NCBI GenBank assembly: GCA_032622095.1
Contig: CP136067.1
Coordinates: 134,173,990-134,237,989, forward strand
DNA: 64,000 nt
Origin: Siphonodentalium dalli
Taxonomy: Eukaryota; Mollusca; Scaphopoda; Gadilida; Siphonodentaliidae
Reading direction: 5' to 3'
How positions within the stretch are numbered: position 1 is the stretch's first letter; every line of letters starts with the position of its first letter. The notes under the pieces were generated by a model. That model was given only the letters and a program-made list of their open reading frames with translations. It made no database searches and was not told the DNA's origin. The position numbers and the translations under genes were made by a program. This document shows positions 1 to 64,000 of the stretch, piece by piece.

Positions 1-535
1 AATATGCATTATGTGGATTAATAACAGAAGATGGTAATCATTTCATAATTATGCTTATATGTTAGCATTGTCGACTGATCGTGTCTGAGCATATCATTAT
101 GTTATAACGGTAAACAAATTTGTCAAAAGTAATTGCAAATTTCATCACAGAATTCATCAATATAAACTCAGCTTTATATTTTGTTCATACCCTTAAAGGG
201 ATACACATGTGTATATACATAGCTATAACATACACTTTGACATCCAATTGATAGGTTATCTTGGATTTGCATATTATAAATGTTTGTTCTTGAGTTTTAA
301 TGTTTGTTATAATGATTAGTTTATATATATAATTAATATATCTTTCTTCCGTCGAAATCTGGTACATTAATTTTTACATACATCAGCATACATACACCCC
401 TAAATGGTAGTTAGTACTGATTAGTATGTTTTAAATAGCCTAGTGGGTCATATGGTTGATATTAAGATTACATGAGCACAGAAACTGAGTGATTTTAAGT
501 GGAGGAAAAAAATTGCATTTTTGGTCATTTACACA
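1..535. other. AT-rich intergenic sequence, no gene seen
   Basis: I see no coding signal, RNA gene or clear repeat here. Short open frames exist on both strands, but they are AT-rich with no recognisable motif. Confidence 0.5.
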
Positions 536-625
536 TTTTTTCCGGGTCCAAATGACCCACCCACCCCCGCCCTGTGTACGGAATTTTTGTGCGCGACCCC
601 CCCCCCCCTGGACTCCTCAGTGATT
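536..625 (+). repeat. Dispersed CCCACCC/poly-C repeat fragment
   Basis: A CCCACCCACCC block is followed by a short spacer with GGAATTTTT and then a run of about 13 C before CTGGACT. The same order (CCCACCC block, GGAATTTTT, CGA plus poly-C, CTG..GGAC) recurs at 23095-23180 and, inverted, at 21826-21920, both inside the foldback element at 21293-24063. I infer a solo fragment of that repeat family. The complementary strand is rich enough in G runs for a possible G-quadruplex. Confidence 0.55.
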
Positions 626-639
626 ATATTACGCCCCTT

Positions 640-2010
640 CGCTATAGTTTTGTAAGTGATTCTATCACTTAAACTCCTCCTTTTATATGTTGCCTTTATC
701 TTATAGGTCTTCCAATAAAAAGATGGCTCATCCTTTTCGCATTTTATATATGGAATGTTCTGGAAGTTTATCTATCCACGCATGGAGGTGATGAAATTGA
801 GTGGCATTATTTCAATGGAAAAAAATATTAAAAGATTTCGAATATTCTCGAAGAAATGCTTTCATTCACAACCACGGCCTTAATACTACATAATTTCCAT
901 TAGGGAGAACGCTTTTAGTATCTACCATAGTTATGCAATTGAAGCACATGCACGCTATATATAAGAGATGACCATTGGATTTTGTGTTAGGTTGACCAAA
1001 GTTTAAAACTTTTTATAACTTCCTCTTTTGAAAGTCGATTTCTTCGTGCCCAATTACGTTCATACAGAGCGTAATTCGAACTCCAATCATGCCAATATGG
1101 GCGTATTTGGGTTTTTGAAATACGGTCAAAGATATCTGGCTATCACAGCCTACTATTAATGACATCCTGGTGAGATCTAATTTTATGTCTTATCCCTCAG
1201 CCATTTGAAGCTGCCCTATTACCATTAATGGATAAAAATGTACAACTGAGACATATGTGCGATATGGCAATTATTTAATGAGAACTACCGACCATAGTAA
1301 ATACCACTTTATATGATAAACAAATACGGGCTAGTGGCTCTACTCTAAACTTGTCACCGCTGCCGTGGGTGTACCACGCCACATAGGTCCGAAATGGCAA
1401 AGCCAAACAAAAAGCATACCCATCAGTCATTGGCAGGGAGGAATGTCCATCGAGTACATGGACTAAGGGGTGCGAGGGTGATAAAAAACCAAGACATGAC
1501 CGGCTGTAACAGCAAACGCTAAATGAATAGAAGTTTCGGTCACGCCTCCACGAAGACGACTACTCAAGCTAGACTGCCCGCACTCCTCGCGCGGTCAGAG
1601 AGTTCACTTGACCTATACACACTGCAATACAGCTGATCGCCGTCAGATAAATGTACGGCTTAAGATCGAACGTCCATACAAATATTTTCCTTTGTAAAGT
1701 TTATTATTTGCTCGTATATAAAACGTAAACATGTTGTTGTTATGGTGTCAAATAGGACAGGGCACCTTTAAGATGATATTCGTTTCTGGATTGGTTAACT
1801 TCGTCTCAATATAACCTAATATATAGTTTTGACACGTCGACGTCCATAATTGATCTACTCGTGTGGACCACATGGACCCTGTACAAGTGTACTTGACTTG
1901 AAAGTAGACCGGAAATAAACACTGAATCATTTTCGCTTTTATGTCGTTCGTTTGTCGCATCTTCAAACTGAGTCAAATAGTATTATCACTTCAAGTGTCC
2001 ATCTCTCGTC
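640..2010. other. Intergenic sequence before the peptide genes
   Basis: No protein family, RNA gene or internal repeat could be recognised in this 1.4-kb stretch. It ends at the presumed promoter of the first peptide gene. Confidence 0.5.
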
Positions 2011-2012
2011 CA

Positions 2013-2019
2013 TATAAAT
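2013..2019 (+). promoter_or_regulatory. TATA-like box of six-Cys peptide gene 1
   Basis: TATAAAT lies 83 bp before the ATG at 2096. If it works as a TATA box, transcription would begin near 2042-2050 and leave a 5' UTR of about 50 nt. The position is similar in the four-Cys peptide gene (TATATAA 88 bp before its ATG). No 5' transcript data are available here. Confidence 0.5.
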
Positions 2020-2095
2020 TACAGTGTTATACGACACACCGACACTGTAAATGTAATGGTCAAAACAGCCAGCAGTTTCATTCAGCTTCAACGTC

Positions 2096-2338
2096 ATGTT
2101 TGAATCACGGATAATGTTTGCCTTGATTGTACTGGTGTTCTCACTCTATTCATCACGCGACCGCGGCTGTCATGGTATGGGACGAGAGTTACCACCTATC
2201 GGACCACCTTTACCACCACAGGGGCACGACAGGCCGGGAGGTAAAGCGAATTTATGTCGAAGGATTTGCTATAGATACTGCAAACCAAAGGAAGGTTTGA
2301 TGTGTAGTTTCAAATGTCGGGTACTCTGTCGGCGCTAG
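2096..2338 (+). CDS. Secreted six-cysteine cationic hairpin peptide precursor, paralogue 1
   Basis: 80 residues. Residues 1-27 look like a signal peptide: MFESRI, a hydrophobic core (FALIVLVFSLY), then SSRDRGCHG, where Cys at -3 and Gly at -1 suit signal peptidase after residue 27. Residues 28-49 are Pro/Gly-rich with no Cys. The C-terminal part has exactly six Cys in the symmetric pattern C-x3-C-x3-C-x7-C-x3-C-x3-C, with about ten Arg/Lys against one Glu, and ends in Arg-Arg. Inferred role: extracellular antimicrobial or host-defence peptide. Cys at i, i+4 and i+8 lie on one face of a beta strand, so a three-rung ladder is possible; a helical hairpin fits the spacing too. No intron is needed. 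The start is chosen because MF..RI is shared with the paralogue 0.5 kb downstream; an internal Met at 7 is the alternative. I do not recognise a named family. Confidence 0.72.
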   Translation: MFESRIMFALIVLVFSLYSSRDRGCHGMGRELPPIGPPLPPQGHDRPGGKANLCRRICYRYCKPKEGLMCSFKCRVLCRR

Positions 2339-2795
2339 TAGAGTTGGTCTGGGTTCTGGGCTAACGCAGCACGAAACCCGTAACAGTGTACTTAGTAAGA
2401 TTTGTGTCGACTCCCGCTTCGAAGGTTTATTTAGATAGATATACAAGATTGAACTAAACTGAATACATAACATGCAAGTAAAAGTAAAGATTTTGCTGAG
2501 CTTAATTGGAGCACTCGAAGTGTTAACGCCAGATTAATCAACCAAATTTCATCTTACACGGCGGCTAACATTTAAAAAGCGATATAGTTGCGCCGCGAAG
2601 CTGCGTCACACCGACTTCTAGGAATTGTGCTTGACTATAGACTGGATAGGAAGTGATCACTAGGTTTATGTGCACTTATATCACGAGACACAACAAATAC
2701 TCCACACACTAACACGTCGCATCTTCGTGGTGTGAATTAGTACTATTCCATGTGAAAAAAAGTCGTGTTTCAAAAAGTGAAGTAATAGCGACTAC
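2339..2795. other. Spacer between the two six-Cys peptide genes
   Basis: 3' UTR of the first gene and upstream region of the second. Both genes carry ACAGTGTAC within about 100 nt after their stop codons (near 2382-2390 and 3152-3160). This shared tag suggests that the duplicated unit extended past the stop. No canonical AATAAA is seen close to the first stop. Confidence 0.45.
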
Positions 2796-2797
2796 AT

Positions 2798-2804
2798 TAT
2801 ATCT
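2798..2804 (+). promoter_or_regulatory. Possible degenerate TATA box of six-Cys peptide gene 2
   Basis: TTATATC lies 68 bp before the ATG at 2866, about where the TATA-like box sits in the upstream paralogue. The match is weak. CTACAG at 2808-2813 could alternatively be a 3' splice site for an upstream non-coding exon. Confidence 0.25.
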
Positions 2805-2865
2805 CATCTACAGGAGTTATTTTCCATTAGTTAAACTGAACTATAGTTACTTGCCTCAAATAGCC

Positions 2866-3090
2866 ATGTTTGGACCACGGATTACATTTGTTCTGATAGT
2901 GCTGGTTTTCTCAATGGGTCCATCGCGAGACTGGGGATGTCATGCTATCGGACCAAAGAAACCGTTGTTACCACCCCGGCCCAGTCAAATGAATAAACAG
3001 ACTTTATGTCGGAGAATTTGCCAGATCTTCTGCGGACCCAATGCAAGGTTTAAGTGTGGTTTCAGATGCCGTATATTCTGTGGGCGCTAA
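2866..3090 (+). CDS. Secreted six-cysteine cationic hairpin peptide precursor, paralogue 2
   Basis: 74 residues, tandem paralogue of the gene at 2096. The signal region is closely conserved (18 of the first 27 residues by my alignment, including the hydrophobic core and SRD.GCH). It ends in CHA, a good signal peptidase site. A Pro/Lys-rich linker follows (IGPKKPLLPPRP). The core has the same C-x3-C-x3-C-x7-C-x3-C-x3-C spacing. Outside the cysteines the core has diverged; about 14 of the last 28 residues are identical, shared residues including LCRRIC and one Pro in the loop. Aromatic and Arg residues alternate. The C-terminus is Cys-Gly-Arg: removal of Arg would leave a Gly for C-terminal amidation, an option the first paralogue (Cys-Arg-Arg) lacks. 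The frame stays open back to 2752, but the start at 2866 is chosen from alignment with the paralogue and signal peptide position. Function inferred: secreted defence peptide. Confidence 0.72.
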   Translation: MFGPRITFVLIVLVFSMGPSRDWGCHAIGPKKPLLPPRPSQMNKQTLCRRICQIFCGPNARFKCGFRCRIFCGR

Positions 3091-5240
3091 TAGGTAGACA
3101 TCACCGGTGCATGCATTGTAGGATTTCGACCAACACGACACGCGAACATATGACAGTGTACGTGCACTCTATACGGAGCGTGGTGAAAACATTCATTTAT
3201 CATTGAAATTTTGTGGAGTTAATAGAGGTGCTATCAAGATTCTCTCAGGATATCCGATGGTTAACTCACAATTCGCTTGCAGTTCTGGCTGATTGCAGTG
3301 TCCTTTCCTGAATGTCGACATCATATTCTGGAAATACGATCATTCGGTGGTGTTAATATTGTTTCCATACCATAATACACCAAACAATGTGATCATCGAT
3401 AATGTTACTATTGTTACCATACCACAAGGACACCAGACCATGTGATCAGTCGTATAGTCAATAATAATAAAGAGCCATGCATGGTGTTCACATTTTGCAC
3501 ATTTTTTAGTTTCTTTTAGAAAGTTAGGACTCATCTGGCCATAACTTGTGATATAACTCGACAATTTCAAGTCGCAAACGATGCGCATGTATTGTGGGTT
3601 ACAGTTTCTGTGATTTTTCGGAGCAAAGGGCTGGAAAAATATCGATCAACGCATTCTTCTGTAAAGTTACTTACTCCGGACTGACTTAAAATGTATATGA
3701 TCAATTAACGGTAAATATACAGGACTTTCGTTCGTTATTTTATGAAACACTGATTTGTGAAAGGACTAATGTCCATAAATATGACGTCTGTAAGTGCTGT
3801 AGGTTTACCGACCAAGACAATGTGGAATAATATTCAGGTTCCGAATTATGCACTTTGTGATAAAAAGTACATGTAGGTATGGTAAATAACATTTTAGCCC
3901 CGTTTTTTAGTTTACATGGAGCTTCTTGTTCAGAACAATTATACCACTCTCTGGTATGACTAACTTGAATTTGATAATTTGTTGTTTATAATTCAGTACA
4001 GTGGCAGTCTATGTGACTGTATCGAATTCATTATACTTCGAGGAATACATCAAATTACAGAACTATTATGCTGAACAAATAGCCATATAAACGTGGACAA
4101 CGGGGTTAATCGCTCCCAAAATTACGCCCCAAAACATATAATGTATCTGGCGTATACCTGCATGTACATTCTCGAAAAGTGAACTGAAGTAAAAGATGGC
4201 ATCTGGTCTCACTTATTATGCGCAGCTTTGTCTAGTGATCAAACCGCCAAGTAACGTGTGACATTTCCGGAGATATGCGTGATACATGCACAGATTATCC
4301 ATGGATGCATCATGCATTTCATCAAATTTACAACAAGATAGACTTATGACATTCAACAGTTGCTCGATAAAGCGAGAACCGAGAAAGCTGCTATCAAACA
4401 TACCAAAGACATTGAACATTCACAAGATGCCAACTACGTGCCACAAAATCAGAAACAAATCTAACCAAACCCCAAGATAAAACACCAACCTACATCGAAG
4501 TATCAACAGCATCAACGCTGTGGTTTATGCGGTGACAATTACCCATACCAGTGTGGTACAAGAAAACCATAGTCAGAAATGGTAACGCGCTCAAGATCAT
4601 ATAGTATATACCCATGATTGTAATTATAGAATATAAAATATATTGGTTTCGCGGATGACCAACTCAGAATTCCGTTAAAATAACAATAACAACCGGCACC
4701 CAATTAACGAACCGGCGGCCGACTCCGCCGTCTCCGACCACAACCCCCAGTGGGCTGGAGAACGAAAACAGTATATACAAAGTTGAAATATAAGACTTAC
4801 AAATTATCTTTTTCATTTCTTTTATTTGTAATTGACATAGCTTATCACAAACCAAAAATTAACAGTATTGACATAACGTTAATTGACGACAATAAACGAA
4901 ATTGAAATTCCCAACTACACCTTTTACTGGACTCGGCCTCCGGCTCGCAGTTCGACTTTTGATCATCCCAAAATTTCCCATTCTATAAATAAAACACCCA
5001 TGTTAATGTCAGCGCCCACAGCTATCTAGAATATATGGGGCAGTATACACCCGAAGGCGCTAATAACAGTTTGTCCTGGATGTGATCAACAGTGTGAAAG
5101 GACCGATCACATGACCGATCACATGACCGATACCGTGATGAAAACCAACTAAGACACAACTGACACTGTGATCGCACTCATAATCACATGTTTATAAATA
5201 TCAACGCAATGTGTAGGAAAACATGCAAGTCCAAAACATA
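3091..5240. other. Intergenic sequence
   Basis: No gene is supported in this 2.1-kb stretch. A short direct repeat of ACCGATCACATG occurs at about 5101-5125. The other open frames are short and have no recognisable motif. Confidence 0.45.
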
Positions 5241-5247
5241 AACATAC

Positions 5248-5450
5248 GCTGTGTTTCCCCTTTAAACAGGGCCAAAACAATTGAGGCTAAGGGCGTGTTT
5301 CCATTGTATTGTATTTTTCCATTTTATTTTCAACGAGGTCTTGCCCACAACCAAATAACTGTATTTTCGTTAAAACAGAGAGTACCGGGTAACTAATAAC
5401 ATGGAAGAGGGTTGACATGTTTGGACATGGTCCGATAAGGGAAACACAGC
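5248..5450. mobile_element. Candidate 203-bp MITE with 12-bp inverted ends
   Basis: The segment begins GCTGTGTTTCCC and ends GGGAAACACAGC, a perfect 12-bp inverted pair. A second GTGTTTCC lies inside, near the left end. No convincing target duplication is visible in the flanks and no coding capacity is present. It may be a non-autonomous DNA transposon, but inverted ends of this length could also arise by chance in a search this wide. Confidence 0.4.
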
Positions 5451-5579
5451 TTCAATTGAGTTTTGGCCTAAATACTAGTCGGCGGTGAATAACATGTAAG
5501 ACAATCTGCGACCACCGATTTGCTTACTTGACTTGATTCAAAATAAGCAAGTCAAGATTGACGCTCGTATTTACTACGA

Positions 5580-5906
5580 ATGGAAACATCTACACCCAAG
5601 TGCATGGTATATCGAGAATCAGGAATATATCATATCTCTATACATATAAAGGCAAGAAAGCTCACGTTTTGTGCGTTATGTCACTTGGAATATGACGACG
5701 TGGTAACACACGCTATGATTTATTGTATTCACCATATATTGTGCTCTCGTCGTAATGACATGTGGTACCAAACGATTGACACATTTGGATTACTGTTCTA
5801 TCTTTGGGTGGATGAGCTTGACGATGATGAACTTGTTATGATTCACGTTACAAAACTGCCGTCTGAATTATGTTCTGTCAATGAAGACCCTATGTTTTTC
5901 GTATAA
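5580..5906 (+). pseudogene. Possible LINE ORF2 C-terminal remnant (zinc knuckle)
   Basis: 108-codon open frame. Residues about 31-49 contain C-x2-C-x9-H-x4-C (CALCHLEYDDVVTHAMIYC), the kind of Cys/His knuckle found after the reverse transcriptase of many non-LTR retrotransposons, where an acidic stretch lies between the Cys pair and the His. A basic Cys-Ser-Arg-Arg-Asn and an acidic helix-like segment (VDELDDDEL) follow, also like those C-termini. No reverse transcriptase or endonuclease motif is recognisable upstream, where this frame soon meets a stop. If the assignment is right, this is a 5'-truncated dead copy. It could also be a chance frame, so the call is tentative. Confidence 0.35.
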
Positions 5907-6585
5907 TTTATTGTTCACCATACCCACATACTAGGGCTATCACACAGAATGCTGTCAAGTCTTCATTCTGAGTAATCTCCAAACGTATCAACGAAAATCC
6001 AGTTATTAACTGATCATCACAGAAAAATCAAAATTCATTGTTCTGATCAAAAATGCAAAAGAAATAAGTTTTCATTCCCAATTAAGTTATATATTACCCC
6101 AGCATACAGACGAAAGACGAATTACGCTGATACATATACTATGTTTTGTAGAAATTGTATCCCTGTATATTGTAGTCTGTCGGTGTAGACATCACCACTC
6201 GTCCATGCGGATGTGATGTTACCGGTGTGAATGTAACAATATATGGCGTCCAGTCGCAGTTGTGTGCGCTTTTGTATTCTTTGAACTTATGCGTTGTGGT
6301 ACATTAATTGTATATGAACAGTAAACGACACAATACTAACGTTTGAACAATATTCCAAAATCTAACTGATTGCCGCCTGTAAATTAGCAAATGCGAGTGT
6401 AAGCATTTATCCTGTGTACCTTTCGCATTTTATCCGCATTATGTAAATATGTTCAGGTTGAAAGTTATGTTCGCGTGCCTGTGTTTGTCTGCCTACATTG
6501 TCCGCATGTCGGTATGTCTGATTGCATATATGAATTTATATCTGCCTGTGAGTAAGGTTACTTAATAATTGTACCCAACCATTTT
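5907..6585. other. Intergenic sequence
   Basis: No gene or repeat recognised. Confidence 0.45.
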
Positions 6586-6587
6586 TT

Positions 6588-6676
6588 CTTACATTCTTTA
6601 ACAATTTAAAAAAAAATTCTTACATTTTTTAACAATTTTAATAATATTTTTCTACATTCTTTGACAATTTTATCAT
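6588..6676. repeat. Short AT-rich tandem repeat, about 31 bp x 3
   Basis: Three imperfect copies of a TTACATTCTTTAACAATTT-like unit begin near 6589, 6620 and 6652. Confidence 0.6.
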
Positions 6677-6691
6677 TTTTAATATGTTAAT

Positions 6692-6758
6692 CCAATGCAT
6701 TCTTTTATATATGCGAGGCGACCTATGGTCGACTCGCATATATAAGAGAATGCATTGG
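6692..6758. repeat. 67-bp near-perfect inverted repeat
   Basis: Two 32-bp arms match at 30 of 32 positions and enclose a 3-nt loop (TAT). Each arm runs from CCAATGCATTCT at the outer end through TATATATGCGAG to .CGACC at the loop. It would form a long hairpin or cruciform. It may be a very short foldback MITE, a hairpin RNA source or a replication artefact; the sequence alone does not decide. Confidence 0.75.
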
Positions 6759-6954
6759 CACAGGGCCGTTCTGATCGACATCCGCTGTAAACACTTACCA
6801 AAACAATATCACGAGCAACCGGGTAATGACAAAATCATAGTATTGCTTCAAAGTGAAGACAGAATCACATTGAAACATCTTGCCATAATCACGAAATTAG
6901 GATTGATTAAACTAAACGACAAGCATAGTGAATGGCAAAGACAACGACTGTGAC

Positions 6955-7335
6955 GGAGATGATGACGACGATAATGGAGATGATCATGATGACAATGGCA
7001 TGCAACCGCGATAACGTTGATCGCAACGGGGTGACGAGTCTATGACGATGACTATGGCGATGACGAGGATGATTATGATGTTGATGACGACGTTGATGAT
7101 GATGATATGATGATGTTGATGATGACGACGATAATGACTATATGTATGAGATGATGATGTTGATACATGGCGATGACGGCGTTGATGATGATGGTCGTAA
7201 TGATGATTATTATTATTATGACGACGATGATGATAGTGGTGGTGGTGGTGTTGACGACGACGATGATGATGACGATAGTGATGATGATGATGAATGTGAT
7301 GATGATGACGACGGTGATGGCGACAAAGACGACGA
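6955..7335. repeat. (GAT/GAC)n imperfect microsatellite
   Basis: About 380 bp built mainly of GAT, GAC and related triplets on the + strand. This gives an artificial poly-Asp frame on one strand and poly-His/Ile frames on the other. I do not read these as genes. Confidence 0.85.
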
Positions 7336-7344
7336 TGAGTGCCA

Positions 7345-8295
7345 TTTAGAGACCACCACCGCAAAACTCAATGGTCATACTGAATATTGTGTACATAGCT
7401 CTGTACATACGTTTCCACTCTTTATTGCTAAAATTATGATTGAGTGTAAAGCAATTCACCAACAAAAAGATCCACCACACATTCTTACAACAACTTTTGC
7501 CAAATTAAACTTCATCTTGTATATATTTCTGCCATCTTGTTAGTATTCATTTATACCATCATTGGCTATGCTACTGTGTGTATAACACCTGTTTTGTAAA
7601 TTTCATCTTTACACCCTACTGTGGGTATAACGATTCCTACTATTGGTATACATTTCTACTGTTGTGTAAATGTTTCAACGGCACTTTATGTGTTAAAAGT
7701 TTATACCCATAGTAGGACGACCCGTCATTTGACCTCTGGTGACCTCGCTGTCGAAATTGAGCACAATTTTTCGTCACGCCCGCTTCGCGAAGTAAATACA
7801 CAATTTTTCCGACTCAAAACACACTGAAATGCGATAAGTGGTCTAAACACAGAGATATATACTATCCAATTCCATTTACTGGGTTTACTTGTCAAAAAAT
7901 GACACATTAAAGTTAGTTTAAAGATGTTTTATGCTAGGTGCATACACCGACAAAGTACACGTTTTATACAGGTCGGCGATAGCTGTTGAAAATGTAAACA
8001 AAACAAACGCACGTGTTCGTCTGCTTTCCGTGTTTAATGCGAACGACGGCTTACATTTTGACAACAGCGTATAGATTGTTAATGGTATCTGCAATGTGGG
8101 AAATCTGAATGTGTGTTCACATCAGCTGACTGATGCCCAAGAAAGTGGCGGATCACCGAATTTCCTAGAAATATGTATCACTACGCGTGACCCACATTCA
8201 TGACAGCTTAACATATTTGGGTCACTCGGTGCACATACATGTTAACAGTCACCAACAGAGTAGCAATACATTTACGAAGGACCGAAGAATAATAA
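7345..8295. other. Intergenic sequence with ACCC.TA.TGGGTATA-like fragments
   Basis: No gene recognised. Around 7555-7720 there are several CTACTGTGGGTATA or TATACCCATAGTAG fragments, which resemble the ends of the hairpin element at 8298-8466 (ACACCCATAGTAG) and suggest decayed relatives. Confidence 0.4.
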
Positions 8296-8297
8296 TT

Positions 8298-8466
8298 ATG
8301 GTATAAACAAAATACACCCATAGTAGCCGAGAATTAAAAATATTCACCACTCGTTGAATTGTGGTTTTAACCACTCGTCAAAGGCTCGTGGTTAAAACCA
8401 CAATACCACTCGTGGTGAAAATTTGTTATTCTCGGCTACTATGGGTGTATTCTATATGTATACCAT
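8298..8466. mobile_element. 169-bp hairpin MITE
   Basis: Outer ends ATGGTATA/TATACCAT, then a perfect 24-bp inner pair starting AATACACCCATAGTAGCCGA (8311) and ending at 8451. The centre is also self-complementary, with repeated ACCACTCG and GTGGTTTTAACCAC. Almost the whole element folds back on itself. No coding capacity. The target duplication is not clear. Confidence 0.65.
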
Positions 8467-8719
8467 TGTATTAAGGAACGGGACATACATGTTTGCAATT
8501 GGATTGCTCCCCGATCTCGTTATAATGAATGTACATGAAGACTAAACTATGTTTTAAATACAAGTTAGAACGAATACTAATATATAATCGCCTCTTGGTC
8601 CGATCTGACACATAGTCGATTCGACTATTATAGTTACTGTACATGTATATAGTTGTACCTCTTGAACTTGATAAACGAGGCACAACTCAAATGATCAAGA
8701 TTGCTGAAGCATGGGGTTA

Positions 8720-9250
8720 CCAATTGTAATATGAATCGTACGTGACACGTAGTAGAGCAACCACATATGCTGTGCCTCAGGTTTGCCTTTTATCGGCGAC
8801 ATAGCGCTAAGAATAATTTGTGTAACATCACGCAGTGATCACGACGGAGATGACATGCCAACTTGACAAGATGTGTCGTGGATTGTGCAGCATTGTCTAG
8901 ATTCTGGCCCAAAAATCCAAAATGACGTCAGAAACCGTGTCATGGCGTCTTTATTTTTCGTTTTCATTAAGCTAACCAAAACAATTGGTCTAATTGAAAT
9001 TAATAGACCTAAATCACACGTGAATTCTTTACTTCGTAAGTTGTGAATTAATTACTTTCATTTCTATCGCGATGCTTCATTCCCAATTCCGCGTTTTTTG
9101 TTGTTGCAGACTCTACACTATTGCTAACCGGAAGTCACATGATAATTTCTCCAAAATCCATACCCGCGATCTAAAAAATCACTGATGGATATAGAAACAA
9201 TATATGACGTCATTCACCTGCCTTATGTATAAGCACCCTTGGTTGAATGC
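8720..9250 (-). repeat. Dispersed repeat family R1, copy 1 (inverted)
   Basis: Read on the minus strand this segment matches 14431-15562: it starts CAACCAAGGGTGCTTATA, passes through AATGACGTCAT, ATATCCATCAGTGATTTTT and CGGAAGTCAC-like sequence, and ends near a CGATTCATATTA box. It is about 530 bp. No inverted ends and no coding frame shared between copies were seen, so it may be a SINE-like or non-autonomous element. Confidence 0.65.
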
Positions 9251-9526
9251 AAGTAAATGTTTCCATGCGAATAATCATAAACACATCGTGAGAGTCTTTT
9301 ATCAGTTAACTGAGTCGAGTCACACTTATCTATGAACGGATCTCCGCAGCGAACAGTAAATGCCATCGAAAATGACATAACTATGTGTTTACTATATGTT
9401 TATGCGTCAACTTGACTGGTGTAAGTTGTTGCACAACACACAATCTTAAGTGCGTACAGTTGAGTCACGGTCAAAATATTGCAATACGTTTGTATATAAG
9501 GGGATTCGCCATGTAAATTTGATTAA

Positions 9527-10039
9527 AGATACGGGCGGTGTTGGCGGTGGGTATGCTGCTAAAAATTGTCAAAACCGCCATAAAAACAGAAAGAATAGTA
9601 ATTTATAGGCAAACTTGTTCTTATACCAATCAGAAATATGGCATAACGGTATGTTATTGTCAATGTTTTTTCCTCTGTTATGTAAACAAAAGCAAAACAA
9701 GTTTCAGAATCTGGCTTTTGTTTAGATTCGGATATGGTAAACATAAAGAGCGTTATTTGTTATCGTTTTCCTGATATGGAAATAATAAAGAGCGTTTGTA
9801 TAATTTATGTGTGGTTAACCAATATAATTGCGCAGTGTTATCTAAACAGAAGCTGAACTTCTGTAACACGTCGAGTACTCTCTTCTGTACGTACACCACC
9901 GTGCGTCTTGACGACAATATACTATTTACGTGCTGATTATGTTTGGCATATGACCAAAACTATATATATTTTTAAATTCCTTCTGTTGATGGCGATTTGA
10001 TCAAATATGAATAGTTCTGCAACGAACGCCGCCCTGCCT
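9527..10039 (+). mobile_element. Solo MITE of family A, TTAA-flanked
   Basis: 513 bp, flanked by TTAA at 9523-9526 and 10040-10043. The left end AGATACGGGCGGTGTTGG and the inverted right end AGGCAGGGCGGCGTTCG are imperfect terminal inverted repeats. Along its length it matches the MITE portion of the satellite at 32-63 kb, including two AAGAGCGTT boxes and an ACAGAAG/CTTCTGT stem. It has no coding capacity. TTAA target duplication is the signature of the piggyBac superfamily (Sola3 also uses TTAA). This is probably a dispersed relative of the copy that seeded the array. Confidence 0.8.
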
Positions 10040-10043
10040 TTAA

Positions 10044-12200
10044 AATAAACAAAACGTGGATTTGCTATTCTATTGTCAGATTCAACTATGACAGTGGTGC
10101 CAGACGTGGTGATAAGGGATTCTTCAAGCAACGTCCTAAATTGTCCGTGTCCGAATACTTTAGTGCTCGGTAATTATCGCCCTTACTTGGGGATAAGGAT
10201 TCAGTCCCATTATGAATTGTTTGCAATCATAAAACGTACATACAGCTGTTATATGATGTTAATCTTGAAGTTGCATCAATGAACTGCACGAAACTACAAA
10301 GACACGAGTACTTACTCGTGCACGGTCTGCGCTTTCTAATATATGCCCATTAGCGACAACTTTTCCATTAATTGCATTAAGCTCTTTAGTAGAAAATCGT
10401 GATGTATAAATGAGCGCATATTTATTGTTCGTACAGTAATCATGTCTTTCTATGAATATTTTGAAAGCTCAAATTTTTCCGCTTCAAAGTACAGATATGT
10501 TATCAGTCTACGAAACACAATCTTGACTATATAGACTCACTCTCTGTGAACCGGTCCTGCACGACGAGGTAGCAGTGGTTAAGGTCCTATTCGCAGGGAA
10601 AAGTTTGGGTGGCAAAATGTAAGAAAAAGTCACACAAGATGGAAGAAACACGCGACGAGGACAAACTATCGAGATCTTAGCACATGCATGTTAGCGGCCG
10701 AGTGAACTGCAACAGAACCTATGCAGGATATACTTATTTTGTGTTAATATCCATTTATACATAACATTCACAATCCACAATTTATGAAGTCATATCCCAT
10801 TTTTAACAAGAAAATACTGATTATCTTTGACAAAAAATAATATATTAAAATAGACGTCGAATGGCTCTCGTATTCTGAACGGCGAGTAATACGTTATTAT
10901 TTAACTGCTCTATTTTTTTAATCAAAGAAACTGTTGAATGGTCATGCTCGCAGTGTTTATGGATCCTGATAGCAGTGGTGGCAATCTATGAAATGGTAAC
11001 GACTGCAGGGGTCTTACGTCTAGTGGAAATTTTCTGTTATGACTATAGTATTGGTTTAAACACATTTATTGCAACAAAAGTTACAAGGGATTGGGACACA
11101 AGTTATAACAACTTAATGCAGCCCCTTTTCCAATAATATTTAAACAACTGTTTACTTGACACTATCATTGAAATTTGGAAGCGCGGGATTTGGTAGGGGT
11201 CTTAGAACTATCGGCCGTTCCAAAGGCAGGTATTCTTGAGATGCCATATCTATATACAAAAAAGACGATCAACAGATCTAAAAACAAGTACTTTGACAAG
11301 AATCAGCTAGAAAATGGGAACAAATCAATCGAAACTATCAGGTTATTCCCAAGAAATATCAACAATATACTAATATAATATTTTGTAAAGCAAACACGTC
11401 TTTAATTTGTCTCATTTTGTCGCCTATTTGTGTGTTTCATATTTTTCCCCAAATATCCTATCGTTCGACTGTCGGCTGTGAAACAATACGAAATGTTTAA
11501 TATGCTAAAAGATTATCCTGACGCGACATGATTTGTAAACGTGATCGCTATTACTCTAGTAAAGCCCATTACATTGATAGCAGACCACCGTCAGACAATA
11601 CCCTTACCATGCACCTGCAGACAGTATCATTTGGAAGCGCGGGTCCCTTGCGAACGTTACCATTGCAAATCTATCGCCGTCGATATTCTGATCCAGTGGG
11701 TCGTTGCCCATCAAAAGATTAATAAATTCGATTCAGTATCTATTGAGGAGTACAATTAGTGGACAATCGATGGACGATGAATGTGAAACATACAAGTTTT
11801 TCGGTTTATTCGTCCGATAGAGAAAATATGGATAACAGTCTCATTTTATCCGACTTATACGACTTATCTCTTTGTAAGATATATAGTTGGTCATCTGTGG
11901 TAATAATAAGAAATACCCTATAGGTATAACTCACCCATTATGTTTTATATACTGACATATGTTCGCTGATGACAATTCGTGATATCTTTTAAAAGCTCCC
12001 GGTGTGATTTGGGTCACATGCGAACGCGTTTACATACCACTGCTACCTTGCTGTGCAGGACCAGTTCACAGGAGGTGAGACTATATAGATGAGAGGAGGC
12101 CATTGTACAACAAACAAGACTTGGCATATTATAATTTCCACAATCATCACGACTGTAAACGTCTTTTTAAAATGTATACTAGCGTCATGCACACGTATAC
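10044..12200. other. Intergenic sequence
   Basis: About 2.2 kb with no supported gene. Short frames near 11175 and 11528 both include a TTTGGAAGCGCGGG stretch, possibly a small duplicated segment, but no protein family is recognised. Confidence 0.45.
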
Positions 12201-12212
12201 ATCTTTCGCCCC

Positions 12213-12219
12213 TATATAA
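12213..12219 (+). promoter_or_regulatory. TATA box of the four-Cys peptide gene
   Basis: TATATAA lies 88 bp before the ATG at 12301, like the TATA-like box of the first six-Cys gene (83 bp). It predicts a start of transcription near 12243 and a 5' UTR of roughly 55-60 nt. Confidence 0.5.
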
Positions 12220-12300
12220 CATCGTGTGATTCCTTGTTATTTTTCGAGCGAGCGGTACGATTGTAATATTCTTCAAATGAAACTGTGTGATCCTTCCACG

Positions 12301-12582
12301 ATGCGTGTCTTTGCTGTTTTGTGTTTGTTCGTAACCGTCCTGACTAACACCAGCGGGTTAGCGGTGTCACAAGGCGGACCAGATATATCTCAATCTAACG
12401 TTGATGTTCATAATCGCTGGTTGTTGAAACCGGTATCGGATAATCACATATTAGCTCCTCGGTGGCGTATATGTACCTTCGAGTGCGGTTGGCAAGATAG
12501 GCGTTGGATTTGTTGGTGGGTGTGTATAGCTGCTGGTGGACGGAAGAAAAGTGTGAGAAAATATGCGTTTTTTACTAAATAG
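12301..12582 (+). CDS. Secreted Trp/Arg-rich four-cysteine hairpin peptide precursor
   Basis: 93 residues. Residues 1-21 form a clear signal peptide (MRVFAVLCLFVTVLTNTSG.A). Residues about 22-54 are a neutral propiece without Cys. The core has Cys 58, 62, 71 and 75: C-x3-C-x8-C-x3-C, with five Trp between residues 54 and 75 and several Arg. Two C-x3-C arms around a turn are the layout of beta-hairpin antimicrobial peptides (tachyplesin has C-x3-C-x4-C-x3-C; alvinellacin has a longer turn). After the core comes Gly-Gly-Arg-Lys-Lys, which could be cut at the basic residues and amidated at Gly, then a short basic tail (ending at residue 93) rather than the acidic tail of tachyplesin precursors. 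No BRICHOS domain, unlike polychaete arenicin or alvinellacin precursors. The frame is open from 12226; the start at 12301 is chosen because the signal peptide begins there. Inferred: membrane-active extracellular defence peptide. Confidence 0.7.
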   Translation: MRVFAVLCLFVTVLTNTSGLAVSQGGPDISQSNVDVHNRWLLKPVSDNHILAPRWRICTFECGWQDRRWICWWVCIAAGGRKKSVRKYAFFTK

Positions 12583-13450
12583 ATTCACCCATTCAGTTAT
12601 AAAAGTACACACCAGAATGGTTTATTTTTCATCTAGAGCGATGTTCGAGAAATATAAATAGTCGACAGACAATCGACCGATAATACATAATTATATGGAG
12701 TATATTATATTATGTTGTTGTTTTTGTTAGTTATTACGAGAGTGTCAAGGGTTATCATTCCACAATCCGCTCGAGTGCGGTAATCTCTAAACGAAAATCA
12801 AAACAGTGTGATCTCTATTTATTACACACCCAAACACAAACAAAAGTGGTATTATTATCAGCTAATGCGATAGAAATTCGTCTGTTTGCAATATACTAGA
12901 TTGCACCAAGAACACAACGGGGTGTACCAAAAAGCGCACAAGGTGTTAAGTGGGAATGTTCAGATATTAAGTTCAACTTTATTGTCGCAGCACGAGTATT
13001 TAGTGAACAAAATGTTAAAAGCGACCAATAAACTTCAAGTCTGAATTATTGTATGCACATTTTATGCGATAATGTTTGTTTCTATTGGCACTTGAATACA
13101 GTTCTCTAATGTGTTTTAGAGCAAAATCCCATTGTTGCCATCGTTCCCTGAGTTTTGGTAAAGCACATCAATCCCAAGGCTGGCGAAGGAATAATTCAGT
13201 GATTATCCCTTTGTAATTAGGCACACGCAACTCATAACAGACAAATCGCACGGGCGATTTAAAGTGGGACCAGTCCGTGTTGTTTCGGACATATCTATTC
13301 ACATTCAACGGCGATCAGTTTATGTTAATCACGTTGTTGGGCGTGGCTAACCGCCTATTTGTCCAATCGCGGATTATGCGCTGTGGTCAAAACACGCTCA
13401 ACGGCACATTTGCAGTTGATGGCATTGTGTGGGATCAATTGTGCTCTAAT
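12583..13450. other. 3' flank and intergenic sequence
   Basis: No gene seen. A variant polyadenylation signal (AATATAAA) occurs near 12650, about 70 nt after the stop of the four-Cys peptide gene. Confidence 0.4.
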
Positions 13451-13452
13451 TC

Positions 13453-13541
13453 GGTCAGAGCACGTGAATAGTTCTTTACCAGAATAAATCTCGTCTTCGA
13501 CTCGATCGATTCTTGTAAAGAACAATTCTCGTGCTCTAACC
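13453..13541. repeat. 89-bp inverted repeat
   Basis: GGTCAGAGCACG..AGTTCTTTAC pairs with GTAAAGAACAATTCTCGTGCTCTAACC, with a few mismatches and a ~20-nt loop. Probably a small hairpin MITE; no target duplication was determined. Confidence 0.55.
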
Positions 13542-14425
13542 ATTACTAAACATTACACTTTTATCCTCTCCATTGGATCAAGCCCAGCAATGAGCAGATT
13601 TACGTCTTTCTGCGTTCTAATACTCATCATTACGACAAACTTACTTTCGGTTGACACTTAAGGACAAGATAAACGATTTATCTAAAATTCCCGATATTTC
13701 AAAGTATGTTTTCCGAAATTTGTGTGAGATTTCTTCTTGACATTTTTGTAATTGCGATTGATGTGACACACACATTAAAAACCCATCTAGCAGTTTCAGA
13801 TTATGAAACCACTTCCAATAATGTTATGATATGAAACACATTTAACATTTCATTTAATTTATAACTTCTGCAAAAAATATCTTTTTACTGGTTCAGTGTT
13901 TTCTGTCCACGATGTCATATATGGAGAACACAGAGGACGCTTAATCAATTATTCTATTAAAGACATTGCATAATTATTTTCATATAGAAACCAATCGCTC
14001 ATAAACAGTGTTTAATAATTGAATATGTTCATGTTGTGTCTGTTTTTCAACGGAAAGTTGGGCTCTATCTGGGCTCTATGTCCATAACAAATCCCAGCTG
14101 ACCATCACGTATGCAAACTGATGGTCGGGTGGGTGAGATTGTCATCCTTCACCCAACCGACAGCCTTGGTCCACAAATACTGTTTCTTGTCTTTGAGAGT
14201 TAACCGTTTCTCATCAATCATGCGGACAAATTTTGAAAGCTCAAAGATGGACCTCTCTTTTTGAGAGTCGAAACGTATGAGTTTGGTGATATTTGTTTCG
14301 AAGCAACATGCGATTTCTCTTTTGGAACAGTATGATCAAGTTGCATAGTATGTTTTGGAGGAAATGTCTCAACGACAGAAGCTGTATCCATAACCTGGGC
14401 TACAGGTTTTGGATCAGGAATAATA
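13542..14425. other. Intergenic sequence
   Basis: No gene recognised. GGGCTCTAT is repeated near 14061-14080, nothing more. Confidence 0.4.
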
Positions 14426-14430
14426 GCAAC

Positions 14431-14700
14431 CACCAAGGGTGCTTATACCTAAGGCAGGCGAATGACGTCATATAATTTGTTCTATATCCATCAGTGATTT
14501 TTCAAGATCGCGGGTATAGATTTTGGAGAAATTGTCACGTGACTTCCGGTTAGCAACCGTGTGGAGATTGCAAAAAACGTGGAATTGGAAATGAAGCATC
14601 GCAATAAAAATGAAAGTAACTACTTCACAACTTACGAAGAATTTGAGGCACATCTTGTGTGGTTGCTCCACTACGTGTCACGTATACGATTCATATTAGC
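14431..14700 (+). repeat. Dispersed repeat family R1, copy 2a (internally deleted)
   Basis: Begins CAACCACCAAGGGTGCTTATAC and ends CGATTCATATTA. Compared with copy 1 at 8720-9250 it jumps from the ACTTACGAAGAA box directly to TTTGAGGCACA, losing the middle of the element. It is followed head to tail by copy 2b. Confidence 0.65.
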
Positions 14701-15565
14701 AACCACCAGCGCGCCGCGTGGTTGTTTATACCTTAGGCGCAGGTGCATGACGTCGTATATTTCTTCTATATCCATCAGTGATTTTTCAAAGATTGCGGGT
14801 ATGGATTTTGGAGAAATTGTCACGTGATTTCCGATTAGCAACAGTGTGGATATTGCCAAAACGCGGAATCGGGAATGGAGCATCGCGATGAAAATGAAAG
14901 TAGCTACTTCACAACTTACGAAGAATTCCCATGTGATTTAGGCCAACGACGGATACGATAGGTCGATAAATAAACGAACTCTTTATATACCGGCTTCATG
15001 TTCTCTGAAAAACACTTGGCACAGTCACAGCCATTTTTCAGCCGTTTTCAGCTTTTCGCCAGAAGTCAGATAAACTCTCTTTATTGCTACCATATAAGGA
15101 ATAGACTACCACGGAATGCTCTTTTCTGTTCCATGTCGTGCAAATGGCTGTGTTGTGTTTGGGACCCAATCACCGTATTCAAAGTTGTATTTTTCATTAC
15201 TTCAGTGCGTCTTTTTGGGTTACATAATGATCGCAGAAAGGAAATTCAGATATTTATCGACCTATTTGGATACCGAGAAAAATTCAAAAGCGAATAATAT
15301 TATGTGTATTTTAAAGCGCAAACTGCCATGTGGCTTTAATGAAAACGAAAAACGAAGAAGTCATGACACGATTTCTGACGTCATGTTGGATTTGTGGGCC
15401 AGAATCATAGCAAGATTGCACAATCCACCGCACGTCTTGTCAAGTTGTCACGTCTACGCCATGACCACTGCATGATGTTTCGTAAATTATTCTTACCGTT
15501 ATGTCGCCGAAAAAAGTCAAATTTGAGGCACAGCATGTGTGGTCACACACGATTCATATTATCAG
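14701..15565 (+). repeat. Dispersed repeat family R1, copy 2b (with insertion)
   Basis: Shares both halves of the family: the CATCAGTGATTTTT...ATTGTCACGTGATTTCCG half (about 14770-14935) and the GACGTCAT...TGGGCCAGAATC...GAGGCACAGCATGTGTGG half (about 15330-15540). The segment between (about 14945-15320) is longer than in copy 1 and looks like an insertion. It carries open frames around 15000-15730 that I do not recognise; they do not hold in copy 1, so I do not call a gene. Confidence 0.55.
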
Positions 15566-15569
15566 TCTC

Positions 15570-16925
15570 CTCAACTTGTGTTGCTACAGGTAGTGATATA
15601 CTGACGACTTTGGTTTGGCTGAGTGATGGCATTAACAAACTTTTGGTAGACACGAGTGCTGAGTATGTGACATGTGGAATGGATGGTCTGGGGCCAAACA
15701 CTTTCTTTGCAGCTATATGTGACAGGTGATTCTCAGCTTTACATCGTTGAATCCTGTATTCATAGTCCTAAATGGGACATGAACGATCGATTGCAGCATG
15801 TGCAGCTAGACAGTTTGAATATTTCTTAAAATTCGTACAATTCTTATGATCATGACCAGAAATAGAGCATCGGGCACATATGGTTTCTTTACTTTTACAA
15901 TGTTCCTGTCCATGGCCATACCCACAATGGGTTTGGAACATATGTACTTAAATCCATCTTCATATACCCAACCTTCAATGTCGGTGGATGTTCGCACCGA
16001 TTGAAGGTCAGAAGTTAACTGGTCAACTGAATTTTATTTTACCGTCAACTGCCTTCGTAAATCTACGGAATTCTGTAACTCACTGTTGTGCTAACTCAGT
16101 CAATATATCTGACTCAGAAGAATCAGCTATATCTCGAGTCTCAACACAGCTCTGTTACCGTTCAATGTATTGTGAGGAGTAACCAACACTGGTGTTTTTA
16201 CACAAGAGCGTTAGCTTGAATTATTCTTGAACATTCGATCAGAAGAGAGCCACCCGTCTTGAAGAGATGTAGGACCAAAGAGGACATGATCTAACATGGA
16301 CATGCCTCACGTGATACGGCCTCCCTAGTACCCCCAGGACTCCTACTCCTACTCCTACTAATCTTAAAATGCAGCCGAGAGAGCCACATGCTTGGTCCTA
16401 ATGTAATATGCATTATAGGGTTGCGTTTTAATGGATAACTTGGTATGTGTTTTTTCCACTGGTTAAAGAAATCACAACAACAACATAAAACTGTTATCGA
16501 CATGAACGGCATGTTTCTAACAAAACAACAGTAACATTTTCGGTATTTAAATTATTACCGATTATAATCGGTATATCAATATAACGCCCAGTAGATCAGG
16601 ATGTATGGCTAGGCGGTGTTATATTGGTGTATTATCTTATCATTGTACATGTAACGTAATTATTGTTGTTATCTGGGAGTGACTTTAGAGTCGTACTGCG
16701 TGTACTGGTATACTATATTTTTCTCTGTCCCAAATTCATATTCAATTGGGTGCATAACATAGTACTGTGTTTATTCTAAATGTGAGTAAGGTGTTGGAAA
16801 TTATTATCAAAATACACCTATACACATACCGGTACCAACACTAATACTAATAATAATAATATGTCCAAGTACCAACCTGTGCTCCCAAAAACCCGCAATA
16901 ATCTGCTTATAATATAACTTGTTTT
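15570..16925. other. Intergenic sequence
   Basis: No supported gene. A CTACTC hexamer is repeated three times near 16336-16356. Confidence 0.4.
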
Positions 16926-16930
16926 AGGTG

Positions 16931-17022
16931 TATAATCTGCTTAGAATCTCCTCACTTTAGGTCGATTATGAAAATGAGAGAGTTTTAGTCACATTATCGA
17001 CTCATAATTTCTAAGCAGATTA
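16931..17022. repeat. 92-bp inverted repeat
   Basis: ATAATCTGCTTAGAA on the left pairs with TTCTAAGCAGATTAT on the right. A decayed AATCTGCTTATAAT copy lies just upstream (about 16901). Probably a small hairpin MITE. Confidence 0.55.
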
Positions 17023-17321
17023 TGTGAGGGCAATGTCACAAGTAAACTTTTTAGATGTACACAGCACGCTCTTTAACATTTGTTTTCACTCTGGCATGCG
17101 CCATAAAACAAAATAACGGATAATTTCAGAATCAAATAATCACATGATGTACCTATTTCACATTATATGTTGATAATGTGCGTACTGTGCGTATATGTGC
17201 GAGCATATGTTGAAGTATCAAAAGCTTGCCAATTCAGAATAATCCAAACGCCCACTACCACCACTTGTTTCAGCCCCTACATTATGAGCATCGTAATAAT
17301 GGACACAACTTATGAGAAATG

Positions 17322-17323
<2 letters not shown>

Positions 17324-17367
<44 letters not shown>
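17324..17367. repeat. (TA)n microsatellite
   Basis: A run of about 22 TA dinucleotides, followed within 20 nt by CACATTAGGGAGAC. Confidence 0.95.
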
Positions 17368-17370
<3 letters not shown>

Positions 17371-17379
17371 CGCGGAAGC

Positions 17380-17655
17380 CACATTAGGGAGACATTTGTG
17401 TGTAAATAACCCACATTAGGGCGACTTTTACATTAGGGCGACTTTTTGTGTGTCCCCCTAATGTTTAGCGTGTTTTTTAAGTGAATTTAACATGCAAATT
17501 TATATATTTTTCCTGTCATGTGTGATCTCTGTGACACTATTATTCACCAACTGTCGATAGTTTTTGCGCGGAATGAATATTTTAATAGATATATGCAATT
17601 AAATTATCGGTAGTGTATATCTGACAGTGTTACAGACCGACATTAGGGGGACCTG
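17380..17655 (+). repeat. TTAGGGAGAC-motif repeat next to (TA)n
   Basis: CATTAGGGAGAC at about 17383, CATTAGGGCGAC twice soon after, the inverted GTCCCCCTAATG at about 17452 and CATTAGGGGGAC at about 17640. The same motif recurs in the satellite spacer, at 26.9-27.7 kb and at 63.3-63.6 kb. Arrangement next to (TA)n is also seen at 63601, so I read this as a degraded copy of a motif-bearing mobile element. Confidence 0.5.
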
Positions 17656-18059
17656 GTTTTATTGTGATAAATACTGTTAATTTGGGAATATGTTTGCATG
17701 ACGAAGACTGATTATGGGTTATATCTTATAATTAAAACCGCTTACTCAATATCAACTTTTAAAATTCAAAATCCTGAGATATATTTCGATTTACGTATTT
17801 TGCGGTGATATTTTCTACGACACAGGAGATATAGAATTACATCTGAATAAACCATGCATTAAGTAGACAACCACATTGGTCAGTTACTAATGAGGTTTGA
17901 TATATGGGTAATTTGGCCCGGAAAATATTATTAGATAGGTCCCATTGACATTAGATGTCCTAAAGGGGCAATAACAACGCATTTAACTAACTAATTGATT
18001 ATAGACCAAAAATGGTTGCAATCTGGTCGGTGTAAGTTTAAACACGGGGATGACCCATA

Positions 18060-19050
18060 TAGTGTGGTATAGATGCCGTTGACCTCAGACGCCTTTAAGG
18101 GTCAAATTTGAGCAATAAAGAGCGTTCTTTATAAGTTTAAAGTATATGTAGGAAAATTGGTACAAATGAACCACCCAACTTGATGAATGTCACGCGATAG
18201 GCATCTTCGACCCAAGATGACTTACATGGGTATATAATCAATAAAGAGCGTTTATCATCATTCCAGAAGATATGTGAGAAAATTGGTGACAAAAGTCGAA
18301 TGACGCAGGGCATGTCAAGGGAATGGGTTTGTTGACCTCAAATTATTTAAAGATGCACTAATAATAAGAAATTACAAGATAAATGTAACTTTATCCGGAT
18401 GCCGCTGATCTCAGACGATTTTAATGGACAAATGTGAGCAATAAAGAGCGTTAGTTATAGGCTCAAAGTATATGTAGGGAAACTGGTACAGATGAATCAC
18501 CCGACCAGGTGGTTGTCACGCGATAGGCGTCTTTGACCTCAGATGACTTACATGGTCATATAATCAATAAAGAGCGTTTATTTTCATTCCTGAAGATGAG
18601 TGGGGGAAATTTGTGACAAAACTGGAATGACGCAGGGCGTGTCAAAGGATTGGGTGTGTTGACCTCACACGATTTAAAGATGCACTAATAATCAGCAATT
18701 AAAAGAAAAAAATTAACTCTATCCGGATGCCGTTGATCTCGGACGACTTTAGTGGGCAAATGCGAGCAAGGAAGGCATTCGCTATAGGCTCAAAGTATAT
18801 GAAGAAAAATTGGTACAGATGAATCACCCGACCAGGTGATTTCACGTGATAGGCGTCTTTGACCTCAGATGATTTCATTGATATACAATCATTAAAGAGC
18901 GTTTATTATTATTTCATGGAGATATGTGGAGAAATTGATGCAAAAAAGTGACATGACGCAGGGAATGTCACGGGATTGGTTTTGTTTACCTATAATGGTT
19001 TTGAAGAGGCACTAATAATCAGCAATTAAGAGATAGTTTAACTTTGGCTT
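18060..19050. repeat. Tandem array, about 327-bp unit x 3 with ~109-bp subunits
   Basis: Anchor GATGCCGYTGA begins at about 18073, 18399 and 18727, spacing 326-328 bp. Within each unit a TTGACCTCAGAYGA.TT box recurs about every 109 bp, so the unit is itself a diverged trimer. AATAAAGAGCGTT boxes occur in most subunits, the same box as in the TTAA MITEs. No coding capacity. Confidence 0.75.
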
Positions 19051-20990
19051 CGAACAGCTGGGTTCTGTTAAATTACAAGAACCGGGGAGGGCTAAATTTG
19101 CATTCGTTATGGTGATTGATACATTACGGTACACATGCGTGGTGGGCTACATACTGTGATCGTATCCATCAAAGCAGTCATGAATGGGGTCGACCGATGA
19201 CACGTCATAGACGGTTACGCATTCCAAAAAACGCTTAGCCTACATTTCGGCTAGATTAGTTAAAACTTCAATGACTGTTCACTATAGCAAGTAAACATGA
19301 TTGGGAGAGGGGTATTGTTAGAATGGATGCGCCACGGTATATTCTAGAAGTCAAGATGTGTCAACCACAGTATACAAGGCCCGTGGTGTTTTCAAAACCA
19401 CGCGTGGCCAACATTTTAACACGGAAAAAACACGGAAAAATCGGCGTCAATGAATACAGAATTGTCAGATAAAATCTTTTATAATAAAAAACAATTTCAT
19501 ATATTGAATTATATATATATATCATATTTGTTTATCTGTGTCTATGGCCTTTATATCCATGTCATGTTTTGTTGTCGCATTTTATTTTAGTTGGCATTAC
19601 TATTTTCTTGTGTTTGTTCATATTACATGTACGCAAATGGTTTCGGTAGTTTGTGCGGCGATATCGTGTTCTAACAAATGGGTGAAAAATTGGATATAAC
19701 ATTACAAAAATTCATAAGTTAAAGACATATTATGCACTTGTTCGGACGCGTGAAACTGATTAGTTAGTATGCATGCGCTATGCCATGAGGGGATGTATGA
19801 ATTCTACTAACATTGCCGAAAATCTCAAACAAATCGACCGTACCACTTCATAGAAAACATCGTCTGAACTACTATATTATACGCTCAATTGTAAATATTT
19901 ACTTCCCGATTCGGGACGCAACTATCGGCGGTAAATTAACACAAATGATTTCGCCATCGGGGGGGTCACTGTATTTAATGCATATATATAAGAATTACGG
20001 TGTGTCTGTCAATTTGGATATAATATTTGTAAAAATAACTACTTTCAGCAAGATATTCTCCATTTCTATTTCATCACCCTACCGGAGTGTTTCAGATCAT
20101 TTTATAATATCGAATTTAATGTCCAAAACGTAACTAAAGTTTTAAATTTAAATTAATTTGTTTTGAAAACTGGGATCAAAATTTATATAAATAAATAGTT
20201 TTTCCAAATTTAATTTAAAATGCTCATTTTCAACAATTAATAAAATTTTCAAGAATTGTTAGTATCAAAGTAATTTCATATATATGCACATATGCATATT
20301 TTATAGCACACACAATATAACATATTTTTATGAGTAATCGCGGTATATTGGTATCTTTACTTTCTTTGGGCCAATTTTTACAATCGACGGGTTGAATTTC
20401 GATAAAATTTCCGTTAAATAAAATGATGCTGCCAATCGCACAAAGGAATCACCACGAGAATACCACGCAGCCAAGAACGATTATCGACGATTAACACGCA
20501 TTAAGTAAAGTAATTGCCATGAAAATATAGCAGATAGACTGGGATCGACTACAGAATGGTAACTGTAGCAGTCGTGGCCAGTCCCAAATATGTAAGTAGA
20601 ATGACTGCTATCTTCTGAGAAGAACCCATCGTATATTTATATCCCTGGAATTTTCTTCCTAATGTATGGACAAATTAATGCCATATCCGGTATCGGTATC
20701 TCTTTGATTTCACCTCATCACGCAAGAGGTAATAAATCAGCCAGTGCACAGATGCCACGAACTTGTCGATGCGGCCTCGTTTGTTGTAACTCGATATAAG
20801 GTTATCAATTAGCCTGATAGAAATTTATCCTGTGTGTGTTCCAATATTGATGTCCAGCTTTATATGTATGAATAGTTTCGTAAATTCCAATCTAAAATGC
20901 AATTGTACTTGAATTGTGCCAACAGAGACCGATGGTGCTTGTATTTAAACAATTATTGTGTAGTTTTGTGTACGGAAGTACACCAGAGCC
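19051..20990. other. AT-rich intergenic sequence
   Basis: No gene supported. The open frame at about 19813-20133 is Ile/Ser/Tyr-rich with no recognisable motif and I regard it as chance. Confidence 0.4.
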
Positions 20991-21000
20991 GGTAGTAAGA

Positions 21001-21012
21001 TTATATATATAT
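21001..21012 (+). promoter_or_regulatory. TATA-like tract before the interrupted peptide ORF
   Basis: TTATATATATAT lies 67-78 bp before the ATG at 21079, matching the TATA-to-start distance in the two best peptide genes. The tract is simple sequence, so the match could be accidental. Confidence 0.3.
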
Positions 21013-21078
21013 GATTGTACTGATTTGTGTAACCAGTCAGATTTGGCTCCCATTAATCCCAAGTGTCAGAAGCTGTTA

Positions 21079-21273
21079 ATGAATAAAATTATCTTGGAAT
21101 TCAGTTTAGTAATACTGGTAAATGCATACATGGTTCACAGCATGAGACGTTTCCGTTGCGCGCGAAGCCACCTCGCGCGATTTAAATGGGACGGACTGGC
21201 CTCATTTCGGTTTAGGGAAGAGTTTAACACACCAGATGGTCTGGGCAATTTGCGAAAAATACTTGAAGATTAA
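21079..21273 (+). pseudogene. Possible secreted peptide precursor, 5' part, cut off before a foldback insertion
   Basis: 64-codon frame. Residues 1-16 (MNKIILEFSLVILVNA) resemble a short signal peptide with Val at -3 and Ala at -1; an Arg-rich segment follows (MRRFRCARSHLARFKW), then an acidic stretch before the stop TAA at 21271-21273. Eleven bases after the stop begins the 9-bp target duplication of the foldback element. With the element and one duplication left out, the frame beyond that stop is the same frame that stays open at 24073-24224. Either this is a complete small secreted protein and the downstream frame is chance, or it is a longer precursor disabled by a stop and the insertion. 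Weak evidence overall; no family recognised. Confidence 0.35.
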
Positions 21274-22354
21274 GAAAGCTCCTCAAAAGTGCGGGTCCGT
21301 GAAGTTGGATCGAAGTTCGAAGTTCGAAATTCGGTGGAGATTCGCGTGAAGTTAGATTGAAGTTCGAAGTTAGAAATTCGGTGGAGGTTCGACCCCCACT
21401 TTTGTTTGCCTCAAATGCATTGTTGTGTTCCAATTCGTGTTCCCCTGCTCGAATTTTGGGTCAAAAGTTATTTTTTTCACTTTTTCTGAGATACTGCTGG
21501 ACTTGGAAAATTTAGCCACGGCGCTGGACTTTCGCCTTCAATATCAAGGCGCCGAAGGGAAGTGGCATTGCTTATGGCTGGATTGAGCTGAAATTTGGTA
21601 TGTTTGATACTTTCCATAAGAGAATCAAGCAAACTAACGCTCAGCTTCGAGAAATTACTCGATCTATAGGTTTGAATTTCAATCTGGGCGAATTTCGAAA
21701 TTCAGATTGAAATTCGACCCCCACTTTTGTTTGCCTTAAATGCATTGTTGTGTTCCAATTCGTGCTCCCCTGCTCGAATTTTGGGTCAAAAGAGATTTGT
21801 TTTCACTTTTTCTGAGATACTGCTGGACTCAGGGGGGGGGGGGGTGGTCGGAAAAAAAATCCAGGCACGTATGATCATTTTAATTTTTTCCGGCCTCGGG
21901 GGACCCACCCACCCAATTTCTTCCGTTTTCGCCTTTTTTTCCAGGCAATTTTGGACACCCACCCTTTTTTTTTCCGTTTCAGGAATTTTTTTCCGGTCAG
22001 TTTTGGATACCCACCCCCCTAAATTTGAGAAAATTATCAACTGAGCAACCAAATAGCTGATTATCCTGCATTATCATAATTTATTGCGCGATATTTGAAT
22101 AGAACAGTGCATAATGAGATAACGATACTATTTGAATTTATCATTTAAGTGTCATTAATCAAGAAATGTGTCAACATAATCACATTTCTAGGGATATATA
22201 GGCAGAGTGCCAAAGTTTTTATTAACATTCATTTTCATAATATATAGTCACATGATCTAGTCACATAATCACATTTGAGTATTCTACAGAATACATGGTA
22301 CCGGTACAACAAATTTCAGATTATTTGATATTTTGATATTTGCTATGTGATATA

Positions 22355-22521
22355 CAGTAATGCCCTAATTAATTGACTCCATAACCACAGCAAAATAATG
22401 GGTAATTTTTCAGGATTTAGTTGGAAATATGGCTTGTTGTCATTCATCGGAAAGCTCTCCCCTGAAAAAATTACCCATTATTCTGCTGTGGTTATGGAGT
22501 CGTTTAATTAGTTCATTACTG
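22355..22521. mobile_element. 167-bp TA-flanked MITE nested in the foldback element
   Basis: Starts CAGTAATGCCCTAATTAATT and ends AATTAGTTCATTACTG, with TA on both sides (22353-22354, 22522-22523). About 60 bp of each arm pair well, including CATAACCACAGCA.AATAATGGGTAATTTTTCAGG. The TACAGT..ACTGTA ends and TA target are those of Tc1/mariner-type MITEs. It lies in the middle of the foldback element. Confidence 0.85.
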
Positions 22522-23182
22522 TATTGCTGGAACCAAATTGTTTATCAAAACATGTGGAAATACAACTGTTCATCCCAGTTTATCCCAGTTTGAAGAATAA
22601 TGCTAATACCAAACACAACCATGATATACCCGCGTGACTCTTCTTGGTGCATCTCAGAAACCAGAACTGAGGAAACATGTTATAGCGTGTAATGGCAGGC
22701 TGGTAGCCACTGCTTGAAGTAATAGGCTTCGTAATAATTGGGAATAATATGGATGGATTGCCCAATCTCACTTCTTTTTTGCTCACGATATCAGTGACGA
22801 TAAAATCTTTGTTACTGTGATCAACATTACAAGCTGATCCACATTAACTTGGAAAACAATTTGAAATTGTTCAAGCTGGCCCGGCTGGCCTTCAATTTAT
22901 TTGTTAAGATTTTATGTTTTATGTTGTCAAAAGTCTATTTTGTTGGCCATTGTGCAACTGATCCAACTACTGATAACCTCTATATATAGTATAGCATTAC
23001 TATTAACTATATATGACCTGTTTCTGTTCAAAACACATCAAAATAAGACTCAATAGCAGGAATGGAAAATAAATTTGGCACATGGAAAAAACAGCTTTTT
23101 GGACCCGAGAGACACCCACCCACCCACCCCATCATACGTGCCTGGAATTTTTTTCCGACCCCCCCCCCCCCTGCTGGACTTG

Positions 23183-23704
23183 GAAAATTTAGCCACGGCG
23201 CTGGACTTAGAAAATTTCGCCTTCAATATCAAGGCGCCGAAGGGAAGTGGCATTGTTTATGGCTGGATTGAGCTGAAATTTGGTATGTTTGATACTTTCC
23301 ATAAGAGAATCAAGCAAACTAACGCTCAGCTTCGAGAAATTACTCGATCTATAGGTTTGAATTTCAATCTGGGCGAATTTCGATCTGGATTGAAGTTAGA
23401 AATTCAGATTGAAATTCGACCCCCACTTTTTTGTGTGATTTTTTTCACTTTTTCTGAGATACTGCGGGACTTGGAAAATTTAGCCACGACGCTGGACGTA
23501 GAAAATTTGGCCTTCAATATTAAGGTGCCGAAGGGAAGTGGCATTGTTTATGGCTGGATTGAGCTGAAATTTGGCATGTTTGATACTTTCCATAAGAGAA
23601 TCAAGCAAACTAACGCTCAGCTTCGAGAAATTACTCGATCTATAGGTTTGAGTTTCAATCTGAATTTCGAACTTCAATCCAGATCGAAATTCGCCCAGAT
23701 TTAA
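23183..23704 (+). repeat. Duplicated open module inside the foldback element
   Basis: Two direct copies of a ~60-codon open module (LENLAT..., KGSGI.YGWIELKFGMFDTF, ITRSIGL) lie in one continuous frame, with a third copy inverted at about 23899-23700 and a fourth, frameshifted by a ~10-bp deletion, at 21500-21700. I do not recognise the peptide. The frame may be inherited from a captured gene piece, or may simply be open because the copies are young. Confidence 0.45.
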
Positions 23705-24072
23705 ATTCAGATTGAAATTCAAACCTATAGATCGAGTAATTTCTCGAAGCTGAGCGTTAGTTTGCTTGATTCTCTTATGGAAAGTATCAAACATACCAAA
23801 TTTCAGCTCAATCCAGCCATAAATAATGCCACTTCCCTTCGGCACCTTAATATTGAAGGCGAAATTTTCTAAGTCCAGCGCCGTGGCTAAATTTTCCAAG
23901 TCCAGCAGTATCTCAGAAAAAGTGAAAAAAAATCACTTTTGACCCAAAATTCGAGCAGGGGAGCACGAATTGGAACACAACAATGCATTTGAGGCAAACA
24001 AAAGTGGGGGTCGAATCTCCACCGAATTTCGAACTTCGAACTTCGATCCAACTTCACGGACCCCAAAAGTGC

Positions 24073-24224
24073 TCGTAACCAAGATCAATGCTACGATGCG
24101 TATTATTGCTGCTAGGTCCCTCAAGCGACAACCTAATGAAATTACATGTGGTATATTTGGTTGGGCCGCAAATGAAACCGACGTGTGCCGCCACATGTGT
24201 TGTTTATCCAGCTTAATTGGCTAA
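24073..24224 (+). pseudogene. Possible 3' part of the interrupted peptide precursor
   Basis: Right after the second target duplication a frame continues to a TAA at 24222-24224. It contains RSLKR, a plausible furin-type cleavage site, followed by a ~31-residue tail with four Cys spaced C-x12-C-x3-C-C. It is in the same frame as the 21079 ORF once the insertion is ignored, but a stop separates the two. No family recognised; it may be a chance frame. Confidence 0.3.
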
Positions 24225-24685
24225 TCGTAATTTTGTCATTAAATGAACCTGTCAGCACCATATAACACCAATAAAGACCCCGTTAATCTCGAGATTTGAA
24301 CGGTAACTCCCAGCTGTAAATCCAAAAAAAGATCTCGCGCACCCTCCCGGACCCTCCCCCAATTGAAATTGATTACATTCAAACCATTGCATATTCCATT
24401 ATAAATCATGATGTTACTACATGCGATCTTAGCTCATTCAGATTCATGGCACATATAGTGTGAAATTCTCACCCAGAGTTACGTAGAACCACAGATAGGA
24501 TGAAAGAATTTGAGCGTATTTCAGAAACATGTAATTGTTTTAAATGTAAACAGTGTGTGTATGCTATCCATATAATTTTATGGAATAAAATTTTACTCAG
24601 TGCCATCTGGCCTGGCATCTCGGTGTGGAATAAAACTTGTTTCTATGCATGAAATTTGGAATGGTGCACTTTGTTTTATATAAGA
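24225..24685. other. Intergenic sequence
   Basis: No gene or repeat recognised. Confidence 0.4.
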
Positions 24686-24689
24686 AATG

Positions 24690-24827
24690 AACGGCGGTTT
24701 CAATGTGGTCATGGGATTTTGACCGCGAGAAAAATTCAACAAACTGCATAAACCCCAAAGGGGTTCATGCGGAGTTTGCTGATTTTTTATCGCAGTCAAA
24801 ACCCATGACCACGTTGAGTCCGCCGTT
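24690..24827. mobile_element. 138-bp hairpin MITE candidate
   Basis: AACGGCGG on the left and CCGCCGTT on the right are the ends of two ~65-bp arms that pair with moderate mismatch (GTGGTCATGGGATTTTGACCGCGA with TCGCAGTCAAAACCCATGACCAC) and meet at AACCCCAAAGGGGTT. No target duplication determined. Confidence 0.6.
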
Positions 24828-24929
24828 TATTATTCATATTTATATACTTACGCTCTTTAAAACACTTCTCCAAATATGTCCGTTATTAAGTCAAAAACAC
24901 TTTTTTCAAATATGTCCGTTATTTCGTTT

Positions 24930-25085
24930 ATAAAAATAATTTCCTATTTCTATATTTTGCTCTATATTTCGCCCTATTTCGCTATTTCGCTGTATTTTCC
25001 TATTTCGATTTTTCGTGCTATTTCGCTGTATTTTCATATTTCGCTTTTTCGTTGTATTTCATATTTCGATAATTCGCTATATTTG
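24930..25085. repeat. Degenerate TATTTCG-type low-complexity tract
   Basis: Many irregular repeats of TATTTCG, TTTCGCT and TATTTTCC on the + strand, giving an artificial Ser/Phe/Ile-rich frame. Confidence 0.7.
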
Positions 25086-25629
25086 ACATATTATGGAATT
25101 ATATGATAACCAACATTCTGATAGTCAACCGAACATCTTGTGCCACCCGTGCTCGCGATCAGATGCCACAAGCCATCCAATCGTGAACCTCGATTACATA
25201 TTGTTTGCTATCAAATCCTTGGCGTATTGGCTGACTAGATACTCAAGCAGTCGGTAATGTCCGACAATCCCCGGTGATTTCCGGGAACATTGTGTTCATA
25301 AACCTATGCACGACATTGAACGTGACGTTACGTTCATAGATTTATGAACGCATTGAATAAGGGGGCGTGTCTACCGTAACGCTATGGGGAAATCGGAAGA
25401 GATATCAGGTGTATGTAAATATATAAATATAACAGTTATACGTCCTGTGATCTAGTCAGGGTTATCAGGCCTCATAAATGTTAACAATCAGATTGCATAA
25501 TATGCTTTGGTTGTATTCTGTTTAGGTATAACATTTATAATTCGCAATCAAAATCACAAGGTCAGCAGTATTTCTTACCAAAGGAGGTGTACACACATAA
25601 CGGGTGGACTTCGCCATATGCAAGAATAT

Positions 25630-26420
25630 GGTTTGGGACCCGTTCACACGTACACATGGCCTAAAGGGCGTGGTCGCAATTTGGTTGGACCAACAGTGTG
25701 GTGGTCTGTCTTGTGGTTTAACCGTTGTCGATTATAAAATCCCTTTATCTGGCCTAATTGGGACATGTGGTGTGTAATCGTACAGTCATATTTGAGCTAA
25801 TGCGATTACCAATACATTTTTTTTGCAAAATCGATCACATGATTGTTGTGGGAAGATCATTGAAAATTTACAACTTGTTTTAATTGAAGTGTTCATATCT
25901 TCTAAAATTGCAATATACGACAAAATGATGCGTCAACATTTCACGTTCCGCGTCATTTAGAGTAATTTGCTACCTCTGACCTTTTCACTCGAAACATAAT
26001 TGTTTGGAACCCGTTCACATGGCCAGATGACTTGGAGGTCGTAGTCGCAATTTTGTCTGTCTGAAGTTAAAGCTGATTTCAGTTAAAGCTGACGCATGCG
26101 TGCAGTGTCTGCGGCTATCGGTTTATGCGCAGTGCCAGTGGTCAGCCACAAACCCGATAGCGTTGGCCTTGTGCGTCCGCCGCAGGTCTGTGAAAGCAGC
26201 TTCAACTGTTCTCGAATATAAAATCCCATTAGCTGGCATACTTAGACACGTGCTATGTAAACATGCATTCCTGTTTTCGCTACTAATACGATTTTTTTTA
26301 AAGATCGCGATCGCCATTTAATAGGTGAAAGGTCATCGATGACATGGTTGTTTTTGGTTATTTTTTTTATAATAGGCGACCAAATTATGCGTCAACTTTC
26401 CAAATTCTAAATCGTTTAAA
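25630..26420 (+). repeat. Diverged tandem duplication, about 400 bp x 2
   Basis: Copy 1 begins GTTTGGGACCCGTTCACA (about 25634) and copy 2 GTTTGGAACCCGTTCACA (about 26004). Both continue with GG.CGT.GTCGCAATTT, then TATAAAATCCC.TTA.CTGGC, a TTTTTTT run and ATGCGTCAAC, in the same order. Both have partly open frames around the YKIPL. box, but no shared start or recognisable protein, so I do not call a gene. Confidence 0.5.
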
Positions 26421-26869
26421 GATAGTCATGGGTGATCTCTTATCTTTTCAAAATGACATTCCGACTTTGATAAAAGGCTTATATACCAGTATGTTACTAT
26501 GTGTGTGTGCCTAGTATTTTCATCGTTTTATTTTTTAAATCAGATAAATATAAATGTAGAATGATAAAAAACTAACAAGTTACATGGATATTGTGCGCTC
26601 GCATTTTATTTGTAGAAACCGTGATGACGAAACACACAGTATGCATGATTTGATTTGGAACAGTAAACACGGCAATAAAAAATACTCAACGCGGAAGTGA
26701 AACGTTTGATAAATATGTTGTACGCGCATCACAATTTCACCAGTTTATTTCGCAATAGGTAATTCGTTACGTCACAGAGTCCCAATATAACGTGGCATTG
26801 TACACTCGGGAGTCCAATATGACATTTGGGAGTACAATATGACTTTTCCCCCCGTACTATAACGTGGCG

Positions 26870-27810
26870 AGTTAATATAATAAATGATAACTGATAGGTA
26901 AAAAACTGTGATTAGGTAGACACGTACACGCTGGTTATATATGTCTCCCCAATAACTGTTTTCAACGCATTGCATATACACGTTAGGTTATTGTCCCTAA
27001 TGATGACAACTCAAAGACTTATATTTGACTTTGTATGCCACCCAATTTGTTATTGTATAGGTATAAATACGTGTCCATAGAAGCCACATAGTGGACACTG
27101 TGGGAATATTAACTTTCTCAAATTAACTGATATGTAATAAACCATGATTAGGGAGACACGTACATGCTGGTTATATGTGTCTCCCTATTGACGGATTTCA
27201 ACGCATTGCATAATTATGCATGTTAGGTTATTGTCCTTAAAGATTACAACTCAAAAGTGTTATATTTGTTTTGTATGCCACTCATTTGTTACTGTATTGA
27301 TATACATACGTGTCTATAGAAGCCACTATATGGGTATTGTGGGAATATTAACTTTCTCAGATTAACTTATACGTAATAAACCGTTATTAAGGAGACAAAG
27401 ATAACCAGCATGCATGTATGTTTCTGCAACGTATTGCATATGTACACGTTATGTTATTATCCCCAATGATTGCGACTCAAAAGAGTAATATTTGGCTTTG
27501 TTTGCCACCAACTTATTTATTGTATATATATAAATACGTGTCCATATATATATAGAAGCCACACGCGGGTATTGTGGGAATATTAACTTTCTCAAGTTAA
27601 CTGATAGGTGATAAACCGTGATTATGGAGACACGTACGTGCTCGTTATATATGTCTCCCTAATAACTGGTTTCAACGCATTGCATATACAGGTTAGGCTA
27701 TTGCCCCTAATGAGTACTACTCAAAAGAGTTATATTTGACTTTGTATGCGACCCATATTTCACTGTATAGGTATTCATACGTGTCAATATAAGCCACATA
27801 ACTCGTTAGC
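26870..27810. repeat. Tandem array, about 237-bp unit x 4
   Basis: CAACGCATTGCATA-like anchors occur at about 26963, 27199, 27427 and 27673. Each unit holds a TTAGG.AGACACGTAC box followed about 20-30 bp on by an inverted GTCTCCC(C/T)A box, then GAAGCCAC and GTGGGAATATTAACTTTCTCA. The last copy is diverged at its end. Non-coding. Confidence 0.75.
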
Positions 27811-28405
27811 TCTTCATACTTGGAGGTCAATAAACAATAATTATATAACACATTCATTGCGAATGGTTTAATACACCTTCTGATATTGTTGTTGGCACCA
27901 ATAAAATTATTCTGACTGGTGTCCATGCTATATATATGCAAAGAAATTCATTAATTGTTTAAGAAAGAATATGTTCATTACAACCAGTTCCACGAACACA
28001 CGCAAGACAAAGTTGCATGAAAAGAATCAGGTTCACAAACACTCATGACTTACTGGGTTACTTTATTGTAGCACGATTGTGGGCTACCTGTATTTTATTA
28101 TAAAAGTAATATATAAATAAAATCACATAGCTAATTTTCTGTTCAAAACAACTAAACAGAGCTTGTATATTCAAACTCGATATACTGTATTTCAATATTG
28201 CAAATAGCAACTGACTGCTTCGACAATGAGTGTTTTTGTATGGCATTTTATTTACTATTATATTAAAGTAACTTATACAATAGTATTTTCTCAACATCAT
28301 TACAATTTAATACAGCATGAAATAAGCCACATACGTACTGAGGACACAATGCCCCTTTAAATAATATACATATCCCCTTTAAATTTGATTCATTTAGGGC
28401 ATTGC
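27811..28405. other. AT-rich flank of the transposase relic
   Basis: No gene seen. Two CCCCTTTAAAT boxes at about 28351 and 28374 resemble a decayed TTAA-type terminus (TTTAAAGGGG on the other strand), but no matching end was found beyond 29265. Confidence 0.35.
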
Positions 28406-28409
28406 CTTT

Positions 28410-29265
28410 CTAGAAAGTAGGACAGAATTTATAGATGATCCTGGACAAGCGATAAGGGTAGGCATTGGTGGCATCGTACATCATCCATATTTTGATCCCT
28501 CGTTTTATTGGTTTTGCCGGCATGTATTGCTTGTAGGAGAGACGTCCCGTCCATTTTATCATTCCTTCGTCGACAGATATATATTGCGAAGGCAAGTAAC
28601 ACGATTTCAATGTTGTTAGTGATGAGTCGATGATGTCGCGAACCTTATATAGTGGATCGTACGAATCTGTCCCTTTAGCAGGTTCGCTCTCTCGGTCACT
28701 GACGTGGAAGTATTCTGTGATTTTTTCAAATCTGCGCCGATTCATAACTTTGCTGATGCCGGCGTTTCCGATAAACTCATCATGTGACCAGTACTGCTTG
28801 TATGAGGGAAGGTCATTCACACTCATCGTGATGTTCATACCGATGTACGCACGAAGTTCTAGTTCCGAAATATCAGACCAGTATTTATCAGTCTCGCCCT
28901 TTTCTTCCATTTTCCATTTGGCATAGTTGTTAGTATGCCTGGCTATTTCGGCATACTTCGATGGCGAGAACATAAAATTGAAATATTCCAAAGCTGTTGC
29001 TGTATCAGTATCGAATTCATCTGGTATAACTGGCCCTGTCCTTTGGGTAAATGGCTGAAGTGATACCTTTCGAAGTTTATTTGACCAGCCAATCGGGTTA
29101 TTATTCAATGCTATCATCGATGGAGGTCACATTGTCGCTGGTAGCAGGGGCAGAGTAATCGTCGTCTGAATCGTCTGATGACGAGGAACCGCAATCTCCG
29201 CTAAAATCGCTATCATCTCCCATTAACATGTCGATCACTTGCTGTTTCGAAAATGTTGCAGCCAT
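28410..29265 (-). pseudogene. piggyBac-type transposase, frameshifted and truncated
   Basis: The frame from 29117 down to 28410 (235 codons) is recognisably a piggyBac/PGBD transposase (DDE_Tnp_1_7 type). It has FNFMFSPS, then ELRAYIGMNITMSVNDLPSY, SKVMNRRRFEKITEYFHVSD, and the block with the first catalytic Asp (ISVDEGMIKWTGR), with KQYMPAKPIKRGIKIW after it. An N-terminal acidic Ser/Asp-rich segment (start 29265, stop 29101-29103) lies in another frame overlapping the main frame by 17 bp, so a frameshift separates them. The main frame stops about 45 residues after the first Asp; the remaining catalytic Asp residues and the C-terminal Cys-rich domain are missing. It is therefore dead. No terminal inverted repeats were found for it. 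Confidence 0.85.
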
Positions 29266-29269
29266 GTTG

Positions 29270-29970
29270 TTCGTAAATACTTAGAATGGTACCCAAGTAA
29301 CACAGCATGTGTCGCGCGCGATGCACACGGTGCCACGTTTATTGTTATTAGATAGGCAAATAACGAGTTGACATAACCGGGTGGTCTCGATTAGAAACAT
29401 AGCAAAAGCGGGGGGCATAGGGGCGAACTCATTAGTACAGTCTGGGCCTAGTGTGGCGCTCTAGGGCGCTTGTGTGGAAGTCTGGTAACACGCTCTTATG
29501 CGCGTCTAGGGATATGTTGCGAGGCGTCCACATGCTCTTATGTGGAAATAGTGCAAAAGCGTCCAGGGAGTAAAGAGATAAAACATGCGCAGAAAATTAA
29601 TACAATTTTAACGTTACTAAAGTTATCGTTCGCAAACCAAAATGCGCATGCACGGACGAAATGACGCACACTCGGACAGACGCTGTTGGTTTTCGTAGTT
29701 TTCCTGGGACAAATATAACTTTGGCATAATGCTCATGTTGAGCCATATCCAAATTAAATCGGTCAATGGTTCACTACACAGTTCGGATGGAAGTGCAACA
29801 AGGGCTTTCATGATAACGGATACTGTTTATTTCCCATTTTATCTCTGGTGCCATATCAGGATTAGTGAACATTCATCATTATCGGTGTCCTGTCTACGTC
29901 ATAATTCAGAAACCCCTCATGTGCCACAAAGTAGTCTAGCCATGTCATGAGATATAAGCTATCCAGTTCT
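29270..29970. other. Intergenic sequence
   Basis: No gene recognised between the transposase start and the MITE at 29979. Confidence 0.4.
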
Positions 29971-29978
29971 ACGTTTAA

Positions 29979-30426
29979 AGGTACGGGAGGCCTTGGCGGT
30001 GGGTATCCTGTCAAAATGTTTCCACCCGTCAAAAACCGGCACAAACAGAAAGAACATCAAAATGTAGACATATGTTTGACCATTGTTATGTAAAAAAAAA
30101 AAGCATAAACAGTTACTTTTCTGGTGTTTGTTTATATTATTATGGTAAACATAAAGAGCGTTCTTTGTTGGTGAATTCCTGATATGGAACTAAATAAAGA
30201 GCGTTTATACCATTTGTGTGTGATTAGCCAGCAGCATTGTGCTGTCTTCTGTAACACAACCAGGCTCTTGTTCAGATAAAATATAGTAGATCTTTATGAT
30301 AACATACTGTTGTTTACGCGATTGTCATGGTATATATGCATTGAACACTAAGCGTGTTAATGTTTTTCTGTTTACGGTGTTTGGAACAGATATGAATATT
30401 TTCGACAATTAAGGCCTCCCGTGCCT
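29979..30426 (+). mobile_element. Solo MITE of family B, TTAA-flanked
   Basis: 448 bp, TTAA at 29975-29978 and 30427-30430. Left end AGGTACGGGAGGCCTT and inverted right end AGGCACGGGAGGCCTT differ at one of 16 bases. The inside is related to family A in layout (GGTGGGTATCCTGT, GTCAAAAACCG.CA, two AAAGAGCGTT boxes, CTTCTGTAACA) but clearly diverged. It is close to the element inserted in the satellite at 48397. Non-coding; it lies about 0.7 kb from the piggyBac relic. Confidence 0.85.
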
Positions 30427-30430
30427 TTAA

Positions 30431-31950
30431 GTTATTTGATTATATGTTATGTAAGTCGTCATCATTGTTTTTTTTTATATAAAATCGTCATCATTGTTAT
30501 ATTTTCATTTTGTTCTGATGATAATCCATGTTCAATAAACATCTGAATTTGAATTGATGTCCAGATATCTTGTCATGGTACTCTGACAAAACCCCCTCAG
30601 GAAGAAAACAAACAGTAGGACAAACCTTTTGGGACCAAACGACATTATTACAAAACGCCCTCGGTTGATATAAGTTATCTGGTTGAGGGAGAAAACAAAT
30701 AACTTGCATTTGGCGTCGTCCGGCAAAACATGTTCTCTGGTGCATATCTTGGTCGGATTTTGTCGTTAAATAATTTAGCACGGGATACAATCCATACAAT
30801 TGGGACATTGGTCATGGCATGGTACATGGAAGTTGACATCAGCCTGTTTATAGGGACAAGCACATTTGGTATAATTCGGCCAAAATAAATCATTAACCAA
30901 ATGACGCAATACCGGTAAATGCTCTCGTGCAGAATAGACATGTATGTATATACAGGTGTTCCAATCTCGGTAGCTCGAGCGAGAACAGCATTGTTAACCT
31001 ACGACCGGTTCTGCCAAGTGCGCAACATAAACATGACACGGACCGCACCTCCCCAAGCTGCCTTCATAAGGACAATATAATATCATGCAGCCAATTGCCC
31101 TGTATGCATTTGTTGGCAATCAGGCAAGTTGTTAGCTAAAGCGGAAATGAATATATTAACCAGTGCACATGGACTTGCAACGCGCTCCGCTCCCATTCCA
31201 TGCATCCAAACGGCCTCTATGCGCTGTCCCTATTATACATGTACTCGGATAGAGGCAGTTTGGATGCATGTTTTACGTTAATAGTACGGTAGTATTATTA
31301 AAGTCAAGGGGATCGATACAATTCCCCCGTTTACCATCACTAGAAAATCTGACAAATTGCAATGGCATCTATATCGGGTGGGTGGGTCGGCGATTGATTC
31401 TTTCATTTTAAACCATACATGTACAAACGCTCATCAATTTCATTTCTATATGCAAGCATTTAGTATTTTCTTCTGAATATTGTCTCCCAACAGCGTCAAA
31501 AAGCAAGGTCTGGGTGGCGCAAACGATGTGGCCCGGCACGCATCCAGCTTATTATAATTACAAAACGATCGAACAATCAACTAAAACGTTTAGCGCCCAA
31601 TGATCACTTGTTGTCTGATAATGTATCTATGCACACGTCGTCATTATCTATTTTTAACAACCAAATTAGAGGGTAATTATGAAATATTCATTATTGTTTG
31701 AACTCTCCATCGCGATTCGCGATCGCATCTACAAACAACTCGACATATGAAGCTGGGTGTGTTCATTTGCTACAATGAGTATATGACTGAACAAAGACAC
31801 CCAACCCCTCCCCCACACGTTTCAAACGAAAACATTGTCCCGTTAGAAATGTCCTTAAAGTGTTTGTCGGAAAGTGTCATATGCCATGAAGACATGTAAA
31901 TAAACGACGAATGGAGATATCGTACGTTGATAACTGCTTATTGCTATATT
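30431..31950. other. Intergenic sequence with small inverted repeat
   Basis: No supported gene. Overlapping minus-strand frames at about 30497-30941 include a Cys-rich stretch but no recognisable family. A 72-bp inverted repeat lies at 31199-31270 (CATGCATCCAAAC.GCCTCTAT pairing with ATAGAGGC.GTTTGGATGCATG). Confidence 0.4.
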
Positions 31951-33258
31951 AATAACGAACGCCGCCCGTGCCTTTAATTATTATAACCAATACCATGTAA
32001 TGATATACATATACCTAACAACATGAAACGACATTCGGGAGACTCTTGAAATAATCCGACCTTAGGGAGACATCTCAATATATCATTTTCCATGCAACGT
32101 GCAGCTTCTGGGTATGGTGAGAGCATTTGGTATTAATAAAAAAAACATCTTTTATTGCTCATATTAAAGATACGGGCGGTTTTGGCGGTGGGTATGCTGT
32201 TAAAATATTCATCTCCGTCAAAAACCGCCATAAATAGGCAGAAGTTGTTGTTATATCATACAGAAATATGGCATAAACAGTATGTTATTGTCAATTGTTT
32301 TCACTTTGTTGTGCAAACAAAAGGAAAAAAACCGTTACGTTTCCTGACTTTTGTATAGATCCGGATATGGTAAGCATAAAGAGCGTTGTTTGTTACTATT
32401 TTTCTTATCTGGAAATAATGAAGAGCGTTTATATAATGTTTGTGTGATTAACCAATATGATTGCGTTGTGTTATATATGTAAACAGAAGCAAAACTTCTG
32501 TAACACGAGCATGCTGTTGTTTACGCAATCATCGTACACATTGAGGACAATACACTATTAATGCGCTGATTACGTTTGCATATGAACAAAACTGTACATA
32601 TTTTAATATTCCATCTGTTGGTGGCGATTTGACCAAATATTAATATTTCTGCAACGAACACCGCCCGTGCATTTAATTATTATAACCAATGCCATGTACT
32701 GATATACATATACATATATAGCTTACAAAATTAGCGACATTAGGGAGACTCTTGAAATAATCCGTCCTTAGGGAGACATCTCGACAAAGCTATATATATT
32801 TTAATATTCCATCTGTTGGTGGCGATTTGATCACATATGAATAGTTCTGCAACGAACACAACCCGTGCCTTTAATTATTATAACCAATGCCATGTACTGA
32901 TATACATATACATATAGCTAACAAAATTAACGACATTACGGAGACTCTTGAAATAATCCGACCTTAGGGAGACATCTCGACAAAGCTATATATATTTTAA
33001 TATTCCATCTGTTGGTGGCGATTTGATCACATATGAATAGTTCTGCAACGAACGCCGCCCGTGCCTTTAATTATTATAACCAATACCATGTAATGATATA
33101 CATATACCTAACAACATGAAACGACATTCGGGAGACTCTTGAAATAATCCGACCTTAGGGAGACATCTCAATATATCATTTTCCATGCAACGTGCAGCTT
33201 CTGGGTATGGTGAGAGCATTTGGTATTAATAAAAAACATCTTTTATTGCTCATATTAA

Positions 33259-33774
33259 AGATACGGGCGGTGTTGGCGGTGGGTATGCTGTTAAAATATT
33301 CATCTCCGTCAAAAACCGCCATAAACAGAAATAGTAAAATATAGGCAGAAGTTGTTGTTATATTATACAGAAATATGGCATAAACAGTATGTTATTGTCA
33401 ATTGTTTTCACTTTGTTGTGCAAACAAAAGGAAAAAACCGTTACGTTTCCTGACTTTTGTATAGATCCGGATATGGTAAGCATAAAGAGCGTTGTTTGTT
33501 ACTATTTTTCTTATCTGGAAATAATGAAGAGCGTTTATATAATGTTTGTGTGATTAACCAATATGATTGCGTTGTGTTATGTAAACAGAAGCAAAACTTC
33601 TGTAACACGAGCATGCTGTTGTTTACGCAATCATCGTACACATTGAGGACAATACACTATTCGTGCGCTGATTACGTTTGCTTATGAACAAAACTGTACA
33701 TATTTTAATATTCCATCTGTTGGTGGCGATTTGACCAAATATTAATATTTCTGCAACGAACACCGCCCGTGCAT
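33259..33774 (+). mobile_element. Representative family A MITE within a satellite unit
   Basis: 516 bp between TTAA at 33255-33258 and 33775-33778. The left end AGATACGGGCGGTGTTGG and the inverted right end ATGCACGGGCGGTGTTCG share the 12-bp core ACGGGCGGTGTT. Inside: two AAGAGCGTT boxes about 47 bp apart and the stem ACAGAAG-CAAAA-CTTCTGT. The same layout and almost the same length occur in the solo copy at 9527-10039, so the satellite unit contains a whole element, not a fragment. Confidence 0.85.
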
Positions 33775-33899
33775 TTAATTAGTATAACCAATGCCATGTA
33801 CTGATATACATATACATATAGCTTACAAAATTAACGACATTAGGGAGACTTTTGAAATAATCCGACCTTAGGGAGACACCTCGACAAAGCTATATATAT

Positions 33900-34097
33900 T
33901 TTAATATTCCATCTGTTGGTGGCGATTTGATCACATATGAATAGTTCTGCAACGAACGCCACCCGTGCCTTTAATTATTATAACCAATGCCATGTACTGA
34001 TATACATATACATATAGCTAACAAAATTAACGACATTACGGAGACCCTTGAAATAATCCGACCTTAGGGAGACATCTCGACAAAGCTATATATATTT
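33900..34097 (+). repeat. Representative ~197-bp module (present once or twice per unit)
   Basis: Runs from TTTTAATATTCCATCTGTTGG through GATTTGATCACATATGAATAG, the MITE-like end CTGCAACGAACGCCACCCGTGC and CTTTAATTATTATAACC to the paired GGAGAC boxes and GACAAAGCTATATATA. The long units have one more of these than the short units; 1101 - 904 = 197. Gain or loss by unequal exchange between modules is the simple explanation. Confidence 0.8.
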
Positions 34098-37000
34098 TAA
34101 TATTCCATCTGTTGGTGGCGATTTGATCACATATGAATAGTTCTGCAACGAACGCCACCCGTGCCTTTAATTATTATAACCAATACCATGTAATGATATA
34201 CATATACCTAACAACATGAAACGACATTCGGGAGACTCTTGAAATAATCCGACCTTAGGCAGACATCTCAATATATCATTTTCAATGCAACGTGCAGCTT
34301 CTGGGTATGGTGAGAGCATTTGGTATTAATAAAAAAACATCTTTTATTGCTCATATTAAAGATACGGGCGGTGTTGGTGGTGGGTATGCTGTTAAAATAT
34401 TCATCTCCGTCAAAAACCGCCATAAACAGAAATAGTAAAATATAGGCAGAATTTGTTGTTATGTCATACAGAAATATGGCATAAACAGTATGTTATTGTC
34501 AATTGTTTTCACTTTGTTTTGCAAACAAAAGGAAAAAACCGTTACGTTTCCTGACTTTTGTATAGATCCGGATATGGTAAGCATAAAGAGCGATGTTTGT
34601 TACTATGTTTCTTATATGGAAATAATGAAGAGCGTTTATATAATGTTTGTGTGATTAACCAATATGATTGCGTTGTGTTATGTAAACAGAAGCAAAACTT
34701 CTGTAACACGAGCATGCTGTTGTTTACGCAATCATCGTACACATTGAGGACAATACACTATTCATGCGCTGATTACGTTTGCATATGAACAAAACTGTAC
34801 ATATTTTAATATTCCATCTGTTGGTGGCGATTTGACCAAATATTAATATTTCTGCAACGAACACCGCCCGTGCATTTAATTATTATAACCAATGCCATGT
34901 ACTGATATACATATACATATAGCTTACAAAATTAGCGACATTAGGGAGACTCTTGAAATAATCCGTCCTTAGGGAGACATCTCGACAAAGCTATATATAT
35001 TTTAATATTCCATCTGTTTGTGGCGATTTGATCACATATGAATAGTTCTGCAACGAACGCCACCCGTGCCTTTAATTATTATAACCAATGCCATGTACTG
35101 ATATACATATACATATAGCTAACAAAATTAACGACATTACGGAGACTCTTGAAATAATCCGACCTTAGGGAGACATCTCGACAAAGCTATATATATTTTA
35201 ATATTCAATCTGTTGGTGGCGATTTGATCACATATGAATAGTTCTGCAACGAACGCCGCCCGTGCCTTTAATTATTATAACCAATACCATGTAATGATAT
35301 ACATATACCTAACAACATGAAACGACATTCGGGAGACTCTTGAAATAATCCGACCTTAGGCAGACATCTCAATATATCATTTTCAATGCAACGTGCAGCT
35401 TCTGGGTATGGTGAGAGCATTTGGTATTAATAAAAAAAAATCTTTTATTGCTCATATTAAAGATACGGGCGGTGTTGGCGGTGGGTATGCTGTTAAAATA
35501 TTCATCTCCGTCAAAAACCGCCATAAACAGAAATAGTAAAATATAGGCAGACGTTTTTGTTATATCATACAGAAATATGGCATAAACAGTATGTTATTGT
35601 CAATTGTTTTCACTTTGTATTGCAAACAAAAGGAAAAAACCGTTACGTTTCCTGACTTTTGTATAGATCCGGATATGGTAAGCATAAAGAGCGTTGTTTG
35701 TTACTATTTTTCTTATATGGAAATAATGAAGAGCGTTTATATAATGTTTGTGTGATTAACCAATATGATTGCGTTGTGTTATGTAAACAGAAGCAAAACT
35801 TCTGTAACACGAGCATGCTGTTGTTTACGCAATCATCGTACACATTGAGGACAATACACTATTCATGCGCTGATTACGTTTGCATATGAACAAAACTGTA
35901 CATATTTTAATATTCCATCTGTTGGTAGCGATTTGACCAAATATTAATATTTCTGCAACGAACACCGCCCGTGCATTTAATTATTATAACCAATGCCATG
36001 TCCTGATATACATATACATATAGCTTACAAAATTAGCGACATTAGGGAGACTCTTGAAATAATCCGACCTTAGGGAGACATCTCGACAAAGCTATATATA
36101 TTTTAATATTCCATCTGTTGGTGGCGATTTGATCACATATGAATAGTTCTGCAACGAACGCCACCCGTGCCTTTAATTATTATAACCAATGTCATGTACT
36201 GATATACATATACATATAGCTAACAAAATTAACGACATTACGGAGACTCTTGAAATAATCCGACCTTAGGGAGACATCTCGACAAAGCTATATATATTTT
36301 AATATTCCATCTGTTGGTGGCGATTTGATCACATATGAATAGTTCTGCAACGAACGCCACCCGTGCCTTTAATTATTATAACCAATACCATGTAATGATA
36401 TACATATACCTAACAACATGTAACGACATACGGGAGACTCTTGAAATAATCCGACCTTAGGCAGACATCTCAATATATCATTTTCAATGCAACGTGCAGC
36501 TTCTGGGTATGGTGAGAGCATTTGGTATTAATAAAAAAAAATCTTTTATTGCTCATATTAAAGATACGGGCGGTGTTGGCGGTGGGTATGCTGTTAAAAT
36601 ATTCATCTCCGTCAAAAACCGCCATAAATAGGCAGAAGTTGTTGTTATATCATACAGAAATATGGCATAAACAGTATGTTATTGTCAATTGTTTTCACTT
36701 TGTTGTGCAAACAAAAGGAAAAAACCGTTACGTTTCCTGACTTTTGTATAGATCCGGATATGGTAAGCATAAAGAGCGTTGTTTGTTACTATTTTTCTTA
36801 TCTGGAAATAATGAAGAGCGTTTATATAATGTTTGTGTGATTAACCAATATGATTGCGTTGTGTTATATATGTAAACAGAAGCAAAACTTCTGTAACACG
36901 AGCATGCTGTTGTTTACGCAATCATCGTACACATTGAGGACAATACACTATTAATGCGCTGATTACGTTTGCATATGAACAAAACTGTACATATTTTAAT

Positions 37001-40000
37001 ATTCCATCTGTTGGTGGCGATTTGACCAAATATTAATATTTCTGCAACGAACACCGCCCGTGCATTTAATTATTATAACCAATGCCATGTACTGATATAC
37101 ATATACATATATAGCTTACAAAATTAGCGACATTAGGGAGACTCTTGAAATAATCCGTCCTTAGGGAGACATCTCGACAAAGCTATATATATTTTAATAT
37201 TCCATCTGTTGGTGGCGATTTGATCACATATGAATAGTTCTGCAACGAACACAACCCGTGCCTTTAATTATTATAACCAATGCCATGTACTGATATACAT
37301 ATACATATAGCTAACAAAATTAACGACATTACGGAGACTCTTGAAATAATCCGACCTTAGGGAGACATCTCGACAAAGCTATATATATTTTAATATTCCA
37401 TCTGTTGGTGGCGATTTGATCACATATGAATAGTTCTGCAACGAACGCCGCCCGTGCCTTTAATTATTATAACCAATACCATGTAATGATATACATATAC
37501 CTAACAACATGAAACGACATTCGGGAGACTCTTGAAATAATCCGACCTTAGGGAGACATCTCAATATATCATTTTCCATGCAACGTGCAGCTTCTGGGTA
37601 TGGTGAGAGCATTTGGTATTAATAAAAAACATCTTTTATTGCTCATATTAAAGATACGGGCGGTGTTGGCGGTGGGTATGCTGTTAAAATATTCATCTCC
37701 GTCAAAAACCGCCATAAACAGAAATAGTAAAATATAGGCAGAAGTTGTTGTTATATTATACAGAAATATGGCATAAACAGTATGTTATTGTCAATTGTTT
37801 TCACTTTGTTGTGCAAACAAAAGGAAAAAACCGTTACGTTTCCTGACTTTTGTATAGATCCGGATATGGTAAGCATAAAGAGCGTTGTTTGTTACTATTT
37901 TTCTTATCTGGAAATAATGAAGAGCGTTTATATAATGTTTGTGTGATTAACCAATATGATTGCGTTGTGTTATGTAAACAGAAGCAAAACTTCTGTAACA
38001 CGAGCATGCTGTTGTTTACGCAATCATCGTACACATTGAGGACAATACACTATTCGTGCGCTGATTACGTTTGCTTATGAACAAAACTGTACATATTTTA
38101 ATATTCCATCTGTTGGTGGCGATTTGACCAAATATTAATATTTCTGCAACGAACACCGCCCGTGCATTTAATTATTATAACCAATGCCATGTACTGATAT
38201 ACATATACATATAGCTTACAAAATTAACGACATTAGGGAGACTTTTGAAATAATCCGACCTTAGGGAGACACCTCGACAAAGCTATATATATTTTAATAT
38301 TCCATCTGTTGGTGGCGATTTGATCACATATGAATAGTTCTGCAACGAACGCCACCCGTGCCTTTAATTATTATAACCAATGCCATGTACTGATATACAT
38401 ATACATATAGCTAACAAAATTAACGACATTACGGAGACTCTTGAAATAATCCGACCTTAGGCAGACATCTCAATATATCATTTTCAATGCAACGTGCAGC
38501 TTCTGGGTATGGTGAGAGCATTTGGTATTAATAAAAAAACATCTTTTATTGCTCATATTAAAGATACGGGCGGTGTTGGCGGTGGGTATGCTGTTAAAAT
38601 ATTCATCTCCGTCAAAAACCGCCATAAACAGAAATAGTAAAATATAGGCAGAATTTGTTGTTATATCATACAGAAATATGGCATAAACAGTATGTTATTG
38701 TCAATTGTTTTCACTTTGTTTTGCAAACAAAAGGAAAAAACCGTTACGTTTCCTGACTTTTGTATAGATCCGGATATGGTAAGCATAAAGAGCGTTGTTT
38801 GTTACTATTTTTCTTATATGGAAATAATGAAGAGCGTTTATATAATGTTTGTGTGATTAACCAATATGATTGCGTTGTGTTATGTAAACAGAAGCAAAAC
38901 TTCCGTAACACGAGCATGCTGTTGTTTACGCAATCACCGTACACATTGAGGACAATACACTATTCATGCGCTGATTACGTTTGCATATGAACAAAACTGT
39001 ACATATTTTAATATTCCATCTGTTGGTGGCGATTTGACCAAATATTAATATTTCTGCAACGAACACCGCCCGTGCCTTTAATTATTATAACCAATGCCAT
39101 GTACTGATATACATATACATATAGCTTACAAAATTAGCGACATTAGGGAGACTCTTGAAATAATCCGACCTTAGGGAGACATCTCGACAAAGCTATATAT
39201 ATTTTAATATTCCATCTGTTGGTGGCGATTTGATCACATATGAATAGTTCTGCAACGAACGCCACCCGTGCCTTTAATTATTATAACCAATGCCATGTAC
39301 TGATATACATATACATATAGCTAACAAAATTAACGACATTACCTAGACTCTTGAAATAATCCGACCTTAGGGAGACATCTCGACAAAGCTATATATATTT
39401 TAATATTCAATCTGTTGGTGGCGATTTGATCACATATGAATAGTTCTGCAACGAACGCCGCCCGTGCCTTTAATTATTATAACCAATACCATGTAATGAT
39501 ATACATATACCTAACAACATGAAACGACATTCGGGAGACTCTTGAAATAATCCGACCTTAGGGAGACATCTCAATATATCATTTCCCATGCAACGTGCAG
39601 CTTCTGGGTATGGTGAGAGCATTTGGTATTAATAAATAACATCTTTTATTGCTCATATTAAAGATACGGGCGGTGTTGGCGGTGGGTATGCTGTTAAAAT
39701 ATTCATCTCCGCCAAAAACCGCCATAAACAGAAATAGTAAAATATAGGCAGACGTTGTTGTTATATCATACAGAAATATGGCATAAACAGTATGTTATTG
39801 TCAATTGTTTTCACTTTGTTGTGCAAACAAAAGGAAAAAACCGTTACGTTTCCTGACTTTTGTATAGATCCGGATATGGTAAGCATAAAGAGCGTTGTTT
39901 GTTACTATTTTTCTTATATGGAAATAATGAAGAGCGTTTATATAATGTTTGTGTGATTAACCAATATGATTGCGTTGTGTTATGTAAACAGAAGCAAAAC

Positions 40001-43000
40001 TTCTGTAACACGAGCATGCTGTTGTTTACGCAATCATCGTACACATTGAGGACAATACACTATTCATGCGCTGATTACGTTTGCATATGAACAAAACTGT
40101 ACATATTTTAATATTCCATCTGTTGGTGGCGATTTGACCAAATATTAATATTTCTGCAACGAACACCGCCCGTGCATTTAATTAGTATAACCAATGCCAT
40201 GTACTGATATACATATACATATAGCTTACAAAATTAGCGACATTAGGGAGACTCTTGAAATAATCCGACATTAGGGAGACATCTCGACAAAGCTATATAT
40301 ATTTTAATATTCCATCTGTTTGTGGCGATTTGATCACATATGAATAGTTCTGCAACGAACGCCACCCGTGCCTTTAATTATTATAACCAATGCCATGTAC
40401 TGATATACATATACATATAGCTAACAAAATTAACGACATTACGGAGACTCTTGAAATAATCCGACCTTAGGGAGACATCTCGACAAAGCTATATATATTT
40501 TAATATTCAATATGTTGGTGGCGATTTGATCACATATGAATAGTTCTGCAACGAACGCCGCCCGTGCCTTTAATTATTATAACCAATACCATGTAATGAT
40601 ATACATATACCTAACAACATGAAACGACATTCGGGAGACTCTTGAAATAATCCGACCTTAGGCAGACATCTCAATATATCATTTTCAATGCAACGTGCAG
40701 CTTCTGGGTATGGTGAGAGCATTTGGTATTAATAAAAAAACATCTTTTATTGCTCATATTAAAGATACGGGCGGTGTTGGCGGTGAGTATGCTGTTAAAA
40801 TATTCATCTCCGTCAAAAACCGCCTTAAACAGAAATAGTAAAATATAGGCAGAATTTGTTGTTATATCATACAGAAATATGGCATAAACAGTATGTTATT
40901 GTCAATTGTTTTCACTTTGTTTTGCAAACAAAAGGAAAAAACCGTTACGTTTCCTGACTTTTGTATAGATCCGGATATGGTAAGCATAAAGAGCGTTGTT
41001 TGTTACTATTTTTCTTATATGGAAATAATGAAGAGCGTTTATATAATGTTTGTGTGATTAACCAATATGATTGCGTTGTGTTATGTAAACAGAAGCAAAA
41101 CTTCTGTAACACGAGCATGCTGTTGTTTACGCAATCATCGTACACATTGAGGACAATACACTATCCATGCGCTGATTACGTTTGCATATGAACAAAACTG
41201 TACATATTTTAATATTCCATCTGTTGGTGGTGATTTGACCAAATATTAATATTTCTGCAACGAACACCGCCCGTGCATTTAATTAGTATAACCAATGCCA
41301 TGTACTGATATACATATACATATAGCTTACAAAATTAGCGACATTAGGGAGACTCTTGAAATAATCCGACCTTAGGGAGACATCTCGACAAAGCTATATA
41401 TATTTTAATATTCCATCTGTTGGTGGCGATTTGATCACATATGAATAGTTCTGCAACGAACGCCACCCGTGCCTTTAATTATTATAACCAATACCATGTA
41501 ATGATATACATATACCTAACAACATGAAACGACATTCGGGAGACTCTTGAAATAATCCGACCTTAGGCAGACATCTCAATATATCATTTTCAATGCAACG
41601 TGCAGCTTCTGGGTATGGTGAGAGCATTTGGTATTAATAAAAAAACATCTTTTATTGCTCATATTAAAGATACGGGCGGTGTTGGCGGTGGGTATGCTGT
41701 TAAAATATTCATCTCCGTCAAAAACCGCCATAAACAGAAATAGTAAAATATAGGCAGAATTTGTTGTTATATCATACAGAAATATGGCATAAACAGTATG
41801 TTATTGTCAATTGTTTTCACTTTGTTTTGCAAACAAAAGGAAAAAACCGTTACGTTTCCTGACTTTTGTATAGATCCGGATATGGTAAGCATAAAGAGCG
41901 TTGTTTGTTACTATTTTTCTTATATGGAAATAATGAAGAGCGTTTATATAATGTTTGTGTGATTAACCAATATGATTGCGTTGTGTTATGTAAACAGAAG
42001 CAAAACTTCCGTTACACGAGCATGCTGTTGTTTACGCAATCATCGTACACATTGAGGACAATACACTATTCATGCGCTGATTACGTTTGCATATGAACAA
42101 AACTGTACATATTTTAATATTCCATCTGTTGGTGGCGATTTGACCAAATATTAATATTTCTGCAACGAACACCGCCCGTGCCTTTAATTATTATAACCAA
42201 TGCCATGTACTGATATACATATACATATAGCTTACAAAATTAGCGACATTAGGGAGACTCTTGAAATAATCCGACCTTAGGGAGACATCTCGACAAAGCT
42301 ATATATATTTTAATATTCAATCTGTTGGTGGCGATTTGATCACATATGAATAGTTCTGCAACGAACGCCGCCCGTGCCTTTAATTATTATAACCAATACC
42401 ATGTAATGATATACATATACCTAACAACATGAAACGACATTCGGGAGACTCTTGAAATAATCCGACCTTAGGGAGACATCTCAATATATCATTTTCCATG
42501 CAACGTGCAGCTTCTGGGTATGGTGAGAGCATTTGGTATTAATAAATAACATCTTTTATTGCTCATATTAAAGATACGGGCGGTGTTGGCGGTGGGTATG
42601 CTGTTAAAATATTCATCTCCGCCAAAAACCGCCATAAACAGAAATAGTAAAATATAGGCAGACGTTGTTGTTATATCATACAGAAATATGGCATAAACAG
42701 TATGTTATTGTCAATTGTTTTCACTTTGTTGTGCAAACAAAAGGAAAAAACCGTTACGTTTCCTGACTTTTGTATAGATCCGGATATGGTAAGCATAAAG
42801 AGCGTTGTTTGTTACTATTTTTCTTATATGGAAATAATGAAGAGCGTTTATATAATGTTTGTGTGATTAACCAATATGATTGCGTTGTGTTATGTAAACA
42901 GAAGCAAAACTTCTGTAACACGAGCATGCTGTTGTTTACGCAATCATCGTACACATTGAGGACAATACACTATTCATGCGCTGATTACGTTTGCATTTGA

Positions 43001-46000
43001 ACAAAACTGTACATATTTTAATATTCCATCTGTTGGTGGCGATTTGACCAAATATTAATATTTCTGCAACGAACACCGCCCGTGCATTTAATTAGTATAA
43101 CCAATGCCATGTACTGATATACATATACATATAGCTTACAAAATTAGCGACATTAGGGAGACTCTTGAAATAATCCGACCTTAGGGCGACATCTCGACAA
43201 AGCTATATATATTTTAATATTCCATCTGTTGGTGGCGATTTGATCACATATGGATAGTTCTGCAACGAACGCCACCCGTGCCTTTAATTATTATAACCAA
43301 TACCATGTAATGATATACATATACCTAACAACATGAAACGACATTCGGGAGACTCTTGAAATAATCCGACCTTAGGGAGACATCTCAATATATCATTTCC
43401 CATGCAACGTGCAGCTTCTGGGTATGGTGAGAGCATTTGGTATTAATAAATAACATCTTTTATTGCTCATATTAAAGATACGCGCGGTGTTGGCGGTGGG
43501 TATGCTGTTAAAATATTCATCTCCGCCAAAAACCGCCATAAACAGAAATAGTAAAATATAGGCAGACGTTGTTGTTATATCATACAGAAATATGGCATAA
43601 ACAGTATGTTATTGTCAATTGTTTTCACTTTGTTGTGCAAACAAAAGGAAAAAACCGTTACGTTTCCTGACTTTTGTATAGATCCGGATATGGTAAGCAT
43701 AAAGAGCGTTGTTTGTTACTATTTTTCTTATCTGGAAATAATGAAGAGCGTTTATATAATGTTTGTGTGATTAACCAATATGATTGCGTTGTGTTATGTA
43801 AACAGAAGCAAAACTTCTGTAACACGAGCATGCTGTTGTTTACGCAATCATCATACACATTGAGGACAATACACTATTCATGCACTGATTACGTTTGCAT
43901 ATGAACAAAACTGTACATAATTTAATATTCCATCTGTTGGTGGCGATTTGACCAAATATTAATATTTCTGCAACGAACACCGCCCGTGCATTTAATTATT
44001 ATAACCAATGCCATGTACTGATATACATATACATATAGCTTACAAAATTAACGACATTAAGGAGACTTTTGAAATAATCCGACCTTAGGGAGACATCTCG
44101 ACAAAGCTATATATATTTTAATATTCCATCTGTTTGTGGCGATTTGATCACATATGAATAGTTCTGCAACGAACGCCACCCGTGCCTTTAATTATTATAA
44201 CCAATGCCATGTACTGATATACATATACATATAGCTAACAAAATTAACGACATTACGGAGACTCTTGAAATAATCCGACCTTAGGGAGACATCTCGACAA
44301 AGCTATATATATTTTAATATTCAATATGTTGGTGGCGATTTGATCACATATGAATAGTTCTGCAACGAACGCCACCCGTGCCTTTAATTATTATAACCAA
44401 TACCATGTAATGATATACATATACCTAACAACATGAAACGACATTCGGGAGACTCTTGAAATAATCCGACCTTAGGCAGACATCTCAATATATCATTTTC
44501 AATGCAACGTGCAGCTTCTGGGTATGGTGAGAGCATTTGGTATTAATAAAAAAACATCTTTTATTGCTCATATTAAAGATACGGGCGGTGTTGGCGGTGG
44601 GTATGCTGTTAAAATATTCATCTCCGTCAAAAACCGCCATAAACAGAAATAGTAAAATATAGGCAGAATTTGTTGTTATATCATACAGAAATATGGCATA
44701 AACAGTATGTTATTGTCAATTGTTTTCACTTTGTTTTGCAGACAAAAGGAAAAAACCGTTACGTTTCCTGACTTTTGTATAGATCCGGATATGGTAAGCA
44801 TAAAGAGCGTTGTTTGTTACTATTTTTCTTATATGGAAATAATGAAGAGCGTTTATATAATGTTTGTGTGATTAACCAATATGATTGCGTTGTGTTATGT
44901 AAACAGAAGCAAAACTTCCGTAACACGAGCATGCTGTTGTTTACGCAATCATCGTACACATTGAGGACAATACACTATTCATGCGCTGATTACGTTTGCA
45001 TATGAACAAAACTGTACATATTTTAATATTCCATCTGTTGGTGGCGATTTGACCAAATATTAATATTTCTGCAACGAACACCGCCCGTGCCTTTAATTAT
45101 TATAACCAATGCCATGTACTGATATACATATACATATAGCTTACAAAATTAGCGACATTAGGGAGACTCTTGAAATAATCCGACCTTAGGGAGACATCTC
45201 GACAAAGCTATATATATTTTAATATTCCATCTGTTGGTGGCGATTTGATCACATATGAATAGTTCTGCAACGAACGCCACCCGTGCCTTTAATTATTATA
45301 ACCAATGCCATGTACTGATATACATATACATATAGCTAACAAAATTAACGACATTACCTAGACTCTTGAAATAATCCGACCTTAGGGAGACATCTCGACA
45401 AAGCTATATATATTTTAATATTCAATCTGTTGGTGGCGATTTGATCACATATGAATAGTTCTGCAACGAACGCCGCCCGTGCCTTTAATTATTATAACCA
45501 ATACCATGTAATGATATACATATACCTAACAACATGAAACGACATTCGGGAGACTCTTGAAATAATCCGACCTTAGGGAGACATCTCAATATATCATTTC
45601 CCATGCAACGTGCAGCTTCTGGGTATGGTGAGAGCATTTGGTATTAATAAATAACATCTTTTATTGCTCATATTAAAGATACGCGCGGTGTTGGCGGTGG
45701 GTATGCTGTTAAAATATTCATCTCCGCCAAAAACCGCCATAAACAGAAATAGTAAAATATAGGCAGACGTTGTTGTTATATCATACAGAAATATGGCATA
45801 AACAGTATGTTATTGTCAATTGTTTTCACTTTGTTGTGCAAACAAAAGGAAAAAAACCGTTACGTTTCCTGACTTTTGTATAGATCCGGATATGGTAAGC
45901 ATAAAGAGCGTTGTTTGTTACTATTTTTCTTATCTGGAAATAATGAAAAGCGTTTATATAATGTTTGTGTGATTAACCAATATGATTGCGTTGTGTTATG

Positions 46001-48396
46001 TAAACAGAAGCAAAACTTCTGTAACACGAGCATGCTGTTGTTTACGCAATCATCATACACATTGAGGACAATACACTATTCATGCACTGATTACGTTTGC
46101 ATATGAACAAAACTGTACATAATTTAATATTCCATCTGTTGGTGGCGATTTGACCAAATATTAATATTTCTGCAACGAACACCACCCGTGCATTTAATTA
46201 TTATAACCAATGCCATGTACTGATATACATATACATATAGCTTACAAAATTAACGACATTAAGGAGACTTTTGAAATAATCCGACCTTAGGGAGACACCT
46301 CGACAAAGCTATATATATTTTAATATTCCATCTGTTGGTGGCGATTTGATCACATATGAATAGTTCTGCAACGAACGCCACCCGTGCCTTTAATTATTAT
46401 AACCAATGCCATGTACTGATATACATATACATATAGCTAACAAAATTAACGACATTACGGAGACTCTTGAAATAATCCGACCTTAGGCAGACATCTCAAT
46501 ATATCATTTTCAATGCAACGTGCAGCTTCTGGGTATGGTGAGAGCATTTGGTATTAATAAAAAAACATCTTTTATTGCTCATATTAAAGATACGGGCGGT
46601 GTTGGCGGTGGGTATGCTGTTAAAATATTCATCTCCGTCAAAAACCGCCTTAAACAGAAATAGTAAAATATAGGCAGAATTTGTTGTTATATCATACAGA
46701 AATATGGCATAAACAGTATGTTATTGTCAATTGTTTTCACTTTGTTTTGCAAACAAAAGGAAAAAACCGTTACGTTTCCTGACTTTTGTATAGATCCGGA
46801 TATGGTAAGCATAAAGAGCGTTGTTTGTTACTATTTTTCTTATATGGAAATAATGAAGAGCGTTTATATAATGTTTGTGTGATTAACCAATATGATTGCG
46901 TTGTGTTATGTAAACAGAAGCAAAACTTCTGTAACACGAGCATGCTGTTGTTTACGCAATCATCGTACACATTGAGGACAATACACTATCCATGCGCTGA
47001 TTACGTTTGCATATGAACAAAACTGTACATATTTTAATATTCCATCTGTTGGTGGTGATTTGACCAAATATTAATATTTCTGCAACGAACACCGCCCGTG
47101 CATTTAATTAGTATAATCAATGCCATGTACTGATATACATATACATATAGCTTACAAAATTAGCGACATTAGGGAGACTCTTGAAATAATCCGACCTTAG
47201 GGAGACATCTCGACAAAGCTATATATATTTTAATATTCCATCTGTTGGTGGCGATTTGATCACATATGAATAGTTCTGCAACGAACGCCACCCGTGCCTT
47301 TAATTATTATAACCAATACCATGTAATGATATACATATACCTAACAACATGAAACGACATTCGGGAGACTCTTGAAATAATCCGACCTTAGGCAGACATC
47401 TCAATATATCATTTTCAATGCAACGTGCAGCTTCTGGGTATGGTGAGAGCATTTGGTATTAATAAAAAAACATCTTTTATTGCTCATATTAAAGATACGG
47501 GCGGTGTTGGCGGTGGGTATGCTGTTAAAATATTCATCTCCGTCAAAAACCGCCATAAACAGAAATAGTAAAATATAGGCAGAATTTGTTGTTATATCAT
47601 ACAGAAATATGGCATAAACAGTATGTTATTGTCAATTGTTTTCACTTTGTTTTGCAAACAAAAGGAAAAAACCGTTACGTTTCCTGACTTTTGTATAGAT
47701 CCGGATATGGTAAGCATAAAGAGCGTTGTTTGTTACTATTTTTCTTATATGGAAATAATGAAGAGCGTTTATATAATGTTTGTGTGATTAACCAATATGA
47801 TTGCGTTGTGTTATGTAAACAGAAGCAAAACTTCCGTTACACGAGCATGCTGTTGTTTACGCAATCATCGTACACATTGAGGACAATACACTATTCATGC
47901 GCTGATTACGTTTGCATATGAACAAAACTGTACATATTTTAATATTCCATCTGTTGGTGGCGATTTGACCAAATATTAATATTTCTGCAACGAACACCGC
48001 CCGTGCCTTTAATTATTATAACCAATGCCATGTACTGATATACATATACATATAGCTTACAAAATTAGCGACATTAGGGAGACTCTTGAAATAATCCGAC
48101 CTTAGGGAGACATCTCGACAAAGCTATATATATTTTAATATTCAATCTGTTGGTGGCGATTTGATCACATATGAATAGTTCTGCAACGAACGCCGCCCGT
48201 GCCTTTAATTATTATAACCAATACCATGTAATGATATACATATACCTAACAACATGAAACGACATTCGGGAGACTCTTGAAATAATCCGACCTTAGGGAG
48301 ACATCTCAATATATCATTTTCCATGCAACGTGCAGCTTCTGGGTATGGTGAGAGCATTTGGTATTAATAAATAACATCTTTTATTGCTCATATTAA

Positions 48397-48889
48397 AGAC
48401 ACGGTTGGCCTTGGTGGTGGGTATCCTGTGAAAATATCTCCACCCGTCAAAAACCGCCACAAACAGAAAGAACATCAAAATGTAGATAGACTTTGTCCGT
48501 ATACAAATAAGAAATATCGCATAAACAGTATGTTATGGTCATATGTTTGACCATTGTTATGTAAACAAAAGAGTAAAAAGTTACTTTTCTGGTGTTTGTT
48601 TATATTATGATGGTAAACATAAAGAGCGTTCTTTGTTGGTGAATACCTAATATGGAACTAATAAAGAGCGTTTATATCATTTGTGTGTGATTAGCCAGTA
48701 GCATTGTGCTGTCTTCTGTAACATAACCAGGCTCTTGCTGGGGTAAAATATAGTAGGTCTTTATGATAACATGATGTTTACGCGGTGGTCATGGTATATA
48801 TGAACGGAACTGTATGCGTTTTACTGTTTTTCTGTTTATGGTGTTGGAACAAATATGAATATTTTTGACAATTAAGGCCGCACGTGCCT
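48397..48889 (+). mobile_element. Family B MITE inserted into the satellite at TTAA
   Basis: 493 bp with TTAA at 48393-48396 and 48890-48893. The right-hand TTAA is directly joined to the left end of a family A MITE. The spacing between the neighbouring A elements is 1401 bp, where the equivalent interval in the upstream duplicate block (41668 to 42572) is 904 bp: 1401 - 904 = 497 = 493 + 4. The empty site reads CTCATATTAAAGATACG at about 42563, the filled site CTCATATTAA then the B element then TTAAAGATACG. This shows the TTAA duplication directly. Confidence 0.93.
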
Positions 48890-51800
48890 TTAAAGATACG
48901 GGCGGTGTTGGCGGTGGGTATGCTGTTAAAATATTCATCTACGCCAAAAACCGCCATAAACAGAAATAGTAAAATATAGGCAGACGTTGTTGTTATATCA
49001 TACAGAAATATGGCATAAACAGTATGTTATTGTCAATTGTTTTCACTTTGTTGTGCAAACAAAAGGAAAAAACCGTTACGTTTCCTGACTTTTGTATAGA
49101 TCCGGATATGGTAAGCATAAAGAGCGTTGTTTGTTACTATTTTTCTTATATGGAAATAATGAAGAGCGTTTATATAATGTTTGTGTGATTAACCAATATG
49201 ATTGCGTTGTGTTATGTAAACAGAAGCAAAACTTCTGTAACACGAGCATGCTGTTGTTTACGCAATCATCGTACACATTGAGGACAATACACTATTCATG
49301 CGCTGATTACGTTTGCATATGAACAAAACTGTACATATTTTAATATTCCATCTGTTGGTGGCGATTTGACCAAATATTAATATTTCTGCAACGAACACCG
49401 CCCGTGCATTTAATTAGTATAACCAATGCCATGTACTGATATACATATACATATAGCTTACAAAATTAGCGACATTAGGGAGACTCTTGAAATAATCCGA
49501 CCTTAGGGCGACATCTCGACAAAGCTATATATATTTTAATATTCCATCTGTTGGTGGCGATTTGATCACATATGGATAGTTCTGCAACGAACGCCACCCG
49601 TGCCTTTAATTATTATAACCAATACCATGTAATGATATACATATACCTAACAACATGAAACGACATTCGGGAGACTCTTGAAATAATCCGACCTTAGGGA
49701 GACATCTCAATATATCATTTCCCATGCAACGTGCAGCTTCTGGGTATGGTGAGAGCATTTGGTATTAATAAATAACATCTTTTATTGCTCATATTAAAGA
49801 TACGCGCGGTGTTGGCGGTGGGTATGCTGTTAAAATATTCATCTCCGCCAAAAACCGCCATAAACAGAAATAGTAAAATATAGGCAGACGTTGTTGTTAT
49901 ATCATACAGAAATATGGCATAAACAGTATGTTATTGTCAATTGTTTTCACTTTGTTGTGCAAACAAAAGGAAAAAACCGTTACGTTTCCTGACTTTTGTA
50001 TAGATCCGGATATGGTAAGCATAAAGAGCGTTGTTTGTTACTATTTTTCTTATCTGGAAATAATGAAGAGCGTTTATATAATGTTTGTGTGATTAACCAA
50101 TATGATTGCGTTGTGTTATGTAAACAGAAGCAAAACTTCTGTAACACGAGCATGCTGTTGTTTACGCAATCATCATACACATTGAGGACAATACACTATT
50201 CATGCACTGATTACGTTTGCATATGAACAAAACTGTACATAATTTAATATTCCATCTGTTGGTGGCGATTTGACCAAATATTAATATTTCTGCAACGAAC
50301 ACCGCCCGTGCATTTAATTATTATAACCAATGCCATGTACTGATATACATATACATATAGCTTACAAAATTAACGACATTAAGGAGACTTTTGAAATAAT
50401 CCGACCTTAGGGAGACACCTCGACAAAGCTATATATATTTTAATATTCCATCTGTTGGTGGCGATTTGATCACATATGAATAGTTCTGCAACGAACGCCA
50501 CCCGTGCCTTTAATTATTATAACCAATGCCATGTACTGATATACATATACATATAGCTAACAAAATTAACGACATTACGGAGACTCTTGAAATAATCCGA
50601 CCTTAGGGAGACATCTCGACAAAGCTATATATATTTTAATATTCCATCTGTTGGTGGCGATTTTATCACATATGAATAGTTCTGCAACGAACGCCACCCG
50701 TGCCTTTAATTATTATAACCAATACCATGTAATGATATACATATACCTAACAACATGAAACGACATTCGGGAGACTCTTGAAATAATCCGACCTTAGGCA
50801 GACATCTCAATATATCATTTTCAATGCAACGTGCAGCTTCTGGGTATGGTGAGAGCATTTGGTATTAATAAAAAAAACATCTTTTATTGCTCATATTAAA
50901 GATACGGGCGGTGTTGGCGGTGGGTATGCTGTTAAAATATTCATCTCCGTCAAAAACCGCCATAAACAGAAATAGTAAAATATAGGCAGAATTTGTTGTT
51001 ATATCATACAGAAATATGGCATAAACAGTATGTTATTGTCAATTGTTTTCACTTTGTTTTGCAAACAAAAGGAAAAAACCGTTACGTTTCCTGACTTTTG
51101 TATAGATCCGGATATGGTAAGCATAAAGAGCGTTGTTTGTTACTATTTTTCTTATATGGAAATAATGAAGAGCGTTTATATAATGTTTGTGTGATTAACC
51201 AATATGATTGCGTTGTGTTATGTAAACAGAAGCAAAACTTCCGTAACACGAGCATGCTGTTGTTTACGCAATCATCGTACACATTGAGGACAATACACTA
51301 TTCATGCGCTGATTACGTTTGCATATGAACAAAACTGTACATATTTTAATATTCCATCTGTTGGTGGCGATTTGACCAAATATTAATATTTCTGCAACGA
51401 ACACCGCCCGTGCCTTTAATTATTATAACCAATGCCATGTACTGATATACATATACATATAGCTTACAAAATTAGCGACATTAGGGAGACTCTTGAAATA
51501 ATCCGACCTTAGGGAGACATCTCGACAAAGCTATATATATTTTAATATTCAATCTGTTGGTGGCGATTTGATCACATATGAATAGTTCTGCAACGAACGC
51601 CGCCCGTGCCTTTAATTATTATAACCAATACCATGTAATGATATACATATACCTAACAACATGAAACGACATTCGGGAGACTCTTGAAATAATCCGACCT
51701 TAGGGAGACATCTCAATATATCATTTCCCATGCAACGTGCAGCTTCTGGGTATGGTGAGAGCATTTGGTATTAATAAATAACATCTTTTATTGCTCATAT

Positions 51801-54800
51801 TAAAGATACGGGCGGTGTTGGCGGTGGGTATGCTGTTAAAATATTCATCTCCGCCAAAAACCGCCATAAACAGAAATAGTAAAATATAGGCAGACGTTGT
51901 TGTTATATCATACAGAAATATGGCATAAACAGTATGTTATTGTCAATTGTTTTCACTTTGTTGTGCAAACAAACGGAAAAAACCGTTACGTTTCCTGACT
52001 TTTGTATAGATCCGGATATGGTAAGCATAAAGAGCGTTGTTTGTTACTATTTTTCTTATATGGAAATAATGAAGAGCGTTTATATAATGTTTGTGTGATT
52101 AACCAATATGATTGCGTTGTGTTATGTAAACAGAAGCAAAACTTCTGTAACACGAGCATGCTGTTGTTTACGCAATCATCGTACACATTGAGGACAATAC
52201 ACTATTCATGCGCTGATTACGTTTGCATATGAACAAAACTGTACATATTTTAATATTCCATCTGTTGGTGGCGATTTGACCAAATATTAATATTTCTGCA
52301 ACGAACACCGCCCGTGCATTTAATTAGTATAACCAATGCCATGTACTGATATACATATACATATAGCTTACAAAATTAGCGACATTAGGGAGACTCTTGA
52401 AATAATCCGACCTTAGGGCGACATCTCGACAAAGCTATATATATTTTAATATTCCATCTGTTGGTGGCGATTTGATCACATATGGATAGTTCTGCAACGA
52501 ACGCCACCCGTGCCTTTAATTATTATAACCAATACCATGTAATGATATACATATACCTAACAACATGAAACGACATTCGGGAGACTCTTGAAATAATCCG
52601 ACCTTAGGGAGACATCTCAATATATCATTTCCCATGCAACGTGCAGCTTCTGGGTATGGTGAGAGCATTTGGTATTAATAAATAACATCTTTTATTGCTC
52701 ATATTAAAGATACGCGCGGTGTTGGCGGTGGGTATGCTGTTAAAATATTCATCTCCGCCAAAAACCGCCATAAACAGAAATAGTAAAATATAGGCAGACG
52801 TTGTTGTTATATCATACAGAAATATGGCATAAACAGTATGTTATTGTCAATTGTTTTCACTTTGTTGTGCAAACAAAAGGAAAAAACCGTTACGTTTCCT
52901 GACTTTTGTATAGATCCGGATATGGTAAGCATAAAGAGCGTTGTTTGTTACTATTTTTCTTATCTGGAAATAATGAAAAGCGTTTATATAATGTTTGTGT
53001 GATTAACCAATATGATTGCGTTGTGTTATGTAAACAGAAGCAAAACTTCTGTAACACGAGCATGCTGTTGTTTACGCAATCATCATACACATTGAGGACA
53101 ATACACTATTCATGCACTGATTACGTTTGCATATGAACAAAACTGTACATAATTTAATATTCCATCTGTTGGTGGCGATTTGACCAAATATTAATATTTC
53201 TGCAACGAACACCGCCCGTGCATTTAATTATTATAACCAATGCCATGTACTGATATACATATACATATAGCTTACAAAATTAACGACATTAAGGAGACTT
53301 TTGAAATAATCCGACCTTAGGGAGACACCTCGACAAAGCTATATATATTTTAATATTCCATCTGTTGGTGGCGATTTGATCACATATGAATAGTTCTGCA
53401 ACGAACGCCACCCGTGCCTTTAATTATTATAACCAATGCCATGTACTGATATACATATACATATAGCTAACAAAATTAACGACATTACGGAGACTCTTGA
53501 AATAATCCGACCTTAGGGAGACATCTCGACAAAGCTATATATATTTTAATATTCCATCTGTTGGTGGCGATTTTATCACATATGAATAGTTCTGCAACGA
53601 ACGCCACCCGTGCCTTTAATTATTATAACCAATACCATGTAATGATATACATATACCTAACAACATGAAACGACATTCGGGAGACTCTTGAAATAATCCG
53701 ACCTTAGGCAGACATCTCAATATATCATTTTCAATGCAACGTGCAGCTTCTGGGTATGGTGAGAGCATTTGGTATTAATAAAAAAAACATCTTTTATTGC
53801 TCATATTAAAGATACGGGCGGTGTTGGCGGTGGGTATGCTGTTAAAATATTCACCTCCGTCAAAAACCGCAATAAACAGATATAGTAAAATATAGGCAGA
53901 ATTTGTTGTTATATCATACAGAAATATGGCATAAACAGTATGTTATTGTCAATTGTTTTCACTTTGTTTTGCAAACAAAAGGAAAAAACCGTTACGTTTC
54001 CTGACTTTTGTATAGATCCGGATATGGTAAGCATAAAGAGCGTTGTTTGTTACTATTTTTCTTATATGGAAATAATGAAGAGCGTTTATATAATGTTTGT
54101 GTGATTAACCAATATGATTGCGTTGTGTTATGTAAACAGAAGCAAAACTTCTGTAACACGAGCATGCTGTTGTTTACACAATCATCGTACACATTGAGAA
54201 CAATACACTATTCATGCGCTGATTACGTTTGCTTGTGAACAAAACTGTACATATTTTAATATTCCATCTGTTGGTGGCGATTTGACCAAATATTAATATT
54301 TCTGCAACGAACACCGCCCGTGCATTTAATTATTATAACCAATGCCATGTACTGATATACATATACATATAGCTTACAAAATTAGCGACATTAGGGAGAC
54401 TCTTGAAATAATCCGACCTTAGGGAGACACCTCGACAAAGCTATATATATTTTAATATTCCATCTGTTGGTGGCGATTTGATCACATATGAATAGTTCTG
54501 CAACGAACGCCACCCGTGCCTTTAATTATTATAACCAATGCCATGTACTGATATACATATACATATAGCTAACAAAATTAACGACATTACGGAGACTCTT
54601 GAAATAATCCGACCTTAGGGAGACATCTCGACAAAGCTATATATATTTTAATATTCCATCTGTTGGTGGCGATTTGATCACATATGAATAGTTCTGCAAC
54701 GAACGCCACCCGTGCCTTTAATTATTATAACCAATACCATGTAATGATATACATATACCTAACAACATGAAACGACATTCGGGAGACTCTTGAAATAATC

Positions 54801-57800
54801 CGACCTTAGGCAGACATCTCAATATATCATTTTCAATGCAACGTGCAGCTTCTGGGTATGGTGAGAGCATTTGGTATTAATAAAAAAAACATCTTTTATT
54901 GCTCATATTAAAGATACGGGCGGTGTTGGCGGTGGGTATGCTGTTAAAATATTCACCTCCGTCAAAAACCGCAATAAACAGATATAGTAAAATATAGGCA
55001 GAATTTGTTGTTATATCATACAGAAATATGGCATAAACAGTATGTTATTGTCAATTGTTTTCACTTTGTTTTGCAAACAAAAGGAAAAAACCGTTACGTT
55101 TCCTGACTTTTGTATAGATCCGGATATGGTAAGCATAAAGAGCGTTGTTTGTTACTATTTTTCTTATATGGAAATAATGAAGAGCGTTTATATAATGTTT
55201 GTGTGATTAACCAATATGATTGCGTTGTGTTATGTAAACAGAAGCAAAACTTCTGTAACACGAGCATGCTGTTGTTTACACAATCATCGTACACATTGAG
55301 AACAATACACTATTCATGCGCTGATTACGTTTGCTTGTGAACAAAACTGTACATATTTTAATATTCCATCTGTTGGTGGCGATTTGACCAAATATTAATA
55401 TTTCTGCAACGAACACCGCCCGTGCATTTAATTATTATAACCAATGCCATGTACTGATATACATATACATATAGCTTACAAAATTAGCGACATTAGGGAG
55501 ACTCTTGAAATAATCCGACCTTAGGGAGACACCTCGACAAAGCTATATATATTTTAATATTCCATCTGTTGGTGGCGATTTGATCACATATGAATAGTTC
55601 TGCAACGAACGCCACCCGTGCCTTTAATTATTATAACCAATGCCATGTACTGATATACATATACATATAGCTAACAAAATTAACGACATTACGGAGACTC
55701 TTGAAATAATCCGACCTTAGGGAGACATCTCGACAAAGCTATATATATTTTAATATTCCATCTGTTGGTGGCGATTTGATCACATATGAATAGTTCTGCA
55801 ACGAACGCCACCCGTGCCTTTAATTATTATAACCAATACCATGTAATGATATACATATACCTAACAACATGAAACGACATTCGGGAGACTCTTGAAATAA
55901 TCCGACCTTAGGCAGACATCTCAATATATCATTTTCAATGCAACGTGCAGCTTCTGGGTATGGTGAGAGCATTTGGTATTAATAAAAAAAACATCTTTTA
56001 TTGCTCATATTAAAGATACGGGCGGTGTTGGCGGTGGGTATGCTGTTAAAATATTCATCTCCGTCAAAAACCGCCATAAACAGAAATAGTAAAATATAGG
56101 CAGAATTTGTTGTTATATCATACAGAAATATGGCATAAACAGTATGTTATTGTCAATTGTTTTCACTTTGTTTTGCAAACAAAAGGAAAAAACCGTTACG
56201 TTTCCTGACTTTTGTATAGATCCGGATATGGTAAGCATAAAGAGCGATGTTTGTTACTATGTTTCTTATATGGAAATAATGAAGAGCGTTTATATAATGT
56301 TTGTGTGATTAACCAATATGATTGCGTTGTGTTATGTAAACAGAAGCAAAACTTCTGTAACACGAGCATGCTGTTGTTTACGCAATCATCGTACACATTG
56401 AGGACAATACACTATTCATGCGCTGATTACGTTTGCATATGAACAAAACTGTACATATTTTAATATTCCATCTGTTGGTGGCGATTTGACCAAATATTAA
56501 AATTTCTGCAACGAACACCGCCCGTGCATTTAATTAGTATAACCAATGCCATGTACTGATATACATATACATATAGCTTACAAAATTAGCGACATTAGGG
56601 AGACTCTTGAAATAATCCGACCTTAGGGAGACATCTCGACAAAGCTATATATATTTTAATATTCCATCTGTTGGTGGCGATTTGATCACATATGAATAGT
56701 TCTGCAACGAACGCCACCCGTGCCTTTAATTATTATAACCAATGCCATGTACTGATATACATATACATATAGCTAACAAAATTAACGACATTACGGAGAC
56801 TCTTGAAATAATCCGACCTTAGGGAGACATCTCGACAAAGCTATATATATTTTAATATTCAATCTGTTGGTGGCGATTTGATCACATATGAATAGTTCTG
56901 CAACGAACGCCGCCCGTGCCTTTAATTATTATAACCAATACCATGTAATGATATACATATACCTAACAACATGAAACGACATTCGGGAGACTCTTGAAAT
57001 AATCCGACCTTAGGCAGACATCTCAATATATCATTTTCAATGCAACGTGCAGCTTCTGGGTATGGTGAGAGCATTTGGTATAAATAAAAAAAAAATCTTT
57101 TATTGCTCATATTAAAGATACGGGCGGTGTTGGCGGTGGGTATGCTGTTAAAATATTCATCTCCGTCAAAAACCGCCATAAACAGAAATAGTAAAATATA
57201 GGCAGAATTTGTTGTTATATCATACGGAAATATGGCATAAACAGTATGTTATTGTCAATTGTTTTCACTTTGTTTTGCAAACAAAAGGAAAAAACCGTTA
57301 CGTTTCCTGACTTTTGTATAGATCCGGATATGGTAAGCATAAAGAGCGTTGTTTGTTACTATTTTTCTTATATGGAAATAATGAAGAGCGTTTATATAAT
57401 GTTTGTGTGATTAACCAATATGATTGGGTTGTGTTATGTAAACAGAAGCAAAACTTCTGTAACACGAGCATGCTGTTGTTTACGCAATCATCGTACACAT
57501 TGAGGACAATACACTATTCATGCGCTGATTACGTTTGCATATGAACAAAACTGTACATATTTTAATATTCCATCTGTTGGTGGCGATTTGACCAAATATT
57601 AATATTTCTGCAACGAACACCGCCCGTGCATTTAATTATTATAACCAATGCCATGTACTGATATACATATACATATAGCTTACAAAATTAGCGACATTAT
57701 GGAGACTCTTGAAATAATCCGACCTTAGGGAGACATCTCGACAAAGCTATATATATGTTAATATTCCATCTGTTGGTGGCGATTTGATCACATATGAATA

Positions 57801-60800
57801 GTTCTGCAACGAACGCCACCCGTGCCTTTAATTATTATAACCATTGCCATGTACTGATATACATATACATATAGCTAACAAAATTAACGACATTACGGAG
57901 ACTCTTGAAATAATCCGACCTTAGGGAGACATCTCGACAAAGCTATATATATTTTAATATTCAATCTGTTGGTGGCGATTTGATCACATATGAATAGTTC
58001 TGCAACGAACGCCGCCCGTGCCTTTAATTATTATAACCAATACCATGTAATGATATACATATACCTAACAACATGAAACGACATTCGGGAGACTCTTGAA
58101 ATAATCCGACCTTAGGCAGACATCTCAATATATCATTTTCAATGCAACGTGCAGCTTCTGGGTATGGTGAGAGCATTTGGTATTAATAAAAAACATCTTT
58201 TATTGCTCATATTAAACATACGGGCGGTGTTGGCGGTGGGTATGCTGTTAAAATATTCATCTCCGTCAAAAACCGCCATAAACAGAAATAGTAAAATATA
58301 GGCAGAATTTGTTGTTATATCATACGGAAATATGGCATAAACAGTATGTTATTGTCAATTGTTTTCACTTTGTTTTGCAAACAAAAGGAAAAAACCGTTA
58401 CGTTTCCTGACTTTTGTATATATCCGGATATGGTAAGCATAAAGAGCGTTGTTTGTTACTATTTTTCTTATCTGGAAATAATGAAGAGCGTTTATATAAT
58501 GTTTGTGTGCTTAACCAATATGATTGCGTTGTGTTATGTAAACAGAAGCAAAACTTCTGTAACACGAGCATGCTGTTGTTTACGCAATCATCATACACAT
58601 TGAGGACAATACACTATTCATGCGCTGATTACGTTTGCATATGAACAAAACTGTACATAATTTAATATTCCATCTGTTGGTGGCGATTTGACCAAATATT
58701 AATATTTCTGCAACGAACACCGCCCGTGCATTTAATTATTATAACCAATGCCATGTACTGATATACATATACATATAGCTTACAAAATTAGCGACATTAT
58801 GGAGACTCTTGAAATAATCCGACCTTAGGGATACATCTCGACAAAGCTATATATATGTTAATATTCCATCTGTTGGTGGCGATTTGATCACATATGAATA
58901 GTTCTGCAACGAACGCCACCCGTGCCTTTAATTATTATAACCATTGCCATGTACTGATATACATATACATATAGCTAACAAAATTAACGACATTACGGAG
59001 ACTCTTGAAATAATCCGACCTTAGGGAGACATCTCGACAAAGCTATATATATTTTAATATTCAATCTGTTGGTGGCGATTTGATCACATATGAATAGTTC
59101 TGCAACGAACGCCGCCCGTGCCTTTAATTATTATAACCAATACCATGTAATGATATACATATACCTAACAACATGAAACGACATTCGGGAGACTCTTGAA
59201 ATAATCCGACCTTAGGGAGACATCTCAATATATCATTTTCCATGCAACGTGCAGCTTCTGGGTATGGTGAGAGCATTTGGTATAAATAAAAAAAAAATCT
59301 TTTATTGCTCATATTAAAGATACGGGCGGTGTTGGCGGTGGGTATGCTGTTAAAATATTCATCTCCGTCAAAAACCGCCATAAACAGAAATAGTAAAATA
59401 TAGGCAGAATTTGTTGTTATATCATACGGAAATATGGCATAAACAGTATGTTATTGTCAATTGTTTTCACTTTGTTTTGCAAACAAAAGGAAAAAACCGT
59501 TACGTTTCCTGACTTTTGTATAGATCCGGATATGGTAAGCATAAAGAGCGTTGTTTGTTACTATTTTTCTTATATGGAAATAATGAAGAGCGTTTATATA
59601 ATGTTTGTGTGATTAACCAATATGATTGGGTTGTGTTATGTAAACAGAAGCAAAACTTCTGTAACACGAGCATGCTGTTGTTTACGCAATCATCGTACAC
59701 ATTGAGGACAATACACTATTCATGCGCTGATTACGTTTGCATATGAACAAAACTGTACATATTTTAATATTCCATCTGTTGGTGGCGATTTGACCAAATA
59801 TTAATATTTCTGCAACGAACACCGCCCGTGCATTTAATTATTATAACCAATGCCATGTACTGATATACATATACATATAGCTTACAAAATTAGCGACATT
59901 ATGGAGACTCTTGAAATAATCCGACCTTAGGGAGACATCTCGACAAAGCTATATATATGTTAATATTCCATCTGTTGGTGGCGATTTGATCACATATGAA
60001 TAGTTCTGCAACGAACGCCACCCGTGCCTTTAATTATTATAACCATTGCCATGTACTGATATACATATACATATAGCTAACAAAATTAACGACATTACGG
60101 AGACTCTTGAAATAATCCGACCTTAGGGAGACATCTCGACAAAGCTATATATATTTTAATATTCAATCTGTTGGTGGCGATTTGATCACATATGAATAGT
60201 TCTGCAACGAACGCCGCCCGTGCCTTTAATTATTATAACCAATACCATGTAATGATATACATATACCTAACAACATGAAACGACATTCGGGAGACTCTTG
60301 AAATAATCCGACCTTAGGCAGACATCTCAATATATCATTTTCAATGCAACGTGCAGCTTCTGGGTATGGTGAGAGCATTTGGTATTAATAAAAAACATCT
60401 TTTATTGCTCATATTAAACATACGGGCGGTGTTGGCGGTGGGTATGCTGTTAAAATATTCATCTCCGTCAAAAACCGCCATAAACAGAAATAGTAAAATA
60501 TAGGCAGAATTTGTTGTTATATCATACGGAAATATGGCATAAACAGTATGTTATTGTCAATTGTTTTCACTTTGTTTTGCAAACAAAAGGAAAAAACCGT
60601 TACGTTTCCTGACTTTTGTATATATCCGGATATGGTAAGCATAAAGAGCGTTGTTTGTTACTATTTTTCTTATCTGGAAATAATGAAGAGCGTTTATATA
60701 ATGTTTGTGTGCTTAACCAATATGATTGCGTTGTGTTATGTAAACAGAAGCAAAACTTCTGTAACACGAGCATGCTGTTGTTTACGCAATCATCATACAC

Positions 60801-62423
60801 ATTGAGGACAATACACTATTCATGCGCTGATTACGTTTGCATATGAACAAAACTGTACATAATTTAATATTCCATCTGTTGGTGGCGATTTGACCAAATA
60901 TTAATATTTCTGCAACGAACACCGCCCGTGCATTTAATTATTATAACCAATGCCATGTACTGATATACATATACATATAGCTTACAAAATTAGCGACATT
61001 ATGGAGACTCTTGAAATAATCCGACCTTAGGGATACATCTCGACAAAGCTATATATATGTTAATATTCCATCTGTTGGTGGCGATTTGATCACATATGAA
61101 TAGTTCTGCAACGAACGCCACCCGTGCCTTTAATTATTATAACCATTGCCATGTACTGATATACATATACATATAGCTAACAAAATTAACGACATTACGG
61201 AGACTCTTGAAATAATCCGACCTTAGGGAGACATCTCGACAAAGCTATATATATTTTAATATTCAATCTGTTGGTGGCGATTTGATCACATATGAATAGT
61301 TCTGCAACGAACGCCGCCCGTGCCTTTAATTATTATAACCAATACCATGTAATGATATACATATACCTAACAACATGAAACGACATTCGGGAGACTCTTG
61401 AAATAATCCGACCTTAGGGAGACATCTCAATATATCATTTTCCATGCAACGTGCAGCTTCTGGGTATGGTGAGAGCATTTGGTATTAATAAAAAACATCT
61501 TTTATTGCTCATATTAAAGATACGGGCGGTGTTGGCGGTGGGTATGCTGTTAAAATATTCATCTCCGCCAAAAACCGCCATAAACAGAAATAGTAAAATA
61601 TAGGCAGAAGTTGTTGTTATATCATACAGAAATATGGCATAAACAGTATGTTATTGTCAATTGTTTTCACTTTGTTGTGCAAACAAAAGGAAAAAACCGT
61701 TACGTTTCCTGACTTTTGTATAGATCCGGATATGGTAAGCATAAAGAGCGTTGTTTGTTACTATTTTTCTTATCTGGAAATAATGAAGAGCGTTTATATA
61801 ATGTTTGTGTGCTTAACCAATATGATTGCGTTGTGTTATGTAAACAGAAGCAAAACTTCTGTAACACGAGCATGCTGTTGTTTACGCAATCATCATACAC
61901 ATTGAGGACAATACACTATTCATGCGCTGATTACGTTTGCATATGAACAAAACTGTACATAATTTAATATTCCATCTGTTGGTGGCGATTTGACCAAATA
62001 TTAATATTTCTGCAACGAACACCGCCCGTGCATTTAATTATTATAACCAATGCCATGTACTGATATACATATACATATAGCTTACAAAATTAACGACATT
62101 AGGGAGACTTTTGAAATAATCCGACCTTAGGGAGACATCTCGACAAAGCTATATATATTTTAATATTCCATCTGTTGGTGGCGATTTGATCACATGTGAA
62201 TAGTTCTGCAACGAACGCCACCCGTGCCTTTAATTATTATAACCAATACCATGTTATGATATACATATACCTAACAACATGAAACGACATTCGGGAGACT
62301 CTTGAAATAATCCGACCTTAGGCAGACATCTCAATATATCATTTTCCATGCAACGTGCAGCTTCTGGGTATGGTGAGAGCATTTGGTATTAATAAAAAAA
62401 ACATCTTTTATTGCTCATATTAA

Positions 62424-63135
62424 AGATACGGGCGGTGTTGGCGGTGGGTATGCTGTTAAAATATTCATCTCCGTCAAAAACCGCCATAAACAGAAATAGT
62501 AAAATATAGGCAGAATTTGTTGTTATATCATACAGAAATATGGCATAAACAGTATGTTATTGTCAATTGTTTTCATTTTGTTGTGCAAACAAAGGGAAAA
62601 ACCGTTACGTTTCCTGACTTTTGTATAGATCCGGATATGGTAAGCATAAAGAGCGTTGTTTGTTACTATTTTTCTTATATGGAAATAATGAAGAGCGTTT
62701 ATATAATGTTTGTGTGATTAACCAATATGATTGCGTTGTGTTTTGCGCATATTATGTAAAGAAAGGGAAAAACCGTTACGTTTCCTTGCTTTTGTTTAGA
62801 TCCGGTTATGGTAAACATAAAGAGCGTTATTTGTTCCTTATATGGAAATAATAAAGAGCGTTTATATAATTTGTGTGTGGTCAACTACTATACTTGCGTT
62901 GTGTTGTGTAAACAAAAGCAAAACTTCTGTAACACGAGCAGACTGCTTTTTACGCCACCATAGTGCACATTGAGGACAATATACTATTTACGCGCTGATT
63001 ATGTTTGCATATGATCAAAACTATATATTTTTTAATATTCCTTCTGTTGGTTGGGATTTGAACACATATGATATTTCTGCAACGAACGCCGCCCGTGCCT
63101 TTGATTATTATAACCAATGCCATGTACTGATATAG
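62424..63135 (+). repeat. Diverged terminal unit of the satellite
   Basis: The last unit follows the array consensus up to about 62742, then jumps back (TTGCGCATATTATGTAAAG) and repeats the ACCGTTACGTTTCC and AAGAGCG region in a diverged form. The rest is closer to the solo MITE at 9527 than to the array consensus (TATATTTTTTAATATTCCTTC, AATAATAAAGAGCG, ACAATATACTATTTACG). The closing TTAA has become TTGA at 63112-63115. A chimeric, ancestral-looking edge unit fits poor homogenisation at the array boundary. Confidence 0.7.
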
Positions 63136-63299
63136 CGTTTTATAAAGATTAAACCAGGTCCCCGCATTCGTGTATCGAGGGTTAAATTTCTCGCGTATGC
63201 TAGCATCTTAAATTATATCTAGTCATATCGTAAGACTATTGCAAGAATATGGCTTCAAAATATAAAGTACATATTATGTATCTCCATAACTTTGATTTT

Positions 63300-63599
63300 T
63301 AATATGTGTCCCCCTAATACCGCATGTAGTGGTATTTATTGTATATGTCCCCCTAATATGGTTCATGTTGTATGTAAAACGACCAAACATTAGGGAGACG
63401 GTATTAGGGGGACACTTGGTATATATTTTTAAATATTATAATAGTCATCACAAATGACATAATTGATGGTTTTTCGATTAATACCAAATGCTCTCACCAC
63501 ACACAGAAGCTATGAAAATGCATAGAAAATGATATATCGAGATGTCTCCCTAAGGTCGGATTATTTCAACAGTCTCCCTAAGGTCGTTAGTGTTGTTAG

Positions 63600-63600
<1 letters not shown>
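63300..63600 (-). repeat. Inverted solo copy of the satellite spacer plus TTAGGGRGAC boxes
   Basis: Read on the minus strand, 63600-63470 gives TAGCTAACA.CACTAACGACCTTAGGGAGAC, TTGAAATAATCCGACCTTAGGGAGACATCTCGATATATCATTTT and GAGAGCATTTGGTATTAAT, all parts of the array spacer. Further boxes (GTCCCCCTAATA at about 63309 and 63346, CATTAGGGAGAC at about 63388, TATTAGGGGGAC at about 63402) lie on its far side. It shows that the spacer is a separate dispersed element, not part of the MITE. Confidence 0.7.

Positions 63601-63647
<47 letters not shown>
63601..63647. repeat. (TA)n microsatellite
   Basis: About 23 TA dinucleotides adjoining the inverted solo spacer copy, at the position where array units have the short ACATATACATATAGCT tract. 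Confidence 0.95.
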
Positions 63648-63650
<3 letters not shown>

Positions 63651-64000
63651 TCCGAATGTATGCATGTCTATCTATGTTATGTATGTCTGTCCGCTATATA
63701 AATTAACAGCGAACCATATCGAGGGTTCACAAGGGGATAATAATGGTGCAGGTTTTAATTTTATAAAGTGACTGGGGAGTCTAATGGTGTCGTTTGGTGA
63801 TGCCAAATTGGTGCCGTTCTAGTCAAGGATGGGGAGGGAGGTGCACCAACATTGATAAAATGTATGTTTGTCACCGATTTTACCACACCTATATTATCGT
63901 CATCTTCATGATACCAGGAATATAAAGTTTTGGTGTATATTTAATGTTTCCACGCGGAGTAGCCATATTCGAGTCAGCGATGGATGCGGCAGGAAGGAAC
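63648..64000. other. Flanking sequence to window end
   Basis: No gene or repeat recognised. Confidence 0.4.

What the first reader, a model, noticed from the sequence alone, without database searches (positions are those of the whole stretch)
2096..3090. Tandem pair of secreted peptides with a symmetric six-Cys core
Seen: two paralogous precursors share C-x3-C-x3-C-x7-C-x3-C-x3-C exactly, although half of the other core residues differ. The signal peptide is more conserved than the mature part, as in fast-evolving defence peptides. Known: tachyplesin-type peptides have two C-x3-C arms joined by two disulfides on one face of a beta hairpin. Inference: this core would be an extended version with three rungs. 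I know of no named family with this pattern. A helical hairpin with i/i+4 disulfides is the main alternative.
Basis: partly seen in the sequence, partly recalled or inferred. Interest (0 to 1): 0.8.

Follow-up and report, generated by a model that had tools for sequence, protein, structure and literature searches.

The report
Three-rung disulfide-ladder peptide gene family
Two neighbouring genes for small, probably secreted peptides with six evenly spaced cysteines belong to a large, apparently undescribed gene family in one invertebrate genome, probably antimicrobial hairpin peptides with one disulfide rung more than their best-known look-alikes.

Summary
Two intact ORFs (2096-2338, 2866-3090) share C-x3-C-x3-C-x7-C-x3-C-x3-C; 7.6e-5 such matches are expected per window. 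The same genome, probably lophotrochozoan, holds a multigene family: I read 24 open six-Cys cores with arms always 3-3/3-3 and inner loops of 4, 5, 7, 8 or 13 residues, four cores with W/W, W/W, W/Y or R/W in place of the third rung, and five two-rung cores, one at window 12301. Of these 33, 28 end in G plus a four-residue basic motif (amidation plus furin-type site). A profile built without the window pair scores W1 and W2 above all but 0 and 2 of 1000 Cys-fixed shuffles, though plain searches link them only weakly or not at all. Pfam, PDB and nine paper searches showed no such family. Nested 1-6/2-5/3-4 pairing is inferred from symmetry and paired change at rung 3. The fold is open: spacing and proline positions favour a beta hairpin, AlphaFold2 gave W1 a helical hairpin (pLDDT 74). 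Best reading: host-defence peptides working like tachyplesin/gomesin with one more rung; expression, pairing and activity untested.

The parts
2096..2338 (+). Precursor gene W1 (80 aa): hydrophobic N-terminal signal (by eye), proline-rich linker, six-Cys core, ends C-R-R-stop
   Evidence: ORF; 53% identical to W2
2168..2170 (+). Seventh Cys (residue 25, motif GCH) of W1, outside the core
   Evidence: alignment A1
2255..2329 (+). W1 core, C-x3-C-x3-C-x7-C-x3-C-x3-C, net charge +6
2866..3090 (+). Precursor gene W2 (74 aa), tandem paralogue of W1, ends C-G-R-stop (amidation-like)
   Evidence: ORF, alignment
2938..2940 (+). Seventh Cys (residue 25, motif GCH) of W2
   Evidence: alignment A1
3007..3081 (+). 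W2 core, same Cys spacing, net charge +6
2680..2868 (+). Upstream stretch of W2, alignable with that of the degenerate third copy in L024 and in part with that of W1 (about 1920-2098); promoter role inferred only
   Evidence: DNA alignment A3
12301..12579 (+). Probable two-rung relative: signal, linker, then C-x3-C-x8-C-x3-C followed by I-A-A-G-G-R-K-K; core at 12472-12525
   Evidence: paralogues on C7; profile score 14.1 bits, reached by 18 of 1000 shuffles

Best explanation
W1 and W2 encode secreted host-defence peptides of a large family in this genome. Each precursor is led into the secretory path by its signal. The six cysteines pair in a nested ladder (1-6, 2-5, 3-4), which staples two nine-residue arms into a hairpin with three rungs and an exposed loop. 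The arginine-rich, partly aromatic product would act like tachyplesin or gomesin on microbial membranes, and the third rung would add length and resistance to proteases. In most relatives the core is followed by G and a four-residue basic motif, so that it would be released by a furin-type protease and amidated; W2 keeps only C-G-R before its stop, W1 C-R-R. Shown: open genes, Cys pattern, the family, constraint on the core. Inferred: secretion, pairing, beta rather than alpha hairpin, processing, antimicrobial action.
For: Two open tandem ORFs with the exact pattern. 24 open six-Cys cores, arms always 3-3/3-3, loop 4, 5, 7, 8 or 13. In four relatives both cysteines of rung 3 are replaced together, by W/W, W/W, W/Y and R/W, as expected if positions 3 and 4 face each other. 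Profile of 22 rows without the window pair: W1 26.5 bits (0 of 1000 Cys-fixed shuffles reach it), W2 21.5 bits (2 of 1000); six other rows left out in turn beat 300 of 300 shuffles each. Cores have dN below dS in 12 of 12 overlapping pairs, and 64 of 64 Cys codons are kept as Cys. The inner spacing of the x4 members equals that of the gomesin-like DsGom printed in PMC11678162. Nine of 28 cores hold one proline in an arm, all at arm positions 2 or 6 counted from the first Cys as 0, which on a beta hairpin with Cys at non-hydrogen-bonded sites are non-hydrogen-bonded too (general knowledge). AlphaFold2 gave strands for the two-rung gene at 12301, best pLDDT 84.
Against: Plain protein search links W1 to C4 only at E 0.23 (reverse 0.105), and the search with W2 listed no C4 member and no six-Cys C7 relative beyond its own group at E up to 10. 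AlphaFold2 on W1 with two sequences gave two helices, best pLDDT 74, five models 61-74; five of its six PDB matches, E 5.2-9.8, are helical-hairpin peptides (labels partly recalled). Hydrophobic moments are undecided: arm 1 weakly helical, arm 2 weakly strand. Four six-Cys cores of C4 have net charge -1 to +1. W1 lacks the glycine needed for amidation. The strand model at 12301 had three strands, five models 52-84, and no specific structural match. The nine prolines stem from about four lineages. No transcript or activity data.
Confidence: 0.48

Rival explanations
1. W1 and W2 are alpha-helical hairpins with the same nested pairing (alpha-hairpinin- or turgencin-like), cysteines at i, i+4, i+8 lining one face of each helix.
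For: AlphaFold2 model of W1: helices 8-20 and 23-38, pLDDT 74; Foldseek lists VBP-8, VBP-1, BWI-2c and Tk-hefu; arm 1 weakly favours helical periodicity; the C-x-P start of the loop would suit a helix N-terminus. Turgencins pair 1-6/2-5/3-4, are amidated and show some helical character (PMC7024374).
Against: Only two sequences in the alignment; structural matches E 5.2-9.8. Prolines inside arm 1 in six relatives, and four-residue inner loops in many, suit strands better.
Confidence: 0.33
2. The peptides are not antimicrobial but venom-, mucus- or signalling-type ligands: amidated, disulfide-stapled products of an expanded gene family.
For: Near-neutral cores in the C4 164.14-164.15 Mb group; amidation and furin-type motifs are common to neuropeptides and toxins too; large cluster expansion with varied loops.
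Against: 16 of the 21 cores counted carry +2 or more, W1 and W2 +6; among Pfam toxin families only E 0.31 and 3.2.
Confidence: 0.15
3. Not expressed: relics of an old family, or chance ORFs.
For: No transcripts available; a third W copy 38 kb upstream of the window is degenerate; the ORF of L059 has no start Met before its core.
Against: Two open tandem ORFs, core dN below dS, all Cys kept, dozens of open relatives.
Confidence: 0.04

Closest known systems
Tachyplesin / polyphemusin / gomesin (two-rung beta-hairpin AMPs of chelicerates)
   Same: C-x3-C arms, cationic, secreted, amidated end; inner C-x3-C-x4-C-x3-C spacing of many relatives here equals that of the gomesin-like DsGom
   Different: Third C-x3 on each side; window pair has a seven-residue loop, a stop right after the core, and no acidic C-terminal part; probably lophotrochozoan genome; no demonstrated homology
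Turgencins A and B (ascidian Synoicum turgens, PMC7024374)
   Same: Six Cys, nested 1-6/2-5/3-4 pairing, amidated
   Different: The printed partial sequence of turgencin A spaces its Cys 3-4-8-2-3, not 3-3-n-3-3; some helical character; ascidian
Theta-defensins
   Same: Three disulfides on a single beta hairpin
   Different: Cyclic, 18 residues, made from two nonapeptides, primates (PMC4410394)
BRICHOS-related annelid AMPs (capitellacin and others)
   Same: Lophotrochozoan beta-hairpin AMPs; capitellacin closest to tachyplesins
   Different: One or two disulfides and a BRICHOS domain in the precursor; none in W1/W2
Alpha-hairpinins (VBP, BWI-2c type)
   Same: C-x3-C...C-x3-C helical hairpin (recalled), listed by fold search with the W1 model
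   Different: Four Cys, mostly plants (recalled); weak match

Membership tests
Tachyplesin/gomesin family | Four Cys as C-x3-C-x4-C-x3-C | tested here: not met
   W1/W2 have six Cys and an x7 loop; L034 has the exact spacing
Tachyplesin/gomesin family | C-terminal amidation signal after the core | tested here: inconclusive
   W2 ends C-G-R, W1 ends C-R-R; 28 of 33 cores read have G plus a four-residue basic motif
Tachyplesin/gomesin family | Acidic C-terminal propeptide | tested here: not met
   W1 and W2 stop right after the core; for four C4 genes no shared downstream exon was found, so it is unknown there
Tachyplesin/gomesin family | Beta-hairpin fold | tested here: inconclusive
   AlphaFold2 helical for W1, strands for the 12301 gene
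Theta-defensin | Each precursor supplies nine residues that are joined into a cycle | tested here: not met
   both arms lie in one precursor, core of 25 residues; whether the product is cyclic cannot be seen from DNA
BRICHOS-related AMPs | BRICHOS domain in the precursor | tested here: not met
   precursors of 74 and 80 aa with no Pfam match at E 10
Turgencin | Six Cys with 1-6/2-5/3-4 pairing | not testable with these tools
   pairing only inferred; Cys spacing differs
Alpha-hairpinin | Helical hairpin with two C-x3-C motifs | tested here: inconclusive
   W1 model helical, best structural match E 5.2
Any Pfam family | Convincing match | tested here: not met
   0 families for W1/W2 at E 10; for the 24 short cores of A4 four stray families, best E 0.027

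The most novel reading that the evidence does not exclude
A new family of linear three-rung cystine-ladder beta hairpins (the only three-disulfide beta-hairpin AMPs named in the review passages read are the cyclic theta-defensins), in which the third rung is gained or lost by swapping a disulfide for an aromatic pair while the loop between the arms varies from 4 to 13 residues: a natural series in which evolution has tested rung number and loop length on one defence scaffold in one genome.
Probability: 0.4. Interest if true: 0.78.

Novelty: new variant of a known kind. Interest (0 to 1): 0.62.

Why it matters
A 2026 review counts 27 families of disulfide-closed beta-hairpin antimicrobial peptides (PMC13001179, abstract); in the parts read, those whose disulfide number is given have one or two, except hepcidins (four) and the cyclic theta-defensins (three). 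A family with dozens of members in one genome, with rungs and loops varied step by step, would let the role of each disulfide be tested on natural variants, and would supply very stable hairpin scaffolds. It would also show tachyplesin-like spacing in a probable lophotrochozoan without a BRICHOS domain in the precursor.

Tried and rejected
Chance ORFs: rejected. Known Pfam or PDB family: none convincing; the PDB sequence search leaves out chains under 20 residues, so mature tachyplesin and gomesin (17-18 residues) could not have been found there. BRICHOS precursor: W1 and W2 have no such domain; the genome search for BRICHOS found 0, but its control was silent. Hydrophobic moments: undecided. 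Shared second exon downstream of four C4 genes: none found by blastn, so the C-terminal part of those precursors is unknown. Paper searches for the family; no paper with this pattern was seen in their capped listings or in the passages read. Together nine paper searches were made.

Papers: PMC13001179 abstract, outline, sections 9 and 16 (part 1 of 2) and passages; its tables were not visible. PMC11678162, PMC7761999, PMC6780910, PMC7024374 and PMC4410394: passages only. All others: search listing only.

Full report
What is there. The window lies at G000:C7:134173990-134237989 of a 2.23-Gb, nine-contig genome. Two plus-strand ORFs, 2096-2338 (W1, 80 aa) and 2866-3090 (W2, 74 aa), begin with a hydrophobic signal (by eye), run through a proline-rich linker and end with a core of exact spacing C-x3-C-x3-C-x7-C-x3-C-x3-C. 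The pattern is found twice in the window; 7.6e-5 are expected from base composition, and 40 simulated windows gave none. A seventh Cys (GCH, residue 25) is conserved in both; its role is unknown. A third copy 38 kb upstream of the window (L024) aligns with both units but its frame is broken.

Family. Protein searches of the own genome with W1, W2 and then with the relatives found led to clusters on C4 (164.09-164.38 Mb and 239.16-239.24 Mb) and C7 (134.12-134.65 Mb, around the window), and to scattered places on C7. Of the 28 short regions cut out for these matches, 24 held an ORF with the motif (17 of 19, 7 of 9; L039, L044, L058 and L060 did not). With the window and the longer pieces L006, L007 and L025 this gives 24 open six-Cys cores (W1, W2, two in L025, L026-L033, L035, L036, L041-L043, L053-L057, L059, L061); L059 has no start Met before the core. 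Their arms are always 3-3 and 3-3; the inner loop has 4, 5, 7, 8 or 13 residues. Four relatives in L006 and L007 have only the two outer rungs; at rung 3 they have W/W, W/W, W/Y and R/W round a D-G-[NS]-[ST] loop of the same four-residue length. Five more (window 12301, L034, L037, L038, L040) have two rungs, with a G before the basic motif set three residues further on. In all, 28 of these 33 cores are followed by G and a four-residue basic motif; the others are W1, W2, L028, one gene in L006 and window 12301. The census is a lower bound, because the search scores only the best candidates, and matches above E 1 were cut out only in part.

Relation of the window pair to the family. Plain searches are weak: W1 meets C4 at E 0.23 (reverse 0.105), and W2 listed no family member outside its own group. 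A profile of 22 cores without W1 and W2 scores them at 26.5 and 21.5 bits; with Cys fixed and the other residues shuffled, 0 and 2 of 1000 controls reach those scores. The two-rung gene at 12301 is less clear (14.1 bits, 18 of 1000). Six other rows, left out in turn, beat all 300 controls each. The alignment behind this (A4) holds 24 rows: 20 of the 24 six-Cys cores (L054-L057 left out as near copies of L053) and the four rung-3 variants; the five two-rung genes were not in it. The last residues of W2, C-G-R, line up with the G-R of the relatives' G-R-K-K-R.

Constraint. In 12 paralogue pairs, which overlap, the core has dN below dS in all 12, in some only slightly, and 64 of 64 Cys codons stay Cys; linker dN exceeds dS in 4 of 12. 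The signal is more conserved than the core in 5 of 12 pairs, W1/W2 among them, and less in 7.

Processing. In 21 of 31 places with the basic motif the codons of the motif are followed at once by GT, in 19 of them GTAAGT, GTAAGC, GTATGC, GTGAGT or GTAAAT, which reads like a splice donor; the other 10 do not show it there. So many precursors probably go on in a further exon, which was not found for the four C4 genes tested. W1 and W2 instead stop after the core. This is inference from sequence.

Fold. Nested pairing follows from the mirror symmetry and from the joint loss of both rung-3 cysteines. Beta or alpha is open. For beta: gomesin-like spacing of the x4 members; all nine prolines in the arms of 28 cores at positions 2 or 6, about four independent events; AlphaFold2 strands for the 12301 peptide, pLDDT 84, although with three strands and no specific match. 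For alpha: AlphaFold2 on W1 with W2, two helices, pLDDT 74, with weak matches mostly to helical hairpins. Hydrophobic moments do not decide.

Function. W1 and W2 cores carry +6; across the 21 cores counted the charge runs from -1 to +8, with four near-neutral ones in the 164.14-164.15 Mb group. An antimicrobial role like that of tachyplesin or gomesin is the most likely for the cationic members; the neutral group may do something else.

Known relatives. Passages of two reviews of beta-hairpin antimicrobial peptides give theta-defensins as the three-disulfide case (PMC4410394; PMC13001179). Turgencins have the nested three-disulfide pairing and an amide, with other spacing (PMC7024374). Pfam and PDB gave nothing convincing. 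I therefore file it as a new variant of a known kind: it probably works like a tachyplesin-type hairpin, but is not a member of that family by the features tested.

Organism. A Lox5-like homeobox with the KLTGP peptide (L046) makes a lophotrochozoan likely; the marker is recalled. The species was not identified.

Noticed in passing
window 12301-12579 (+): A further small peptide gene, C-x3-C-x8-C-x3-C with G-G-R-K-K end; one search lists relatives on C7 at 134.117, 134.156 and 134.242 Mb, a split match at 134.271 Mb and one at 91.77 Mb whose ORF did not show the motif.
   Followed up: partly
window from about 32580 on: Most of the second half is a satellite-like array: 74 copies of a 300-nt segment, spaced 196 and about 710 or 905 nt (copies past about 51 kb counted but not listed), with lower G+C than the first half.
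   Followed up: no
window 28413-29126 (-): ORF matching DDE_Tnp_1_7 (piggyBac-type transposase by recall), E 1e-44.
   Followed up: no
L053-L057 (C7:134.469-134.535 Mb): Five relatives carry a 13-residue tip of the type S-G-x-[ST]-G-W-W-F-W-R-R-R-R between rungs 3 and 4; in the three pairs tested the core stays 87-97% identical while the linker falls to 8-45%.
   Followed up: partly
L042 and L043 (C7:7.06 and 7.11 Mb): Two very similar six-Cys genes about 55 kb apart, far from the main clusters, with a donor-like GTAAGC 15 nt after the basic motif.
   Followed up: no
L050 and L051 (C7:77673389 and 77720567): The same Hox-type homeobox ORF occurs twice 47 kb apart among homeobox matches at about 77.3-78.8 Mb: a recent duplication or an assembly duplicate.
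   Followed up: no
L003 about 1041-1460 and 2270-2700: Two inverted copies of a short repeat near a C4 peptide gene, perhaps a small transposable element (by eye).
   Followed up: no
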